Shown: piece after piece, positions 1-64,000 of the stretch | How positions within the stretch are numbered: position 1 is the first letter of the stretch | Layout of the letters: each line of letters begins with the position of its first letter | NCBI GenBank assembly: GCA_029240245.1 | Contig: JARBTJ010000006.1 | Coordinates: forward strand, 1-64,000 | DNA: 64,000 nt | DNA from: Herbinix sp. | GTDB taxonomy: Bacteria > Bacillota > Clostridia > Lachnospirales > Lachnospiraceae | Direction of reading: 5' to 3' | Program-made: the position numbers and the translations under genes | Notes under the pieces: generated by a model | What the model was told of the DNA's origin: nothing | The model's input: the letters and a program-made list of their open reading frames with translations, nothing else | Databases searched by the model: none

Positions 1-26
1 TCATACGATGATCTACTTTTTCATTA

Positions 27-98
27 AGCGCGAGACGGGATTCGAACCCGCGACCCTCGCCTTGGCAAGGCGATACTCCACCACTGAGCCACTCGCGC
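27..98 (-). tRNA. tRNA-Gly (anticodon GCC)
   Basis: Read on the minus strand the segment folds as a cloverleaf: a 7-bp acceptor stem GCGCGAG/CTCGCGC, a D arm, an anticodon arm with loop TTGCCAA (anticodon GCC, plus-strand bases 64-66), and a T arm with GGTTCGAATCC. The discriminator base at 27 reads U, as usual for bacterial glycine tRNA. No 3' CCA is encoded, so CCA would be added after transcription. Confidence 0.97.
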
Positions 99-229
99 AT
101 ATTATGTTGTTGTGCTGTTGTCTTGTATTTCGTAAGCACATGACATAATATACTATAGATGATAGGGTTTGTCAATACCCCGAAATCTATTTTTTAAATT
201 TTTTTTATTATTTATACTTTATACATAAT

Positions 230-997
230 TTAGCCAATTGTTAATGTACAAACATATTCATTGTTTTGAAATTGTTTGTTCTTAATGGAGGCGGATTTAG
301 TTATGGAGCATTCCACCCAGAGCTCTTCGGCAGTAAGTAGAAGATTGGAGAGCATGATACCCATATCAATCATTTTATTAAAGTCAAGCATAACTGATAG
401 TAATGCATTCTTCTTAGCAAAGACATGGATACGGTTCCGGTAAACGACAAAGCGCCAAGGCTGGTTGTTTAGCATGGATGGAGCCAATCGTGCAGCGGTT
501 ATGATTTGTCTGATATCCGGAGTAACCTCTTCCTTATAAACAACAGTTTCATTTTCCGGTAAACGTTTAGCATCACTGCTGTTTCGGTATAAAGACTCTG
601 AGGACTTCCCAAAGGCAAGAGCAGTTACATACTTATATTTCATGGTGGACTTTAAGGAAAAGCCAGGGCTGGCAGTGGGAATGAAGCATGCACCAAGACC
701 CTTTGAGGTTATATAAAGGTTGAGCTGTTGCATTAAATAACCTGCATTGATTAAATAATCCTCTTTTTCCTCCGAGGAGATACAGATATAATAGGGAGCC
801 TTTACCGCTAACGGTCCATGGAACCCCTGTTTTTTCTCTATATTGCTGACAAGTTTAAACTCTACGGCGATACCTGTTGTGAGCATGGGGATTTTATTCG
901 CAAAGTCTAAAATATCCGAGATAACCTCCCAATCCAATTTTTCCGGCAGAAAATGATGGATGGATTTTCTTGAAAATATTGCATCAAACATATTCAT
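230..997 (-). CDS. putative nitroreductase-family protein (TM1586-like)
   Basis: A 255-residue protein with two nitroreductase-like halves. The N-terminus (FDAIFSRKSIHHF, residues 3-15) is the usual FMN-phosphate-binding opening of nitroreductases, and a second segment near residue 170 (AARLAPSMLNNQPWRF) matches the conserved SxxNxQPWRF motif. This arrangement resembles the putative nitroreductase TM1586 family; an FMN-dependent oxidoreductase acting on an unknown substrate is inferred. It starts 20 bp downstream of the AraC-type gene on the same strand, so the two probably form an operon. A GAGGG site lies about 11 bases upstream of the ATG. The substrate cannot be told from sequence. Confidence 0.75.
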   Translation of the reverse strand: MNMFDAIFSRKSIHHFLPEKLDWEVISDILDFANKIPMLTTGIAVEFKLVSNIEKKQGFHGPLAVKAPYYICISSEEKEDYLINAGYLMQQLNLYITSKGLGACFIPTASPGFSLKSTMKYKYVTALAFGKSSESLYRNSSDAKRLPENETVVYKEEVTPDIRQIITAARLAPSMLNNQPWRFVVYRNRIHVFAKKNALLSVMLDFNKMIDMGIMLSNLLLTAEELWVECSITKSASIKNKQFQNNEYVCTLTIG

Positions 998-1017
998 ATC
1001 ACAAGATACCCTCTTCC

Positions 1018-1887
1018 TTACTGATTACATGCATTTTTGCACATCGCCTTCTTCTTATAATAAAGAGGAGATATGCCATAATATTTTTTGAACAATTTAC
1101 TGAAATGATAAACATCATCATAACCGACAAGGTTAGCAATGCTCTTGATACTTCCGCTGCTTTCGTTAAGTAATATCTCTTTAGCCTTTTCCAAGCGGAT
1201 TTTAATCAAATAATTAATCGGTGATTCCCCAGTTTCCTCTTTAAATATTTTTGAAATATATACCGGGCTCAGATACATATTATGCGCAATTTGTTCCAAA
1301 GATATTTTCTGTTCATAATTTTCATTTAAGTAATTTATGATACGGTTTACTGCATAATTCTTGTTATAGGTCTCAAAATTACAACCCTTCTGTATAGAGC
1401 AGTCCACATCTGCGATTTCTCTCATCACCAGTAAAAGCATCTGCATTAAGTGTGATTTAAACATAAAATATCGTCCGAGCTTATTGCTTTCGCGTTCTGC
1501 AATCATAGCGTAGCATTGTTTGGAGATTTCTTGTTTTAATTCCGAGGAGGTATGAAGAACATAGCTTCCATTCTTTAATTCAATGGAATTCGGAGCCATG
1601 TTCCGAAAATGAAAATCGGTAAATCCGGCAAAAAACTCAATGGTAGGTTCCTTTGGGTTGGTTACGATATGTACATGCTTCACACCGGGATTACATATAA
1701 CAAGATCACCGGCTCCCACCTCAAACTCCTGACCGTTAACAAGATATTTCCCCTTACCGGATAATATATATGCGAGCTCAGCGAAATCATGCTCATGATA
1801 AACTCCTTCATGAGTCATTTTATGCTTAGAGACGAAGTAAACTGTCGGATTAAAGTCATTATAAGTTAAATCATATTCACAGGCCAT
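1018..1887 (-). CDS. AraC-family transcriptional regulator with cupin sensor domain
   Basis: About 289 residues when started at the ATG at 1887, which has GAGGTG just upstream; an upstream TTG in the same frame is less likely. The N-terminal half is a cupin-like ligand-binding domain (HEHDFAELAYILSGKGKYLVNG, then GDLVICNPGVKH). The C-terminal ~100 residues carry two helix-turn-helix motifs typical of AraC/XylS (ISLEQIAHNMYLSPVYISKIFKEETG and IKSIANLVGYDDVYHFSKLFKKYYGISPLYYKK). It is followed by the nitroreductase gene, the likely target. Ligand unknown; family assignment is firm. Confidence 0.9.
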   Translation of the reverse strand: MACEYDLTYNDFNPTVYFVSKHKMTHEGVYHEHDFAELAYILSGKGKYLVNGQEFEVGAGDLVICNPGVKHVHIVTNPKEPTIEFFAGFTDFHFRNMAPNSIELKNGSYVLHTSSELKQEISKQCYAMIAERESNKLGRYFMFKSHLMQMLLLVMREIADVDCSIQKGCNFETYNKNYAVNRIINYLNENYEQKISLEQIAHNMYLSPVYISKIFKEETGESPINYLIKIRLEKAKEILLNESSGSIKSIANLVGYDDVYHFSKLFKKYYGISPLYYKKKAMCKNACNQ

Positions 1888-1899
1888 AACACACCTCAA

Positions 1900-2290
1900 T
1901 TAATTAGAAGAACAATTTTATTTATTATATCATTAATATCAGTAGGTGGTAAATAAAATTTTATTTTTTTTTTGAAGTGGCAAAATCCCATCCCAATATC
2001 ATAAATACTTAATGCAAGCCTTAGGATATGGTACTTTGGTAAAAATGCACCATTGATTTAATATATTCATTCATGTATAAAAGGTACTTTTTTCCTAGAT
2101 AAAATCTATAAAAAATAACATGATTAATGTAATAATATACATTTTTTTTATTGGCAAAGAGAATATAATGAGATAATCTGCTTAGAAATGGTTAACCTCT
2201 CAAAGAATGTACATAAAAATGTATCAGTATGAATGAGATAATCCATCTGCAGAAAACTTAACACCTTAAGAGTTCAAGAGGAGGTATTTT
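1900..2290. other. 391-bp AT-rich divergent intergenic region
   Basis: This separates the AraC-type gene (minus) from the ABC exporter (plus) and must hold both promoters. No cloverleaf, riboswitch or strong hairpin is visible. A 12-base direct repeat AATGAGATAATC occurs near 2168 and 2232, 64 bp apart, and could be a regulator site. The exporter ribosome site GAGGAGG ends about 8 bases before its ATG. Confidence 0.5.
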
Positions 2291-4129
2291 ATGACAGCGA
2301 TGCAATGGTTCTTTTCTTTCCTAAAGAAGTATCGTTTGAAAATGACTTTTGCGATGATACTAGTTACAGTAACCTGTGCAATAGCTATCGTCAGCCCGCA
2401 GATTTCCGGCATTATCGTAGATGATATTATCAAGGGAGGAAATCGCGATTTATTACCGAAAATGATGGTGATTTTAATCGTAACTACGATATTGAGGGCA
2501 GGTTTAAAGTATTGGTTTCTAATCATCTTTGAGAAGGCATCTCAGGGAATGCTCTACACGATGAGAGATTATGTATACCGGAGATTACTGGCCCAGGATT
2601 TCAGCTTTTACAATAAGAACAGAACTGGTGATCTTATGTCAAGGCAGACCGGTGATATGGACGCCATCCGGCATTTTGTGGCTTATGTTATATATAATAT
2701 TTATGAAAATGGTCTTCTGTTTATCATCGCACTCGTTATGATTTTCGTGGTGGATTGGCGATTGGCACTCTGTATGATTGCGGTTCTTCCTTTTACCTTT
2801 TGGGCAGCCTCCAAACAATTAACAGCGGTAAAACCGGCATTTCATAATATCCGGCAGCAATTTTCCAGCTTAAATACCTTTGTTCAGGAAAATGTCAGCG
2901 GTAATCGTGTGGTGAAAGCATTTGCAAAAGAAGACTATGAAATACAGAAATTCAATAAGGAAAATGATGCGTATCGTGCAGCGGAATTAAATGCAGCCGA
3001 TATCTGGAAGAAATATGTTCCGTTATTCGAATTTATGGCAAATGTCCTGACTGTAATCCTTTATGTTGTTGGCGGTATCATGGTGGTAAAGGGTAGTATG
3101 ACTATGGGCTCTTTAGTAGCCGTCAGCGGATACCTTTGGATGTTGAACCAGCCCCTTCGTATGGCAGGCTTTCTCGCCAACGACTATCAGCGTTTTGTTA
3201 CCTCCGTTGAAAAGATCTATTCCACTGTGATTGTTGAGCCATCCATCAAAAAGCCGGTGAATGCGGTTGAGAAAAAGCGGTTCCACGGTGATATTGAATT
3301 TAACAATGTCAGCTACAATATGGATGATGAAGTGATTTTAAAGGATGTAAGCTTTCACATAAAGCCCGGTCAGACCGTAGGAATTATCGGGGCAACCGGT
3401 TCTGGAAAATCAACGCTTATGAATTTGCTTTGTCGTTTCTATGATGTCACTGACGGTGAAATAAAGATTGATGGCATTAATATTAAAGATTTGGATTTGT
3501 TCTCCATCCGCGATAATATCGGTATGGCAATGCAGGATGTTTTCCTGTTTTCTGATACGATCGAAGGGAATATTGCTTATGCCAGGCCGAACTGCAGCTT
3601 TGAAGAGGTACAGGAGGTAGCGAAAATCGCTAACGCCCATGACTTTATTATGCAGATGTCGGAGGGCTACGATACCATCGTTGGAGAACGAGGCGTTGGT
3701 TTATCCGGCGGACAGAAGCAGAGAATATCGCTTGCCAGAGCACTGCTGAAAGATCCCTCAATTGTAATTTTGGATGATACTACCTCAGCGGTTGATATGG
3801 AGACTGAAACACAGATTCAAAACGAATTAACCTCACTAAGTAATAGACATACTGTATTTATTATAGCCCATCGTATTTCCTCGATCAAGGACGCGGACCA
3901 GATTCTGGTCGTAGATGACGGAAAGATATTGGAAGCCGGAAACCACGAGGAGCTCCTTGAAAAGAAGGGATATTACTATACGGTATTCCATCATCAATAC
4001 GGAGATTTTGATCAAATGAAAACCGGAAATTCAGCATTATATAACGGGACACTTCCTTCCACAAAGAAGCATGATAATATACCGAAGGTAGAAGGGAGGG
4101 AAACTCCTGCATTAGGTAGTGTGAAATAA
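2291..4129 (+). CDS. ABC exporter half-transporter, degenerate-site subunit
   Basis: 612 residues: an N-terminal six-helix exporter transmembrane domain (to about residue 320), then an ATPase domain. Visible motifs are Walker A GATGSGKS near residue 366, Q-loop, signature LSGGQKQRISLARALL, Walker B IVILDD and a switch His in IIAHRIS. The residue after Walker B is Asp (LDDTTSAVD) where active ATPases have Glu, the hallmark of the degenerate site of heterodimeric exporters such as BmrC/D and TM287/288 (family knowledge). The partner gene starts 23 bp downstream. Export of drugs, lipids or peptides is inferred; substrate unknown. A ~30-residue polar tail follows the ATPase domain. Confidence 0.9.
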   Translation: MTAMQWFFSFLKKYRLKMTFAMILVTVTCAIAIVSPQISGIIVDDIIKGGNRDLLPKMMVILIVTTILRAGLKYWFLIIFEKASQGMLYTMRDYVYRRLLAQDFSFYNKNRTGDLMSRQTGDMDAIRHFVAYVIYNIYENGLLFIIALVMIFVVDWRLALCMIAVLPFTFWAASKQLTAVKPAFHNIRQQFSSLNTFVQENVSGNRVVKAFAKEDYEIQKFNKENDAYRAAELNAADIWKKYVPLFEFMANVLTVILYVVGGIMVVKGSMTMGSLVAVSGYLWMLNQPLRMAGFLANDYQRFVTSVEKIYSTVIVEPSIKKPVNAVEKKRFHGDIEFNNVSYNMDDEVILKDVSFHIKPGQTVGIIGATGSGKSTLMNLLCRFYDVTDGEIKIDGINIKDLDLFSIRDNIGMAMQDVFLFSDTIEGNIAYARPNCSFEEVQEVAKIANAHDFIMQMSEGYDTIVGERGVGLSGGQKQRISLARALLKDPSIVILDDTTSAVDMETETQIQNELTSLSNRHTVFIIAHRISSIKDADQILVVDDGKILEAGNHEELLEKKGYYYTVFHHQYGDFDQMKTGNSALYNGTLPSTKKHDNIPKVEGRETPALGSVK

Positions 4130-4152
4130 CACGAAGTACAGGAGATGACAAC

Positions 4153-5943
4153 ATGGCAAGAAATAAATATGATATCGACGAAACCCTGCAGACGGAATTT
4201 AATACTTCCCAGTTAAAAAGGCTTGGAAAGTATATTATACCTTACCGTAAGGATATGGGAATCACTATAGTTCTCCTTACCATTTTAAAAGCACTTGATA
4301 TGCTAACCCCTTTAATATTAATGATCATTATGGACAATTTTATCCCCAATGAAAACATCAGGGGAATCATCCTCATAAGTATCGCATTACTGGTAATTTA
4401 CTTTATCATCTCGGCTATCATTCGGATGAAAACTACCATTATGTCAAGGATTGGGCAGAATATAATACATAAAATAAGAAGTGATATTTTTAACCATTTA
4501 CAAGTGCTGCCGTTTTCGTATTATGATGACAAACCACATGGAAAGATTCAGGTAAGAGTAGTTAATTATGTTAACAGCCTAAGTGATCTTTTATCCAACG
4601 GTATTGTAAATACAATAACGGACTTGTTTGGCTTAATTTTCATACTGGTATTTATGTTTTCTATTAATGTGAGACTTACCCTCATCTGTTTACTCGGTAT
4701 GCCATTACTGATAGTTATTATTTTCGTGATAAAGAAGCAGCAGAGGGCATCCTGGCAGAAAATGAGTAACAAATCCTCCAACTTAAATGCTTATATTGCA
4801 GAGAGTATTAACGGAATCCGGGTAACACAGAGCTTTACCAGGGAGCAGGAAAATATTAAGATATTCAATACTCTTAGCAATGACTACAGCATGGCCTGGA
4901 TGAAGGCGGTAAAGTATGCTTTCGTTCTCTGGCCGGCAATACAAAACATATCAACCTGGACTATGGTGGCGATCTATGTTCTTGGTATTTCCTGGATGGA
5001 CCAGGGAGTAACGGGAATCACCGTTGGTGTATTAATTGCTTTCACCGGATACATCGGAAGGTTTTGGGCACCGATTAATACTTTAGCAAGCTTTTATAAC
5101 TCTGTATTAAATGCTGTATCCTATCTGGAACGTATCTTTGAGACCATTGATGAGCCGGTATTGGTTAAGGACTGTGAAGGTGCAGTGGAAATGCCGGAAA
5201 TCAAAGGTGAAATCGTGTTTAAAGAAGTGGTATTCAGTTATGAAAAGGGTACGCCAATATTAAACGGAATCAACTTTAAAGCCAATATCGGTGACAGTTA
5301 TGCCATTGTAGGACCGACGGGAGCCGGTAAAACAACCATCATTAATTTAATCAGCCGTTTTTATAACTTGGACTCCGGTACGATTACCATAGACGGCATC
5401 GATATTAACTCGGTTACGATAAAATCCCTCCGTCAGCAGATGGGTGTCATGCTGCAGGACAGCTTCATTTTCTCCGGTACCATTATGGATAATATCCGTT
5501 ATGGAAATATGGAAGCTACTGATGAACAGGTAGTCGAAGCCGCTAAGACGGTCTGTGCTCATGAATTTATCGAAGCACTGGAAAATGGTTATTATACCGA
5601 AGTAAATGAACGCGGAACCAGATTATCCGTAGGGCAGAGACAGCTGATCAGCTTTGCAAGGGCTCTGTTGGCAGACCCGAAAATATTAATTCTTGATGAA
5701 GCCACCTCCAGTATTGATACGGAGACAGAGATACTTCTGCAGGAAGGACTAAGTAAACTCCTTGCGAACCGTACCTCCTTTATCATTGCCCACCGACTAT
5801 CTACCATAAAGAATTCTACCTGTATTATGTATGTGGATGGCGGTAAAATCCAGGAGATGGGTACACATGATGAACTTCTTGAGTTAAAGGGTAAATATAA
5901 CGAGCTGTATATGTCACAGTATAAGTTTTTGGAGAAGAATTGA
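4153..5943 (+). CDS. ABC exporter half-transporter, partner subunit
   Basis: 596 residues with an N-terminal exporter transmembrane domain (about residues 20-320) and a C-terminal ATPase. Motifs: Walker A GPTGAGKTT, signature LSVGQRQLISFARALL (Val replaces the first signature Gly), Walker B ILILDEATSSID with the catalytic Glu intact, and IIAHRLST. Together with the preceding gene, whose Walker B is followed by Asp, this gives one consensus and one degenerate nucleotide site, as in heterodimeric exporters. The genes lie 23 bp apart with an AGGAG-type ribosome site, and a terminator follows at 6001. The two are almost certainly co-transcribed and assembled. Confidence 0.9.
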   Translation: MARNKYDIDETLQTEFNTSQLKRLGKYIIPYRKDMGITIVLLTILKALDMLTPLILMIIMDNFIPNENIRGIILISIALLVIYFIISAIIRMKTTIMSRIGQNIIHKIRSDIFNHLQVLPFSYYDDKPHGKIQVRVVNYVNSLSDLLSNGIVNTITDLFGLIFILVFMFSINVRLTLICLLGMPLLIVIIFVIKKQQRASWQKMSNKSSNLNAYIAESINGIRVTQSFTREQENIKIFNTLSNDYSMAWMKAVKYAFVLWPAIQNISTWTMVAIYVLGISWMDQGVTGITVGVLIAFTGYIGRFWAPINTLASFYNSVLNAVSYLERIFETIDEPVLVKDCEGAVEMPEIKGEIVFKEVVFSYEKGTPILNGINFKANIGDSYAIVGPTGAGKTTIINLISRFYNLDSGTITIDGIDINSVTIKSLRQQMGVMLQDSFIFSGTIMDNIRYGNMEATDEQVVEAAKTVCAHEFIEALENGYYTEVNERGTRLSVGQRQLISFARALLADPKILILDEATSSIDTETEILLQEGLSKLLANRTSFIIAHRLSTIKNSTCIMYVDGGKIQEMGTHDELLELKGKYNELYMSQYKFLEKN

Positions 5944-6000
5944 GTTAGATCGTCGTAAATTATATATCTTGATAGGATTACATAACTATATAATATAGAA

Positions 6001-6042
6001 GAAAGCATTATTAATGATGGATCAGATTAATAATGCTTTTCT
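6001..6042 (+). terminator. intrinsic terminator after the ABC exporter pair
   Basis: Inverted repeat AAAGCATTATTAAT ... ATTAATAATGCTTTTCTT with a short loop and a T-rich 3' side, located 60 bp after the stop codon of the second exporter gene. Confidence 0.8.
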
Positions 6043-6216
6043 TATTTGTTTAAATGGTTCACAATTTTGATGATGTAAATAAATGGATAATTACCTTGGA
6101 AATTCATATGAACCAGCTTTATGGTTAGTACATAGGCACCATATTCTGGTAGTCCTTGTCTCAGCGGTTGCTGTGGGTTATAATAATCTAAGACAAGTTT
6201 TAGAAGGAGCAGGCAA

Positions 6217-7275
6217 ATGACATATGATTATCAGGAGATAATACCCTATTTACTACACTGGTTTGACCATAATGCCAGGATTTTACCCTGGAGAGAGAAC
6301 CCGAAGCCCTATTATGTCTGGATATCGGAAATCATGCTGCAACAAACCAGAGTTGAGGCGGTAAAGGGATATTTTGATCGGTTTATCACTGCCTTACCAG
6401 ACATTGAATCATTAGCCAAAGCGGATGAAGAGAAGCTCTTGAAATTATGGGAAGGTCTTGGTTATTACAACAGAGTAAGGAATCTGCAGAAGGCTGCACA
6501 GCTTGTCATGAAAGATTATAACGGAAAACTTCCGGCGGATTATGAACCATTACTGAAGTTACCCGGCATTGGAGCTTATACGGCAGGAGCAATCGCCTCC
6601 ATCGCATTTGGTATACCCGTACCCGCAGTGGATGGGAATGTATTAAGAGTCTGTAAGCGGATTAGTGCAAGCTTTGACGATATAACAAAGGAGACAGTTA
6701 AGCGTGAGTTATGGCTAGATTTAAAGGATATTATGCCCAAAGACCGACCGGGTGATTTTAACCAAGCCTTAATGGAGCTTGGAGCCATCGTTTGTCTTCC
6801 GAATGGTAAACCTTTATGCGAAAACTGTCCGGTAATGCATCTGTGTAAGTCCTTCCACGAAGAGCTCATTTCGCAAATACCGGTGAAACCGGTGAAGAAC
6901 AAGCGCAGACTTGAGGATAAAACCGTCCTTCTCATTGAATACCAGAACTCCTATGTCATACATAAAAGAAGCAGTCAGGGGTTATTGGCCGGCTTATGGG
7001 AATTGCCTTTAATGGAGGCAAGCTTAAGTCAGGAACAGGTGGAAGAAAAATTGAAGGAATGGCAGCTTGATATTCAGTCGGTGGCGGCTATGGGTGAAGC
7101 AAAGCATATCTTTTCCCACATCGAATGGCATATGCTTGGGTATCACATTAAATTAAGCGGCATTTCTGAGCAATTCCTGGAGGAACATGCATACTTACTG
7201 GCAACAGAAGAGGAAATAAGATATAAATACGCCCTTCCGAATGCATTTTCGGCATATTCCGGGCAATGGAAATGA
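6217..7275 (+). CDS. mutY: A/G-specific adenine DNA glycosylase
   Basis: 352 residues. MutY removes adenine mispaired with 8-oxoguanine in base-excision repair. Visible: the catalytic Glu in SEIMLQQTRVEAV (near residue 43), the helix-hairpin-helix LPGIGAYTAGAIASIAFG followed by PAVDGNVLRV with the catalytic Asp, and a [4Fe-4S] cluster motif of four cysteines between residues ~190 and 210 (CLPNGKPLCENCPVMHLC). A C-terminal NUDIX-like domain (about 230-350) recognises 8-oxoG. An AGAAGGAG ribosome site precedes the ATG. It stands between two terminated units, so is probably monocistronic. Confidence 0.95.
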   Translation: MTYDYQEIIPYLLHWFDHNARILPWRENPKPYYVWISEIMLQQTRVEAVKGYFDRFITALPDIESLAKADEEKLLKLWEGLGYYNRVRNLQKAAQLVMKDYNGKLPADYEPLLKLPGIGAYTAGAIASIAFGIPVPAVDGNVLRVCKRISASFDDITKETVKRELWLDLKDIMPKDRPGDFNQALMELGAIVCLPNGKPLCENCPVMHLCKSFHEELISQIPVKPVKNKRRLEDKTVLLIEYQNSYVIHKRSSQGLLAGLWELPLMEASLSQEQVEEKLKEWQLDIQSVAAMGEAKHIFSHIEWHMLGYHIKLSGISEQFLEEHAYLLATEEEIRYKYALPNAFSAYSGQWK

Positions 7276-7422
7276 AAATATGAATATTTTATTATTGTAA
7301 AATAGGTCAAATATGCTATTATAGTAATAGTGTTTTGTTACTTATATAAACTATGATATTGAGTGCTTAGTATCAACTATTTTTATAATAATTGATATTG
7401 ATAAGTTTGGAGTGTGAGTTAT

Positions 7423-7926
7423 ATGAAGAAGAATATATACTTGATAGTTTGCCTGACTGTATTGACCATCCTGTTTACAGGCTGCGGTGCAAAAGATCAA
7501 ATGGTTAGTTTTATACCGACACCGACACCGGCACCGACCGATGAAGACGGTAATGAAATCACCGATGATACGTCGGATGAGGATGCTTCCGAGGATTCCG
7601 ATTCTGCGGAGGAGGATAGTGATGAACCAATCGTAGTCGGGAACACAACGACCATGTATGTAAAATTAAGCCAATATGGTGCTGTATTAAATATCCGTTC
7701 CGAACCTTCCACTAATGGTAAAGTAGTAGGTTCACTTGTACATACCGAGAAGGTGGAAGTAGTGAAAATAGAGGATGGCTGGGCATGCTTTGTTAAGAAT
7801 AACAAATATGTTTATGTAAAAGCGGATTATCTGGTGGAGAAACGTCCGGCTTATATCGATCCGCCGACCTTTACTCCGACACCTTCACCATTACCCACTG
7901 ATCCGGCTGTTAACCCGGAAATTTAG
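7423..7926 (+). CDS. SH3-domain lipoprotein
   Basis: 167 residues from the ATG at 7423, with TTTGGAG upstream. A signal peptide with lipobox LFTGC places acylation at Cys ~22, so the product should be anchored to the outer face of the membrane. After a PTPTPAPT linker and a stretch rich in Asp, Glu and Ser (residues ~45-75) comes one bacterial SH3 domain (about 85-140: LNIRSEPSTNGKVVGSL ... DGWACF ... YVKADYL). Such domains bind cell-wall peptides. The C-terminus is again Pro/Thr-rich. Role unknown; wall-associated sensing or anchoring is inferred. Confidence 0.8.
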   Translation: MKKNIYLIVCLTVLTILFTGCGAKDQMVSFIPTPTPAPTDEDGNEITDDTSDEDASEDSDSAEEDSDEPIVVGNTTTMYVKLSQYGAVLNIRSEPSTNGKVVGSLVHTEKVEVVKIEDGWACFVKNNKYVYVKADYLVEKRPAYIDPPTFTPTPSPLPTDPAVNPEI

Positions 7927-7935
7927 TCAGTAAAA

Positions 7936-8079
7936 GGCAATTGCGAAACTCATATTATGTATGAATGGCGTACAAAGAGATACTACTCCGGAGCGTTAGT
8001 TAAGCCCGTAGGAAACGCTTAAGCGGAGGAATAGTATGTGTTGTGTGTAATAGCAAAAACTAGAATATTTCTCGAAGCC
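7936..8079 (+). repeat. MITE-like element, copy 1
   Basis: A copy of the dispersed ~145-bp element described at 49411. It opens with GGCAATTGCGAAAC and ends in a decayed right end (CTCGAAGCC). The core TAAGCCCGTAGGAA ... GGAGGAATAGTATGTG is conserved. TCAGTAAA occurs on both sides (7927-7934 and 8087-8094), a likely target duplication. It fills the gap between two convergent genes, starting 9 bp after the lipoprotein stop and ending 3 bp before the LysR stop. Confidence 0.85.
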
Positions 8080-8082
8080 TTT

Positions 8083-8994
8083 TTAATCAGTAAAGGAAAA
8101 AGGGATCTTATTTTCCTTCACAAAATTTATGAATTTTAGCATGGAATCAGAGAGGAAGGCATTCTTGGTATAAGAAAAGCCAACCTCTCTTTTATTTATG
8201 GGATTCCTTAACGGAATTTGCACCAGTGTGCCCTGGCTTAACTCGGGAAGGACAAAAGCCTTAATAACACAGGCAACCCCAAGGCCGGTCTTAGCAAAAT
8301 CAATCAATAGATCCATGCTGCTGACTTCAAGGATATGATTGGGTTTAATATGATTTGCCTGAAAATAATCGTCGATGTATTTACGTGTAACATTTTCTTC
8401 ATCCAACAGCATAAGATTGGCAGAGGATAAGAGGTCAGAATGGTGCTCCCGTTCCTTTAGGTTTTCAAGATAGGTTCCGGTTGCAACGAAAATATCCTCG
8501 ATTTCGCCCAGGGAATAAAACTGAAAGGCTTTATCCGAATCGGGTCTTGCCACCAGACCAATATCTAAGGTGCCCTTCTCCAGCTGAGGTAACGTATGAT
8601 AGGAGGATTGGTTTTCGATCGTAATTTTTATATGAGGATGCTCCTTAACGAAGCCGTTCAGATACGGAAGTAACAGGTACTTGCATAAGGTTGTGCTCAC
8701 ACCGATGCGAAGATGCCCGATACCCAGCTCGTGGATTCTTTTTATGCTGTCTTCGCCACGATGCAGAGTCTCGAAGGCATTTTTCGTGTGCTCGAATAGA
8801 AGCAGTCCTTCCTCGGTTAGCTTTACACCCCTTGAACTTCGGATAAACAGGGTAGTTTGCAGATTTTCCTCCAGGGTGGAGATTGCTTTACTTACGGCAG
8901 GTTGGCTGATATACAGCTTATTCGCAGCATGTGAGATGTTTCCAGCTTCTGCAACACAATTAAATATATAATAGAAGGATAAATTCTGGTACAT
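8083..8994 (-). CDS. LysR-family regulator, divergent from leuB
   Basis: 303 residues. The N-terminal winged helix-turn-helix (residues 1-60: FYYIFNCVAEAGNISHAANKLYISQPAVSKAISTLEENL) is typical of LysR; residues ~90-300 form the co-inducer domain. The start ATG at 8994 has GGAGGCTCC upstream. Its position, divergent from leuB and sharing a 294-bp intergenic region with a perfect 10-bp inverted repeat, suggests it controls the leucine genes and itself. The effector could be a leucine-pathway intermediate, as for other LysR regulators of leu operons; that is inference. Its 3' end abuts a MITE-like copy. Confidence 0.88.
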   Translation of the reverse strand: MYQNLSFYYIFNCVAEAGNISHAANKLYISQPAVSKAISTLEENLQTTLFIRSSRGVKLTEEGLLLFEHTKNAFETLHRGEDSIKRIHELGIGHLRIGVSTTLCKYLLLPYLNGFVKEHPHIKITIENQSSYHTLPQLEKGTLDIGLVARPDSDKAFQFYSLGEIEDIFVATGTYLENLKEREHHSDLLSSANLMLLDEENVTRKYIDDYFQANHIKPNHILEVSSMDLLIDFAKTGLGVACVIKAFVLPELSQGTLVQIPLRNPINKREVGFSYTKNAFLSDSMLKFINFVKENKIPFSFTD

Positions 8995-9013
8995 TGGAGG
9001 CTCCTTTTTGATT

Positions 9014-9049
9014 AATTATAACTTTCAATCATAACCATAAGTTATAATT
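9014..9049. promoter_or_regulatory. candidate LysR operator between lysR and leuB
   Basis: Perfect inverted repeat AATTATAACT (9014-9023) / AGTTATAATT (9040-9049) with a 16-bp spacer, 20 bp upstream of the LysR start. A TATAAT-like -10 (9068-9073) for leuB follows without a good -35, as is common for LysR-activated promoters. Assignment of the bound regulator is inferred from position. Confidence 0.55.
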
Positions 9050-9112
9050 GATATACGTAATATGTATTATAATTATACCAAAACTTATGTTAAAATAGCA
9101 ACAGAAAATATA

Positions 9113-9255
9113 TAAGCGTTTGCGAAACAATATAGTTTTTGCTATTGCACACACAACACATACTATTCCTACGCTCCAACGCTTCCTACGGGCTTAACTT
9201 CCGCTCCGGAGTAGTATATGTTGTGTGCGCAATTAATACATTTCGCAATCGCCTT
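9113..9255 (-). repeat. MITE-like element, copy 2, in the leuB leader
   Basis: Nearly identical to the copy at 49411 but inverted: left end GCGTTTGCGAAAC, right end TTTCGCAATCGCC. The 12-base direct repeat ACAGAAAATATA flanks it exactly (9101-9112 and 9256-9267), good evidence for insertion by a transposase with target duplication. It lies between the presumed leuB promoter (-10 near 9070) and the leuB ribosome site (9271-9278), so it should be transcribed as part of the leuB leader. High identity to the 49-kb copy implies recent movement. Confidence 0.92.
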
Positions 9256-9288
9256 ACAGAAAATATAGGTAAAGGGGAGAAAAATACA

Positions 9289-10374
9289 ATGGATTATAAT
9301 ATCGCCGTGATTCCCGGAGACGGTATCGGTCCGGAAATCATAACAGAGGCAAAAAAAGTCCTGGACCAGATTGGCAGTAAATACGGACATAAGTTTAATT
9401 ACACAGAGGTTCTGATGGGGGGAGTCTCCATCGATGCAGCCGGGGTACCCTTAACGGAGGATGCATTAGAGACAGCTAAGAACAGTGATTCGGTACTACT
9501 CGGTGCCGTAGGAGGTAATGTGGGGCAATCCAATTGGTACAGCCTGCCGCCTCATCTAAGGCCGGAAGCAGGTCTCCTTGCCATCCGAAAGGGCTTAAAT
9601 TTATATGCCAACATCCGTCCGGCGGTACTTTTCAATGAACTTAAAGGTGCCTGCCCATTAAAGGACGAAATAATCGGTAACGGCTTTGACTTTGTGGTGA
9701 TGAGAGAATTGACCGGCGGATTATATTTTGGAGAACGAAAAACCGTAGAAGAAGACGGTATCAGAAAAGCGACCGATACTCTGGTATATGATGAGAAGGA
9801 AATCAGACGCATCGCAAAATGGGCATTTGAAATAGCTAGGAAGCGGAATAAAAGGGTCTGTAGTGTTGATAAGGCAAATGTGCTCGATTCCTCCCGTCTG
9901 TGGAGGCAGGTAACCAAGGAAGTAGCGAGGGATTACCCGGAGATTGAACTAACCGATATGCTGGTGGATAACTGCGCCATGCAGCTGGTAAAAAATCCGC
10001 GACAGTTTGATGTAATCCTGACTGAGAATATGTTTGGAGATATCCTCTCCGATGAAGCAAGCATGATTACCGGTTCCATCGGGATGCTAGCCTCGGCAAG
10101 TCTGGGAGATACGAAGCTAGGTCTTTATGAACCCAGTCACGGCTCCGCACCGGATATCGCCGGGCAAAATAAAGCTAATCCGATCGCGACCATCCTGTCT
10201 GCAGCCATGATGCTTCGATATTCCTTTGATTTGGAGAAAGAGGCTGATCGGATAGAAGCGGCTGTAAAAACAGTTTTAAACAAGGGTTACCGAACCATTG
10301 ATATTATGTCGGAGGGGATGACACTCGTCGGAACAAAAGAGATGGGTGGTTTCATTACCGCGGAGATAGATTAA
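9289..10374 (+). CDS. leuB: 3-isopropylmalate dehydrogenase
   Basis: 361 residues from the ATG at 9289, preceded by AAAGGGGAG. An upstream in-frame start at 9139 would translate the MITE-like element and is rejected. LeuB oxidises and decarboxylates 3-isopropylmalate with NAD+ in leucine synthesis. Visible: [13 protein letters not shown] (residues 4-16), the substrate-loop and catalytic segments [14 protein letters not shown] and [13 protein letters not shown], the metal-binding Asp segment [28 protein letters not shown], and the cofactor segment [18 protein letters not shown]. leuC and leuD follow; leuA is not in the window. Confidence 0.97.
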
Positions 10375-10519
10375 GATTTTTAAACTCAATCCTAAACCGG
10401 AGCAAAGCATTAACAGGTTTAGTCTTTGAGGAGATGGATGACTAGGTGGAATATTATTGGAAGTTGAAAAAGATGATATATAGTTCGATTATTTCATAAG
10501 AGATAAGGAGGAAATAAGC

Positions 10520-11785
10520 ATGGGAATGACTATGACACAGAAAATATTAGCTGCACACGCCGGACTTGATAAAGTATCCGCCGGTCAGTTGATTGAAGCA
10601 GATTTGGATCTGGTACTGGGTAATGACGTAACTGCACCGGTTGCCATACATGAGATGGAAAAAATGACAATAAAAAAGGTGTTTGATAAGGATAAAATTG
10701 CTTTGGTACCGGACCATTTTACTCCGAATAAGGATATTAAATCCGCAGAACACTGCAAATGCATGCGAGAATTTGCCTATGACCAGGGAATTACCAATTA
10801 TTTTGAAATCGGTGAGATGGGAATAGAGCATGCGTTATTGCCGGAAAAAGGTCTTGTAGTAGCCGGGGATGCGGTAATCGGAGCAGATTCTCATACCTGT
10901 ACCTACGGAGCCTTGGGAGCTTTTTCTACAGGTGTAGGAAGTACGGACATGGCAGCGGGTATGGCGACGGGGAAAGCCTGGTTTAAGGTGCCCTCTGCTT
11001 TAAGATTTGTTCTCACCGGTAAACCTGCTCCCTGGGTTAGCGGTAAAGATATTATTCTACATATCATTGGCAAAATCGGAGTGGACGGAGCCTTATATAA
11101 ATCCATGGAATTTACAGGCGACGGAATACAAAATCTTACCATGGATGACCGCTTTGCCATGGCGAATATGGCAATTGAAGCCGGTGCAAAGAATGGAATT
11201 TTCCCGGTGGACGAGGCAGCTGTCAGTTATATGAAGGAGCACTCCGTTAAGGAGTTTAAAATATATGAAGCGGATGAAGACGCAGAGTATGATGAGACCT
11301 ATGTAATCGACTTGTCCTCCTTAAAACCGACGGTAGCCTTCCCGCATCTGCCCGAAAATACCCGTACAATTGACAATGTTGGAGATATCAGGATTGATCA
11401 GGTGGTAATCGGCTCCTGCACTAATGGTAGAATTGAGGATTTAAGAACAGCTGCTAAGATTTTAGAGGGAAGAAAGGTAGCAAAGGGACTACGTGTTATC
11501 ATTTTCCCTGCCACACAGGCAATTTATCTTCAGGCCATGGAGGAGGGACTTCTTTCCATCTTTATCAAAGCCGGTGCGATTGTCAGCACTCCGACCTGCG
11601 GTCCCTGTCTTGGAGGACATATGGGAATATTGGCAGCAGGTGAGCGTGCGGTAGCAACCACAAACCGCAATTTTGTTGGTCGTATGGGTCATGTGGATTC
11701 GGAGGTTTACTTAGCAAGTCCTGCCGTAGCAGCAGCAAGTGCGGTAACCGGTAAAATCTCGGGACCGGATGCTCTGGGGTTATAA
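10520..11785 (+). CDS. leuC: 3-isopropylmalate dehydratase large subunit
   Basis: 421 residues; AAGGAGG lies 8 bases before the ATG. With LeuD it isomerises 2- to 3-isopropylmalate through a [4Fe-4S] cluster. Aconitase-superfamily motifs are visible: [34 protein letters not shown] with the first cluster Cys, and [13 protein letters not shown] with the other two cluster cysteines, followed by [18 protein letters not shown]. The size fits the shorter HacA-like LeuC type. It lies 145 bp after leuB and about 200 bp before leuD. Confidence 0.97.
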
Positions 11786-11818
11786 TAAATGGAATAGTAA
11801 ATCACATTGATAGGAAAG

Positions 11819-11925
11819 TCTATTGCGAACTCATATACGAGTTAAATACGCATATAGTCAATACTGCTCCGGTGCAATCGTTAAGCTCGTTAGTAGCGTC
11901 GGTGCGAAGGAATAGTATGTGTAGA
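11819..11925 (+). repeat. MITE-like element, degenerate and truncated copy 3
   Basis: Begins GTCTATTGCGAAC and keeps a recognisable core (GCTCCGGTGC, GTTAAGCTCGT, GAAGGAATAGTATGTG), but the right terminal repeat is gone. It occupies most of the leuC-leuD gap. Divergence from the copies at 9113 and 49411 suggests an older insertion. Confidence 0.75.
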
Positions 11926-11984
11926 TTTTTAAAAGTATCAATTATATATCTGATTGTTTAAATATAAAATGGAGGTAAAATATT

Positions 11985-12470
11985 ATGAAAGCCTATGGAA
12001 CAGTGCACAAATATGGAGATAACGTGGATACGGACGTTATCATTCCTGCCCGTTATCTAAACTCCTCCGATCCGAAGGAACTAGCGGCAAAATGCATGGT
12101 TGATATAGATAAAGAATTTGTTAACAGGGTAAAACCGGGAGATATCATGGTTGCCAATAAGAATTTTGGCTGTGGCTCGTCCAGAGAACATGCTCCGATT
12201 GCTATTAAGGCCTCCGGTATCAGCTGTGTGATTGCCGAGACCTTTGCTCGCATTTTTTACCGGAACGCTATCAATATCGGACTCCCTATCATTGAATGTC
12301 CGGAGGCAGCTAAGGAAATCGAAGCCGGTGATCAGGTGGAAATTGACTTTGACAGTGGTATTATTTATGACAGGACAAAGGATACTAAGTACCAGGGTCA
12401 GGCATTTCCAGAGTTTATGCAAAAGATCATAAAGGCTGAGGGACTGATTAATTATATTAATCATAAGTAA
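11985..12470 (+). CDS. leuD: 3-isopropylmalate dehydratase small subunit
   Basis: 161 residues, start with TGGAGG upstream. This is the swivel-domain subunit of isopropylmalate isomerase. Characteristic segments are [14 protein letters not shown] near the N-terminus, [19 protein letters not shown] in the middle, and [15 protein letters not shown]. Length matches the short archaeal/clostridial LeuD type. It ends the leuBCD group; a strong terminator follows at 12523. Confidence 0.97.
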
Positions 12471-12522
12471 GGCTACGGTCAAACATAAAGAATACAACAC
12501 AATAATATAGGATTATTTCAGT

Positions 12523-12577
12523 CAAGGGACTGTTCCAATACCAATTGCTTCTGTTTTGGTATTGGAACAGTCCTTTT
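12523..12577 (+). terminator. strong intrinsic terminator after leuD
   Basis: A nearly perfect 19-bp stem, AGGGACTGTTCCAATACCA paired with TGGTATTGGAACAGTCCTTT around a 12-base loop, followed by TTTTGCATTCTT. It separates the leu genes from the pilus operon. Confidence 0.92.
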
Positions 12578-12590
12578 GCATTCTTATATT

Positions 12591-12735
12591 CCTTGGGATT
12601 CCTTGAAATCCCATGAATTACCTTGAAATCGTGAAATACAACAGGAATTCACATAATACTCATTAGAAATGACATGCAAAAAATGTAAATAAATAGAAAT
12701 ATCCTATTTACAAATTGGAAAAAATAGTATATTAT
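12591..12735 (+). promoter_or_regulatory. promoter region of the type IV pilus operon
   Basis: A good housekeeping-type promoter is visible: TTTACA (12707-12712), 17-bp spacer, TATTAT (12730-12735). Upstream lies a small hairpin, TGGGATT (12594-12600)/AATCCCA (12607-12613), and a repeated CCTTGAAATC. The expected leader is about 225 bases. No c-di-GMP riboswitch pattern, which controls some clostridial pilus operons, was seen. Confidence 0.65.
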
Positions 12736-12967
12736 AGGTTATACACGCGGAATACCAAAATTTAACAAAAATTATCGAACGCAGTATGAATAGTTCCGAA
12801 ATAACAAGAGATTATTGGAAGATCAATAAATATGGTTATTTGTCACGATTTATGTTCCAGAACATGACATTATTATGAATAGCAGTGTAAATAACGTTTT
12901 ATTGATAGACTTCGTGCCGGATGCTCAGCGGCACATGGATCAATATTTGGTACAAAGGAGAATATCT

Positions 12968-14590
12968 ATGAGATTACTAAAATCCTCGGATACAATTAGT
13001 ACATTTGCGGCTAGAAGGGAATGCCTCGGAAATAGAATAATGATTGTAGATGATTCTAAATTTGCGAGAAATATCTTAAAAGATATATTAAAGAAGGAAG
13101 GCTTTGATGTCATTGCAGAGGCGGTAAATGGCTTAGAAGCGATCGAACTGACCAAACAGAAAAGACCGGATTTTATATTTCTTGATGTGGAAATGCCAAT
13201 GCTGGATGGGATTGGGGCGATTCCCAAAATATTAGAGGTAGATTCTCAGGTACATATTATCATGTGCACAGCTATGGGACAAAAAAATATTATCGTGGAA
13301 GCGGCCAGAGCAGGTGCAAAGGATTATGTCTTAAAACCTTATAAAAAAGAAAATATTACAAGGGTATTGAGTGCATTTATAGAATCACAACCGGTAGAAA
13401 GCCAGGTTATACCCTTTTATAATCCGTTAGCTCAATACATCGGTACAGAGACAGATAATATTACAAAAGGTTCTCCAACAATAATGAATGCGGATTTGAT
13501 ACTTGATTGTGTAGATGCACCGGATCACACGAATAATATCATCATGGAGATTATTCCAAAGCCGATTGTAATGGAAATAAAACCAAAACAAATAGTATCA
13601 GAACCGAATATGAACAAACTTGGTGAAGTGAAAAAAGATGCCTCGAATGAACCTGAGAAAACACCTTTCGAGGTAACCGGTTCACCGGATACTGATATGT
13701 CGAATGGTTCAGTTGATACCGGAATGTCGGAAACCTTCGAATCAGGGAATTACTTAGAACCTCTTGTACTCGATGGGGATCTAGAGGATGTCAATACGGA
13801 GGATTATCTCATATCTCTTGACACCGAGGGGAAAGGAAGAACGATACCTACTGCGAACATAATAAAGCCCTTTACTCACACAGAGCAGAACTCACCCGAG
13901 CTACAATCTGCTCCTATTATGGAGTGTTATTGGGACAACGAGAGTGACAATGTAGATCGGGAAGTGATTGAACGGATGAAATCAGATGGAATGGAAGAGG
14001 ACACCCAAGGAGTTATCCCATTTGAGGAACTGGAAGCTTACATAGAAGAAACACTTATTACGAATGAGAATCACAATTCCGGACGGATTGAGGATGAGAA
14101 TCCGGTACATGTTGTTATAAGGCCAGAAGAGGCTACCGTCCTAAAGCCGGACAACTCCTTCGACTATTTATGGAAAAATCGGTTTGCTATTAGTCAAGGT
14201 CATATACTCAATCATCTTCCGACGAATCAAAGAAAGTCCATTTGTCATGTGGCAGATCTTTCGTCCGATGGATATAACCATACGCCGAGGCAGGATCAGG
14301 AGAAAAATATTCTGGCAGGTCTCATAGGCGCATATTTATGCATCGATCACAGAATGAAACAAGATTGTGAGGTACCGGGAAGACGGAAATTTGTCAGTCC
14401 GGCAGCAATACGGTTATTCTCAGTGGCGCATCTCCCAGAAGAAATAAGGTCAGCAAATGAAATAACGATGGCAGATATTTTAAAAGAAAAACCACACCCG
14501 GCTACCGATGAATTATATCTGCAAAAATCAGGTCTTTATCATGCAATCTCTCAACTAGTACAAAGCAAGACAGAAAGAATGTTAGGGTAG
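12968..14590 (+). CDS. response-regulator receiver protein with long unknown C-terminal region
   Basis: About 540 residues from the ATG at 12968, which has AAAGGAG at ideal spacing; an earlier ATG at 12875 lacks a ribosome site. Residues ~20-145 form a CheY-like receiver: acidic pocket IMIVDDSK, phospho-acceptor Asp in FIFLDVEMPMLDG, Thr in IIMCTAMG and Lys in YVLKPYK. Then comes an acidic, low-complexity stretch (about 165-410) and a C-terminal segment (about 420-540) that I do not recognise. No kinase or DNA-binding domain is visible. As first gene of the pilus operon it may steer pilus assembly or twitching by protein contact; that is inference. Confidence 0.8.
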   Translation: MRLLKSSDTISTFAARRECLGNRIMIVDDSKFARNILKDILKKEGFDVIAEAVNGLEAIELTKQKRPDFIFLDVEMPMLDGIGAIPKILEVDSQVHIIMCTAMGQKNIIVEAARAGAKDYVLKPYKKENITRVLSAFIESQPVESQVIPFYNPLAQYIGTETDNITKGSPTIMNADLILDCVDAPDHTNNIIMEIIPKPIVMEIKPKQIVSEPNMNKLGEVKKDASNEPEKTPFEVTGSPDTDMSNGSVDTGMSETFESGNYLEPLVLDGDLEDVNTEDYLISLDTEGKGRTIPTANIIKPFTHTEQNSPELQSAPIMECYWDNESDNVDREVIERMKSDGMEEDTQGVIPFEELEAYIEETLITNENHNSGRIEDENPVHVVIRPEEATVLKPDNSFDYLWKNRFAISQGHILNHLPTNQRKSICHVADLSSDGYNHTPRQDQEKNILAGLIGAYLCIDHRMKQDCEVPGRRKFVSPAAIRLFSVAHLPEEIRSANEITMADILKEKPHPATDELYLQKSGLYHAISQLVQSKTERMLG

Positions 14591-14643
14591 GATCAGGGTG
14601 TGATTTCAAAGCAGGAAAAAAACAAAGGAGGAGTGAAAGCGAT

Positions 14644-15603
14644 ATGCTAATCAGTACATTGGACCTTGATAATATAGAAAGTCTTAATACCGTAATTAAG
14701 GAGAGAAACGATTTATCGGTATTAAATCGTTATGGAGAAAGAGATTTTACAAAGGAGAGCCTGGATGCCCTAAGTCGGATTGGAATGTTGGATATGGAAG
14801 GTAATCTCCTGAATGAGATGAAACCGACCATCCAGCTGTTGTCAAACCCGTATGCGGTAATGAAAGTAATGTTTACCGGTGGGGTAGGGACTTATGAACA
14901 TAATATTAATTATGATCCCTCCTTTCATCATCATGTATCCTTTACTGTCACACCCGGAAGCTTTTCCATTGATGATGAGACAAATCCAATGAGTATTGTG
15001 AAGGTACTGGAGGATTTTGTGGGAAAAAGTAATTTGAAAAGTATCAATCTATCAAGCAAATTTGATACCACACAAGCTCTGGTCATAGCAGCTGTGGTCG
15101 ACATGGAACGTAGATTATCTTTAAGGGCGTTTGTTGATGAATTACCAATGATACATAATAGTTACAGTACGAATATGATTTGGAGAATAATCAATAGCAC
15201 AAGCTCCAGTATTCAATGGTTTGTATCCATCGTCAATGAAGTAATCGGTGAGCATGTAGCCTTATCTCTGTGGCAAGTGCAGGAGGCAGTGGAGCAACTG
15301 ACAGAAAAGGGAGTACTTTTGCAAAATAACAGACAATACAAGCTGGCAGGGGATATTGCCAGTTTACCGGGAAGAATGATTATTGTTGACAATGTATTAT
15401 CCGTCCAAATCGCGAAAAAGAACGCTACTGATGCTGTAGTAAGTTCTGGATTTACCTGTGTCCAGGCAGGAGTTCACGATTTACTATTGATCGATTATAA
15501 CGGTAAGGAAATGGTATTTGAGACAATCACCTCGGTGAGGTTATTAAATTACATGGAACGATTTTTAAGCTGCGAAGACAGTTTTGCTAAGTTGGATGCT
15601 TAA
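14644..15603 (+). CDS. conserved protein of unknown function in the pilus operon
   Basis: 319 residues; AAAGGAGGAG precedes the ATG. I do not recognise a family. No signal peptide or membrane segment is visible, so it is probably cytoplasmic. The N-terminal part is helical and charged; a middle segment (about residues 75-165: FTGGVGTYEHNINY ... NLKSINLSSKFDTTQALVIAAVVDMERR) is followed by a predicted winged-helix-like stretch (about 200-240: ALSLWQVQEAVEQLTEKGVLLQNNRQYKL) and a beta-rich C-terminus. It lies between the receiver protein and pilB, 53 bp after the former, implying a job in pilus control or assembly. Confidence 0.6.
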   Translation: MLISTLDLDNIESLNTVIKERNDLSVLNRYGERDFTKESLDALSRIGMLDMEGNLLNEMKPTIQLLSNPYAVMKVMFTGGVGTYEHNINYDPSFHHHVSFTVTPGSFSIDDETNPMSIVKVLEDFVGKSNLKSINLSSKFDTTQALVIAAVVDMERRLSLRAFVDELPMIHNSYSTNMIWRIINSTSSSIQWFVSIVNEVIGEHVALSLWQVQEAVEQLTEKGVLLQNNRQYKLAGDIASLPGRMIIVDNVLSVQIAKKNATDAVVSSGFTCVQAGVHDLLLIDYNGKEMVFETITSVRLLNYMERFLSCEDSFAKLDA

Positions 15604-15633
15604 TTCGATAATTCCGGTTGGGGGTGACGAAAC

Positions 15634-17343
15634 ATCGATCATAATAAGAAAAAAATCGGTGATTTATTATTAGAAGCTGAGATTATCTCGGAGGAACAGT
15701 TAGACCGCGCGTTACAGATTCAAAAAAAGAATGGCGGACGGCTGGGAAGCATTCTATCCGATTTAAACATTGTTGATGAAACTCAGATCATGGAGGTATT
15801 GGAGTTCCAACTGGGAATCCCCTTTATCGACTTAAATAATATAACCATTACGCCGGAGGTTCAGCGGCTGATTCCATTTCAATTAATCAAACGTCATAAT
15901 GTGGTTCCGATTAAATTAGAGCTGAAGCTTTTATATGTAGCAATGGATGACCCCCTAAATTTCATTGCCATCGAGGATATCAGAATGGCAACGAATTTTG
16001 AGATTGCTCCCGTAATCTCATTTAAGGATGCCATTGCAAATACCATTAATAAATTATACGGAAATGTATCTTCGGATAAAGCGATCAAGGAATTTCAAAA
16101 AGAGTCCAATACCTTGCAGAAACAACAAACAATACAGGAAAACCAATCCTTGGAGGTGGACAGTGCACCGATCGTGCGTCTGGTTAATTCAACGATCGAG
16201 CAGGCAGTATCAGAAGGTGCCAGTGATATCCATGTGGAACCGTTGGAAAATGAAGTCCGTATCCGTTTCCGAGTCGATGGTAAGCTGCATTTGGCGAACA
16301 CGATAACAAAGACAGCCTTGTCAGCGGTAGTAACAAGGATAAAGATCCTGGCTGGACTTGATATAGCTGAAAAAAGAGTACCTCAGGATGGTCGCTGTGA
16401 TTATACGATGAAGGAAAAGATTTATAATATGCGTGTATCCATACTGCCAACCGTTCATGGGGAAAAGGTAGTCATGCGTGTCCTTGATAAAATGAATTTC
16501 CTGATACCCAAAGAAAAGCTGGGGTTTACATCGGCTAATTTGCAAAAATTCGATCAGCTGTTAAGAAATCCCCATGGGATTATACTGATTACCGGTCCCA
16601 CCGGGAGCGGTAAATCAACGACACTTTATACCATGCTCAATGAGTTGAATCAGATTTATGACAATATAACTACCGTAGAAGACCCAGTCGAATATATGAT
16701 TGACGGACTAAACCAGGTCCAGGTGAACACAAAGGCCGGACTTACCTTTGCCGGTGCATTACGGTCCTTCTTAAGACAGGACCCGGACATCATCATGTTG
16801 GGGGAGATCCGGGATGCTGAAACGGTTGATGTTGCTCTTCGGGCGGCAATTACCGGACATCTGGTCTTAAGTACCCTGCATACCAATGACGCGGTAAGTT
16901 CCATATCCAGATTAATTGATATGGGTGTACCGCCCTATATGATCGGAGTGGCACTGATGGGCGTTATTTCCCAGAGACTGCTTCGCAGACTGTGTCCCCA
17001 CTGTTCTTCGGCCTATATACCGGCCGAACATGAACTCAAATATTTAGGATTACCCTTAGGCAGATATACCTTCAAAAGGGCACAGGGCTGTTCTCTATGC
17101 AATAATACTGGCTATAAAGGCAGGATTGCAGTTCACGAGATCCTCCTGATCAATAAAGGTCATCGGGATTTAATCGCCCGGAACGCATCTTCTAATGAAA
17201 TCTTTGATTATTCCGTTAAAACCGGAATGACAACGCTTAAGGTGGAATGCATTCGTTTGCTGATGGAGGGAATTACCTCCTTCGATGAAGTAATGGAGAT
17301 CACATACACACAGGAATATGAAAATGTGTATGAAGAGGGATAA
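15634..17343 (+). CDS. pilB: type IV pilus assembly ATPase
   Basis: The hexameric motor that powers pilin polymerisation at the inner membrane. An N-terminal MshEN/GspE-N domain (IGDLLLEAEIISEEQLDRAL ... LGSILSDLNIVDE) is followed by the ATPase domain: Walker A TGPTGSGKSTT (about residue 322), Walker B DPDIIMLGEIRDAETVD, His box GHLVLSTLHTND, and a zinc tetracysteine site (LCPHC ... CSLCNNTGY). Start problem: the conserved N-terminal domain is open in frame back to a stop at 15625, yet has no ATG, GTG or TTG before the ATG at 15790. I place the start at AUC 15634, six bases after GGGGGTGA, giving 569 residues; from 15790 it would be 517 and lack half the N-domain. Confidence 0.88.
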   Translation: MDHNKKKIGDLLLEAEIISEEQLDRALQIQKKNGGRLGSILSDLNIVDETQIMEVLEFQLGIPFIDLNNITITPEVQRLIPFQLIKRHNVVPIKLELKLLYVAMDDPLNFIAIEDIRMATNFEIAPVISFKDAIANTINKLYGNVSSDKAIKEFQKESNTLQKQQTIQENQSLEVDSAPIVRLVNSTIEQAVSEGASDIHVEPLENEVRIRFRVDGKLHLANTITKTALSAVVTRIKILAGLDIAEKRVPQDGRCDYTMKEKIYNMRVSILPTVHGEKVVMRVLDKMNFLIPKEKLGFTSANLQKFDQLLRNPHGIILITGPTGSGKSTTLYTMLNELNQIYDNITTVEDPVEYMIDGLNQVQVNTKAGLTFAGALRSFLRQDPDIIMLGEIRDAETVDVALRAAITGHLVLSTLHTNDAVSSISRLIDMGVPPYMIGVALMGVISQRLLRRLCPHCSSAYIPAEHELKYLGLPLGRYTFKRAQGCSLCNNTGYKGRIAVHEILLINKGHRDLIARNASSNEIFDYSVKTGMTTLKVECIRLLMEGITSFDEVMEITYTQEYENVYEEG

Positions 17344-17455
17344 GAATAGAGGAACGTAAAGGGGTAAGAGGACGGAGAGGCAAGAGGGTTAGGTAAGCGT
17401 CAGTATAACATAATGGGTAAGAATGTAAACATGAGAATTAAGGAGAACATTTGCT

Positions 17456-18508
17456 GTGAATACAACGGACTTACTGATCAGGGCGGTAGAGTTAAATGCC
17501 TCCGACCTGCATATCACTGTAGGAGTTCCGGGGACAGTCAGAGTCCATGGGAAACTTAAGTTTCTGAACGAAACGAAACTGACTCCTGCGGATACTAAGC
17601 AGATAGTAAAGGATTTAACAAATGAGATGCAATGGGACAAGCTAAATAAAGTAGGCGAAGTGGATTTTTCTTATTCCATACAGGGGCTGAAGCGTTTTCG
17701 GGTAAATGCTTACCGGCAGCGAAATACCTACAGTATAGCTTTACGTCTGGTAAATTCCGACATTCCAAGCTTCTCTGAGTTAGGCCTTCCTCCGGTAGTG
17801 ATGGAGCTTGCCCAGAAAAACAGTGGCTTAATTCTGGTAACCGGACCGACCGGCAGCGGAAAATCAACGACTCTGGCAAGTATGGTAAATGCGATTAACG
17901 AAACGAAGGATAAGCATATCATTACACTTGAGGATCCTATTGAATATTTGTTTCGGCATAAGAAAAGTATCATTGAACAAAGAGAAATCGGAATTGATAC
18001 CATAAGCTTTGCGAATGCACTAAGAGCTTCCCTGCGTGAAGATCCGGATGTAATTTTAGTCGGTGAGATGAGGGATTATGAAACTATTTCCATAGCCCTA
18101 ACCGCAGCGGAGACGGGGCATTTGGTGTTTAGTACCCTGCATACCATAGGTACTATTAATACGGTGGACCGTATCATAGATGTTTTTCCTGCACATCAAC
18201 AGCAGCAGGTGCGGACCCAGTTGGCTATGACAATACAGGGGGTCATATCCCAGCAGCTGCTTACCAGAGCCGATCAGAGGGGCAGAGTAGCAGCCGTCGA
18301 AGTCATGATGGCCAATGCTGCTGTACGTAATATCATTCGCGAAGGCAAGGGGCACATGCTAAACAATACGATTCAGACCAATGCTAAAATGGGAATGAGA
18401 ACAATGGATGATTCCTTGAGCGAGTTATGCAGGCATGGACTGATCAGCTATGAGGACGCTCTTGAACACTGTGTCGATATCGACTATATGAAAAAGTTTT
18501 TGATGTAA
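17456..18508 (+). CDS. pilT: type IV pilus retraction ATPase
   Basis: 350 residues beginning at GTG 17456 with AAGGAGA upstream. PilT depolymerises pili for twitching motility. Motifs: N-terminal PAS-like fold with ASDLHITVG, Walker A TGPTGSGKSTT (about residue 128), ITLEDPIEY Asp box, Walker B REDPDVILVGEMRDYETI, His box GHLVFSTLHTIG, and the PilT-diagnostic AxxTIxRIIDVFP-like segment NTVDRIIDVFPAHQQQQVR. It sits 112 bp after pilB and 31 bp before pilC. Its presence means the pili are probably retractile rather than a pure secretion pseudopilus. Confidence 0.94.
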   Translation: MNTTDLLIRAVELNASDLHITVGVPGTVRVHGKLKFLNETKLTPADTKQIVKDLTNEMQWDKLNKVGEVDFSYSIQGLKRFRVNAYRQRNTYSIALRLVNSDIPSFSELGLPPVVMELAQKNSGLILVTGPTGSGKSTTLASMVNAINETKDKHIITLEDPIEYLFRHKKSIIEQREIGIDTISFANALRASLREDPDVILVGEMRDYETISIALTAAETGHLVFSTLHTIGTINTVDRIIDVFPAHQQQQVRTQLAMTIQGVISQQLLTRADQRGRVAAVEVMMANAAVRNIIREGKGHMLNNTIQTNAKMGMRTMDDSLSELCRHGLISYEDALEHCVDIDYMKKFLM

Positions 18509-18539
18509 TTTTAAGTGAACGAAAGAAGGAATCTTTAGA

Positions 18540-19754
18540 ATGCCAAAGTTTCAATACAAAGCCATGAATATGACCGGTAGAACCATGGAAGGAGTCTATG
18601 AGGCTCCCAATCAGCAATCCGTCATCGAAATGATACGGCAGAAATCCTTTTATCATCTGGAAGTGAAGGAAATCGTTGAACGGAAGGATATGAAGGAAAT
18701 TGAATTGTTTACAAAGATAAGATCGAAGAACATTTCCATCTACTGCAGACAATTCTCCTCCATATTAAAAGCAGGAATACCTTTGATCAAATGCTTGAAT
18801 ATGCTGGCAGGACAGACGGAGAACAAACCTTTAAAACTGATTACCATGAATGTCATGGAGGAGGTCCAGAAGGGGAGCAGCTTATCCCAGGCGATGTCGC
18901 TACACAGTAAGAAATTACCCTCCATACTGATTAATATGGTAGCGGCAGGAGAAGCCAGCGGAACCCTCGATAAATCCTTAGAGGTCATGGCTGAGCATTT
19001 TGAAAAGGAGCATAAGACGCAGCAGAAGGTCAAGAGTGCCATGCGATATCCACTCATTGTATGCATAGTAGCTATCGTAGTGGTAGTTATTCTTTTAACC
19101 AAGGTAGTACCGGTATTCGTTAATATGTTTCGCTCGGCAGGGGCTGATTTACCGATACCGACTAAAATACTGATATCCATGAGCGAATTTTTAAAGGATT
19201 ATGGGATATTCCTGTTCTTGGCTTTTATCATTATAATAATAGCATTCCGCTTTTATCTGTCCGGTGAGACAGGGCGGATAAGCTTTGATAAATTTAAATA
19301 CCATGCTCCGATGATCGGTAAGTTTCTAACAAAATCACTTGCAGCCAGATTCGCACGGACCATGGCTACCCTAATAACCACCGGCGTGTCAATTACAGAG
19401 GCCCTTGAGATTACCGGAAAAGTTTTAGGTAACACCTATGCTTTAAAGGTGATGAATGAAATAATTGAACAGGTAAAGCAGGGCAAGGGTCTGTATGTTC
19501 CCGTGAAGGCATCAAGGCTGTTTCCCATGATGCTGGAAAATATGATTATGATGGGAGAAGAAACCGGTACATTGGATGGAATGCTATTAAAGTCTGCTGA
19601 ATTCTATGAGGAGGAAGTGGATAGTGCAACCCAAAAGCTGACATCTATGCTGGAGCCTCTGATTATTGTGATATTGGGCGGAATGGTAGCGTTTATTGTA
19701 CTTTCGATCGCCTTACCTATGTTTAACTCATATAGTATGGTGGGAGCAGGGTAA
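18540..19754 (+). CDS. pilC: type IV pilus inner-membrane platform protein
   Basis: 404 residues of the PilC/GspF family. Two cytoplasmic T2SSF domains (about 65-190 and 270-395) alternate with membrane segments (LIVCIVAIVVVVILLTKVVP near residue 170, IFLFLAFIIIIIAF near 220, and LIIVILGGMVAFIVLSIALP near the C-terminus). It anchors the PilB/PilT motors and guides pilin subunits. Start ATG has AAGAAGGAA upstream. Length and domain order match the family. Confidence 0.94.
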   Translation: MPKFQYKAMNMTGRTMEGVYEAPNQQSVIEMIRQKSFYHLEVKEIVERKDMKEIELFTKIRSKNISIYCRQFSSILKAGIPLIKCLNMLAGQTENKPLKLITMNVMEEVQKGSSLSQAMSLHSKKLPSILINMVAAGEASGTLDKSLEVMAEHFEKEHKTQQKVKSAMRYPLIVCIVAIVVVVILLTKVVPVFVNMFRSAGADLPIPTKILISMSEFLKDYGIFLFLAFIIIIIAFRFYLSGETGRISFDKFKYHAPMIGKFLTKSLAARFARTMATLITTGVSITEALEITGKVLGNTYALKVMNEIIEQVKQGKGLYVPVKASRLFPMMLENMIMMGEETGTLDGMLLKSAEFYEEEVDSATQKLTSMLEPLIIVILGGMVAFIVLSIALPMFNSYSMVGAG

Positions 19755-19873
19755 GACAGAAAAGCTTCTAAATATTCAAAATCATAGGTAAATGATAGTG
19801 ATATCATTTCCTTTGATATAAAACACGAAAGAGTATCTAGGAAGATACAACAAAAATGAGGAGGATATATCAG

Positions 19874-20248
19874 ATGTTAAAAAGATTAAAAACGAGTGAA
19901 AAAGGTTTTACCCTGGTCGAATTAATCGTAGTGATTGCTGTTCTGGGAATACTTGCTGCGTTAATGGTACCGAGACTGTTTGGTAATATTGAAGAAGCCA
20001 AAAAAAAGACGGAGCTGGCAAATGCCAGAACGCTGGCAAGTGAAATTACTGTATGGAATGCACAGAATCCTACAGCGCTAATTGTTGACACTAATACGAA
20101 TGGATGGATCGACTTTACGGAATATGATGCACAGCTGGATTTGCCTTCCGGTGTAAGTTACCCGAGTGGCACCTATGCCAAAATTAAAATTAATGCGGTA
20201 AAAGAGATTACAGTGGAAATAGTAACGACACCTACACCAACCACTTGA
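19874..20248 (+). CDS. pilA: type IV major prepilin
   Basis: 124 residues from ATG 19874, with GAGGAGG ten bases upstream. An 11-residue leader (MLKRLKTSEKG) ends at the prepilin-peptidase site G/FTLVE; mature residue 5 is the conserved Glu. A hydrophobic N-helix (ELIVVIAVLGILAALMVPRL) follows, then a short globular domain with a W/DF-rich loop. The C-terminus ends in a Thr/Pro tail (TTPTPTT). Small size and position after pilC fit a major pilin. A promoter of its own is possible in the 100-bp gap upstream. Confidence 0.9.
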   Translation: MLKRLKTSEKGFTLVELIVVIAVLGILAALMVPRLFGNIEEAKKKTELANARTLASEITVWNAQNPTALIVDTNTNGWIDFTEYDAQLDLPSGVSYPSGTYAKIKINAVKEITVEIVTTPTPTT

Positions 20249-20280
20249 TTGGAATGAATACAAATTTATTAACATAGGGA

Positions 20281-21045
20281 GTGATCAATCTGGATTACAT
20301 TATCGTTAGCATTCTTGGATTATTGATAGGAAGTTTCCTAACGGTATGCATATACCGGATTCCAAAGGGGGAATCCTTCGTGCTTCCCCCTTCCCATTGC
20401 TCCCATTGTGGTCATACACTGAAGCTTTTGGATATGTTGCCAATTATAAGCTTTCTGTTATTGATGGGACGTTGCAGATATTGCAGGGAAGAAATTTCGT
20501 TACAGTATCCGATCATAGAATTCATCACTTGTTTGAATGTAATATTCGTTTATCATCAATATGGATTCAACTTAAGAGGTGTTGCTGCTGTCGTAATAAG
20601 CTGTGCTGTCATAACAGTCTCCGTCATTGATTTAAAATATTATATCATTCCGGATTCTGTGAATATTTTCATTGCTGTAACCGGGTTTTTCTTTATGGTT
20701 ACGGGCGGTACTGTAACGCTAAAGCAAAGCATGTTAGGGTTCTTTCTGGGTGGCGGAGTCTTATTCGTCCTTGCTCTTTTATCCTTTGAATTCTTAAAAA
20801 AAGAAGGTATGGGGGGTGGTGATATTAAACTGGCAGCTGCCTGCGGCATATACCTTGGAGTAAGAAAAATGTTGGCCGTCTTCATTGCAACCTCATATCT
20901 GGCAGCCATTCTCCTTCTTATTATGTTGACTTTAAAAAAGATAAAAAAAGATCAATATATCCCGTTTGGCCCCTTCTTATCAGCAGGGGTAATTATTGTC
21001 ATTTTATTTTATGATACTATAGCGAGCATTTTCACGAGAATATAA
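20281..21045 (+). CDS. pilD: prepilin peptidase / N-methyltransferase
   Basis: 254 residues, polytopic. It cleaves the leader of prepilins and methylates the new N-terminus at the membrane. The cytoplasmic loop contains the tetracysteine zinc site (CSHCGHTLKLL ... GRCRYCREEISLQYP). The two catalytic aspartates are in SVIDLKYYIIPD and GGGDIKLA. The start is uncertain: GTG 20281 overlaps the AGGGAG site itself, whereas CTG 20290 is eight bases downstream of it. It processes the four pilin-like proteins encoded nearby. Confidence 0.93.
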   Translation: MINLDYIIVSILGLLIGSFLTVCIYRIPKGESFVLPPSHCSHCGHTLKLLDMLPIISFLLLMGRCRYCREEISLQYPIIEFITCLNVIFVYHQYGFNLRGVAAVVISCAVITVSVIDLKYYIIPDSVNIFIAVTGFFFMVTGGTVTLKQSMLGFFLGGGVLFVLALLSFEFLKKEGMGGGDIKLAAACGIYLGVRKMLAVFIATSYLAAILLLIMLTLKKIKKDQYIPFGPFLSAGVIIVILFYDTIASIFTRI

Positions 21046-21086
21046 CGGAAGAAGAAAAACTCTTGAAATGATATAGGAGGGTAATT

Positions 21087-22199
21087 ATGAACAGAGAAAG
21101 ATCAAACAGGCAGATCTCCTTTGATAAAGTAATAGGTCACCGGGAAGATCGTCTGAAAAAAGGACAAAAGCCCATGATAGGGATTGATATAGGATCAAAT
21201 TCATTAAAGATGGTACAAATGAAAAAAAACAGCAGAATTCATCGATGGGGTATGGAGCGGGTTCCCGAGGGCCTGATCAATCAGGGAAGAATAGAAGTAT
21301 CCTCACAGTTGGCTGAGATTATTAAAAAGACAGCGCACAGAAATAAAATCAAAGGGAATCAATGTTCCTTGTGCTTATCCGGCAGTGATTTAATTGTCAG
21401 AGAATTAAAGCTTCCGGAAATGAACGAAGATCAGATAATGGATAATATTAAACATGAAATCACCAGCTTTCTGCCATTAAATCATGAAGAATACAGTATC
21501 GATTACAAAGTACTGGAATATATACCCTCCAAAGTAGGTATGCCCGGAAAACTCAGACTTATGGTTGCAGCTGTTCCCAATAAAATAGTACAAAACTATA
21601 TCAATACATTAAAAAAGGCTAATTTAAAGGTTGTTTATGTAGATGTCGTTCCAAACATTGCAGGTAAGCTCGTAAAATGGATGATGCTAAGCCAAAGCAA
21701 AACGGTGGATAACTCAAATATTGGTATCATCGATTTTGGAGCAAATACCACGAATATCATTTTATTAAAGGAAGGGAATTATTTTATACATAAATCCATT
21801 GCCAGTGGCGGCGATTACCTTACGTCACATATATCTGAAAAATTAAAAATTGATTATATGGAAGCTGAAGCTTTTAAACGAAAAGCTAATTTCTTTGAGA
21901 ATAACTTTCAGAATAACACTTGTGAGTATATCAAAAATTATTTTGATTATCTGATCACCGACATCGAACGCACCATCGAATTTTATAAAAACAGAAATAA
22001 TCAAAAGGGATTGGATCATATTTATATCATGGGCGGAGGGAGTCTATTGAAGGGGCTTTCCGGATATATGAAAGAGCATCTTTCGGTGGGAGTATCACTT
22101 TTGTCCGATACACTGCATCAATCGAAAAAGGGTAACATAAATACGGAAAAGGTGGCTGCTTTTTCCCAGGCCATCGGTGCAACCATCAGGGAGGAGTAG
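21087..22199 (+). CDS. pilM: type IV pilus assembly protein PilM (actin-like)
   Basis: 370 residues with an actin/FtsA-like fold: phosphate-1 segment GIDIGSNSLKMVQM near residue 32, phosphate-2 segment IIDFGANTTNIILL near 215, and adenosine segment IYIMGGGSLLKGLSGYM near 310. PilM is cytoplasmic and binds the N-terminal tail of PilN. A 30-residue basic extension precedes the fold. AGGAGG lies upstream of the ATG; pilN follows 6 bp downstream. Confidence 0.92.
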   Translation: MNRERSNRQISFDKVIGHREDRLKKGQKPMIGIDIGSNSLKMVQMKKNSRIHRWGMERVPEGLINQGRIEVSSQLAEIIKKTAHRNKIKGNQCSLCLSGSDLIVRELKLPEMNEDQIMDNIKHEITSFLPLNHEEYSIDYKVLEYIPSKVGMPGKLRLMVAAVPNKIVQNYINTLKKANLKVVYVDVVPNIAGKLVKWMMLSQSKTVDNSNIGIIDFGANTTNIILLKEGNYFIHKSIASGGDYLTSHISEKLKIDYMEAEAFKRKANFFENNFQNNTCEYIKNYFDYLITDIERTIEFYKNRNNQKGLDHIYIMGGGSLLKGLSGYMKEHLSVGVSLLSDTLHQSKKGNINTEKVAAFSQAIGATIREE

Positions 22200-22205
22200 G
22201 CAGGC

Positions 22206-22823
22206 ATGATACATGATATTAATCTGATTCCCAGAGTTAAGAAAAAAGCATCCGGTGAGCTGACATTTATAACGATTACCTTGGTACTTGGTCTGATGGT
22301 GCTGACAATTTTTTATGGGTTTTATCTGCCGATGCAGCAAAAGAACAGCTTGATAGCACAGATCACCGAGCAGGAAGCGGAGCTTCTTAATTATTCAGGC
22401 ACGCAACATTTATATTTGGATTTGTTAAACCAGGTGCAAAATATCAACAATACCGATGAAATAATCAATACCATAAAAGCTTCCAATATAGAAATAGCAA
22501 AATTCATGAGGGAGCTGGAGGTGAATATACCACCGAAGGTCATTATAAAGAATATGTCTCTGACAGACGGAATTCTTAATATGGAAGGAACAGCTCCTTC
22601 TTATAAAGAGATAGCACAGTATATCGTTAATTTGCGTAACATGAATTCGGTATACAAGGTTACTCTTATGGGGGCAAAAAAGGAAGAAGCAAATGAGGCA
22701 ACCGAAGCTTTTACTATTTATGTAAGCTTGATTTCACCGGAGGTCGTATCAGAGCTCCCGGCAGAGCAGTCTGTTAACGATACATCAACGGTTGAGGAGG
22801 TAACATCGCATGAAACTTACTAA
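22206..22823 (+). CDS. pilN: type IV pilus assembly protein PilN
   Basis: 205 residues. It opens with the PilN signature MIHDINLIPR, the PilM-binding tail, followed by one membrane helix (residues ~20-40: FITITLVLGLMVLTIFYGFYL) and a periplasm-equivalent coiled coil and ferredoxin-like domain (IPPKVIIKNMSLTDGILNMEG). It forms the alignment complex with PilM and PilO. The gene overlaps pilO by 14 bp, implying translational coupling. Confidence 0.9.
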   Translation: MIHDINLIPRVKKKASGELTFITITLVLGLMVLTIFYGFYLPMQQKNSLIAQITEQEAELLNYSGTQHLYLDLLNQVQNINNTDEIINTIKASNIEIAKFMRELEVNIPPKVIIKNMSLTDGILNMEGTAPSYKEIAQYIVNLRNMNSVYKVTLMGAKKEEANEATEAFTIYVSLISPEVVSELPAEQSVNDTSTVEEVTSHETY

Positions 22824-23529
22824 GAGGGAGAAGGTATTGTTACTAAGTGCTCTTATTGTTATAACAGCAGCCGTATTTATTATGTATATCTATCTGCCAC
22901 TGACAAAAGAAATCAATGATCTGCAAATAAAATCAGAGGATTTAACCTTTCAACTACAGGATGCTAAGACCAAGAATCGTCTGATTATTGATTTAGAAAA
23001 ACAGATAACCGAAGCTAAGGCTGTTATGAAAGATAAACAGGAGGATATCCTGAAAATCTGGGATCAGGCAGAACTGCTGGTATTCGTTGAGAATATTCTG
23101 AACGGGCTATGTGATAAGGAATCCATTGATTTTTACGATGCTGTAGAGCTTGATAATATAAAAGCAGGAGATGTCGGAGTAAAATTCAAAACGGATTATA
23201 ATCAATTAAAGAATATATTGGCCAATTTTGAGGAGGCAAAATATTATAACACCATTACTTCCTTAGCGATTGATGAAGTGGAGGAAAATGCTACAGAGGA
23301 AATGGTGAATCAATTTGGGGACGTGAATTCAGAGTTCGACAATACAGGAGAAGTTGTTGCTGGTGAAACTATTTCCGTAACTAATATGAAAAACCTACAT
23401 AAGGATAAGGAAAAACAGTTGCATGTTACTTTAAGTCTAAGATTTTATGCTCAAAATAGAATGGAACAATATCCGGATGATTATGATTTTATGGATAAGG
23501 AATTCGGTAAAGCTAATATATTCCAATAA
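22810..23529 (+). CDS. pilO: type IV pilus assembly protein PilO
   Basis: 239 residues: short cytoplasmic start, membrane helix (about 8-28: VLLLSALIVITAAVFIMYIY), coiled coil (about 30-85) and C-terminal ferredoxin-like region. Low sequence similarity is normal for PilO; assignment rests on this layout and its place after pilM-pilN. GAGGAGG precedes the ATG within the end of pilN. A 60-residue insertion with an acidic stretch (around 155-190) interrupts the C-terminal domain. Confidence 0.82.
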   Translation: MKLTKREKVLLLSALIVITAAVFIMYIYLPLTKEINDLQIKSEDLTFQLQDAKTKNRLIIDLEKQITEAKAVMKDKQEDILKIWDQAELLVFVENILNGLCDKESIDFYDAVELDNIKAGDVGVKFKTDYNQLKNILANFEEAKYYNTITSLAIDEVEENATEEMVNQFGDVNSEFDNTGEVVAGETISVTNMKNLHKDKEKQLHVTLSLRFYAQNRMEQYPDDYDFMDKEFGKANIFQ

Positions 23530-23566
23530 CATTCTTTTTAACATTGCTACCTTGGGGGATTATCGA

Positions 23567-25207
23567 ATGAAAGGATTTACCGGGCATTTTAATAACCAAA
23601 AAGGCTTCACTTTGGTGGAGGTATTGATTTCAATGTTGATTCTGTCGACCATCATTACCTGTCTATGTATGTCGCTCGTAGTTTCCAGTAAAACTTCCTT
23701 AAATAATAAATATAATATGACCTCTATCAATCTGGCAAATGAGTCCATGGAATATATTCGCTCGCTACAATTTGTGGAGGTGGGTACGGTAGGAGGGGAC
23801 CCGGCAGGCGTTATCTTACAGACGAAGACAGAAAACGTGAATGGGATCGATTATAAGATATCAACCACAGTCAATTGGGAAGAGGAAGGCGACTGGGATG
23901 TTTCGGGTAATGCTGACTGGGATTATAAAAGCGTCAGAGTGGAAGTCGTACCACAGGGCATGGAGGGTATTCCTTCCCTCACCAAGGTAATCGAAACCTT
24001 TGTGACCAGGGATTCTGCCCAGCCACCTCTAACCGGTGGAAATATTCGACTTCGTCTGGTGAAGGGATCCGATACGGATATTCTGATTCCGAATGCAAAG
24101 ATCCGGCTTACTACAGGACCTAGTGCACCAAGGCAGGTCATGACCTCCTCACAGGGCACCGTCCGTTTCATTAACCTGTTGCCCGGTAATTATAGTGTTC
24201 AGATCGATCCTTCGAACTTAGGCATGATTTTGCGACCGGATCAACCCGGTATGTGGGATATCAGTGTAGCTAGCTATATCACGCAAACAAAGGAATTTCT
24301 GGTAGATTATCCCTGCCGAATAAAGCTCACGCTTAAGGAGTTGACCGGTAATTCTATTTCCATGAATCCGGGTATTTCCGGCAGAATTTATCTCGAGGAC
24401 CCTTATGGGACTGTTACCGTCAAAGATTTCACTCCGGCGGAACTAGATTCAATGGGGCGTCTTCCTGATAGCTTCCTATCAAATTTATGGCCTTTTGACA
24501 ACCGTGATACCTCTGCCTATAAGATACCAAATGTCACAATTTCAGGGTATCTTTTTTTCGGAAGCAACGACGTCACACCAACGGGCGAGGTGCCTTGGAA
24601 TGGACAGTTTACCGGCCCCGGAACAAATAAAAATATTATCTGCTATTTCCGTCCGTTTCCGGTAACACCGGCAGATATTAACACAGCCTGGGTCAATGGA
24701 AGCGATCAGATTAAAATAGGTACCTACAAAGCTGAGGATGAACATGGAACCATGACAGAGGGACGTTTTAAATCAAATGATTTAAGTGAAACCGTTCAAA
24801 TGCCTTCGGATAAAACAACGAATTATACAGCAAAAGCGATTTATTTTGATAATACCGGAACTTCCGGAATTGCTTCCTTGAGTATCAACAATAAGTCAAA
24901 CCTGATATTAAATACGGACTTAGTTGTAATTCGAGGAGGGGTATCTATAACAAGTAACAGAAGAACCTCCTATATCGGAAAGATTACCCTAAACACATTG
25001 GATGGAAGTGCTTCTTCTGCGGTTGACGGAAGATACATTGGGGGTACCTCCGGTGTCAGCTATGGTAAACTATACCTTGCAAAAGAAATAAAGCTTGGCG
25101 AGGATACGATTGTTGAACCGGGTGGATATTATTACTATGATGGTCTGGTATTACCGAATAACGCGTCCAGGCTGATACCGATCACAAAGAATAATTATTT
25201 AGAATAA
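23567..25207 (+). CDS. large minor pilin with Cna-B/carboxypeptidase-regulatory-like domain
   Basis: 546 residues from ATG 23567, preceded by TTGGGGGA. Prepilin leader of 13 residues ends G/FTLVE with Glu5 present, followed by the hydrophobic helix VLISMLILSTIITCLCMSLVV. After a PilV-like stretch (to ~150) comes a beta-rich domain (about 165-250: IRLRLVKGSDTDILIPNAKIRLTT ... GTVRFINLLPGNYSVQI) resembling Cna-B folds, then a long extracellular region unlike known pilins. Ordinary minor pilins have 150-200 residues, so this one probably sits at the tip and carries an adhesive head (inference). Confidence 0.8.
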   Translation: MKGFTGHFNNQKGFTLVEVLISMLILSTIITCLCMSLVVSSKTSLNNKYNMTSINLANESMEYIRSLQFVEVGTVGGDPAGVILQTKTENVNGIDYKISTTVNWEEEGDWDVSGNADWDYKSVRVEVVPQGMEGIPSLTKVIETFVTRDSAQPPLTGGNIRLRLVKGSDTDILIPNAKIRLTTGPSAPRQVMTSSQGTVRFINLLPGNYSVQIDPSNLGMILRPDQPGMWDISVASYITQTKEFLVDYPCRIKLTLKELTGNSISMNPGISGRIYLEDPYGTVTVKDFTPAELDSMGRLPDSFLSNLWPFDNRDTSAYKIPNVTISGYLFFGSNDVTPTGEVPWNGQFTGPGTNKNIICYFRPFPVTPADINTAWVNGSDQIKIGTYKAEDEHGTMTEGRFKSNDLSETVQMPSDKTTNYTAKAIYFDNTGTSGIASLSINNKSNLILNTDLVVIRGGVSITSNRRTSYIGKITLNTLDGSASSAVDGRYIGGTSGVSYGKLYLAKEIKLGEDTIVEPGGYYYYDGLVLPNNASRLIPITKNNYLE

Positions 25208-25223
25208 CGGATTGGAGACCTAT

Positions 25224-25787
25224 ATGCGAAGAATCATGAATTCCCGCGGAATCACCCTGATTGAGCTTTTGCTCGCTGTATCTCTTACGACCGTTGTATT
25301 ATTTAGTGCATACTATTTTTTAATAGTTTCCTCAGGAACACTAACGAAGGCGGAGGCTGAGTTTGATGCCGGTCAGGATGCCAGGATGGCAGTTATTCGA
25401 ATGGAAGAGGACCTTCGAAAAGCGCAGGCGGTAACAATATCCGGAACGAATCACAAGGCAGTGGAGGTTTTCAATGCAGGGATGGAGATAAATATATATT
25501 CATTCAATGATGATACTTCCATACAGATGGTCAAATATCGTTTAGTGGATGATAAGTTAGAACGCGGTACTGCGAATTTAAGCTGTATGCCGGTTATATG
25601 GGAATGGATTACGCTGGCCAAAAGAGTGAAAAATGATATGATAGCTACACCTGTGCCGGTATTTACCATTAGCGGTAAAATGGTGAAAATTCATCTTCAG
25701 GTTTTGGATGAAATGGATGAATTGTACGACAATCCCATTAGTGTTAAGACGAGTATTACGGTAAGGGGCAAGGGGGCAATGAATTAA
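25224..25787 (+). CDS. minor pilin, PilW/GspJ-like
   Basis: 187 residues from ATG 25224, with GGAG seven bases upstream; a TTG at 25212 is an alternative start. The 9-residue leader ends G/ITLIE (Glu5 kept), then a hydrophobic helix LLLAVSLTTVVLFSAYYFLIV. The later segment AGQDARMAVIRMEEDLRKAQAV is typical of PilW/GspJ-type pseudopilins. It lies 16 bp after the large pilin gene and overlaps the next gene by one base (TAATG), so the three minor pilins are translated as a set. Confidence 0.85.
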   Translation: MRRIMNSRGITLIELLLAVSLTTVVLFSAYYFLIVSSGTLTKAEAEFDAGQDARMAVIRMEEDLRKAQAVTISGTNHKAVEVFNAGMEINIYSFNDDTSIQMVKYRLVDDKLERGTANLSCMPVIWEWITLAKRVKNDMIATPVPVFTISGKMVKIHLQVLDEMDELYDNPISVKTSITVRGKGAMN

Positions 25788-27193
25788 TGAAATTAGTTAG
25801 ATTATCCGACCGAGGCGCGGCACTTGTTACGGTGATTATGATAATGTTAGTGACGATGACATTTTCCGGCATAGCCCTGACCTATGTTGTATCACAGTCT
25901 AAGACGGAGGCCTACTATGAAAACAATATTTCGGCTGTACATGCTGCTGAGGCCGGCTTAAATCAGTATTTGTGGTATTTGAATAAAGAAGGTGCACCGG
26001 AAATTGCCATGGACACGGATATCAGCTATCCGGATTACCATGCAATTGCCAAATTTAAACTACATAAGAAGATAGCGGAATGCACAGACAGTAAGATTGT
26101 GATTGAAGCAACCGGATGGATGATCCATGCTCCTGATATAAAACGAACGATCAAAGCGACCTTCACGAAACGCTCCTTTACCCAATACGTTTACTTTTCG
26201 GATAATGATCCCGATAACATCTGGTGGATGAGCTCTGATACCTGCTATGGACCCTATCATACGAATACAAGGCTATCCATCAGTGGGTCTCCAAAATTTT
26301 ATAATACGGTCAGCTATGTTAGTGAAATAAAATATAAGGAAGGAGTCAGTAATAACCCTTATTTTAAAATAACACCGGAAAAGGTTGCGGCTATTAACTT
26401 TCCTCTGGATAATTCAGCTTTAAAGAGCTATGCGAAACAGAGTGGAGGATACTATTTTACAGGAAGAACTTGCATAAAGCTGATGGGAAATCAGATTAAG
26501 GTAAGGAATCTATCGGGAACACAGATGCTAAACCTGCCCACCAACGGTGTAATCTATGTGGATGACGCACTGGGAGCAGGCAGCAGTAAATTTGATACAA
26601 AAGCGGGGAATGTCTTTATTTACGGAGAATTGGACGGCAGACTAACCGTAGGTTCCAAAAGAGATATTTATATAACCGGTTATGATCCTACTATCTATGA
26701 ACTCAGTGCTGCTAAAGCAGCTTCTCCGACGCAGGGAATTATGTACCGGGATACAAGCTTTGGCATTACTCCGGATCATAATGTTCAGGTAAATGTAACT
26801 TCCGGTCAGGAAGGTGATATGCTGGGTTTGATTGCCGATACCAATGTTGCAATCCTTACCTATGGATGGTTTGATGATGATACTTGTGACTCCTCCCGCA
26901 GAAATATTACAGTTCACGCAGCCATATTTGCGATGAAGGGCAGTTTCGCAAATTCTTATCAGATCGGTGGCACCGGAAATTATTCGTATCCTAATCCGGG
27001 TGGGACACTCACCGTCAGGGGAGCAATCATACAAAATACCCGCGGTGCAGTCGGCGTATCCTATAATGGTGATGAAACCGGATATGTAAAGGATTATGCC
27101 CACGATACGAGAATGATGTATGATTCGCCTCCATTTTTTTTAATGCCGGAGGAATCCGGATGGGAGATCAAGGATTGGGTGGAAAAGGAATAA
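25787..27193 (+). CDS. PilX/GspK-like minor pilin, large
   Basis: 468 residues. The N-terminus RG/AALVTVIMIMLVTMTFSGIAL is prepilin-like, but mature residue 5 is Thr, not Glu; loss of Glu5 is characteristic of GspK/PilX tip subunits. AVHAAEAGLNQYLWYL is the usual PilX_N follow-on. The remaining ~400 residues form a beta-rich domain with many Gly/Thr repeats (GNVFIYGELDGRLTVGSKRDIYITG), like the polymer-forming or surface domains seen in Clostridia. It starts in the stop codon of the previous gene. Last recognisable gene of the pilus operon. Confidence 0.78.
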   Translation: MKLVRLSDRGAALVTVIMIMLVTMTFSGIALTYVVSQSKTEAYYENNISAVHAAEAGLNQYLWYLNKEGAPEIAMDTDISYPDYHAIAKFKLHKKIAECTDSKIVIEATGWMIHAPDIKRTIKATFTKRSFTQYVYFSDNDPDNIWWMSSDTCYGPYHTNTRLSISGSPKFYNTVSYVSEIKYKEGVSNNPYFKITPEKVAAINFPLDNSALKSYAKQSGGYYFTGRTCIKLMGNQIKVRNLSGTQMLNLPTNGVIYVDDALGAGSSKFDTKAGNVFIYGELDGRLTVGSKRDIYITGYDPTIYELSAAKAASPTQGIMYRDTSFGITPDHNVQVNVTSGQEGDMLGLIADTNVAILTYGWFDDDTCDSSRRNITVHAAIFAMKGSFANSYQIGGTGNYSYPNPGGTLTVRGAIIQNTRGAVGVSYNGDETGYVKDYAHDTRMMYDSPPFFLMPEESGWEIKDWVEKE

Positions 27194-27271
27194 GATTTCC
27201 GGAGTTTGGAACATTTTTACATCTATCATCATAATGTGAAATAGAACTTGAAATAGGTGATGGTAATCAGT

Positions 27272-28009
27272 ATGAGTGGTACAATACGATATACGATCCG
27301 GCCTTATGATACCATATGGATGTTGGCTCAGGTTTTTAACACAACCGTCGATTCTGTTATGGAGCTTAACCCGGGAGTAGACCCTAGAAATCTTCAGATT
27401 GGGCAGGTTATTACCCTGGCACCCGGATATCAGTATTATGAATCTTACCCGGACCAACCGACCGAAAATATGACGGACACAAGTATGATGATGGATTTAA
27501 CGAGTTATCTGCGTTTATTATGGGAGCAGCATGTAGTGTGGACGAGAATGACGATTATGGCATTGATACATGAGCTTCCCGAGGCCCAACTGATCACGCA
27601 GAGATTATTAAGGAATGCTGTTGATTTCGCAGAAGCTCTGGCTAATTTTTATGGTGAAGAAACAGCACAGGAGTTTTCGGATTTATTCACACAGCATATA
27701 ACGATAGCAGCTGAACTTGTTCAGGCTGCGAAATCCGGCGACAATGCTGCGTATACAGAAATTGAGCAGAGATGGTATAATAATGCGGATCAGATAGCAG
27801 CATACCTGGCCGAGATTAATCCTTACTGGAATGAGGATGACTGGGAAGCTATGTTGGATGAACATTTAGGACTGTTGAGCGCTAATGTAGCTGATATGGT
27901 TACACAAAATTATGCAGCAAGTATCGAAGGCTACGATGATATAGAATTACATGCGCTTGAAATGGCAGACATGATGGCAGAAGGTATATCGATGCAATTT
28001 CCTGATTGA
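27272..28009 (+). CDS. LysM-domain protein with conserved helical bundle
   Basis: About 245 residues from ATG 27272 (AGGTGATGG upstream); GTG 27257 and ATG 27260 are alternatives. Residues ~3-50 are one LysM domain (YTIRPYDTIWMLAQVFNTTVDSVMELNPGVDPRNL) that binds peptidoglycan or chitin-like glycans. Residues ~75-240 are all helical, with recurring His/Glu positions (LLWEQHVVWTR, DLFTQHITIAAELV, MLDEHLGLL, IELHALEMAD), suggesting a metal-binding four-helix bundle. The bundle is a conserved clostridial module I cannot name. No signal peptide is seen. It follows the pilus genes by 63 bp and ends at a terminator. Confidence 0.7.
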   Translation: MSGTIRYTIRPYDTIWMLAQVFNTTVDSVMELNPGVDPRNLQIGQVITLAPGYQYYESYPDQPTENMTDTSMMMDLTSYLRLLWEQHVVWTRMTIMALIHELPEAQLITQRLLRNAVDFAEALANFYGEETAQEFSDLFTQHITIAAELVQAAKSGDNAAYTEIEQRWYNNADQIAAYLAEINPYWNEDDWEAMLDEHLGLLSANVADMVTQNYAASIEGYDDIELHALEMADMMAEGISMQFPD

Positions 28010-28075
28010 TAAATCATTCACGAACGATATCCGGCTCACAGTGTCTTCCCTCAAAAGGCACTGCCATAATTTTAA

Positions 28076-28117
28076 AGAAAGAGAACTTGCGATAATCGTT
28101 GGTTCTCTTTCTTTTAT
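28076..28117 (+). terminator. intrinsic terminator after the LysM gene
   Basis: Stem AAAGAAAGAGAAC ... GTTCTCTTTCTTTT (13 bp, loop of about 15) with a T tail. It probably ends the pilus transcription unit. Confidence 0.88.
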
Positions 28118-28197
28118 CACCAAATGCGGAACGATTTCATAAAAATTCTATACATTAGTATTAAACACTTAGTAAACCAATATAGGAGGATAGTTTG

Positions 28198-29121
28198 ATG
28201 TTATCGCGTTATGATTTTATCCGTCAATCTCTCGAGACACATTTGTTTTTCGCGAGAATTATGAAGGAACATGCTTTTTTTCTGCAGCTGGGATTTACTC
28301 CAAGGGATAGCAAGTATACCGCACGTGCTGATGAATTACGGATTGAATTTGATGATATTTTAAGTGATACCATAGTTTTCTCGAACGGGATTGTTGGGAG
28401 AGATATTCTGCAGTCAGGTGAGGTAATTACACAATATACCCTGGAAGCGGAGAAATTATCGTCGTTTTACACCGGAATAAAGATCGCCACGAAATTAACA
28501 GAGGCAGCAGCAGGATTAGCAGGGGGAACGGCACCGATAAATCAGACGTTAGAGCAAAGAGTAGTGACATTAGACCGGAGGGCGGTAGCATTACTCGATG
28601 ATATCATTCAGTTTAAATGTGATATCCTGGCCGATGTTTTAGCTTGCAAAATGTTTACCGTAAATTATCCGCTGTTACTGGAACACATAATAAGAGAAGC
28701 CAAACTTTATCAAAAGCTTATCATAAGGCTGCTACGTAGAGAAGTTATTCAAATACAACGGGAAATGTTTGAGCAGGAATATTTCTGGAACAGGATAATG
28801 GCTGAGCATGCGAAGTTCATCCGTGGTTTGCTTGATCCGTCGGAGGAGGAATTAATAAAAACAGCGAATGATTTTGGTAAACAATTTGACGGTCTGACAG
28901 AGGCAGCTAAGGAAGCTATGGATATGAACATACCCAAGAGGAATCAGTTGATAGAAGATAGTTTAGAAGCCACGAAAAATATTCGGGATTTTAAGGCCCA
29001 AGGAACCGCAGGTATTCTGGAATGTAAAGTGAAATCGATTATAATACCTTTGCTTGGTGACCATACTCTTCGTGAAGCAAACCACTATCTTAGATTATTA
29101 AAAATATATCATCATATTTAA
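28198..29121 (+). CDS. DUF2935 family protein
   Basis: 307 residues; ATAGGAGGA upstream favours ATG 28198. Two homologous helical halves each contain the DUF2935-type signature FxxRIMxEHAxF (LFFARIMKEHAFFLQLGFTP near residue 18 and FWNRIMAEHAKFIRGLLDP near 195), followed by conserved basic and acidic residues and a terminal LREANHYLRLL. The paired His/Glu helices suggest a ferritin-like or other metal-binding bundle, as in Bacillus and clostridial homologues of unknown function. Its shape echoes the helical half of the preceding LysM protein. Monocistronic by context. Confidence 0.75.
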   Translation: MLSRYDFIRQSLETHLFFARIMKEHAFFLQLGFTPRDSKYTARADELRIEFDDILSDTIVFSNGIVGRDILQSGEVITQYTLEAEKLSSFYTGIKIATKLTEAAAGLAGGTAPINQTLEQRVVTLDRRAVALLDDIIQFKCDILADVLACKMFTVNYPLLLEHIIREAKLYQKLIIRLLRREVIQIQREMFEQEYFWNRIMAEHAKFIRGLLDPSEEELIKTANDFGKQFDGLTEAAKEAMDMNIPKRNQLIEDSLEATKNIRDFKAQGTAGILECKVKSIIIPLLGDHTLREANHYLRLLKIYHHI

Positions 29122-29304
29122 TATATAAAGGTCAGTAAGTCTGTGAATAAAGCTGCTACAATAAATGCAGAATTGTATTGCAACAGTTTTGTTCGCGTTT
29201 ATTTTCATGATTTTACTAATTTTTTTCAATTTTTAAGTACGAATTTTTCTTTCGTATTCTGCAAACAATATCTTTGTAATAATTAAAAGTTTGGAGGTAT
29301 ACGA

Positions 29305-29484
29305 ATGTCAATTAGAAAAATGGATAAACCCAATGAAGGAATTAGATGTATTGTTAATACCTGTGAGTACTATATGAATGGTGATCATTGTTCAGCAGAG
29401 CAAATTCATGTGGAACCTAGAAATGCAAAACAATCCGATCAAACCGATTGTGCTACCTTTGCACCGAAGGACAAAGTGTTTTAA
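29305..29484 (+). CDS. DUF1540 small cysteine-rich protein
   Basis: A 59-residue open frame with a good TTGGAGG ribosome site. The pattern IRCIVNTCEYYMNGDHCSAEQIHV ... TDCATF, four cysteines in Cx4CxnCxnC spacing, matches the DUF1540 family, small Firmicutes proteins that probably bind a metal ion. Function unknown. A terminator follows 26 bp after the stop, so it is a single-gene unit. Confidence 0.85.
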   Translation: MSIRKMDKPNEGIRCIVNTCEYYMNGDHCSAEQIHVEPRNAKQSDQTDCATFAPKDKVF

Positions 29485-29509
29485 ATTTAGAAATGATGGA
29501 TTAATTAAA

Positions 29510-29543
29510 AAATAAGGTATGTATATACATGCCTTATTTTTTT
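29510..29543 (+). terminator. terminator after DUF1540 gene
   Basis: AATAAGGTATGTATATACATGCCTTATTTTTTT: an 8-10 bp stem around TATGTATATACATG with a run of seven T. Confidence 0.88.
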
Positions 29544-29589
29544 AGACTAATTTAGTTGTACTTATTCACTAAAACTATTGTCCGGAATA

Positions 29590-29623
29590 AAAATCACACA
29601 TTTTGTGTATTACAAAATGTGTG
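29590..29623 (-). terminator. terminator of the minus-strand AI-2E-type permease gene
   Basis: CACACATTTTG/CAAAATGTGTG, an 11-bp perfect stem with a 7-base loop (29595-29623), followed on the minus strand by ATTTTTATT. It lies 44 bp beyond the stop of the permease gene. Confidence 0.85.
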
Positions 29624-29666
29624 GATAAGAGTTCAAGTATCATTATGAAATTATACAATACAGTAG

Positions 29667-30719
29667 CTACTTCTTAAATAGATGAAGAGTACCTTCGTCA
29701 TTTAATTTCTTCAAAATTGTAGCAAGGATTGGTAAGAGCAAAAGACCAAGCACTCCCATCAGCTGTGCGCCAACATACATTAAAAGAAGCGTCAATATTG
29801 GATGCAGTCCAATTTGCTGTCCGACAATCTTAGGTTCAATGGCTTGACGGACTACAGTAATTACGATATACAGCAGTAATAAGCCGACACCAACCTTTGT
29901 GTTCCCAATGATAAATGAGATAATAGACCAGGGCAATAGGACAGCACCGGTTCCCAGAATCGGCATTACATCTATAATTGCGACTAAGGCACCGAATAAA
30001 AATGGATTTGGTATCCCTAAAATCAAAAAACCAAGTGATAATTCAATAAAGGTAATAGAAATGATAGTTGCATATGCCCGAATGAATTTCCCTAAAGTTC
30101 CGATTCCGTTATCCTTAAGCTTTAGCAGCATCTCCCTGCGTTCTCCCGAAAACTGTCGTATTACAAAGCGTGAAATACGATAATAGTCTATGGTAAAGAA
30201 AAAGGAGGATACGATAGTAAAAATGAAATTAATCAGCATGGAGGGAAGCTGTCCGGCCAATCCGGCGATTGTGCCTAATACGGAAGCGGATACCGTATTA
30301 ATGGTTTCACTTAGATTATTTAAAAATCCATCCAAATAACCCTGTACTTCGGGGAAATACATAACCAGATCATCAGTAAAATCCTTTAAAGCGGGTTTAA
30401 TTGTATTATCATAGAGTGGACGCAGATTGGAAACCAAGCCCTTTAAAAAATCAAAAACTTTAAACCCGATTAAACTTAATATTAATGCGATGATACCATA
30501 AAAAATGAGTAATATCAGGATTGATACGATAGACCGTTTGATATGAGTCTTCTTTTCAATAATATCAATCAAATTACGGAAAACCAGTGCAACAACGAGA
30601 CCAATAACAAAAGGCATTAATAAGGGGAGTAAGTATTTAATGACGATATATACGATTCCCAGTATAAATGTAAAAAATATTACGTGGATGATAAAAGCCT
30701 TTTGCTTAGCTAAGTTCAT
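29667..30719 (-). CDS. AI-2E/UPF0118 family transporter
   Basis: 350 residues with about eight hydrophobic segments, arranged as N-terminal helix pair, a long amphipathic loop (about 90-150) and a C-terminal helix block; the segment FLFGALVAIIDVMPILGTGAVLLPWSIISFIIG is the family hallmark. The family includes AI-2 exporters and Na+/H+ antiporters, and YtvI sporulation proteins in Firmicutes; length and loop size fit either. It ends with its own terminator and starts 29 bp downstream of the PhoU-like gene, so it may be read through from the phosphate genes. Confidence 0.8.
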   Translation of the reverse strand: MNLAKQKAFIIHVIFFTFILGIVYIVIKYLLPLLMPFVIGLVVALVFRNLIDIIEKKTHIKRSIVSILILLIFYGIIALILSLIGFKVFDFLKGLVSNLRPLYDNTIKPALKDFTDDLVMYFPEVQGYLDGFLNNLSETINTVSASVLGTIAGLAGQLPSMLINFIFTIVSSFFFTIDYYRISRFVIRQFSGERREMLLKLKDNGIGTLGKFIRAYATIISITFIELSLGFLILGIPNPFLFGALVAIIDVMPILGTGAVLLPWSIISFIIGNTKVGVGLLLLYIVITVVRQAIEPKIVGQQIGLHPILTLLLMYVGAQLMGVLGLLLLPILATILKKLNDEGTLHLFKK

Positions 30720-30748
30720 ATGGTTCCTCTTTTCTAATAGTATATTTA

Positions 30749-31372
30749 TTAAGAATTTTTCATTACAATACTTTCAATTATATTAGCAACATCTTCACAG
30801 TTATCACAGCATTTTTCCAATCGGTGAAGTATTTCGGTCCAGCACATAAGCTCTATCGGATCCTTCGAGGAATGATACAAATTACGCATAAACGCTACAT
30901 ATAATGCGTCACCGTCTTCTTCCAGTTTATTTATCTCAATAATTTTCTCACGAAGCTTCTTGGAATTGCGGAAGCTTTTGAATTCTGTTAAGGCTTCGTC
31001 CATAGCTTTGCAGCAATCTACGATCAATGATGTAAATTTTAATATTTCAGGACGGATGGTCTGAATGTTAAACATATCTACATAAATTAAAACATCTTCC
31101 ACAGAATCGGTTACATCGTCGATTTCCTGAGTAAGCGCGGTAATATCTTCTCTCTCAATCGGAGGAAGAAATTCCTTGACCAGACGGTTCATGATATCAT
31201 GCTTCGCAATATCGGCAGAATGTTCTATCTCGTGAGCAGCTTTTACTCTTTCTGTGATAATCGTTGGATCAAATTTATTCAAGGTTTCATGTACACTGAC
31301 TGCTAAATTATAAGAGTATTTTGAAAGACTTGCAAATGCCTCAAAGTAATTATATTCGTTTTTCTTTCCCAT
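30749..31372 (-). CDS. PhoU-like DUF47 protein, Pit accessory
   Basis: 207 residues from the ATG at 31372 (MGKKNEYNYFEAF); an ATG four codons upstream lies too close to the AAAGG site. All-helical TIGR00153/DUF47 family with repeated E/DxxxD pairs (HEIEHSADIAKHDI, EIDDVTDSVEDVLIY, LEEDGDALYVAFMRNLY, HRLEKCCDNCEDVANII) that coordinate metal in PhoU-type proteins. It is encoded directly after pit, the usual arrangement, and is thought to regulate Pit-mediated phosphate uptake. Confidence 0.9.
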   Translation of the reverse strand: MGKKNEYNYFEAFASLSKYSYNLAVSVHETLNKFDPTIITERVKAAHEIEHSADIAKHDIMNRLVKEFLPPIEREDITALTQEIDDVTDSVEDVLIYVDMFNIQTIRPEILKFTSLIVDCCKAMDEALTEFKSFRNSKKLREKIIEINKLEEDGDALYVAFMRNLYHSSKDPIELMCWTEILHRLEKCCDNCEDVANIIESIVMKNS

Positions 31373-31409
31373 TACAATAATCATCCTTTCTAATATAGAA
31401 ATATTTTAA

Positions 31410-31484
31410 CCAATTGCGATACAATATAGTTTTGATTATATCTGATGTGTTCATATGATCTAGCATACGAGTTTCGCAATTGAC
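31410..31484 (-). repeat. short (75-bp) derivative of the MITE-like element, copy 4
   Basis: Ends CCAATTGCGATACAATATAG and GAGTTTCGCAATTGAC match the two terminal repeats of the family in inverted orientation, but the ~75-bp core is missing, leaving an internally deleted element. Near-identical GAAATATTTT / GAATATTTT flank it. It lies between pit and the PhoU-like gene, 3 bp from the pit stop codon. Confidence 0.75.
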
Positions 31485-31487
31485 TAA

Positions 31488-32537
31488 TTAGAATATTTTC
31501 ATAAATATATACGACATAATAAAACCGAGTAGCCCACATCCGGGGAATGTCAAAATCCAGGCGGCAGTCATTTCCTTTACGACACCCCAGTTAACATTGG
31601 ATAATCTTTTAGATGCCCCAACGCCCATGATTGCTGTCGTTTTGGTGTGTGTTGTACTAACAGGAATACCTGCAAAGGAAGCCAGGAGTAAACATATAGT
31701 AGCAGCAAAATCTGCCGAAAAACCCTGAAAGGTATCCATTTTTACCATACCCATACCGACTGTTTTAATGATGCGATAGCCTCCGATGGAGGTACCCAGT
31801 GCCATAACAACAGAACATAAAATCATTAGCCAGATCGGAACTTCAAAGCTTGTTATATTTCCCTGTCCCTTAGCAAGAAAGACACCCAGTAAGAATACGC
31901 CCATGAATTTTTGTCCGTCCTGTGCACCGTGCATAAATGCCATGGTTGCACCTCCGGTAACCTGAGCAGTTCGAAAGAAGCGGGTGGTTTTACGCCTGTC
32001 CATAGGCTTACAGATAAATCCGGTTAATCTTGTAATAAAGAAACCAAGTCCAAAGCCTAAAATCGATGATAGAAATAATCCGTAAATAACTTTAATCCAT
32101 TCGTTTCCGTTGATACCCTGCCCACCCTGTAAAGCGATGGCTGCACCGGTGATACCTGCAATTAAAGCATGGGATTCACTGGTAGGAATGCCGAATACCC
32201 AGGCTGCGGTTGCCCATACAACGATGGCAAATAAGGCAGCACATAATGCTATCAAAGCATTTTTTGAATTATCACCGAAATCAACCATTTTATAAATGGT
32301 TTGTGCTACCGCATTGTTGACCAGTGTCATAACGAAGACGCCGAGAAAATTAAATACAGCCGCCATAATAATCGCACTTTTTGGACCGATGGACCTCGTA
32401 GAAACACAGGTTGCGATTGCGTTTGGTGCGTCGGTCCAACCATTCACGAGAATCACTCCAAGTACAAGAAGAACTGTTATAAATAATGCAGGATTTGATA
32501 TCAGCTGACTTATAAAATCAGCTAAAGAAATGCTCAT
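31488..32537 (-). CDS. pit: Pit-type inorganic phosphate transporter
   Basis: 349 residues from ATG 32537 with AGGAGGCGC upstream. About ten membrane helices in two inverted halves. PiT signatures are visible: NGWTDAPNAIATCVSTRSI near the N-terminus, GIPTSESHALIAGITGAAIA near the middle, and GIPVSTTHTKTTAIMGVGASKR near the C-terminus. It imports phosphate (as metal phosphate) with H+ or Na+. The DUF47 gene follows after the 75-bp element, forming the usual pit-phoU-like pair. Confidence 0.94.
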   Translation of the reverse strand: MSISLADFISQLISNPALFITVLLVLGVILVNGWTDAPNAIATCVSTRSIGPKSAIIMAAVFNFLGVFVMTLVNNAVAQTIYKMVDFGDNSKNALIALCAALFAIVVWATAAWVFGIPTSESHALIAGITGAAIALQGGQGINGNEWIKVIYGLFLSSILGFGLGFFITRLTGFICKPMDRRKTTRFFRTAQVTGGATMAFMHGAQDGQKFMGVFLLGVFLAKGQGNITSFEVPIWLMILCSVVMALGTSIGGYRIIKTVGMGMVKMDTFQGFSADFAATICLLLASFAGIPVSTTHTKTTAIMGVGASKRLSNVNWGVVKEMTAAWILTFPGCGLLGFIMSYIFMKIF

Positions 32538-33147
32538 ATTTGCGCCTCCTAAACAAAAATTGTCAATCATGTAAAAATTATTTAAAACTGCATATCATAA
32601 AAATCTTAACATGAATTATTAACATAAGCAAATATATATTAGGTAAATAATATACAAAGTTTAGGCAGGCCTAACCATTTACTTATAAAAAATTAACAAA
32701 GCATATCGAGTTAACTGGATATATACATAGAATTTACATAGATTTAACATTACTATAATTACCAATATAAGGAATCATTATTATCATCCTGTGGGTAAGC
32801 ATTTTCTTCTTATTATATAAGTGTTTTTGATGTAATCATTGATTCGTATATATACAAGGATGCTGATGGCAAATAGGTATAAATATGCATTTTAAAGGCA
32901 AAACAGTATATTTATAAGCATACTTTGGAAATAAATCCATAATTATTTTTATTTTGACATTGATTTTTATAAGGAAATACTTTATTATATACTGTACCAC
33001 GTTAAAGTGAAAAGATAAATCCGATATGTATAAAAAAATCTATCGGACATTTTTTATATTTATAGGCTATGGACAGGGTATTGTAAAGATTTATATTTTC
33101 TTTTGATATTCCGTTTAAATATAATAGAAAGAAAAGGTGGTTAAAGG
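32538..33147. promoter_or_regulatory. 610-bp divergent regulatory region between pit and ilvD
   Basis: AT-rich. It holds several TTAACA/TTTACA hexamers (32606, 32619, 32693, 32733, 32744); the last pair, TTTACA-N5-TTAACA, has the spacing of Gram-positive PHO boxes, which would suit pit. A palindrome GTTTAGGC-AG-GCCTAACC (32659-32676) may be another operator. For ilvD, TTGACA (32954-32959) with TACTTT 18 bp downstream is a plausible promoter. PhoP binding is inference. Confidence 0.45.
33019..33058 (+). promoter_or_regulatory. terminator-like hairpin in the ilvD leader
   Basis: TCCGATA (33020-33026) pairs with TATCGGA (33041-33047), followed by CATTTTTTATATTT. It lies between the predicted promoter and the ilvD start at 33148, so it could act as an attenuator. 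No T-box sequence or leader peptide is evident. Confidence 0.5.
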
Positions 33148-34815
33148 ATGAGAAGTGACGCAGTAAAAGTTGGTATAGGGCGTGCACCCCACAGATCTCT
33201 GTTCAATGCTTTGGGGATGACAAAAGAAGAGCTACAGAAACCACTCATTGGTATCGTAAGCTCCTATAACGAAATTGTTCCGGGACATATGAACCTGGAT
33301 AAAATCGTAGATGCCGTCCGTTTGGGAGTTGCAATGGCAGGCGGTACCCCGATTGTATTTCCAGCTATTGCCGTCTGTGATGGTATTGCCATGGGACATC
33401 AGGGCATGAACTATTCACTGGTTACCAGAGATCTGATTGCAGATTCTACGGAAGCTATGGCTATGGCTCATCAGTTTGACGCACTTGTTATGGTTCCGAA
33501 TTGTGATAAAAATGTACCGGGATTACTTATGGCGGCAGCTAGAGTCAATATTCCCACCATATTTGTCAGCGGTGGTCCGATGCTTGCAGGACATGTACAT
33601 GGACAGAAAACCAGCCTATCCTCCTTGTTTGAAGCAGTTGGTGCCTTTAGTGCCGGAACGATGACTGCGGAAGAAGTGGAGGAATATGAGAACAAGGCCT
33701 GTGCCTCCTGTGGTTCCTGTTCCGGTATGTACACAGCAAATTCCATGAACTGTCTGACCGAAGCGATCGGTATGGGACTGAAGGGGAACGGAACTGTTCC
33801 GGCAGTATATTCCGAACGTATCAGAATAGCGAAGCATGCCGGTATGAAAATTATGGAGTTATTGGAGAAGAATATCAGACCAAGGGATATATTAACGAAG
33901 GAAGCCTTCATGAACGCACTTACGGTGGATATGGCTCTGGGATGCTCTACGAATACGATGTTGCATCTACCGGCCATTGCTCACGAGGTTGGATTTGATC
34001 TAAATATAGATATTGCTAACGAAGTCAGTGCAAAGATACCGAATTTATGCCATCTGGCTCCTGCAGGTCATACATATATCGAGGACTTGAATGAGGCAGG
34101 CGGAGTTTATGCAGTAATGAATGAATTAAATAAGAAGGGACTCTTAAATACAGACCTAATCACGGTAACCGGTAAGACCGTCGGAGAGAATATTAAGGGC
34201 TGCGTTAACTTAAATCCTGAGGTCATCAGACCGATTGAAAATCCCTTCAGTGTGTCCGGTGGTATTGCTATATTAAAGGGTAACTTAGCGCCAGATTCCG
34301 GCGTAGTAAAACGTTCCGCGGTTGCACCTGAAATGTTAAAGCATGAGGGACCTGCAAGAGTGTTTGACTGTGAGGAGGATGCTGTTCAAGCAATCCATAA
34401 CGGAAAAATTGTAGCCGGAGATGTTGTAGTTATCCGTTATGAAGGACCGAAGGGCGGTCCCGGCATGAGAGAAATGCTGAATCCCACCAGTGCGATTATG
34501 GGTATGGGACTCGGTTCCTCCGTTGCACTGATTACAGACGGACGTTTTTCAGGGGCTTCCAGAGGTGCCTGCATCGGCCATGTATCACCGGAAGCAGCGG
34601 TTGGCGGAAATATTGCGCTAGTGGAGGAAGGCGATATCATACAAATTGATATCAATGCGAATACCATAAACTTTGTTGTATCTGAAGAAGAGCTTGCTGC
34701 AAGAAAAGCAAAATGGCAGCCACGTGAGCCGAAAATAACCACAGGTTATCTATCCCGCTACGTTGCCATGGTAACAAGTGGTAACAGAGGGGCAATTCTT
34801 GAGGTACCGAAATAA
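33148..34815 (+). CDS. ilvD: dihydroxy-acid dehydratase
   Basis: 555 residues. IlvD dehydrates 2,3-dihydroxy acids to the 2-keto acids of valine, isoleucine and leucine synthesis, using an Fe-S cluster and Mg2+. Visible: N-terminal [17 protein letters not shown], cluster cysteines in [10 protein letters not shown] and [41 protein letters not shown], and the C-terminal [28 protein letters not shown] with catalytic Ser. The ATG has AAAGGTGG upstream. ilvB follows 40 bp later, an operon for branched-chain amino acids. Confidence 0.97.
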
Positions 34816-34855
34816 ATAACTACAGATTAACATAAAGCCAACGGAGGTGTATAGA

Positions 34856-36532
34856 ATGGAATTAACTGGTTCCCAGATTGTTATTGAGTGTTTAAAGGAA
34901 CAAGGAGTAGATACCGTATTTGGTTATCCCGGCGGTACTATTTTAAATATTTATGATGAGTTATATAGGCACAGTAATGAAATCAGACATATCCTGACTT
35001 CGCACGAGCAGGGTGCCTCCCATGCAGCCGACGGTTACGCAAGGGCGACCGGTAAAGTGGGTGTCTGTTTTGCAACATCAGGTCCCGGTTCCACCAACCT
35101 GGTTACCGGTATAGCAACTGCTTACATGGACAGTGTCCCGATGGTAGCAATAACCGCAAATGTTGCCGTTAATTTACTGGGAAGAGATTCCTTCCAGGAA
35201 ATTGATATTGCGGGCGTAACCATGCCGATTACAAAACACAATTACATTGTTAAGGACATTACAAAACTAGCGGATACCATCCGAAAAGCGTTCCGTATTG
35301 CTAAGTCCGGAAGACCTGGTCCTGTACTTATTGATATCACGAAGGATGTAACGGCTGCAAAAACACATTATACCAAGTTTACTCCTGAGGTGTTACAACG
35401 TGTAACGGAGGATATCACCGAGGATGATTTACAGAGTGCGTTAGAATTAATCAAAAAATCTAAGAAGCCTTTTATTTTTATCGGAGGTGGATGCGTAATT
35501 TCAGAAGCACATGATGAATTGAAGGAATTCGTTGATAAGGTAGATGCTCCGGTAGCAGATACCTTGATGGGAAAAGGAGCATTTGATGGAACAGATCCAC
35601 GCTATACGGGAATGCTCGGTATGCACGGAACAAAGACTTCAAATCTCGGAGTAACCGAATGTGACCTTCTGATCACCATTGGTGCCAGATTCTCAGACCG
35701 TGTTACCGGTAATGCAAAGAAATTTGCGAGAAATGCTCATATGCTTCATATTGATATTGATCCTGCAGAGATTAACAAAAATGTAAAAGCTCATAAGAGC
35801 ATTATCGGAGATATCAAAGAGGTACTTCAAAGATTAAACAGTAGCTTGGGACAGCTAAACCACAAAGACTGGTTAGCCCATATCATGGAACTGAAGGAAC
35901 AATATCCTTTGAAATACCGTAAGGATATGCTGACAGGACCTTACATTTTGGAAAAACTATATGAGATTACTGGTGGTGATGCAATCATTACAACAGAGGT
36001 TGGACAGCATCAGATGTGGTCGGCTCAATTCTTTAAATATAAGTACCCCAGAACCTTTATAACCTCCGGTGGTTTAGGAACCATGGGATATGGACTTGGT
36101 GCCTGCATTGGTGCAAAGGTTGGCATGCCGGAGAAAACGGTTATAAATATTGCCGGTGATGGATGCTTTCGTATGAATATGAATGAAATAGCCACTGCAA
36201 CCCGATATAATATACCAATCATAGAAATTATTTTCAATAACCATGTACTTGGTATGGTACGCCAATGGCAGACATTGTTTTATGAGCAGAGATATTCTCA
36301 TACCAACCTAAATGATAAGGTGGATTTTGTGAAACTCGCGGAAGCAATGGGAGCGAAGGCTTACCGGATTACCAAAATGGATGAGGTAGAAAGCGTATTA
36401 AGGGAAGCAATTGCTTTAAACGAGCCTGTTTTAATTGATTGCACGATCGATAGCGATGAAAAGGTATGGCCAATGGTTGCTCCTGGTGCTGCTATCGAGG
36501 ACGTATTCTCGGAAGAAGACTTAAAAAAGTAA
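34856..36532 (+). CDS. ilvB: acetolactate synthase large subunit
   Basis: 558 residues from ATG 34856, GGAGGTG upstream. A thiamine-diphosphate enzyme condensing pyruvate with pyruvate or 2-ketobutyrate. Motifs: catalytic Glu in TSHEQGASHAADGYARATG, FAD/activation region, and the TPP-binding segment GDGCFRMNMNEIATATRYNIPIIEIIFNN. The biosynthetic rather than catabolic form is supported by its place behind ilvD. No ilvN regulatory subunit or ilvC is adjacent; they must be elsewhere or missing. Confidence 0.95.
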   Translation: MELTGSQIVIECLKEQGVDTVFGYPGGTILNIYDELYRHSNEIRHILTSHEQGASHAADGYARATGKVGVCFATSGPGSTNLVTGIATAYMDSVPMVAITANVAVNLLGRDSFQEIDIAGVTMPITKHNYIVKDITKLADTIRKAFRIAKSGRPGPVLIDITKDVTAAKTHYTKFTPEVLQRVTEDITEDDLQSALELIKKSKKPFIFIGGGCVISEAHDELKEFVDKVDAPVADTLMGKGAFDGTDPRYTGMLGMHGTKTSNLGVTECDLLITIGARFSDRVTGNAKKFARNAHMLHIDIDPAEINKNVKAHKSIIGDIKEVLQRLNSSLGQLNHKDWLAHIMELKEQYPLKYRKDMLTGPYILEKLYEITGGDAIITTEVGQHQMWSAQFFKYKYPRTFITSGGLGTMGYGLGACIGAKVGMPEKTVINIAGDGCFRMNMNEIATATRYNIPIIEIIFNNHVLGMVRQWQTLFYEQRYSHTNLNDKVDFVKLAEAMGAKAYRITKMDEVESVLREAIALNEPVLIDCTIDSDEKVWPMVAPGAAIEDVFSEEDLKK

Positions 36533-36577
36533 AAATCACTGAATTAAGCTGATGTCAAAAGACTTGATAGATGATCA

Positions 36578-36613
36578 CATAATATCCCGCTTCGTAAGAA
36601 GCGGGATATTATG
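36578..36613 (+). terminator. hairpin after ilvB
   Basis: Perfect 15-bp stem CATAATATCCCGCTT / AAGCGGGATATTATG with a 6-base loop, 45 bp after the ilvB stop. A T-run is lacking, so termination efficiency is uncertain. Confidence 0.65.
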
Positions 36614-36706
36614 AAAATTCCTTATATAATAGGAAACAATGGGTTACAAGGTCGGATTTACACCGGAAAAAGAGGTGATCCATTCATCGGAATTCCTACA
36701 AAAATA

Positions 36707-36735
36707 TTGACAAAAAAATAACATAGTCATATAAT
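36707..36735 (+). promoter_or_regulatory. consensus promoter of serC
   Basis: TTGACA (36707-36712), 17-bp spacer, TATAAT (36730-36735): a perfect sigma-A consensus. It points at serC, giving a leader of nearly 390 bases that contains two unrelated repeats, the palindrome at 36806 and the MITE-like copy at 36948. Confidence 0.8.
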
Positions 36736-36805
36736 AAAAACATACTTTACTTCGTTAAAACGCTAATCTAGGAAAGAATGATATTTTGTACATAGTATAA
36801 ATATT

Positions 36806-36935
36806 TATGATAAACGTGTCAAAAGGTGCTACGCACTTTTTCGGCTACAATATATTGATATGCAAGTAAGCTTGCTTGCATATCAATATATTGTAACCCG
36901 AAAGCACCGACGGTGCTTTTGACACTTTTATCATA
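36806..36935. repeat. 130-bp long palindrome, repeat family 2, copy A
   Basis: Outer arms TATGATAAACGTGTCAAAA / TTTTGACACTTTTATCATA, sub-hairpins GTGCTACGCAC-like and GCACCGACGGTGC, and perfect 19-bp inner arms CAATATATTGATATGCAAG (36848-36866) / its complement (36875-36893) around an 8-base loop. A diverged relative lies at 45046. It encodes nothing and would form a very stable RNA hairpin in the serC leader. Confidence 0.88.
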
Positions 36936-36947
36936 TATATCAAATTA

Positions 36948-37095
36948 GTCAATTGCGAATCTCATAATCTAAATTAATTGCTCACACATCGTATACTACT
37001 CCGGAGCGGAAGCAAAGCCCGCAGGTAACGCTTAAGTGAAGGAATAGTATGTGTTGTGTGTACAACAGCAAAAATTATATTGTTTCGCAATTGCC
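36948..37095 (+). repeat. MITE-like element, copy 5, in the serC leader
   Basis: 148 bp, left end GTCAATTGCGAATC, right end GTTTCGCAATTGCC; core ACTACTCCGGAGCGGAAGC ... GGAATAGTATGTGTTGTGTG. Flanked by TATATATCAAAT (36934-36945) and TATAGATCAAAT (37099-37110), 11 of 12 identical. It sits between the palindrome and the serC ribosome site. Confidence 0.88.
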
Positions 37096-37129
37096 TTATA
37101 TAGATCAAATAATTAAGGAGGATATGAAA

Positions 37130-38215
37130 GTGGGAAGGATTTATAATTTTTCGGCAGGGCCGGCTATGTTACCGGTTGAAGTATTAAAAGAAGCTGCAGA
37201 TGAAATGCTCGACTACAGAGGTACCGGAATGTCTGTAATGGAGATGAGCCACAGATCCAAGGCATATGAAACGATTATCCAGGATGCAGAGAAAGATTTA
37301 AGGGAGTTAATGAACATTCCCGATAATTATAAAGTATTATTCCTTCAGGGCGGTGCCTCACAGCAGTTTGCAATGATACCGATGAACCTGATGAAGAACA
37401 AGGTGGCAGACTATATTATCACCGGACAATGGGCGAAAAAGGCTTATCAGGAAGCTAAAATATATGGTACTGCCAATGCGATAGCCTCCTCCGCGGACAA
37501 GACATTTTCCTATATTCCGGATTGCTCAGATCTTCCGATTTCTGAAAATGCAGACTATGTATACATATGCGAGAATAATACGATTTATGGTACCAAATAT
37601 AAAACACTGCCGAATACGAAAGGAAAAACATTGGTTGCCGATGTTTCCTCCTGCTTTTTATCCGAGCCGGTTGATGTAACCAAATACGGCGTTATCTATG
37701 GCGGTGTTCAGAAGAACATCGGACCTGCCGGAGTCGTTATCGTGATTATTCGCAAGGATTTAATCACAGAGGATACGCTACCCCAAACTCCAACCATGTT
37801 AAAGTATAAAATTCATGATGATGATAATTCGCTTTATAATACACCGCCGGCCTATGGAATTTATATCTGCGGTAAAGTATTTAAATGGATTAAGAATATG
37901 GGTGGCTTAGAGGCAATGAAAGCACATAATGAGAGAAAGGCAAAGCTTCTCTATGATTTCTTAGACCAGAGCAATATGTTCAAGGGTACTGTTGAGAAGA
38001 AGGACCGCTCCCTGATGAATGTACCGTTTGTTACAGGCGATGAGGAACTGGATGCGAAATTCGTGAAGGAAGCAAAAGCTGCCGGCTTTGTAAACTTAAA
38101 GGGACACAGAAGTGTCGGAGGCATGAGAGCCAGCATCTATAATGCGATGCCACTTGAAGGTGTAGAGAAATTAGTGGAATTTATGAGAAAATTTGAAGAA
38201 GCTAATACAAAATAA
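37130..38215 (+). CDS. serC: phosphoserine aminotransferase
   Basis: 361 residues if started at GTG 37130, eight bases after AAGGAGG; ATG 37124 is only two bases from that site. The protein then begins VGRIYNFSAGPAMLP, the standard SerC N-terminus. A PLP enzyme converting 3-phosphohydroxypyruvate to phosphoserine; the PLP lysine is in YGGVQKNIGPAGVVIVI. Also visible: GGASQQFAMIPMNL and, near the C-terminus, GHRSVGGMRASIYNAMP. An upstream in-frame ATG would read into the MITE-like element and is rejected. serA follows 125 bp later. Confidence 0.95.
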   Translation: MGRIYNFSAGPAMLPVEVLKEAADEMLDYRGTGMSVMEMSHRSKAYETIIQDAEKDLRELMNIPDNYKVLFLQGGASQQFAMIPMNLMKNKVADYIITGQWAKKAYQEAKIYGTANAIASSADKTFSYIPDCSDLPISENADYVYICENNTIYGTKYKTLPNTKGKTLVADVSSCFLSEPVDVTKYGVIYGGVQKNIGPAGVVIVIIRKDLITEDTLPQTPTMLKYKIHDDDNSLYNTPPAYGIYICGKVFKWIKNMGGLEAMKAHNERKAKLLYDFLDQSNMFKGTVEKKDRSLMNVPFVTGDEELDAKFVKEAKAAGFVNLKGHRSVGGMRASIYNAMPLEGVEKLVEFMRKFEEANTK

Positions 38216-38340
38216 GATCATGTGCAATCTTTGTTGCCATGTAATTTGAGTTTGGTAACTTCACTGTTGTACAAAAGATAAAATGTCATTATTAATTGCT
38301 GGTCAAATATCAGTGATATCTTGGAAGGAGTGTTACGGTT

Positions 38341-39519
38341 ATGAAGTATAATTGCCTTAACCCTATTGCAGACATAGGATTAAATATATTTACCGAAAAT
38401 TATGAAAAAACAGATACTATTAATGAGGCGGACATAGTGCTTGTAAGAAGTGCTGCCATGCATGATATGGAATTGCCTGAAAATGTAAACGCAATTGCCA
38501 GAGCAGGTGCCGGTGTTAATAATATTCCTCTTGATCAATGCGCGGAACAGGGTATCGTTGTATTTAATACTCCCGGCGCTAATGCGAACGGTGTAAAGGA
38601 ACTTGTTATTGCGGGTCTTATGTTAGCCTCCCGCGATATCATCGGCGGTGTGAACTGGGTTCAGACCGTGAAAGAGGATGCTTCAGTTGCAAAGCTTGTT
38701 GAAAAAGGAAAAGCGAAATTTGCAGGAAAAGAAATTCAAGGAAAGAAGCTGGGTGTCATCGGTCTGGGTGCTATCGGTGTTTTGGTTGCGAATGCAGCAA
38801 ATCGTCTGGGAATGAAAGTATACGGCTATGATCCTTTTATTTCCGTAGATAGTGCATGGAACTTATCTCGTGATGTTGTTCATGTTAAGTCCAGAGATGA
38901 TATTTATAAAGAATGTGATTATATCACCGTACATACACCTCTGATAGAAGATACTGATTCTAATATTAATACGAAGGAAATGATTAATTCTGAAACGATT
39001 GCAAAAATGAAGGACGGCGTTGTTATCTTAAATTTTGCCAGAGACCTGCTGGTAAACGACAGCGATATCGAAGTGGCTTTACAATCCGGTAAGGTAGGTA
39101 GATACGTTACCGATTTCCCGAATGCAAAGACAGCAAATATGGCCGGTGTAATCGCAATTCCCCATCTGGGTGCTTCTACAGAGGAATCTGAGGATAATTG
39201 TGCAGTTATGGCAGTGAAACAGCTGATGGATTATATGGAAAACGGTAATATCAAAAATTCCGTAAATTATCCGAACTGCGATGCGGGTGTTTGCATGACA
39301 GCCGGGCGTATAGCGATACTCCACAGAAATATACCGAACATGCTGACTCAATTTACAGGTGCATTTTCAGCAATGAATGTTAACATTACGGATATGGTGA
39401 ATAAGAGCCGCGGTGAATATGCATATTCCGTAATCGATGTTGAGGTTTCTATTAACGAAGAGGTTGCAGCAAAACTTGCTTCCATCAAGGGTGTCCTCAA
39501 GGTCAGAATAGTAAAATAA
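38341..39519 (+). CDS. serA: D-3-phosphoglycerate dehydrogenase
   Basis: 392 residues; GGAAGGAG upstream. It oxidises 3-phosphoglycerate, the first step of serine synthesis. Substrate segment ARAGAGVNNIPLDQCAEQGIVVFNTPGANANGVKE, NAD-binding GVIGLGAIGVLVANAANRLG, catalytic His in IPHLGASTEESEDN, and a C-terminal ACT domain (about 320-392: MLTQFTGAFSAMNVNITDMV) that usually gives serine feedback control. It lacks the intervening domain of the longest SerA forms. serC is immediately upstream. Confidence 0.94.
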   Translation: MKYNCLNPIADIGLNIFTENYEKTDTINEADIVLVRSAAMHDMELPENVNAIARAGAGVNNIPLDQCAEQGIVVFNTPGANANGVKELVIAGLMLASRDIIGGVNWVQTVKEDASVAKLVEKGKAKFAGKEIQGKKLGVIGLGAIGVLVANAANRLGMKVYGYDPFISVDSAWNLSRDVVHVKSRDDIYKECDYITVHTPLIEDTDSNINTKEMINSETIAKMKDGVVILNFARDLLVNDSDIEVALQSGKVGRYVTDFPNAKTANMAGVIAIPHLGASTEESEDNCAVMAVKQLMDYMENGNIKNSVNYPNCDAGVCMTAGRIAILHRNIPNMLTQFTGAFSAMNVNITDMVNKSRGEYAYSVIDVEVSINEEVAAKLASIKGVLKVRIVK

Positions 39520-39578
39520 TATTAGTTAGGAAAAATGATTCCGATTTATGCATAAAGGCGGGAATCAAATAAATATAT

Positions 39579-39630
39579 CATGAATCAGGGACATGGAAAA
39601 CTATGGTTTTTTCATGTCCTGATTCATTAT
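39579..39630 (+). terminator. terminator after serA
   Basis: TGAATCAGGGACATG ... CATGTCCTGATTCATTA, a 14-bp stem with one bulge and an A/T-rich loop ending in TTTTTT. It lies 60 bp behind the serA stop. Confidence 0.8.
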
Positions 39631-39790
39631 GAAACACTCTATTACAGGAATGGTTAATAGTAAAATGGTACTCACAACTTAATTCACCCTTAATGGGATC
39701 ATTTTTTAAACAGAAAATGGAAGGATAGGCTGGAACAAGTGAGTTAATATATGTTAAAATGAATGAACTAAGGATTCAGGAGGAAACGAA

Positions 39791-41032
39791 ATGGCAACGA
39801 TAAAACCATTTTTATGCATCAGACCAAATTCAGAGATTGCTGACCGTGTCGCAGCGCTTCCGTATGATGTGTATAACCGTAAGGAAGCAAAACAGGAAAC
39901 AATTAGGGAACCACTATCCTTTTTGAGGGTAGACCGAGCAGAAACTCAGCTGCCGGATAGTGTGGATACTTATGATCCCTTGGTTTATCAAAAAGCCAAG
40001 GAATTATTACAGGGTATGATAGATGACAAAACATTGACTGCAGATTCATGCGAATGCTATTACGTTTATGAACTGATCATGAACGGACGATCCCAAACAG
40101 GCATAGTAGCTTGCGTATCTATTGATGAGTACCTTGGAAATATAATTAAAAAGCATGAAAACACGAGAGAAGATAAGGAAATAGATCGAATTAACCATGT
40201 AGATACCTGTGATGCTCAGACAGGCCCTATTTTCCTGGCATACCGCTCTGTTGGCATCATTAATGATACAGTTTCCCTTGTAAAAAAGGAAACACCGCTG
40301 TATTCATTTGTTTCCGTAGATGGAGTCAGCCATAATGTATGGCGGATATCAGAACCCGAGAGAATTCAGGTCATTAGGGATGCATTTGATACGATAGATA
40401 GTATTTATATTGCAGACGGTCATCACAGAGCAGCTTCTGCTGTGAAGGTTGGTTTAAAACGGAGAGCCGAAAATCCGGGATATCGCGGCGATGAAGAATA
40501 CAATTACTTTTTATCCGTATTGTTTCCTCATGACCAATTAATGATTATGTCTTATAACCGGGCTGTAAAGGATATCAATGGCATGACGAAGGAGCAGTTC
40601 CTTACCGCCATAAAGGAAGCTTTTGAGGTAACCCTGATCGGCAAGGAGCCTTATACTCCGGTAGCTAAGGCTACATTTGGAATGTATTTCGATCAGAACT
40701 GGTACGCTCTTAAGTTCAAAAAGCAGTCGGAGGATATCACAGATCCGGTTAGGGCTCTGGATGTGTCCCTATTGCAGGATTATCTTCTTGGGCCTATCCT
40801 AGGAATAGAGGACCCGCGTACCGATAAACGGATTGAATTTATCGGCGGAATCCGAGGCCTAAAGGAACTGGAACGCAGAGTTGGGGAGGATATGAGTGTT
40901 GCATTTTCTATGTATCCCACGTCCATTACGGAATTATTTGACGTTTCTGATGCCGGTAAGCTGATGCCTCCGAAGTCAACCTGGTTTGAACCCAAATTGA
41001 GAAGCGGCTTGTTTATACATCGTTTATCTTAG
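39791..41032 (+). CDS. DUF1015 family protein, serine-pathway associated
   Basis: 413 residues; CAGGAGGAAAC upstream. DUF1015 signatures: IKPFLCIRPNSEIADRVAALPYDVYNRKEA at the N-terminus, ENTREDKEIDRINHV, and YIADGHHRAASAV near residue 215, a likely active-site motif. Proteins of this family are often encoded beside serA/serC in Clostridia, and some have been described as SerK-type kinases in related families; the biochemical role here is unproven. Its position right after serC-serA suggests a part in serine metabolism. Confidence 0.82.
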   Translation: MATIKPFLCIRPNSEIADRVAALPYDVYNRKEAKQETIREPLSFLRVDRAETQLPDSVDTYDPLVYQKAKELLQGMIDDKTLTADSCECYYVYELIMNGRSQTGIVACVSIDEYLGNIIKKHENTREDKEIDRINHVDTCDAQTGPIFLAYRSVGIINDTVSLVKKETPLYSFVSVDGVSHNVWRISEPERIQVIRDAFDTIDSIYIADGHHRAASAVKVGLKRRAENPGYRGDEEYNYFLSVLFPHDQLMIMSYNRAVKDINGMTKEQFLTAIKEAFEVTLIGKEPYTPVAKATFGMYFDQNWYALKFKKQSEDITDPVRALDVSLLQDYLLGPILGIEDPRTDKRIEFIGGIRGLKELERRVGEDMSVAFSMYPTSITELFDVSDAGKLMPPKSTWFEPKLRSGLFIHRLS

Positions 41033-41071
41033 GGAATGTTATGATTTTAACTTTTAAATAAATGGATATTC

Positions 41072-41080
41072 TGGTATAAT
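41072..41080 (+). promoter_or_regulatory. extended -10 promoter of the rubrerythrin gene
   Basis: TGGTATAAT (extended -10, TATAAT at 41075-41080) about 80 bp before the rubrerythrin ATG; the -35 side is weak (TTTTAA). Confidence 0.6.
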
Positions 41081-41161
41081 AAGGGTAATAAACACGGATC
41101 AGGTAATGTTGACCGGATCTTGATTTATGACAAACTATTTCATATCAAAGGAGGATTTATC

Positions 41162-41755
41162 ATGGGAAGTTTAAGAGGAACAAAAACACTGGAGAATTTA
41201 ATGAAATCATTTGCAGGGGAATCACAGGCAAGAATGAGATATACTTATTTTGCATCCGTAGCCGGTAAGGAAGGATATAAACAAATACAGAATATATTTA
41301 TGGAGACCGCGGAGAATGAAAAGGAACATGCTAAAGTTTTCATGAAGCTGGCACTTGAGCATTTAGATGGAGAAAATCCGGCACCGGTAGAGATAAATGC
41401 AACTTATCCTTTTGCATATGGTGATACGGTGGCTAACTTAAAGGCAGCTGCTGACGGTGAATTAGAAGAGGCAGAGGTGGATTATCCGGCATTTGCAAAA
41501 ACTGCAAAGGAAGAAGGCTTTTCTGATATAGCAGCGCGCTTTACCTTAATCGCAAAGGTAGAAAAGCATCATCAGGAGAGATACAGCAAATTGTTAGAGA
41601 ATATTGAAAATGGAGTTGTGTTTAAGAAAGATGGGAAGGTTTATTGGAAATGCTTAAATTGCGGTTATGTTCATGAAGGAGACGAAGCACCGGTTACCTG
41701 TCCGGCTTGCCAGCACCCACAGGCATATTTCCAGCTTCTTGACGATTGTTTCTAA
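41162..41755 (+). CDS. rbr: rubrerythrin
   Basis: 197 residues from ATG 41162 with AAAGGAGG upstream. A peroxide-reducing diiron protein of anaerobes. The ferritin-like domain shows both Glu/His sets (FAGESQARMRYTYFA, METAENEKEHAKVFMKLA, EEAEVDYPAFAKTAKEEGF, IAKVEKHHQERYSKLL), followed by a rubredoxin domain with Fe(Cys)4 site CLNCGYVHEG ... CPACQHPQAYF. Cytoplasmic. Single-gene unit; points to an anaerobic lifestyle. Confidence 0.96.
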   Translation: MGSLRGTKTLENLMKSFAGESQARMRYTYFASVAGKEGYKQIQNIFMETAENEKEHAKVFMKLALEHLDGENPAPVEINATYPFAYGDTVANLKAAADGELEEAEVDYPAFAKTAKEEGFSDIAARFTLIAKVEKHHQERYSKLLENIENGVVFKKDGKVYWKCLNCGYVHEGDEAPVTCPACQHPQAYFQLLDDCF

Positions 41756-42056
41756 AATAGATTGTTGATTCAGGAAAGATACTAAGATACATAATGTTTT
41801 GATACCGGAGTTCAGTACAAAAGCTTGTCTTTCCATCTGGGCTCCGGTTATTTATGAAGTACTTTTTAACAATGATTAATTTTTCATAATTTTTTTACTT
41901 TTTTAAAAGGACAAGATATGATAGAATGGTGTTAATAAGAAGTGGCTATGATAAACTTATTATTTAATATTAATCATATCATATGTATTGGAAGTTTTGG
42001 GTGTCAGCGTATTGTAGTAGATACAGAAGGGACTTCCGGAAAGGTTTGTTGAGTTT
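41756..42056. other. 301-bp intergenic region before the YesL-like gene
   Basis: A weak inverted repeat TACCGGAG ... CTCCGGTTA (41803-41850) may terminate rubrerythrin transcription. The rest is AT-rich with no clear feature beyond the expected promoter of the next gene. Confidence 0.4.
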
Positions 42057-42713
42057 ATGGGTAATTTATTTAATATGGACAACGGAATATTCGCTTTTCT
42101 TGGCAAAGTATTCGATATACTGCTTTTGAGTATCATATGGCTTATTTGTTGTATTCCGATTATCACAATCGGTCCTGCAAATACGGCTTTGTATTATGCT
42201 ACCGTAAAAGTAATCCGAAGGGAAAGAGGATACCTGTTCCAGGAATTCATGAAATCCTTCCGTTTAAATTTCAAAAGGGGAGCGATTGTTGGGGTATTAT
42301 TGACACTGATTTATACGATTCTTGCATTTGATTTAATCTGGTCTTGGGCTGCATGGGAGACAAACTCGAAAGGTTCACCGCTCTTCGGTATTTTTATAGC
42401 GATTACCTTTATCTTGTTCTGTTTTTCTATTTATGTATTCCCGGTATTATCTAGATTTGATATGAAATTCAAACAATTGATGAAAGTTACAATTTTAATG
42501 TGTATCAAACATCTACCATCAACGATTGCTATGGCTGTAATCTTAGCCGCATCAATCATTGCTACAAATTATTTCTTGGTATTAATATTTATACTACCGG
42601 CAGCATCAACTTATTTGAACTCTCTTTTAATGGAGCGTATTTTTAAGAAGTATATGCCGACATCGGATGGTCCCGGAGAAGATACTGGTAAGGATGAATG
42701 GTATTTAGAGTAA
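42057..42713 (+). CDS. YesL-like DUF624 membrane protein
   Basis: 218 residues. The start GNLFNMDNGIFAFLGKVFDILLLSIIWLICCIPIITIGPANTALYYATVKVIR is the DUF624/YesL hallmark, followed by four to five membrane helices. In Bacillus, yesL lies among rhamnogalacturonan-utilisation genes; the molecular function is unknown. Here it stands alone between rubrerythrin and glnN. A GGAAAGG site is 12 bases upstream. A short acidic tail closes the protein. Confidence 0.8.
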   Translation: MGNLFNMDNGIFAFLGKVFDILLLSIIWLICCIPIITIGPANTALYYATVKVIRRERGYLFQEFMKSFRLNFKRGAIVGVLLTLIYTILAFDLIWSWAAWETNSKGSPLFGIFIAITFILFCFSIYVFPVLSRFDMKFKQLMKVTILMCIKHLPSTIAMAVILAASIIATNYFLVLIFILPAASTYLNSLLMERIFKKYMPTSDGPGEDTGKDEWYLE

Positions 42714-42811
42714 ACTTAAATGGACAAAACGTTACTTTTTAATTTAAAATACACAATGCTTACTGGCGTTTTTCATAAAAATTATAAAAATGAAAAAAAG
42801 TACTTTTCTTT

Positions 42812-42840
42812 TTGCGAAAAACATGGTATATACATATTAT
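42812..42840 (+). promoter_or_regulatory. promoter of glnN
   Basis: TTGCGA (42812-42817), 17-bp spacer, TATTAT (42835-42840). Transcription from about 42847 would yield an ~80-base leader containing the hairpin at 42870. Confidence 0.6.
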
Positions 42841-42869
42841 ATATATTATAGAAAATGACAGTATGGAGC

Positions 42870-42905
42870 AAAGGTGTTCTCAATTGTATTGGGGGCACCT
42901 TTTTC
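42870..42905 (+). promoter_or_regulatory. terminator-like attenuator in the glnN leader
   Basis: AAAGGTGTTCTCAAT and ATTGGGGGCACCTTT can pair along 15 positions (with G-U pairs) around loop TGT, then TTTTTCA. The stem ends 6 bases before the GAGAGGAGA ribosome site. Lying downstream of the predicted promoter, it looks like conditional termination rather than the end of the previous gene. Confidence 0.6.
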
Positions 42906-42925
42906 ATAATGAGAGGAGAATCAAT

Positions 42926-45031
42926 ATGTCAGAAAAACTAACAGACCTTTTTGGAAGTGACGTATTTAATGAAGCAACGATGGTAGAACGCCTACCTAAA
43001 AAGACCTATGCAGCTCTGAAGAAGACAATAGAAAATGGTGAGGATTTGGATCCTACCGTTGCAGAGGTAGTTGCTAATGCAATGAAGGATTGGGCGATTG
43101 AACGTGGAGCAACACATTATACCCATTGGTTCCAGCCTATGACAGGTATTACGGCAGAAAAACATGACTCCTTTATTAGTCCTACATCAAATGGTAAAGC
43201 GTTAATGGAATTCTCAGGCAAAGAATTAATCAAAGGTGAACCGGATGCATCATCCTTTCCCTCCGGCGGCTTAAGAGCAACCTTCGAGGCGAGAGGCTAT
43301 TCCGTTTGGGATTGTACCTCACCGGCTTTCTTAAGAGAAGACGCTTCCGGTGTTACATTATGTATCCCAACTGCTTTCTGTTCCTATACCGGTGAAGCAT
43401 TGGATATGAAAACGCCTCTTCTTCGTTCCATGGAGGCAATTAATACTCAGGCAGTACGTATCTTAAAGCTGTTTGGACATGATGTAAAAAGAGTTACTAC
43501 CTCTGTTGGTCCGGAACAGGAATATTTCTTAGTAGATAAAGCGAAATATTTAAAACGCGATGATCTTATCTTCACCGGCAGAACCTTATTTGGAGCTATG
43601 CCTCCGAAAGGCCAGGAGCTTGAGGATCATTACTTTGGTTGTATTAAAGAAAGAGTTGCTTCCTTCATGAAGGAATTGAATATTGAACTTTGGAAAATGG
43701 GCGTAACAGCGAAAACTCAGCATAATGAGGTGGCTCCTGCTCAGCACGAACTCGCTCCGATTTATGCCTCCTCCAATATCGCTACCGATCATAACCAGTT
43801 GGTAATGGAATGCATGAAGCGAATTGCTAACCGCCACAGTTTAACCTGCTTACTTCATGAAAAACCTTTTGCAGGTGTGAATGGTTCCGGCAAACATAAT
43901 AACTGGTCCATGGTTGCTGATAACGGTAAGAATTTATTGGATCCTGGTAAGACGCCTCACGAGAATGTACAATTCTTATTATTCCTTGCAGCAGTTTTAA
44001 AAGCAGTAGATTTGCACTCGGACCTGCTTCGTGTATCTGCGGCTAATCCGGGAAATGACCATAGACTTGGTGCAAATGAGGCACCTCCGGCAATCATTTC
44101 TGTATTCCTTGGATCTCAGCTGGAAGATGTACTCATTCAGTTGATTGAAACCGGCGAAGCAAAAAGCAGCAAGGATGGCGGTAGGATGAACGTTGGTGTT
44201 CATACTATCCCTGAATTTAAGAAGGACGCTACCGATAGAAACCGTACATCACCATTTGCGTTTACCGGTAATAAATTTGAATTCCGTATGGTTGCATCTT
44301 CTATGTCCATCGGTACTGCTAATACAGTGCTTAATACCATCGTTGCAGACGTGCTTGGCAATATGGCTGATGAATTAGAAAAAGCAAATGATTTTGACCT
44401 GGCAGTGCACGATTTAATCAAAAAGACAGTTACTGAACATAAGAAAATTGTATTCAATGGCAATGGTTATTCCGAAGCATGGGTAGAAGAGGCTGAGAGA
44501 AGAGGACTTCCGAATATAAAGAGCATGGTGGAGGCAATTCCTGCCATGGTAACCGATAAGGCTGTCAATTTGTTTGAAAAGCATCACGTATTCTCCTCAG
44601 TAGAATTACACTCCCGTGCGGAAATTTTATACGAGGCATATTCAAAAGCAATTAATATTGAAGCTAAAACTATGATTTCGATGGCAAGTGTGAAATACAT
44701 TCCTGCTGTGATTAAATATACGAAGAAGTTAGCTGATTCCATTAACTCTATCAAATCAGCGGTATCCGATGCAGATGTTAGTGTACAGTCAGAATTATTG
44801 AAGGAGACTTCTACTCTTTTAGCAAAGGCTCAGGCAGCACTTAAGAAACTTCAGGCTGCTGTTACTGAGGCATCGGCAAAAGAGGATGGCGCTGAAATGG
44901 CTAATTGCTTTAAAGATGCTGTTGTACCTGCCATGACTGATTTAAGAGCACCGATAGATGCATTAGAGTTAATTGTAGAAAAAGAATTATGGCCGGTACC
45001 TACCTACGGCGACTTGTTATTTGAAATTTAA
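42926..45031 (+). CDS. glnN: type III glutamine synthetase
   Basis: 701 residues from ATG 42926 (GAGAGGAGA upstream); an in-frame ATG at 42812 lies in the promoter and is rejected. It makes glutamine from glutamate, ammonia and ATP. GSIII features: large size, N-terminal domain with [20 protein letters not shown], the [19 protein letters not shown] segment, [11 protein letters not shown] metal site, [33 protein letters not shown] and [13 protein letters not shown]. The C-terminal ~100 residues are a helical GSIII extension. Monocistronic, with a leader hairpin. Confidence 0.96.
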
Positions 45032-45045
45032 TCTATGATTTGAAT

Positions 45046-45148
45046 GTAAAAGTTACTACGTACATTTTCGGCTAAATATATAGATCTGCAAGCAAACTAG
45101 CAATATCAATATATTATAGCTGGAGAGTACCGAAAGTGATTTCAACAC
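45046..45148. repeat. repeat family 2, diverged copy B
   Basis: Aligns with the palindrome at 36806: shared TACTACG-type start, TTTTCGGCTA, ATATATAGATCTGCAAG, ATATCAATATATTATAGC, CCGAAAG and TTCAACAC in the same order. Its arms no longer pair perfectly, so it is an older or decayed copy. It begins 15 bp after the glnN stop. Confidence 0.7.
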
Positions 45149-45197
45149 GGTAATCATCTTTCATGCAATAATAAAGCGATAGCGTACTAAATTAAAA

Positions 45198-45300
45198 TAT
45201 GCGGGAGTAATGTTATCCCTTTCAGAGTTTTCCAATGTAACTACGTGCGAAATTCGTACGAAGATGGAAAATCGTAAAGGGAAGATGTTACTCCCGCATA
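45198..45300. terminator. 103-bp palindrome between convergent glnN and the tail-like gene
   Basis: Arms TATGCGGGAGTAA (45198-45210) and TTACTCCCGCATA (45288-45300) pair perfectly, and pairing continues with gaps through CCCTTT/AAAGGG and TTTTCCA/TGGAAAA to an inner palindrome CGTGCGAAATTCGTACG. It lies between convergent genes and may terminate both, though T-runs are absent; it could equally be a third repeat family. Confidence 0.65.
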
Positions 45301-45339
45301 AATATTAAAAAGAATCATAAAAGCTTGTTCGTTTTTGCA

Positions 45340-47481
45340 TTAACGCAACATAATCCGTGAGCCGTTGTACGAAATGGCTCTCTTTTCCGTAAGGCTTGCG
45401 CGAAAATTAAAAATACCGGCATAACCTTTATTATCCCAAGCACCACCATAGGTTATAAGATAGGTAACATTCTCTTTTGCCAGGTTATACCAGGCATCAC
45501 AGTAATAAGAATGCGTCGAGGCTCCGTGACCGATTTCCGAGGGAAACATAATCAATGGGTTGTTATCATCATAACCCATTTTTTTAATGATCATATTCGA
45601 GGGATCACCAAATTGCTGCGCGGATAGCTGCACTTTTTGAACCGGAAGCGAATAGCTGATTTCAACCGTTTTTCCCGTGGCATATTTAAGATATAACTTG
45701 GAATTTTTGACATAGGCATTGTCAAGGATAATAAATACATTCCCCCAGAGATTTTCAATACCTCGATATTTGAAGGACGTATGTCCGCTTGCTCCTTCGA
45801 TGGAGCCGGTGGCATAAGGAAGCTTGTCCGTTTCACCATTCCGGCATGGAAGACAGGTGATACCTGTTTCGCCCTTCTCGATATCAATCGGGTTGCCGGT
45901 GAAAGCGATTTCTAAAGTCTGATTACCATGAGCACGAATTGATGTAATTATTCTTTGAAAACGATCCGATTTATTCATATAATCCTTCCATTGCTTTAAT
46001 ATACTGACAGCATCACCCTCACGAAACCGACGGGTCATGTTAGTATCTTTAACAATGATACGGTTCGTAGCCAATTCTGACTTGACAGCATAATAAGAGG
46101 TTGATTTATCCTTTAATAGATAAGGCAAGTAAACATTACCGGTAAATATGGACTGGGAGTCCAAAACTGCTGTTTCTACAAGGAAAAGTCTCTGCAGGGT
46201 CAGGATGGATAAAAGGTCGCATTCGGTAAAGCCTTTGGAATTTTTGATTAAATCCCGCAATTTATGCATGGATTTACGGATTAGAGGGTATGAATTGCTA
46301 ATACTAATCAGTCTACCGCTTCTTATTCGTGATAAATACGTACCGATATAGATATGATCGACAGTGCCGGTCTCGGTGTTAAAGGAGGGATCAAGGGTAA
46401 AGTCCTTTTGCTCAGTTGCACTGATCCATAGGTATTCGTAATCATCAATGATTTCACGCTTACAATAAAACTTCGGAATCTCCACCATGACATTACCGTT
46501 GAGACCATTAAGCAAAAAGCCCTCCTCTCCCCAGTAGGTAATCTTGCGCTTTCCGTTCTTCAGAATTTTTACATTGCATACCTTAATGTCAGACCATGGA
46601 TAGATCGAATCAAAATCATTCTGATAAGGGGTCGCATTGCTATTACCGATAACACAGTTAAAGTGAAGGTTTTTCGCATCTTCAATACGTTCGCAAATTG
46701 GATTGCTGTCCTTAGTATTAAAGCGTACACCATAAATTCCGGTATGGATGATATTCTTTTCATCATCTGCCCAGGAATAGGTGAGCCTGCAGGTATCTGG
46801 GCTGACCGAAAGTTGGAAGCCGGTGAAAATAACGGCGTTATTGATGTGAATCGTATGGTTACCATGTTTGGTCATATGGGACCAGATACCGTTCTCAAAT
46901 ACAAGGGAGTCGTTCTTATTTAATTCGGGTAAATCAAATGCCATCTCCTCGAAGGGCTGATAACTGGTTGGAATTTTACCGTATTCAATCTGCAATCTAT
47001 GATCCAGTTCGGTATCTTCTTCATCGAGACAAGAGTAATACACTCTTGCGTAAACGGCATTTTCAGGTATATCAACTTTGGATACGGTTTTGTCATGTAG
47101 GACATCGGATACCTTTTTATATTTTTGGGCTAGTCCGACATCCGTGATAATAGAACCGTCCGAAGTTTTAAATTGCCAGGTAGATCGGTTATGAGCAGTT
47201 CCGCTTAAGACAAGGCTTTTGCCTTGGCTTGCCAGTATAGGAAACCATTTTGTGGTTCTGTACTTTAAAGAATCCGGTTTCAATAACTTCTTCTTTCCAA
47301 ATTCCAGATAACCATTGTCAAAGCTCCCGTTGAATAAGTTTTTACCGTTGATGGTTAGTATAGGCTTAACATTATCATGAAGTGGAGCTAACGTTAATTT
47401 TAGGTGATGTAAAGGCTTTATCATTAGTAGGCGGTTGAAACTATCAGTTTGTTCCGTCACATGTGCATTTCTAATTTTCAT
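45340..47481 (-). CDS. phage-tail/receptor-binding-like protein with C-type-lectin-like end
   Basis: 713 residues from ATG 47481. Residues ~30-145 look like a phage structural carbohydrate-binding module ending in the typical RLQIEYGKIPTSYQPFEE. The middle (VMVEIPKFYCKREIIDDYEYLWIS, then DHIYIGTYLSR) and the C-terminus (GIENLWGNVFIILDNAYV ... ITYGGAWDNKGYAGIFNF ... GSRIMLR) resemble the sulfatase-modifying-factor/C-lectin fold of phage adhesins and diversity-generating-retroelement target proteins. No other phage gene, reverse transcriptase or template repeat is visible in the window. Secretion signal absent. A solitary phage-derived adhesin or tailocin remnant is inferred. Confidence 0.7.
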   Translation of the reverse strand: MKIRNAHVTEQTDSFNRLLMIKPLHHLKLTLAPLHDNVKPILTINGKNLFNGSFDNGYLEFGKKKLLKPDSLKYRTTKWFPILASQGKSLVLSGTAHNRSTWQFKTSDGSIITDVGLAQKYKKVSDVLHDKTVSKVDIPENAVYARVYYSCLDEEDTELDHRLQIEYGKIPTSYQPFEEMAFDLPELNKNDSLVFENGIWSHMTKHGNHTIHINNAVIFTGFQLSVSPDTCRLTYSWADDEKNIIHTGIYGVRFNTKDSNPICERIEDAKNLHFNCVIGNSNATPYQNDFDSIYPWSDIKVCNVKILKNGKRKITYWGEEGFLLNGLNGNVMVEIPKFYCKREIIDDYEYLWISATEQKDFTLDPSFNTETGTVDHIYIGTYLSRIRSGRLISISNSYPLIRKSMHKLRDLIKNSKGFTECDLLSILTLQRLFLVETAVLDSQSIFTGNVYLPYLLKDKSTSYYAVKSELATNRIIVKDTNMTRRFREGDAVSILKQWKDYMNKSDRFQRIITSIRAHGNQTLEIAFTGNPIDIEKGETGITCLPCRNGETDKLPYATGSIEGASGHTSFKYRGIENLWGNVFIILDNAYVKNSKLYLKYATGKTVEISYSLPVQKVQLSAQQFGDPSNMIIKKMGYDDNNPLIMFPSEIGHGASTHSYYCDAWYNLAKENVTYLITYGGAWDNKGYAGIFNFRASLTEKRAISYNGSRIMLR

Positions 47482-47675
47482 AGGCAAAATCATCCTTATT
47501 ATAGTAAAAGTTGGTATATGTCTATAATTATATCATAAAATGAAAAAATTGGTTGCTTTTAATTATAAAATATCTATAAATATTCTTTTTATACCTTATC
47601 TTCAAATAAACTTTAAACAGGCAAGAGTTAAGTTCGAAACCATTCCCTTACCCCTTCCATAGGAGAAAAAACAAC

Positions 47676-47720
47676 TTGACATTTTAAGGTATTTGCTATA
47701 TATTTTGATTATCAAAATAT
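47676..47720 (+). promoter_or_regulatory. promoter and FabT operator of the fab operon
   Basis: TTGACA (47676-47681), 17-bp spacer, TATATT (47699-47704). Overlapping the -10 and start point is TATTTTGATTATCAAAATAT (47701-47720), a palindrome broken only at its centre and matching the known FabT box. FabT binding would block polymerase, so the operon, including fabT, is autoregulated. FabT recognition is family knowledge; the overlap is seen directly. Confidence 0.9.
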
Positions 47721-47755
47721 TTGCAATACAAAACATATGCTTAGGAGTGGAGCAC

Positions 47756-48217
47756 GTGAAGGAAAAATTAGTTGAAATTAATAAGATGCTTGTAGAGGTA
47801 TATGATGATGTAAACCACATCGAAGAATTTTCAATCAAAAAAGGTGTCTTCAGTGATTTGTCCATTACCGAAATTCATACAATTGAAGCAGTTGGGCTTT
47901 ATGGTTCAAAAACAATGTCTGAAGTTTCTGCAGAATTAGAGATAACTATGGGTACACTAACAACAGCAGTTGACAAGCTGATTAAAAAAGGATATATGCT
48001 GCGGAACCGCAGCAACACAGACCGTAGAATTGTAAATGTCAGCCTGACAAAGCGTGGAAAACTGGCTTACCGTATTCATGAAAAATTTCATTTGGATATG
48101 GTGGAAGCCATCATTGATGATTTTTCGGCGGAGGAGGAAGAAATTCTACTTACGGCTCTTAGAAAACTCAACATGCATTTGAAGGATATTTATACGGCAG
48201 CAAGGCGCGTTGATTAG
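47756..48217 (+). CDS. fabT: MarR-family fatty-acid regulator
   Basis: 153 residues from GTG 47756 with AGGAGTGG upstream; an earlier in-frame ATG would lie in the operator and is rejected. The MarR winged helix is visible (SITEIHTIEAVGLYGSKTMSEVSAELEITMGTLTTAVDKLIKKGYMLRNRSNTDRR with the wing Asp-Arg-Arg). FabT represses fab genes when bound to long acyl-ACP. Assignment rests on family, place at the head of the fab operon and the FabT box in its promoter. Confidence 0.93.
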   Translation: MKEKLVEINKMLVEVYDDVNHIEEFSIKKGVFSDLSITEIHTIEAVGLYGSKTMSEVSAELEITMGTLTTAVDKLIKKGYMLRNRSNTDRRIVNVSLTKRGKLAYRIHEKFHLDMVEAIIDDFSAEEEEILLTALRKLNMHLKDIYTAARRVD

Positions 48218-48257
48218 TAATTTGATCACGCAGCAAAGAATATAGGAGGACTCCACG

Positions 48258-49238
48258 ATGTTACATGCGACGATTATTGGTACCGGAAGCTATGTGCCAA
48301 GTAACGTTATGACAAACGAGGATTTGACTAAACTGGTAGAAACAAGTGACGAATGGATTGTATCCAGAACAGGTATCAAAGAGAGGCGAATTTCAACCGG
48401 TGAGAAGACCTCTGATTTAGCTTATGAGGCAGCTTACAGAGCATTACAAAGCTCCGGACGAAAAGCAACGGATATAGATTTGATTATATGCGCAACCATT
48501 ACACCGGACTATTTCATGCCCTCCGTAGCCTGCATGGTTCAGGGAAAGCTTGGTGCGGGAAGGGCTGCCGCTTATGATCTGACCGCTGCCTGCACTGGAT
48601 TCGTATTTGCTTTGGTTACGGCAGCGCAGTTTATTGAAACTGGAATGTATACGAATGTTTTAGTGATTGGCGCTGATACGAATTCCAAGATACTTGATTG
48701 GAAGGATCGCTCCACCTGTGTGTTATTCGGTGACGGAGCTGGCGCAGTCGTATTATCTGCATCCGAAGAAAAAAAAGGCATTATCGCAGCTGATTTAACG
48801 AGTGACGGAAGTAAGCACTCTATTCTTGTAAGTCCTGCAGTACCGCTTTCAAACCCCTATATTCAAGACGAGATCGAAAGCTTTAATCCGAGTATCCGTA
48901 TGCAGGGACAGGAGGTATTTAAATTTGCGGTACGTATCGTATTGGAAAATATCGAAGCGGTTCTTAAAAAAGCTGATTTAAAAGCCGAGGACATTAAATA
49001 TATCGTACCTCATCAGGCAAACAGGAGAATTATCGAGCATGTCGCTAAGTGCAGTGGAATTCCGTTAGAAAAATTCTACATTAATTTGGACCGTTATGGA
49101 AATACTTCCTCAGGAACCATCGGAATCGCATTGGTGGAAATGCTTCAGGACAATATGCTGCAGCCGGGAGATAAAATTATCATGGTAGGCTTTGGCGGAG
49201 GAATGACTAGCGGTGCTGTTCTTTTAGAGTGGAATTAA
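48258..49238 (+). CDS. fabH: beta-ketoacyl-ACP synthase III
   Basis: 326 residues; ATAGGAGG upstream. FabH condenses acetyl-CoA (or branched acyl-CoA) with malonyl-ACP to start fatty acid synthesis. Catalytic triad segments: Cys in LTAACTGFVFAL (about residue 112), His in YIVPHQANRRII, Asn in LDRYGNTSSGTIG. N-terminus GTGSYVPSNVMTNEDLTKLVETSDEWIVSRTGI is typical. About 500 bp, including a MITE-like copy, separate it from acpP. Confidence 0.96.
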   Translation: MLHATIIGTGSYVPSNVMTNEDLTKLVETSDEWIVSRTGIKERRISTGEKTSDLAYEAAYRALQSSGRKATDIDLIICATITPDYFMPSVACMVQGKLGAGRAAAYDLTAACTGFVFALVTAAQFIETGMYTNVLVIGADTNSKILDWKDRSTCVLFGDGAGAVVLSASEEKKGIIAADLTSDGSKHSILVSPAVPLSNPYIQDEIESFNPSIRMQGQEVFKFAVRIVLENIEAVLKKADLKAEDIKYIVPHQANRRIIEHVAKCSGIPLEKFYINLDRYGNTSSGTIGIALVEMLQDNMLQPGDKIIMVGFGGGMTSGAVLLEWN

Positions 49239-49410
49239 GCCTTAACCGGTTAATAATTTAACATAGAATATCAAGTTAATAGGAAGACTGATAACATTAG
49301 TAATAATAACTAAACCAATGGAAATATCAGCTTCACTGTATGTTTCTGACAGAAACGTTAAAAATAAGGTAGTAATTCATAAGGAAATACATCCTTGTGA
49401 ATTAATATAC

Positions 49411-49562
49411 AAGGCGATTGCGAAACTCAAAATCTGTATTAATTTCGCACACAACATATACTACTCCGGAGCGGAAGTTAAGCCCGTAGGAAGCGTTGGA
49501 GCGGAGGAATAGTATGTGTTGTGTGTGCAATAGCAATAACTATATTGTTTCGCAAACGCCTA
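49411..49562 (+). repeat. MITE-like element, copy 6 (best-preserved)
   Basis: About 150 bp. Terminal repeats GGCGATTGCGAAAC (49413-49426) and GTTTCGCAAACGCC (49547-49560) match at 13 of 14 positions. Inside, CACACAACATATACTACTCC is nearly complementary to GGAGGAATAGTATGTGTTGTGTG, so the whole element folds into one long hairpin with an apical GGAAGTTAAGCCCGTAGG. AATTAATATA flanks it on both sides (49400-49409, 49563-49572). No open frame of note. It separates fabH from acpP and would be in the fab transcript. Confidence 0.92.
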
Positions 49563-49733
49563 AATTAATATAAACATCGGAAGAAATTTCGATTCTGCCA
49601 AACAAATCATTGTGAGGCGATGCAATTAGTAGTTTCACAGGTAGATTTGCTAATGCAGTTTTACAAATTCGGATTATCCGGGAGTCAGAACTCCCCAAAA
49701 CACAAATTAAATTAAATTTAGGAGGATTTTAAA
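49563..49733 (+). other. acpP leader
   Basis: AT-rich stretch after the element with a small hairpin GGGAGT-CAGA-ACTCCC (49680-49695) and an AGGAGG ribosome site before acpP. A separate acpP promoter is possible but none is convincing. Confidence 0.35.
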
Positions 49734-49970
49734 ATGGATTTAAACAAAATCAAGGAATTAGTTGCAGAACAATTAGGAGTTGACGTAGCAGAGCTTACCG
49801 AGAGCACTTCATTAAAGGATGATTTAAATGCAGATTCCTTAGATCTTTTTCAAATCATCATGTCCTTAGAGGAGGAATTCGGTATCGAAATTCCTACTGA
49901 AGATACAGAAAGCATCCGTACCATCGGTGATATTGAAAGTTACTTAAACAGCAAAAACGAAGAGGCTTAA
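49734..49970 (+). CDS. acpP: acyl carrier protein
   Basis: 78 residues, strongly acidic; the phosphopantetheine Ser lies in LNADSLDLFQ (residue ~37). ACP carries growing acyl chains for all Fab enzymes encoded downstream. AGGAGG precedes the ATG. The stretch after its stop codon holds the unusual Shine-Dalgarno repeats before fabK. Confidence 0.95.
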   Translation: MDLNKIKELVAEQLGVDVAELTESTSLKDDLNADSLDLFQIIMSLEEEFGIEIPTEDTESIRTIGDIESYLNSKNEEA

Positions 49971-49993
49971 TAAGTAAAGCATAGATAAGTACC

Positions 49994-50162
49994 GGAGGAA
50001 TACCTTCTGTCGACTTGCGAGGAAAACCTTCGAAAGCAGGAGGGTATTTTACTTTCTACACTTATGACAGGAGGAAAATCCTCCAAAACCAGGAGGAAAA
50101 TCCTCCAAAACCAGGAGGAAAATCCTCCAAAACCAGGAGGAAAATCCTCCAAAACCAGGAGG
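49994..50162 (+). repeat. tandem Shine-Dalgarno/anti-Shine-Dalgarno array before fabK
   Basis: Four identical 22-bp units at 50069, 50091, 50113 and 50135, each with core GGAGGA-AAA-TCCTCC and spacer AAAACCA, then a fifth AGGAGGA (50157-50163) that is the fabK ribosome site, 12 bases before the ATG. Two decayed units precede them (near 49994 and 50019). Each unit can fold on itself, and each CCTCC can instead pair with the next GGAGG, so the last CCTCC may cover the fabK site. Not a CRISPR: unit spacing has no unique spacers. Confidence 0.92.
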
Positions 50163-50174
50163 ATATGGTAGAAA

Positions 50175-51107
50175 ATGAATTCACGTATATGTGAACTGTT
50201 AAATATAGAATACCCCATTTTCCAAGGAGCAATGGCTAGAATATCCGATGCCTCATTGGCAGCGGCTGTATCGGAAGCAGGTGGACTTGGAATTATTGCA
50301 GGGGGTACTGCACCGGTTGATTATGTTCGCGCGGAAGTACGTAAAGCAAAGGAACTTACGAAAAAACCCTTTGGCGTAAATATTATGTTACTCAGTGAAA
50401 ATGCAGATGCAATCGCTGCTATGGTATGCGAAGAAGAAGTTAAGGTAGTCACAACAGGCGCTGGCGCACCGGGAAAATATATGGAAATGTGGAAGGATCA
50501 TGGAATTAAGGTAATCCCGGTGGTTCCATCGGTAGCAATTGCAAAGCGAATGGTACGCAGCGGTGCAGACGCAGTAATAGCCGAAGGTACCGAATCCGGC
50601 GGTCATGTGGGTGAATTGACCACGATGGTTCTTGTTCCGCAGATTGTAGATGCTGTAGCTGTGCCGGTGATTGCAGCCGGAGGAATTGGTGATGGAAGAG
50701 GTATCGCAGCGGCATTTATGCTGGGGGCAGAAGGTGTTCAGATCGGAACCCGCTTTTTAACGGCTCATGAGTGTACCGTTCATCCTAATTATAAGCAGAA
50801 AATATTAAATGCTAAGGATATCGATACTGTGGTTACCGGACGTAGTACGGGACATCCGGTTCGAACCTTAAAGAATAAATTAAGCCGCAAATTTGCAGAG
50901 CTAGAAGCTTCCAATGCACCCGTCCAGGAAATAGAACAACTGGGAGTCGGAGCACTTGCGAAAGCAGTTGTCCAGGGCGATACAGAATTCGGCAGTATCA
51001 TGGCCGGACAGATTGCGGCTATCGTAAACAAGGAACAAAGCTGTAAAGAGATTATAACCGAAATGCTTACAGAGGCAGAAGCATTGCTTCATAAGGAGTG
51101 GAGGTAA
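50175..51107 (+). CDS. fabK: enoyl-ACP reductase II (FMN-dependent)
   Basis: 310 residues. FabK reduces enoyl-ACP with NAD(P)H and FMN, the last step of each elongation cycle; no FabI is present in the cluster. Nitronate monooxygenase-like TIM barrel: EYPIFQGAMARISDASLAAAVSEAGGLGIIAGG at the N-terminus, DAVIAEGTESGGHVG near 145, VIAAGGIGDGRGIAAAFMLGAEGVQIGTRF with phosphate-binding loop. The ribosome site is the last member of the tandem array. It is followed by fabD after 2 bp. Confidence 0.96.
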   Translation: MNSRICELLNIEYPIFQGAMARISDASLAAAVSEAGGLGIIAGGTAPVDYVRAEVRKAKELTKKPFGVNIMLLSENADAIAAMVCEEEVKVVTTGAGAPGKYMEMWKDHGIKVIPVVPSVAIAKRMVRSGADAVIAEGTESGGHVGELTTMVLVPQIVDAVAVPVIAAGGIGDGRGIAAAFMLGAEGVQIGTRFLTAHECTVHPNYKQKILNAKDIDTVVTGRSTGHPVRTLKNKLSRKFAELEASNAPVQEIEQLGVGALAKAVVQGDTEFGSIMAGQIAAIVNKEQSCKEIITEMLTEAEALLHKEWR

Positions 51108-51109
51108 TT

Positions 51110-52051
51110 ATGGTAAAGACCGCATTTATATTTTCCGGGCAGGGGTCCCAGTATATCGGAATGGGAAAAGAGCTATATGATAATTTTCCAGTCTGTAAAC
51201 AAACCTTTGAAGAAGCAAGTGACAGCCTTCAAATGGATTTAATGCAGCTTGTATTTCATGGCCGTAAGGAGGATTTGGATCTTACGGAGAATACCCAGCC
51301 GGCAGTTGTCACAACCTCAATCGCAGCGTTTCGAGCTTTCTCCGAATGTGGAGTCGTACCGGATGTCGCTGCAGGCTTAAGCCTGGGTGAATATTCTGCA
51401 TTAACTGCAAGCGGTGTGTTTGCATTATCCCAAGTGGTTCCATTGGTAAGAAAACGCGGACGTTTCATGCAGGAAGCAGTTCCGGAGGGCATCGGCAAAA
51501 TGAATGCTATCTTAGGCTTATCGGAAGATAAGGTTAGAGAAGCTTGCTTAGAAGCGAAAGCCTTTGGCATCGTAGAGGCGGCTAATTTTAACTGTCCAGG
51601 ACAGACTGTCATCGGTGGTGAAATTAAGGCTGTCGATGAAGCAGCGAGAATTGCTAAGGAAAAAGGAGCTATGAAGACAATTGATCTTACCGTAAGTGCT
51701 CCGTTTCATACCTCCATGTTAAAACCGGCTGCAGATAAGTTGAAAAATGAGTTAGAACCGTTAACCTTAGGTGACTTAAAAATTCCTGTGATCAGCAACG
51801 TACATGCTGACTTTATAAAGAGCTCCGATGAAGTAAAAGAGCTTTTATATCGCCAGGTAATGAACAGTGTTCTATGGGAGCAGACCATAAGAAGGATGAT
51901 TGATTACGGTGTCAGAAATTTTGTTGAAATCGGACCGGGTAAAACACTATCGGGTTTTGTAAAGAAGATCGATCGTGGTCTTGGAATTTATAATGTAGAA
52001 GATATGGCTTCCCTAGAAGCTGCTGCTTCAGCGTTGAAAGCGGCTAAATAG
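51110..52051 (+). CDS. fabD: malonyl-CoA:ACP transacylase
   Basis: 313 residues from ATG 51110 (GTGGAGGT upstream). Transfers malonyl from CoA to ACP. GQGSQYIGMGKEL opens the protein; catalytic Ser in GLSLGEYSAL (about residue 90), Arg in RKRGRFMQ, His in SAPFHTSML (about 201). Adjacent to fabK and 16 bp before fabG; co-transcribed. Confidence 0.97.
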   Translation: MVKTAFIFSGQGSQYIGMGKELYDNFPVCKQTFEEASDSLQMDLMQLVFHGRKEDLDLTENTQPAVVTTSIAAFRAFSECGVVPDVAAGLSLGEYSALTASGVFALSQVVPLVRKRGRFMQEAVPEGIGKMNAILGLSEDKVREACLEAKAFGIVEAANFNCPGQTVIGGEIKAVDEAARIAKEKGAMKTIDLTVSAPFHTSMLKPAADKLKNELEPLTLGDLKIPVISNVHADFIKSSDEVKELLYRQVMNSVLWEQTIRRMIDYGVRNFVEIGPGKTLSGFVKKIDRGLGIYNVEDMASLEAAASALKAAK

Positions 52052-52067
52052 AAAGGATATAATAACT

Positions 52068-52808
52068 ATGCTGAATGGTAAGATTGCAGTTATAACCGGA
52101 GCAGGCAGAGGTATTGGCAGAGCGATTGCCTTACACTTTGTTCAGAACGGAGCAAAGGTAGTAGTAAATTACCGAAGCAGTATTACCCAGGTTGAGGAAT
52201 TACTGGAGACGATTAAGAATGCCGGCGGAGAAGCAATTGCGGTTCAGGCAGATGTAAGTCGGGATGAACAGGCAAAGGAGTTAATCGTGACGGCAGTGAA
52301 ACAATTCGGAAGGCTTGATATATTGGTAAATAATGCCGGAATTACGAAAGATAATCTTCTTATGCGTATGTCTGAGGCAGACTTTAACAGCGTCATTGAT
52401 ATTAATTTAAAGGGTACATTTTTATGTACAAAATACGCTTCAACTGTTATGCTGAAACAAAAGAGTGGTAAAATAATCAACATATCCTCAGTGGTAGGTG
52501 TGACCGGAAATGCGGGGCAGACGAATTATGCTGCATCAAAGGCCGGAGTCATCGGACTTACCAAAGCAGCAGCAAGAGAATTGGCTACCAGGGGGATCAC
52601 GGTAAATGCTGTTGCACCGGGCTTCATTGAAACTGACATGACAGATCATCTTCCGGATAAAGTAAAGGAAGCAAGTATTTCAAATATTCCGTTGAAGCGT
52701 TTTGGTAAGGCAGAGGAAATTGCAGGTGCTGTCAGCTTTTTGGCATCTGAAGCAGCAAACTATATTACCGGCCAGGTACTTATGGTTGATGGTGGCATGG
52801 TAATGTAA
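52068..52808 (+). CDS. fabG: 3-oxoacyl-ACP reductase
   Basis: 246 residues, short-chain dehydrogenase. NADPH-binding TGAGRGIGRAIA at residues 10-21, NNAG at ~87, catalytic Ser in NISSVVG, Tyr and Lys in NYAASKAG, and C-terminal YITGQVLMVDGGMVM. Reduces beta-ketoacyl-ACP. GAAAGGAT upstream; 22 bp before fabF. Confidence 0.97.
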   Translation: MLNGKIAVITGAGRGIGRAIALHFVQNGAKVVVNYRSSITQVEELLETIKNAGGEAIAVQADVSRDEQAKELIVTAVKQFGRLDILVNNAGITKDNLLMRMSEADFNSVIDINLKGTFLCTKYASTVMLKQKSGKIINISSVVGVTGNAGQTNYAASKAGVIGLTKAAARELATRGITVNAVAPGFIETDMTDHLPDKVKEASISNIPLKRFGKAEEIAGAVSFLASEAANYITGQVLMVDGGMVM

Positions 52809-52830
52809 CATAGATAGGAGGATACCATTT

Positions 52831-54072
52831 ATGGATCATAGAGTAGTCGTAACCGGGATGGGCGCAATTACCCCAATTGGTAATAGCGTCAGGGAATTTT
52901 TTGATAATGTAAAGGCAGGAAAATGTGGAATTGATTTTATCAAAGCTTTTGATACAGAGAATTATGGTGTAAAATTAGCTGCAGAGGTAAAAAACTTTGA
53001 GCCCAAGAATTATATGGATGCAAAGGAAGCCAGAAGAATGGATCGTTTTTCCCAGTTTGCTATAGCAGCAGCGAAAGAAGCAGTAGAGGATTCCGGTTTA
53101 GATTTAGGTACAATTGATATGGATCGCTTTGGAGTAATCGTAGGATCAGGAATCGGTGGCCTTGATAATATTGAGAAGGAAGCAAAGAATTTATTCGATA
53201 AAGGTCCCAGACGCATTAACCCCCTGTTTATTCCTATGATCATATCTAATATGGCTGCAGGAAACGTTGCTATTAAATTTGGAGCAAGAGGTGTTTGCAC
53301 GAATATTGTGACTGCCTGTGCTACCGGTACTCATAGCATCGGAGAAGCTTTCCGTAGTATTAAGCATGGTTATTCCGACGTTATGCTGGCAGGAGGGACA
53401 GAAGGATCAATTACACCTCTTGGAGTGGCAGGTTTCGCATCTTTAACTGCGCTATCAACAAGTACAGATCCAAACAGAGCCTCCATACCGTTTGATAAGG
53501 ACAGGGATGGTTTTGTTATGGGAGAAGGTGCCGGAATTCTTGTTCTTGAGCAATATGAGCATGCAGTAGCAAGAGGAGCTAAAATCTATGCTGAGGTTGT
53601 CGGTTATGGTGCAACCTGTGATGCATATCATATCACTTCACCGTCTCCGGAAGGACATAGCGGAGCAAAGGCTATGACACTTGCAATGCAGGAGGCAAAT
53701 ATTACGTCAAAGGATTTGTCCTATATTAATGCTCACGGAACCAGTACACCAATTAATGATAAATTCGAGACAATAGCAATGAAAAAGGCGATGGGTGAGG
53801 ATGCATATCATATAGCAATCAGTTCCACGAAATCAATGATTGGACATTTGCTTGGTGCAGCAGGTGCAGTTGAAGCAGTTGTTAGTATCAAGGCTATTGA
53901 GGAAGGTTATATCCCGGCAACCATCGGATTAGTAAATCCGGATGAGGATTGTGATCTGGATTATGTTCCGGGTACCGGAAGAAGCCAAAAGGTATCCTAT
54001 GCCATGTCAAATTCACTGGGCTTTGGCGGCCATAATGCAACTCTTATCTTTAAAAACATGGAGGTATCATAG
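52831..54072 (+). CDS. fabF: beta-ketoacyl-ACP synthase II
   Basis: 413 residues; AGGAGGATA upstream. Elongating condensing enzyme. Catalytic Cys in VTACATGTHSIGEAF (about 163), His in NAHGTSTPINDKFE (about 303) and in STKSMIGHLLGAAGAVEAV (about 340). C-terminus SNSLGFGGHNATLIFK is typical. The stop codon shares bases with the accB start (TAGTG). Confidence 0.97.
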   Translation: MDHRVVVTGMGAITPIGNSVREFFDNVKAGKCGIDFIKAFDTENYGVKLAAEVKNFEPKNYMDAKEARRMDRFSQFAIAAAKEAVEDSGLDLGTIDMDRFGVIVGSGIGGLDNIEKEAKNLFDKGPRRINPLFIPMIISNMAAGNVAIKFGARGVCTNIVTACATGTHSIGEAFRSIKHGYSDVMLAGGTEGSITPLGVAGFASLTALSTSTDPNRASIPFDKDRDGFVMGEGAGILVLEQYEHAVARGAKIYAEVVGYGATCDAYHITSPSPEGHSGAKAMTLAMQEANITSKDLSYINAHGTSTPINDKFETIAMKKAMGEDAYHIAISSTKSMIGHLLGAAGAVEAVVSIKAIEEGYIPATIGLVNPDEDCDLDYVPGTGRSQKVSYAMSNSLGFGGHNATLIFKNMEVS

Positions 54073-54545
54073 TGGATTATCAGGTAATTCTTAATTTAAT
54101 GAAGGAAATGAATCAGACTGATTTAACAAAGCTTGAAATAGAAGATAATAACGGTACACGTATCTGTATGGAAAAAGCTTCTCCCGTAGCTTACGCACCT
54201 GCTTTAACTATGCCGGTTCCTATGCCTCAGGTAAATGTAACTGCTCCGGCTGCTGCAGCTCCTGTGGCTGCGCCTGCTGAAACAGTAGATAAGCAACCGG
54301 TTGAGTTGGATGGAAAGAAAATACTTTCCCCCATGGTTGGAACCTTCTATTCACAGGCATCACCCGAAAAACCGGCGTTTGTAAAAGTCGGAGACAAGGT
54401 AAAGAAGGGTCAGACGCTCTGTATTATCGAGGCTATGAAATTGATGAATGAAATCGAAAGTGAATATGACGGTGAGGTTGTTCAGATACTGATCGATAAC
54501 GAAGAAATGGTGCAATTCGGTCAGCCGCTGTTCGTGATCCGGTAA
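54072..54545 (+). CDS. accB: biotin carboxyl carrier protein of acetyl-CoA carboxylase
   Basis: 157 residues starting at GTG 54072, overlapping the fabF stop; GGAGG seven bases upstream lies in fabF. N-terminal helical region, an Ala/Pro-rich flexible linker (about 45-75), then the biotinyl domain with PMVGTFYSQASPEKPAFVKVGDKV and biotinylation Lys in IIEAMKLMNE. Carries carboxybiotin between AccC and AccA/AccD. Confidence 0.96.
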   Translation: MDYQVILNLMKEMNQTDLTKLEIEDNNGTRICMEKASPVAYAPALTMPVPMPQVNVTAPAAAAPVAAPAETVDKQPVELDGKKILSPMVGTFYSQASPEKPAFVKVGDKVKKGQTLCIIEAMKLMNEIESEYDGEVVQILIDNEEMVQFGQPLFVIR

Positions 54546-54982
54546 TATATAATTCATTAACCAAGATTAGGTTTCCGGCAATACGAGGTGCATTAACCGA
54601 TACCCACACTAAAATCCGCAAAAATCCCAGAGGTGTGGGTTGATTCGGAAAGTATGATCGATCTGTTAATATGGTTAGCTGATGACGATAAATCAGAAAA
54701 CAATGGTAATTGAAGACGAATAGTTGTCAGGAGATAAATACTAATAGGTAGATGAATGCTAATCGGGAACAATAATAGTTGAAGATGAATGGTTGTCAGG
54801 TAATTTATTTCTAAGAAGGCTTAATATTAATCAAAAAACATGAATAACTTAGAACGAATTTTTATGTGATTTTTGGCTGTGTTTTATACAATCGATATAG
54901 TAAAAGCTGTAGGTATCTGTATTTTATATGGAATGTGTTTGGATTTGATTGTCTGTTCTTGATGGAAAGGATATATAAACAT
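54546..54982. other. 437-bp gap between accB and fabZ with direct repeats
   Basis: Contains an imperfect hairpin ACCCACAC / GTGTGGGT (54602-54640) after accB and two imperfect ~40-bp direct repeats (54699-54740 and 54769-54810) sharing TTGAAGA and GTTGTCAGG. No coding potential. It breaks an otherwise tight operon; a secondary promoter for fabZ-acc is possible, but no FabT box was found here. Confidence 0.5.
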
Positions 54983-55405
54983 ATGTTAAATATTGATGAT
55001 ATACAAAAAATATTACCACATAGACCCCCGTTTTTATTGGTGGACCGTATTGATGAAATGGAGCCGGGAAAGCATGCCATCGGTCGTAAATGTGTTACCA
55101 TGAATGAACCCTTCTTTGTGGGTCATTTTCCCGGAAAGGCAGTAATGCCCGGAGTACTTATACTGGAAGCACTAGCGCAGACCGGCGCTTTAGTAATGCT
55201 TAGTTTAGAAAAAAATGCAGGCAAAATTGTATATTTTGGTGGCATAGATAATGTAAAATTTAAACGACAGGTAGTACCCGGAGATGTATTAAAACTCGAA
55301 GTAGAAATAACAAAAAGTAAGGGTAATTTTGGTTTAGGCACCGCAGTCGCCACCGTGGATGACCAGGTTGCAGTTGAAGCGGTTCTTACTTTTGCCATTG
55401 GATAG
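54983..55405 (+). CDS. fabZ: 3-hydroxyacyl-ACP dehydratase
   Basis: 140 residues from ATG 54983 (GAAAGGA upstream); a longer in-frame reading from 54866 has no ribosome site. Hotdog fold with [11 protein letters not shown], catalytic His in [12 protein letters not shown] and Glu in [10 protein letters not shown]. Dehydrates beta-hydroxyacyl-ACP. No FabA/isomerase partner is seen here. accC follows 38 bp later. Confidence 0.96.
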
Positions 55406-55443
55406 AAATCAATATATCAACGGACGAAACAAGGAGAAATGCA

Positions 55444-56790
55444 ATGTTTAAAAAAATATTAATAGCAAATCGAGGCGAAATTGCTGTCCGCATCATACGT
55501 GCCTGTAGAGAAATGGGTATCAAAACGGTGGCAGTATACTCGGAAGCAGATAAGGAAGCACTTCATGTAATGCTGGCTGATGAAGCGGTTTGCATCGGTC
55601 CGGCAAAGTCCAAGGATAGTTATTTAAATATGCAGAACATAATCAGTGCGACTGTTTTAACCGGCGCAACTGCAATTCACCCGGGTTTTGGCTTCCTGTC
55701 GGAGAACAGTTCCTTTGCAAGAATGTGTGCAGACTGTAATATCACATTTATCGGACCCAATGCGGATACTATAGATTTATTGGGTAACAAATCGAAAGCC
55801 CGTGAAACCATGCAAAAGGCTGGGGTTTCTGTAGTCCCCGGATCGGATGGAGAACTGGAATGTGTTAAGGACGCCGCAGCACTGGCGGAAAAAATCGGTT
55901 TTCCGGTAATGATTAAGGCTTCCGCCGGCGGTGGTGGTAAGGGTATGAGAGCCGTATATGCAGCCGAGGACTTAGAAGGCTTATTTAATGCAGCGAAAGC
56001 AGAAGCGAAGGCGGCATTCGGTGACGATAAATTATATATGGAGAAATTAATTGTTCACCCCAAGCATATTGAGTTTCAGATTTTGGCTGACAGCCATGGA
56101 AATGTAATTCATTTGGGCGAGCGTGACTGCTCCGTACAAAGAAGAAATCAAAAAATGATGGAGGAAGCTCCTTCCTCCCTGATGAGCAAGGAACTTCGGA
56201 AAAAGATGGGTGATGCAGCAGTAAAGGCAGCGAAAGCCACCGGTTATGTTAATGCCGGAACCATCGAATTCTTATTAGACCAGCTGGGAAATTATTATTT
56301 CATGGAAATGAATACAAGAATCCAGGTGGAACATCCGGTTACCGAGATGGTTACCGGGATCGATATGATTAAGGAACAAATTCGAATTGCCAATGGTGAA
56401 TGGATGCCTTATCAGCAAAAGGATATTGAAATCAGAGGCCATGCGATTGAATGCAGAATAAATGCGGAAGACCCGAAACGAAACTTTATGCCCTGTCCGG
56501 GAAAAATTGAGAACCTTTTATTCCCGGGTGGAAATGGTATTCGTGTAGACAGTGCTCTATATCCGGGTTATGTGGTTCCTCCCTGTTATGATTCCATGCT
56601 TGCGAAGGTAATCGCTTACGGCAAAGACAGGGATGAAGCAATCCAGAGAATGAAACGTGCTCTTTCTGAAATAGTAATTGAAGGTATTCAAACCAATACA
56701 GAATTTCAGTATGAGTTATTAGAACGGGAAGAAATTATTACAGGAAGATATAATACAGGCTTGATTGAAGGAATGAAGCATAATGAATAA
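55444..56790 (+). CDS. accC: biotin carboxylase subunit of acetyl-CoA carboxylase
   Basis: 448 residues. ATP-grasp enzyme carboxylating biotin on AccB. N-terminal [32 protein letters not shown], glycine-rich loop [12 protein letters not shown] (about 160), [17 protein letters not shown] and [19 protein letters not shown] with catalytic residues. CAAGGAG upstream. Overlaps accD by 8 bp. Confidence 0.97.
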
Positions 56791-57691
56791 GAATCCGTTT
56801 AAGTCAAAGCAATATGCAACAACTGAAATTTTCCGGGCCAGACCGCGTGATGTTGAAAAGCCGGAGGAGGACCGTCCCAATGTGCCTCAAGGTATTATGA
56901 CGAAATGCCCCCGCTGCACAAAGGTAATCTATACGAAACTCCTTTTAAAGAATTTTAAAAGGTGTGATGAGTGCGGCTATAATTTCAAGGTATTATCAAA
57001 TGAACGATTTGCCATGATTCTTGATGACGGCGAATTAATTGAATATGATAAGCATGTAACAACAAAAGACCCGCTTTCCTTTCCGGGCTATGGTGATAAG
57101 CTGGTGAAGACCCAGACGATGACAGGACTGGTAGACGGTTTGGTAACCGGTAAAGGTAAAATCGGCGGGTGTCCGGTAATGCTGGGTGTAATGGATGCAG
57201 CCTTTTTCATGGGCAGCATGGGAACTGCCATCGGTGAGAAGCTTGCAAGGTTATTCGAACGAGCCACCAAAGAAAGACTTCCGGTGATTGTATTTACCGC
57301 TTCGGGAGGAGCCAGAATGCAGGAGGGGATCTTTTCTCTGATGCAGATGGCAAAGGTAAGTGCTGCAGTTGCTAGACACAGTGAAGCAGGTCTATTATAC
57401 ATCACAGTGCTTACTGACCCTACCACTGGAGGCGTTACAGCAAGCTTTGCAATGCTTGGAGATATTATTTTGGCAGAGCCGGGAGCGCTGATTGGATTTG
57501 CCGGACCAAGAGTAATTGAACAGACCATTGGGCAAAAACTTCCGGAGGGTTTTCAAAGAGCAGAATTTCTACTGGAGCACGGTTTTGTAGATCAGATTGT
57601 ACCCAGGGATCAGCTAAAAATAACACTTGGAACCATCTTAAAGTTACATGCAGCAGCTGATAAGGATTTGACCGATCAGGTATCATCTTAA
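56783..57691 (+). CDS. accD: acetyl-CoA carboxylase carboxyltransferase beta subunit
   Basis: 302 residues. N-terminal zinc ribbon CPRCTKVIY ... CDECGYNF (about residues 42-64), then a crotonase-fold carboxyltransferase domain with [11 protein letters not shown] and [29 protein letters not shown]. Works with AccA. Starts inside the end of accC, a translationally coupled pair; accA begins 10 bp later. Confidence 0.97.
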
Positions 57692-57701
57692 GGAGGGCAA
57701 C

Positions 57702-58487
57702 ATGGAATTAACACCTTGGGAAAAAGTGAAACTGGCTCGAATGCCATTAAGACCAACAGGTCTCGATTATATAGAGCGTATCTTTACTAATTTTCTTGAG
57801 CTGCACGGTGACCGTTATTATGGGGAGGACCGGGCAATCGTAGGCGGAATAGCATTCTTTAATGGGATACCGGTAACTGTAATAGCACAACAAAAGGGCA
57901 GAAATACGAAGGAAAACATCGCAAGAAACTTCTCCATGCCCCATCCTGAAGGATATCGAAAGGCGCTTCGTTTAATGAAACAGGCAGAAAAATTCCATCG
58001 TCCGATCATCTGCTTTATCGATACCCCGGGAGCCTTCTGCGGCTTAGGTGCTGAAGAACGAGGACAGGGAGAGGCAATCGCATCTAACTTAGCTGAAATG
58101 ATGCTCCTAAAGACTCCGATTGTATCTATTGTAATATCGGAGGGCGGTAGCGGCGGTGCACTGGCACTTGGTGTAGCAGATAAGGTATACATGCTGGAAC
58201 ATGCGATTTATTCCATTCTTTCACCGGAGGGTTTTGCTAGTATTCTTTATAAGGATTCCTCAAAGGCAGAGCAGGCATCGAAGGATATGAAGCTAACCGC
58301 GCAGGATTTACTTTCATTCGGAGTTATCGATGGGATTATTCCTGAACCGGTGGGCGGTGCACATACTGACTTTGATAAAATCATGCTGAGCGTAAAATCG
58401 GTGATAGAAGCAGATTTAGAGGATTTACTGAAACTTCCGATGGATACGATGTTAGAGATGCGATATCAGAAATACAGGAAGATATAA
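57702..58487 (+). CDS. accA: acetyl-CoA carboxylase carboxyltransferase alpha subunit
   Basis: 261 residues, shorter than the ~320 of E. coli because the N-terminal helical extension is reduced, as in many Firmicutes. [73 protein letters not shown] and [32 protein letters not shown] are conserved. AAGGAGG upstream. Last gene of the fab/acc operon. Confidence 0.97.
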
Positions 58488-58530
58488 TTTGAAAATTGCT
58501 ATGCCGGAGCATAACTGCATTGGATATAGA

Positions 58531-58617
58531 AAGAAGGAGGAAATTTGAAGTATTCTCTAATTGTTAGTCAAAAAACTAACAAAGGAGATGTACTTCAAAT
58601 AAACTCCTTCTTTTTTT
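58531..58617 (+). terminator. strong compound terminator after accA
   Basis: Nested stems: AAGAAGGAG / CTCCTTCTT outside, ATTTGAAGTA / TACTTCAAAT, and TTGTTAGT / ACTAACAA at the tip, then a run of seven T. It closes the fab/acc operon. Confidence 0.93.
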
Positions 58618-58712
58618 ACATAGACATTAATTATGTATAAAAGTGGTAATTATTCAAGTTTTTTTAGCCCATCAAAAAGCTCGTTATAATTCAAGCCGTA
58701 TATCCCAATAAG

Positions 58713-59111
58713 GTGATATACGCAATTTCCTGCTCCAAAATTCAAATGATTGGATTAATGATATCGGTATTATGCTATGGAATTACAGTACTGATTTATA
58801 CAGCCATTTGTCTTTGGGGTGTTTATCTGTTACAACCCGGAGATGAAATGGGTTATGCCGTTCTGAATTTTTACATATTACTGCCAACCATTTCTTTTAT
58901 TATAGCGCTTATTATTAGCTTGAAGAATGGTTTTATGTATTACCTTTATCCAATATTTGTAGGAGCTTTGGGTGGTATAATACCATTTTTCGTATTTCAT
59001 AACATCCAAGGTATCAATATAATCTTTGCATTTGTACCAGCATCGATAGGAGCTTTAATAGGAACACTTGACAATCATAAAATGAAAAAGGGACTTTTTG
59101 CAGAAAAATAA
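58713..59111 (+). CDS. small membrane protein of unknown function
   Basis: Up to 132 residues. GTG 58713 has an AAGG five bases upstream; ATG 58746 (MIGLMISVLCYG) is an alternative. Four hydrophobic helices: about 12-35, 47-65, 75-95 and 98-120; a basic C-terminus KMKKGLFAEK. The family is not recognised. It stands alone after the accA terminator and converges on the next, minus-strand gene 14 bp away. Confidence 0.55.
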   Translation: MIYAISCSKIQMIGLMISVLCYGITVLIYTAICLWGVYLLQPGDEMGYAVLNFYILLPTISFIIALIISLKNGFMYYLYPIFVGALGGIIPFFVFHNIQGINIIFAFVPASIGALIGTLDNHKMKKGLFAEK

Positions 59112-59125
59112 ATGCTTCTGCTTCC

Positions 59126-59920
59126 CTATCTTTTAATCTGAACTAAACTACTGGTAAAGGTACCTCCGCAGTTTTCAATATAATTGCGGTATTCTTCATA
59201 ATTAATATAGTATTCCACTCCCCAGGAGGAGATGCGTAGCATAATTTTGTGAGCTAAATTGTCCTTAATGATACCGGTTACGGTGACATAATGACTGTTG
59301 ATATCCTGCATAACAGCTCTGTAACGGTATTGCTTAGTAGGGGACTTCTGCTCCTCTGAATCAGGGATAGTAACTTCATATCTCTGATAAAAAGGTATTC
59401 CTTTGTTTTCCCAGAATTTAGGCGTATTTGGCCCAATTGAAATGATTACTGGTATATCATAATTTAACATTTCTACTATGATTTCATACATATCATAATA
59501 CGATAATGTCCATTTCCAATATGCATGGTACCCAAGGCCATAGGTTTTGGAATAGGAATTAAAAGCAGAGGCGATTTTTGTACCAAGGACAGCGATATAC
59601 CTGCGTGTTTTCGTATATTTATCATTAATCCTGCGCACGTAAGCATCGTAATTCCTATGGTCAATGGAATTATCGGTATTAAGAGCGATTTGCGTTTCGG
59701 GACTTCGAAAATCATCACTTCGTCTTGCAAGATATAATAGTAGATCAGCGGTAGCAATGGTACCACAACCGTAATTATGCAGGATATAATCCTTGTTGTT
59801 TTTATTTTTTTCGGGAAACCACATTTGGCTGCCCCCATAGAAGGTGACGGTGTCTTTGATTACCGGGACATAATCCGGACGGGACAATTCTATCTCTACG
59901 CTGTTAATTTGTATCGACAC
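59126..59920 (-). CDS. papain/C39-like cysteine peptidase-fold protein
   Basis: 264 residues, no signal peptide. Cys52 in NYGCGTIATADLLLYLA is the typical opening of a C39/papain-like active site; His210 in INSHYVTVTGI and the SSWGVEYYI segment (231-239) fit the His and the Asn/Ser-Trp-Gly region of papain-type folds, where Ser replaces the usual Asn. This suggests a cysteine hydrolase, or a relative that lost activity. No ABC transporter or peptide precursor gene lies beside it. Substrate unknown. Confidence 0.6.
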   Translation of the reverse strand: MSIQINSVEIELSRPDYVPVIKDTVTFYGGSQMWFPEKNKNNKDYILHNYGCGTIATADLLLYLARRSDDFRSPETQIALNTDNSIDHRNYDAYVRRINDKYTKTRRYIAVLGTKIASAFNSYSKTYGLGYHAYWKWTLSYYDMYEIIVEMLNYDIPVIISIGPNTPKFWENKGIPFYQRYEVTIPDSEEQKSPTKQYRYRAVMQDINSHYVTVTGIIKDNLAHKIMLRISSWGVEYYINYEEYRNYIENCGGTFTSSLVQIKR

Positions 59921-60030
59921 AATAAGTTCTCCTGATAATGGCTTCTTAGATTATCATATTCTATAATTTTGTGATGTTGCAGAAGGATAAGTTCCTTTTT
60001 TGATCAACCTGCATATTTTATTTTTCGCAA

Positions 60031-60083
60031 AAAAAGAGCTTTTGTTCCATAACAAAATACGTTAATGGTCAAAAGCTCTATAT
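60031..60083 (-). terminator. terminator of the ABC-F gene
   Basis: AGAGCTTTTG ... CAAAAGCTCT, a 10-bp perfect stem; on the minus strand it is followed by a seven-T run. It lies 67 bp past the ABC-F stop codon. Confidence 0.88.
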
Positions 60084-60149
60084 TAAGTGCATGGGTATTA
60101 CTAATTGATACCAGGGGCTTTATATGATTTGTGTCAAGTATTAAGAAAA

Positions 60150-61793
60150 TTAATCCTCACGGCTCTCATCTTCTTCCGAGGTGAACTGCATTACCTGTCT
60201 CTTTCTAGCCAATTCATCACTGTCAAGGTATTCATCATAAGTGGATATCTTATCAATGAGACCATTCGGTGTAAGCTCCATGATACGGTTTGCGGTAGTC
60301 TGTACAAACTGATGATCCTGTGAAGTAAATAATGCTACTCCCGGGAATTTCATCAAACCGTTATTTAAGGAAGTAATGGACTCCATATCCAAGTGGTTGG
60401 TAGGCTCATCAAGGATTAATACATTCGCTCCTGCAATCATCATTTTGGATAGCATAACGCGGACTCTTTCACCACCGGAGAGTACTTTAACCTTCTTGGA
60501 ACCTTCTTCACCCGCAAATAGCATTCTACCCATGAAACCACGTACATAAGTAACATCCTTTTCCGGAGAGAAGGGCATTAAGAAATCAACAATGGTCTCT
60601 TCACCTGCAAATAGCTTAGTGTTATCCTTTGGGAAATAGGATACATTTGTGGTGATACCCCATTTGTAATTGCCCTCGTCCGGTTCCATTTCACCGGATA
60701 AAATCTTGAATAGGGTAGTGGTAGCATTGGTATTAGGACCAACAAATGCTACTTTATCCTCACGGCCAATCATGAAGGAAATGTTATCGAGTATCTTTAC
60801 ACCATCAATGGTTTTTGAAAGATTCTCAACGGTAAGAACTTCATTACCGATTTCACGACTTGGACGGAAATCAATATAAGGGTATTTACGACTGGAGGGA
60901 CGGATATCATCCAGTTCGATTTTTTCCAATGCTTTCTTTCTGGAGGTAGCCTGTTTTGATTTGGAAGCATTTGCTGAGAATCTTTGGATAAATTCCTGTA
61001 ATTCCTTAATCTTATCTTCCTTCTTCTTATTGGCTTCCTTCATCTGTTTTACCATGAGCTGGCTGGATTCGTACCAGAAGTCATAGTTACCGGAATAAAG
61101 CTGTATTTTAGCATAATCAATATCCGCAATGTGAGTACAAACCTTATTTAAGAAATAACGGTCATGGGAAACCACGATTACCGTATTTTCAAAGTTAATC
61201 AAGAATTCCTCGAGCCAGCGGATCGCTTCTAAATCCAAGTGGTTGGTGGGCTCATCGAGCAGCAGAATATCCGGATTTCCGAATAATGCCTGTGCAAGAA
61301 GAACCTTAACCTTTTCACCACCGTTTAATTCATTCATTAATTTATAATGTAGATCCGTTTCTACACCAAGTCCGTTTAGGAGTGTTGCAGCATTCGACTC
61401 AGACTCCCAGCCGTCCATAGCAGCAAATTCACCTTCCAGTTCGCTCGCACGAATACCGTCTTCCTCCGTAAAGTCTTCCTTTGCATAGATTAAATCTTTT
61501 TCCTTCATAATTTCGTAAAGACGCTTATTACCCATGATAACAGTATCAAGTACCTGATAAGTATCATATTTGAAATGATCCTGCTGTAAAAAGGAAAGTC
61601 TCTGGCCCGGAGTGATGATGACATCACCTTTGCTGGGCTCTAATTGTCCGTTCAATATTTTAAGAAAAGTGGATTTGCCGGCACCGTTGGCACCGATTAA
61701 TCCGTAACAATTACCCTCAGTGAACTTTATATTCACGTCTTCGAATAATGCACGCTTTCCTAGTCGTAAAGTTATGTTACTAGCCTGTATCAT
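60150..61793 (-). CDS. ABC-F ATPase, YkpA/YbiT-like, with altered second Walker A
   Basis: 547 residues, no membrane part: two ATPase domains in tandem joined by a ~60-residue charged linker (about 240-300, the P-site tRNA interaction motif). Such proteins act on the ribosome. Domain 1: Walker A GANGAGKST (about 34), signature LNGGEKVKVLLAQALF, Walker B LLLDEPTNHLDL. Domain 2: signature LSGGERVRVMLSKMMI and VLILDEPTNHLDM are intact, but Walker A reads GPNTNATTT at 352-360, with Ala357 for Gly and Thr358 for the catalytic Lys. AGGAGGATTC upstream. Translation-factor rather than resistance role is inferred. Confidence 0.9.
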   Translation of the reverse strand: MIQASNITLRLGKRALFEDVNIKFTEGNCYGLIGANGAGKSTFLKILNGQLEPSKGDVIITPGQRLSFLQQDHFKYDTYQVLDTVIMGNKRLYEIMKEKDLIYAKEDFTEEDGIRASELEGEFAAMDGWESESNAATLLNGLGVETDLHYKLMNELNGGEKVKVLLAQALFGNPDILLLDEPTNHLDLEAIRWLEEFLINFENTVIVVSHDRYFLNKVCTHIADIDYAKIQLYSGNYDFWYESSQLMVKQMKEANKKKEDKIKELQEFIQRFSANASKSKQATSRKKALEKIELDDIRPSSRKYPYIDFRPSREIGNEVLTVENLSKTIDGVKILDNISFMIGREDKVAFVGPNTNATTTLFKILSGEMEPDEGNYKWGITTNVSYFPKDNTKLFAGEETIVDFLMPFSPEKDVTYVRGFMGRMLFAGEEGSKKVKVLSGGERVRVMLSKMMIAGANVLILDEPTNHLDMESITSLNNGLMKFPGVALFTSQDHQFVQTTANRIMELTPNGLIDKISTYDEYLDSDELARKRQVMQFTSEEDESRED

Positions 61794-61997
61794 AGAATCC
61801 TCCTAAAGATTTCGTTCAAAGTTGAAAATCGCCAATTACTATTGTAGCGTATATTCCTGATTTTGCAAGAGGTTAGTGTTAAAAATCTTGATTTTTCACA
61901 AAGCGAATTTTATTCGTTTAATAAATTTTGTTCTGCCATACAAATTTGCTATATTCGTAATGGTGGAGGTACTTATTGAATTGTATTGATTAATTAA

Positions 61998-62074
61998 AGA
62001 AGGAGGATATGAAGTACTCCAAAATGCTAGTTTACCATTAACTAGCGTCTGAGAACACGATATATCCCACCTTC
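61998..62074 (-). terminator. nested hairpin behind the small membrane gene
   Basis: Outer arms AGAAGGAGGATAT / ATATCCCACCTTC and a perfect inner stem GCTAGTT (62026-62032) / AACTAGC (62040-62046). It lies 59 bp past the minus-strand gene at 62133. Its left arm shares AAAGAAGGAGGA and GAAGTA with the accA terminator. The T-run on the minus strand is weak. Confidence 0.5.
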
Positions 62075-62132
62075 ATTGTATTTCTATAATCCATGCCATT
62101 CAAATTGCATATTATATTAAATTATTTCAAAG

Positions 62133-62327
62133 CTACTTTAATCCTTTACATTTCCTGTTTTTTCTCATTTCGATGAAGTTTGGAATTCCGATCGAACCGA
62201 GTACCATGATTGGACCGCCGAATATGCTGATGCCAAAGCCGTGATCCTGGTAATCGACAATAAACCAAGCGACTGCTCCAATTATGGATAACAGGATGGA
62301 AATCAATAATCTTTTTTGATGCTTCAT
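62133..62327 (-). CDS. small membrane protein of unknown function
   Basis: 64 residues from ATG 62327 with GGAGGG upstream. Two hydrophobic segments (RLLISILLSIIGAVAWFIVD and GISIFGGPIMVLGSIGI) between a basic N-terminus and a strongly basic C-terminus (MRKNRKCKGLK). Family not recognised. It starts 37 bp after the SGNH esterase gene, probably the same transcript. Confidence 0.55.
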   Translation of the reverse strand: MKHQKRLLISILLSIIGAVAWFIVDYQDHGFGISIFGGPIMVLGSIGIPNFIEMRKNRKCKGLK

Positions 62328-62364
62328 ATTATTACCCTCCATTAGATGTGAAAAGGATATTGGC

Positions 62365-62997
62365 TTAGCTTAAGGCCTTTATGTACTCCTCAGCTATCAA
62401 TGTATGACCAATGGTGCTTGGATGAACGCCGTCACCCGACATTTCGGTACAAGTGAAACGCTCTACCTCTGCCTTTGCAAAGATTCCGTCCAACGGAAGA
62501 TAATAGTCTGCGAATTCTTTCGCTAATTGTCGTACCACATGAATCTTCGGATCTAAATCCTCTCTCCAGGAGGCCCTCTCCGGCACGGAATTTAAAAGGA
62601 AAGGTTCTAACAGCATGATTTTGCAGTTTGGCATATCCTTCTTAATTCTGGTTAAAAGTTCACGGTAAGTTTTCTCAAAGCTTTCGGCACTAGTCGGATC
62701 ATTGGAATCATATCTTCTCCAGGTATCGTTTACACCGATTAAAATGGAAAGGAAATCGGGTTGAATCTCTTTAAAATCCTCGTCATAACGTCCTAACAGG
62801 TCGATTGCTCTGTTTCCGGAGATACCTTTGTTCACAAAGGTTACCTTACGGTCCGGAAATAACAATTGAAACATTTTAGATACGATTTCGGCATATCCAT
62901 CTCCCAGGGAATTAATATCCTCCCTGTTTCTGCCGCAGTCGGTTATGCTGTCTCCCTGAAACAATACAACCTGTCCATTTGTCAATATACTGTTCAT
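62365..62997 (-). CDS. SGNH/GDSL-family hydrolase
   Basis: 210 residues from ATG 62997 with GGAGGTT upstream. The four SGNH blocks are visible: block I Ser in LFQGDSITDCGRN, block II Gly in NKGISGNRAIDLL, block III Asn in LIGVNDTWRRY, and block V Asp/His in SGDGVHPSTIGH. No signal peptide, so cytoplasmic. Family members deacetylate sugars or cleave esters; carbohydrate esterase activity is a reasonable guess in a saccharolytic clostridium, but unproven. Confidence 0.88.
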   Translation of the reverse strand: MNSILTNGQVVLFQGDSITDCGRNREDINSLGDGYAEIVSKMFQLLFPDRKVTFVNKGISGNRAIDLLGRYDEDFKEIQPDFLSILIGVNDTWRRYDSNDPTSAESFEKTYRELLTRIKKDMPNCKIMLLEPFLLNSVPERASWREDLDPKIHVVRQLAKEFADYYLPLDGIFAKAEVERFTCTEMSGDGVHPSTIGHTLIAEEYIKALS

Positions 62998-63117
62998 TCT
63001 ATAAACCTCCACTAGGTAAGATAATCATGTAAATCTCTAAGAAACTAAATATTGTATTCATTTCATATAAAATTGAATTATACTTGATACAAACATTTAT
63101 AAATCAATGCTTCCTGT

Positions 63118-64000
63118 CTATTGGCAAGTAAGAGCGATTTCCTCCAGACGGTCAATGATCGGAAGATGTTGAGTACATAAGGTCTCGCATTTGCCGCATT
63201 TAATGCATTCTGCCGCCTTCGATGCAGGAATGCCCCAATGATAAGCAAGACGGTTCTTCATGCTGTTACCCAGAATCTGTTCGTTATATGCGTCCATGAA
63301 TTTCGGAATGTCGATATCCACAGGACAATGCTTACAGTAGGAGCAACCGGTGCATAGATTGTTCAAAGCGATGCCCTTGCTTTCGTATTCCTTATAGATT
63401 TCGCTTGCTGGTTTTTCTACCAGGTGTTCAATTGCTTTTACGGCATCATCCACATGCTGCTTTGTGGTACAGCCCGCTAAAGTAACGGATATTTCCTTAT
63501 GAGAAGCTACAAAGCGGAGCGCTGCCTGAGGAACGGTCAAATCGGTATCTTCGGTCAGATATTGAAAAACGTTAGGATTATTCGGTATTAGACCACCACC
63601 CAACGGATTCATTACGACGATTCCCATACCCTTTTTATTGGCGGCATTGATTCCGGATTGACGGAAGCGGTAATTTAAAGCGTTATAGCCGATCAACATG
63701 CCCTGAAAAGCATTCTTTTCAATCACATATTCCAGATCATTTCCCTGCATATGGGAGGAAAAAGTGATATTGCGAATTAAGCCCTCACTTTTTGCCGCTT
63801 CAAAGGCACCATACATGAGATCAAACTGCCGCTGGAAGGATTCGATATCTAACATACACCATAAATAATAAAAATCCAGATAATCCACCTTTAAGCGGGA
63901 TAGGGAATTTACGAGTCTTTTTCTAAAGTCCTCCGGACTGAACTTACCTCGTAAGGTGCCCATGTTAATCTTAGAGGAAATATAAAAACTATCCCGTTTT
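63118..64000 (-). CDS. aldo/keto reductase with C-terminal ferredoxin domain (5' end outside window)
   Basis: 294 residues visible; the frame runs on past 64000 (SFYISSKINMGTL), so the N-terminus with the first strands is missing. An internal ATG at 63963 is not the true start. The barrel region shows VDYLDFYYLWCML, GYNALNYRF and MGIVVMNPLGGGLI. The last ~70 residues carry two cysteine clusters (CTGCSYCKHCPVDIDIP and CIKCGKCETLCTQ) for [4Fe-4S] binding, as in the Fe-S-linked aldo/keto reductase subgroup common in anaerobes. Electron partner and substrate are unknown. Confidence 0.88.
   Translation of the reverse strand, partial: KRDSFYISSKINMGTLRGKFSPEDFRKRLVNSLSRLKVDYLDFYYLWCMLDIESFQRQFDLMYGAFEAAKSEGLIRNITFSSHMQGNDLEYVIEKNAFQGMLIGYNALNYRFRQSGINAANKKGMGIVVMNPLGGGLIPNNPNVFQYLTEDTDLTVPQAALRFVASHKEISVTLAGCTTKQHVDDAVKAIEHLVEKPASEIYKEYESKGIALNNLCTGCSYCKHCPVDIDIPKFMDAYNEQILGNSMKNRLAYHWGIPASKAAECIKCGKCETLCTQHLPIIDRLEEIALTCQ

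What the first reader, a model, noticed from the sequence alone, without database searches (positions are those of the whole stretch)
49994..50175. Tandem SD/anti-SD array as possible translational switch for fabK
Four perfect 22-bp repeats, each GGAGGA-AAA-TCCTCC, end exactly at the fabK ribosome site, giving five SD and four anti-SD copies. If pairing starts within units, the fabK site stays free; if each CCTCC pairs with the next GGAGG, the fabK site is masked and the first SD is free. Perfect repeats also invite slippage, so copy number could vary among cells and tune fabK. The SD copies could also act as ribosome standby sites.
Basis: partly seen in the sequence, partly recalled or inferred. 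Interest (0 to 1): 0.85.

Follow-up and report, generated by a model that had tools for sequence, protein, structure and literature searches.

The report
Repeated ribosome-site masking switch in leaders
In the bacterial genus Herbinix many ordinary genes, fabK in this window among them, are preceded by repeated units in which a short anti-ribosome-site sequence can pair either with a decoy site upstream or with the gene's own ribosome site, which points to an undescribed built-in control of translation.

Summary
The array is real: four identical 22-bp units plus a partial fifth (50068-50163), five GGAGG and four CCTCC, ending at the fabK ribosome site. It is not peculiar to fabK. The SD/anti-SD/SD pattern matches in 31 of 34 genomes of the genus, Herbinix: 886 matches, 199 for the pattern read backwards, 13 for a scrambled core. 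Of 146 arrays examined in nine genomes, 127 end 5-12 nt before a start codon, on one strand only. The last anti-SD is fitted to the gene's own SD: beyond the searched 5-bp core, pairs 1-3 form in 91, 91, 81% of 127 arrays (permuted 47, 63, 73%), pair 4 in 18% (19%). Where gene and unit differ (38), it follows the gene 30 times, the unit 3. In 6 of 6 orthologue groups whose gene base changed, the anti-SD changed too. Of 100 leaders gathered by orthology, 25 hold such a helix (0.78 expected), 22 of these also the decoy SD. Best reading: a two-register translational switch. Trigger, effect and within-strain copy-number variation are untested; folding models do not predict clear repression of fabK.

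The parts
49734..49970 (+). acpP, acyl carrier protein gene upstream of the array
   Evidence: ORF of 78 aa; matches the acyl carrier protein loci used
49994..50065 (+). probable decayed older units: GGAGG 49994, CCTTC 50003, GAGG 50019, CCTTC 50027, GGAGG 50039
   Evidence: motif positions; reading as decayed units is inference, by analogy with gyrB leaders whose upstream units are degenerate
50068..50089 (+). unit 1: SD 50070-50074, anti-SD 50080-50084
50090..50111 (+). unit 2: SD 50092-50096, anti-SD 50102-50106
50112..50133 (+). unit 3: SD 50114-50118, anti-SD 50124-50128
50134..50155 (+). unit 4: SD 50136-50140, anti-SD 50146-50150; local (ON) hairpin GGAGGA 50136-50141 with TCCTCC 50145-50150, loop AAA
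   Evidence: isolated hairpin -9.1 kcal/mol
50144..50164 (+). masking (OFF) hairpin: ATCCTCC 50144-50150 with GGAGGAT 50158-50164, 7 bp, loop of 7
   Evidence: found by the complementarity scan, the only such leader among 51 SD-preceded ORF starts of the window (0.275 expected in shuffles); isolated hairpin -10.6 kcal/mol
50158..50162 (+). gene-proximal SD of fabK
50175..51107 (+). fabK, enoyl-ACP reductase II
   Evidence: ORF of 310 aa; NCBIfam TIGR03151

Best explanation
The array is one member of a genus-wide class of cis-acting leader elements that control translation by masking the ribosome site. Each element has three parts: an upstream decoy SD, an anti-SD a few bases after it, and the gene's SD. 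The anti-SD can pair with only one of the two SDs at a time. Paired with the decoy (small A-rich loop, formed first as the RNA is made) it leaves the gene SD free; paired with the gene SD plus its next three bases (8 bp) it masks it. Tandem copies give n anti-SDs and n+1 SDs, so a fully paired leader has one SD free, and which one is free depends on the register. Shown here: the anatomy, the position and orientation at gene starts, and co-variation of the anti-SD with the gene SD. Inferred: that the helix forms in the cell, that it lowers translation, that the fast local hairpin and slower masking hairpin form in that order, and that 30S subunits bound to decoy SDs shift the balance. No signal or ligand is identified.
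For: 127 of 146 arrays end 5-12 nt (mode 6) before a start codon on one strand, 0 on both, 19 on none. Inner pairs beyond the searched core between the last anti-SD and the gene SD: 0.91, 0.91, 0.81 of 127 against 0.47, 0.63, 0.73 permuted; 0.18 and 0.15 at positions 4 and 5 against 0.19 and 0.20. Within-genome permutation: mean extension 2.50 against 1.27, 0 of 5000. One array per gene: 88, 90, 83 of 100, then 19 of 99 and 14 of 97. Own and gene base differ in 38 of 127: anti-SD fits the gene in 30, its own unit in 3, neither in 5. Of 20 orthologue groups present in more than one genome, 6 have a changed gene base and all members of all 6 stay paired. Chosen by orthology, not pattern: 25 of 100 leaders with a helix of 7 bp or more (0.78 expected), 22 of 25 with the decoy SD too (2.24 expected). 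carB of G031 keeps a 12-bp helix although the SD core has become AAAGGAG. Scrambled core 13 matches against 886. Isolated masking hairpin more stable than the local one in 81% of 37 short-spacer and 93% of 90 long-spacer arrays at 37 C.
Against: No expression, structure-probing or translation data. Equilibrium folding does not show repression at fabK: P(gene SD free) 0.66 without units and 0.60-0.87 with 1-8 units at 37 C (at 55 C 0.84 and 0.40-0.57). In whole-leader ensembles the anti-SD prefers the gene SD in short-spacer arrays (0.50 against 0.33) but its own SD in long-spacer arrays (0.29 against 0.56), at odds with the isolated hairpins. 12 of 127 arrays lack the first extra pair. 19 of 146 arrays have no gene start at the expected place. 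The element is not conserved at any one gene: 4 of 24 fabK, 3 of 23 acpP, 5 of 23 carB, 13 of 30 gyrB leaders. Three genomes have no match, Herbinix luporum among them. Position 3 exceeds its permuted value only modestly.
Confidence: 0.6

Rival explanations
1. DNA-level repeat without regulatory role: palindromes made by strand switching and slippage at GGAGG, or a small element that inserts at SD sites and duplicates them, tolerated because an SD remains in front of the gene.
For: Long-spacer units share a near-constant length (spacer 32 in 67 of 144 counted leaders) and a conserved stretch after the anti-SD, roughly GTTRTAWGTA, as copies of one element would. Flanks before the decoy SD and before the gene SD are alike even in single-unit arrays (0.61 against 0.49 permuted in 53 long ones). 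Arrays are absent or few in many species. Copying of the gene SD onto the other strand would also give complementarity.
Against: A scrambled core of the same composition gives 13 matches in 34 genomes against 886. The complementarity stops sharply after three extra bases, which copying does not explain. The anti-SD follows the gene, not its own unit (30 to 3), and matched changes are seen in 6 of 6 orthologue groups, though independent gain in each species is not excluded.
Confidence: 0.2
2. Ribosome standby or capture array: the upstream SD copies hold 30S subunits near the start and raise initiation; the anti-SDs only keep the copies folded.
For: In 16 gyrB leaders with any such motif, exact GGAGG upstream of the gene SD outnumber exact CCTCC 38 to 25 (more SD in 10, fewer in 1, equal in 5). 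Structured standby modules can support high initiation rates (PMC3936740, abstract and outline seen).
Against: It gives no reason for the anti-SD to match the gene's downstream bases. C-to-T bias on the coding strand could also make CCTCC decay faster than GGAGG (inference). The count takes all GGAGG in 170 nt, not only array members.
Confidence: 0.1
3. mRNA protection or binding site of an RNA-binding protein: hairpins or 30S-occupied SDs shield the 5' end or processed end from nucleases, or a protein reads the repeats.
For: Long-spacer units hold a conserved stretch that pairing does not explain. Decoy SDs are well kept.
Against: Such sites need not sit 5-12 nt before the start codon nor be matched to the gene SD. 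No candidate protein was sought here.
Confidence: 0.07

Closest known systems
TAACTGA direct repeats upstream of start codons in Beggiatoaceae and others (MacGregor 2015, PMC4679880; abstract and outline seen)
   Same: Genome-wide short tandem repeats within several nucleotides of putative start codons of functionally unrelated genes, some essential; a translational role proposed; no pattern in gene function.
   Different: Heptamer repeats that are not SDs; its outline states that canonical ribosome sites are rare there. Here every unit contains an SD and its complement, and the complement is fitted to the gene's SD.
SD-sequestering metastable hairpins of Helicobacter pylori aapA toxin mRNA (Masachis 2019, PMC6733600; abstract and outline seen)
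   Same: Short hairpins that mask an SD, with alternative structures thought to form in order during transcription.
   Different: A single toxin mRNA with an antitoxin RNA; here tandem units at many housekeeping genes and no antisense RNA known.
Expression platforms of translational riboswitches and of erm/cat attenuators (recalled)
   Same: Three segments in competition: anti-anti-SD, anti-SD, SD.
   Different: No aptamer family recognised by Rfam; the fabK units hold no ATG, GTG or TTG to start a leader peptide (sequence); tandem repetition.
Ribosome standby sites (Espah Borujeni 2013/14, PMC3936740; abstract and outline seen)
   Same: Structured upstream modules that can change initiation rates.
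   Different: Standby modules need not contain SDs nor complement the gene SD.
Variable-number tandem repeats in phase variation (recalled)
   Same: Perfect tandem repeats close to a translation signal, able in principle to change number.
   Different: No strain variation seen or tested here; genes are housekeeping; units keep pairing.

Membership tests
Translational switch by SD sequestration | A complementary segment that can pair with the gene's SD | tested here: met
   7 bp at fabK; 8 bp or more in 95 of 127 arrays; 25 of 100 leaders chosen by orthology against 0.78 expected
Translational switch by SD sequestration | A competing upstream segment that releases the SD | tested here: met
   22 of the 25 orthology leaders with the masking helix also have the decoy helix, 2.24 expected; 4 of 4 AATCCTCC/GGAGGATT places in the own genome have it
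Translational switch by SD sequestration | Translation changes when pairing changes | not testable with these tools
   no expression data
Riboswitch | Known aptamer upstream of the expression platform | tested here: not met
   Rfam at gathering threshold on the window: only a tRNA at 27-98; 20 loci at E up to 0.1: two hits below their gathering scores, one of them (Histone3, 24.4 bits, cut-off 34) inside an array
RNA thermometer | SD freed on warming within the growth range | tested here: inconclusive
   model P(gene SD unpaired) 0.18 to 0.22 (short) and 0.31 to 0.38 (long) from 37 to 55 C, a small change; growth temperatures of the unnamed species unknown
Leader-peptide attenuator (erm/cat type) | Short translated leader ORF across the pairing region | tested here: inconclusive
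   no start codon in the 22-bp fabK unit; other arrays not checked systematically, and units of G015 fabK (L005) do hold ATG
Phase-variable tandem repeat | Unit number varies within a strain or species | not tested
   one genome per species held; between species the unit number differs
Dispersed mobile repeat (REP/MITE-like) | Homologous copies at unrelated places regardless of gene strand | tested here: not met
   gene on one strand only in 127 arrays, on both in 0 of 146, on none in 19; long-spacer units do share a consensus, so a common origin of units is not excluded

The most novel reading that the evidence does not exclude
Herbinix carries a 'one free ribosome site' governor: leaders with n anti-SDs and n+1 SDs in which conserved pairing leaves about one SD free per mRNA, the free site moving along the array. 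New RNA folds locally with the gene SD open and later falls into the masked register unless a 30S subunit takes the gene site first, and 30S subunits on decoy sites push the register towards masking, so dozens of housekeeping genes read ribosome supply and mRNA age without any ligand or protein. In the fabK model the expected number of free SDs is 0.84-0.93 for 1 to 8 units at 37 C.
Probability: 0.22. Interest if true: 0.9.

Novelty: new variant of a known kind. Interest (0 to 1): 0.75.

Why it matters
SD masking is usually found one gene at a time and tied to a ligand, peptide, antisense RNA or temperature. Here the same three-part competition appears as tandem modules at many unrelated housekeeping genes of one genus, with base-pair co-variation to show that the masking helix itself is kept. 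If it works as read, it is a simple, ligand-free way to set translation at many genes, it evolves by adding and losing units, and dozens of natural variants of one design are at hand for testing how competing SDs share ribosomes. Even if it proves to be a tolerated repeat, its fit to each gene's SD needs explaining.

Tried and rejected
A second hairpin in the long spacer (positions 1-4 with 9-12 after CCTCC) looked likely by eye but shows no co-variation (pairing at the permuted level); the best of several hundred exploratory column pairs reached z about 3.4, uncorrected, and I make nothing of it. A CRISPR-like array was considered because of regular spacing and dropped, since neighbouring spacers within an array are near-identical (listing). 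A known Rfam family: none. Copy number as the main dial of fabK: the model gives only a weak dependence, and no lower SD access with units than without at 37 C. A second masked leader in the window: 1 found among 51, the fabK one. Literature searches for such arrays found nothing describing them: (open-licence PMC full texts only; one search was an input error); most subscription papers are not in that library, so 'not in print' is not claimed.

Limits of the counts. The 146 arrays come from nine of 34 genomes, from result lists that show only the first places of a genome; the search pattern fixes GGAGG/CCTCC/GGAGG and a spacer of 2-32, so only positions outside it are evidence, and longer spacers were missed (one search finds some at 33-38 and beyond). 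At least five of the 19 arrays without a gene start lie within 5 nt of an end of the stretch held (L256, L329, L339, L360, L373), L360 through my own cut. Orthologues are grouped by at least 50% identity over the first 25 residues. gyrB, carB, acpP and fabK were chosen for because arrays had been seen at them, so 25 of 100 is not a genome-wide rate. The gyrB panel holds 30 of 32 matches (locus cap), the tree 29 of these 30, the acpP panel 23 of 24 leaders (one of 26 nt dropped). 886 counts matches on both strands, several per array; its control, the pattern read backwards, gives 199 and is itself partly met by arrays.

Full report
What is there. The window holds acpP (49734-49970), a 204-nt gap and fabK (50175-51107). 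The gap contains four identical 22-bp units and the first bases of a fifth, 50068-50163, with five GGAGG and four CCTCC. Upstream, 49994-50065 carries further SD-like and anti-SD-like pieces that read as decayed units. The own genome holds this array once.

It is a class, not a single array. GGAGG-(1-8)-CCTCC-(2-32)-GGAGG matches 26 times at eight places in the own genome (backward control 14), and seven of the eight precede an ORF: fabK, a DegV-family protein, ClpX, an isocitrate/isopropylmalate dehydrogenase relative, an Opp-type ABC ATPase, and two proteins without a Pfam match. In the genus 31 of 34 genomes have a match, 886 matches in all, with 199 for the pattern read backwards, a control that arrays partly satisfy. 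A scrambled core, GAGGG/CCCTC/GAGGG, gives 13 matches in 10 of 34 genomes, and at least three of those 13 themselves lie in SD arrays. The stricter GGAGG-AATCCTCC-GGAGGATT matches in 24 of 34 genomes and its backward control in none.

The genus. So the genus is Herbinix, Lachnospiraceae, by inference. H. luporum itself has no match. In a gyrB tree of 29 species, array-rich genomes fall in two groups; long spacers (about 32 nt) dominate in one (G032, G013, G001, G014) and short ones (about 7-10) in the other, with exceptions both ways. Among 250 family genomes, one per genus, AATCCTCC-N-GGAGGATT is found in 44 including the own genome, mostly once; whether those lie at gene starts was not checked. 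A capped scan of named genomes for AGGAGGAAAATCCTCC gave 116 loci; 13 of them have the full module before an ORF, mostly from this genus, with single cases in Anaerocolumna aminovalerica (L069), a Lachnoclostridium (L102) and another Lachnospiraceae (L125), and two (L110, L136) that may be chance.

Position and orientation. I fetched stretches around places listed for nine genomes and merged matches of both strands into 146 arrays. 127 end 5-12 nt (mode 6) before a start codon (120 ATG, 4 GTG, 3 TTG) of an ORF of at least 50 aa, or an open one of at least 20, on one strand; none on both; 19 on neither. The genes are unrelated: CarB, IlvC, GyrB, acyl carrier protein, LeuB, RNase III, GlgA, IolD, MurD, SerC, NusB, PheS, PyrF, IspF, IleS, GH31 and GH94 enzymes, rubrerythrin, ribosomal protein S18, HisS.

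The anti-SD is fitted to the gene. The pattern fixes five pairs; the bases beside them are free. Between the base 5' of the last CCTCC and the base 3' of the gene's GGAGG, pairs 1, 2, 3 form in 0.91, 0.91, 0.81 of 127 arrays, against 0.47, 0.63, 0.73 when partners are permuted; pairs 4 and 5 are at 0.18 and 0.15 against 0.19 and 0.20. The helix thus has 8 bp and a sharp end. With one array per gene the counts are 88, 90, 83 of 100, then 19 of 99 and 14 of 97. The unit's own SD is also complementary, more weakly (0.86 against 0.60 permuted). The two can be told apart in 38 arrays whose own and gene bases differ: the anti-SD fits the gene in 30, its own unit in 3, neither in 5. In short-spacer arrays the first outer pair also leans to the gene (0.63 against 0.37 permuted) and not to the unit (0.35 against 0.30).

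Matched changes between species. Of 100 gene groups, 20 occur in more than one genome. In 6 the base after the gene SD differs between species, and in all 6 every member remains paired: carB (A, C and T versions), IspF, GH94, GH31, rubrerythrin, HisS. carB of G031, which the pattern misses, has an SD changed to AAAGGAG with a 12-bp masking helix and a 9-bp decoy helix. Against this, 12 of 127 arrays lack the first extra pair, gyrB of G005 among them.

A test that does not start from the pattern. For gyrB, carB, acpP and fabK I took leaders by orthology (30, 23, 23 and 24). 25 of 100 contain a helix of 7 bp or more between the SD region and the 75 nt upstream, 0.78 expected from shuffles; 22 of these 25 also hold an upstream decoy SD able to pair with the same anti-SD, 2.24 expected. 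By gene: gyrB 13 (12 with decoy), carB 5 (5), acpP 3 (3), fabK 4 (2). These genes were picked because arrays had been seen at them, and the element is a minority state at each.

How it may work. The anti-SD can hold the decoy SD or the gene SD, not both. As isolated hairpins, masking beats the local one by 1.4 kcal/mol on average in 37 short-spacer and 3.8 in 90 long-spacer arrays at 37 C, 0.6 and 1.2 at 55 C; with the gene's downstream bases permuted the differences are +0.14 and -1.69. At fabK the values are -9.1 (local) and -10.6 (masking). In whole-leader ensembles the balance differs: anti-SD with gene SD 0.50 and with own SD 0.33 in short, 0.29 and 0.56 in long arrays. I read this as two states of similar weight, the local one favoured by order of synthesis, the masking one by extra pairs. 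A fabK model with 1-8 units keeps the expected number of free SDs at 0.84-0.93 and P(gene SD free) at 0.60-0.87 at 37 C; without units the latter is 0.66, so equilibrium folding does not predict repression at 37 C. At 55 C it is 0.84 without and 0.40-0.57 with units. The step from pairing to lower translation, and any trigger, are therefore inferred.

Upstream units. In gyrB leaders upstream units are often degenerate. Over the 16 leaders with any such motif, exact SD copies number 38 and exact anti-SDs 25; 10 leaders have more SD, 1 fewer, 5 the same. This suits decoy or standby use of the SDs, but a C-to-T bias would do the same.

Rivals. A DNA repeat tolerated at SDs would explain the near-constant unit length, flank similarity and the shared GTTRTAWGTA-like stretch after the anti-SD of long units, which pairing does not explain. 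It does not by itself explain the end of complementarity after three bases, the preference for the gene over the unit, or matched changes. Standby and protection models do not need the fit to the gene SD.

Known things. No Rfam family covers it. Eight text searches found no description in the open-licence library. The nearest published case is the TAACTGA repeats before start codons of Beggiatoaceae (PMC4679880, abstract and outline), which are not SDs. Competing SD masks are known from riboswitch and attenuator leaders (recalled) and toxin mRNAs (PMC6733600, abstract and outline). I class this as a new variant of a known kind: known logic, new tandem and genus-wide form, no known input.

Noticed in passing
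long-spacer arrays of G032, G013, G001, G014, e.g. L316-L395: After the anti-SD CCTCC a stretch close to GTTRTAWGTA is conserved at unrelated genes; a hairpin there is not supported. It has no explanation here.
   Followed up: partly
window 49994-50065: SD-like and anti-SD-like pieces that look like older decayed units upstream of the perfect array.
   Followed up: partly
L034 126-487: A different array of about 50-bp units with the same GGAGGAAAATCCTCC hairpin ends at the SD of an ORF with a cysteine-rich, ferredoxin-like N-terminus (function by eye).
   Followed up: partly
L411 (G015): A very long array, with degenerate units upstream and several near-identical units closely resembling the fabK ones next to the gene.
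   Followed up: no
L069, L102, L125: Single modules outside the genus, in Anaerocolumna aminovalerica, a Lachnoclostridium and another Lachnospiraceae.
   Followed up: no
L256, L339, L373 and others: Several arrays sit at contig ends, so short-read assemblies probably break in them and counts are low.
   Followed up: no
L300 (carB of G033): Leader without the GGAGG/CCTCC module but with TACTAATC-AAGGGG-GATTAGTA, a hairpin that puts an SD-like stretch in its loop (sequence; by eye).
   Followed up: no
window 50165-50194: An ATG two nt after the last GGAGG opens a nine-codon ORF out of frame with fabK (sequence; by eye).
   Followed up: no
window 47693-48217: MarR-family regulator gene (Pfam PF01047) before the fatty-acid genes, the place of FabT in some Firmicutes (recalled).
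   Followed up: partly
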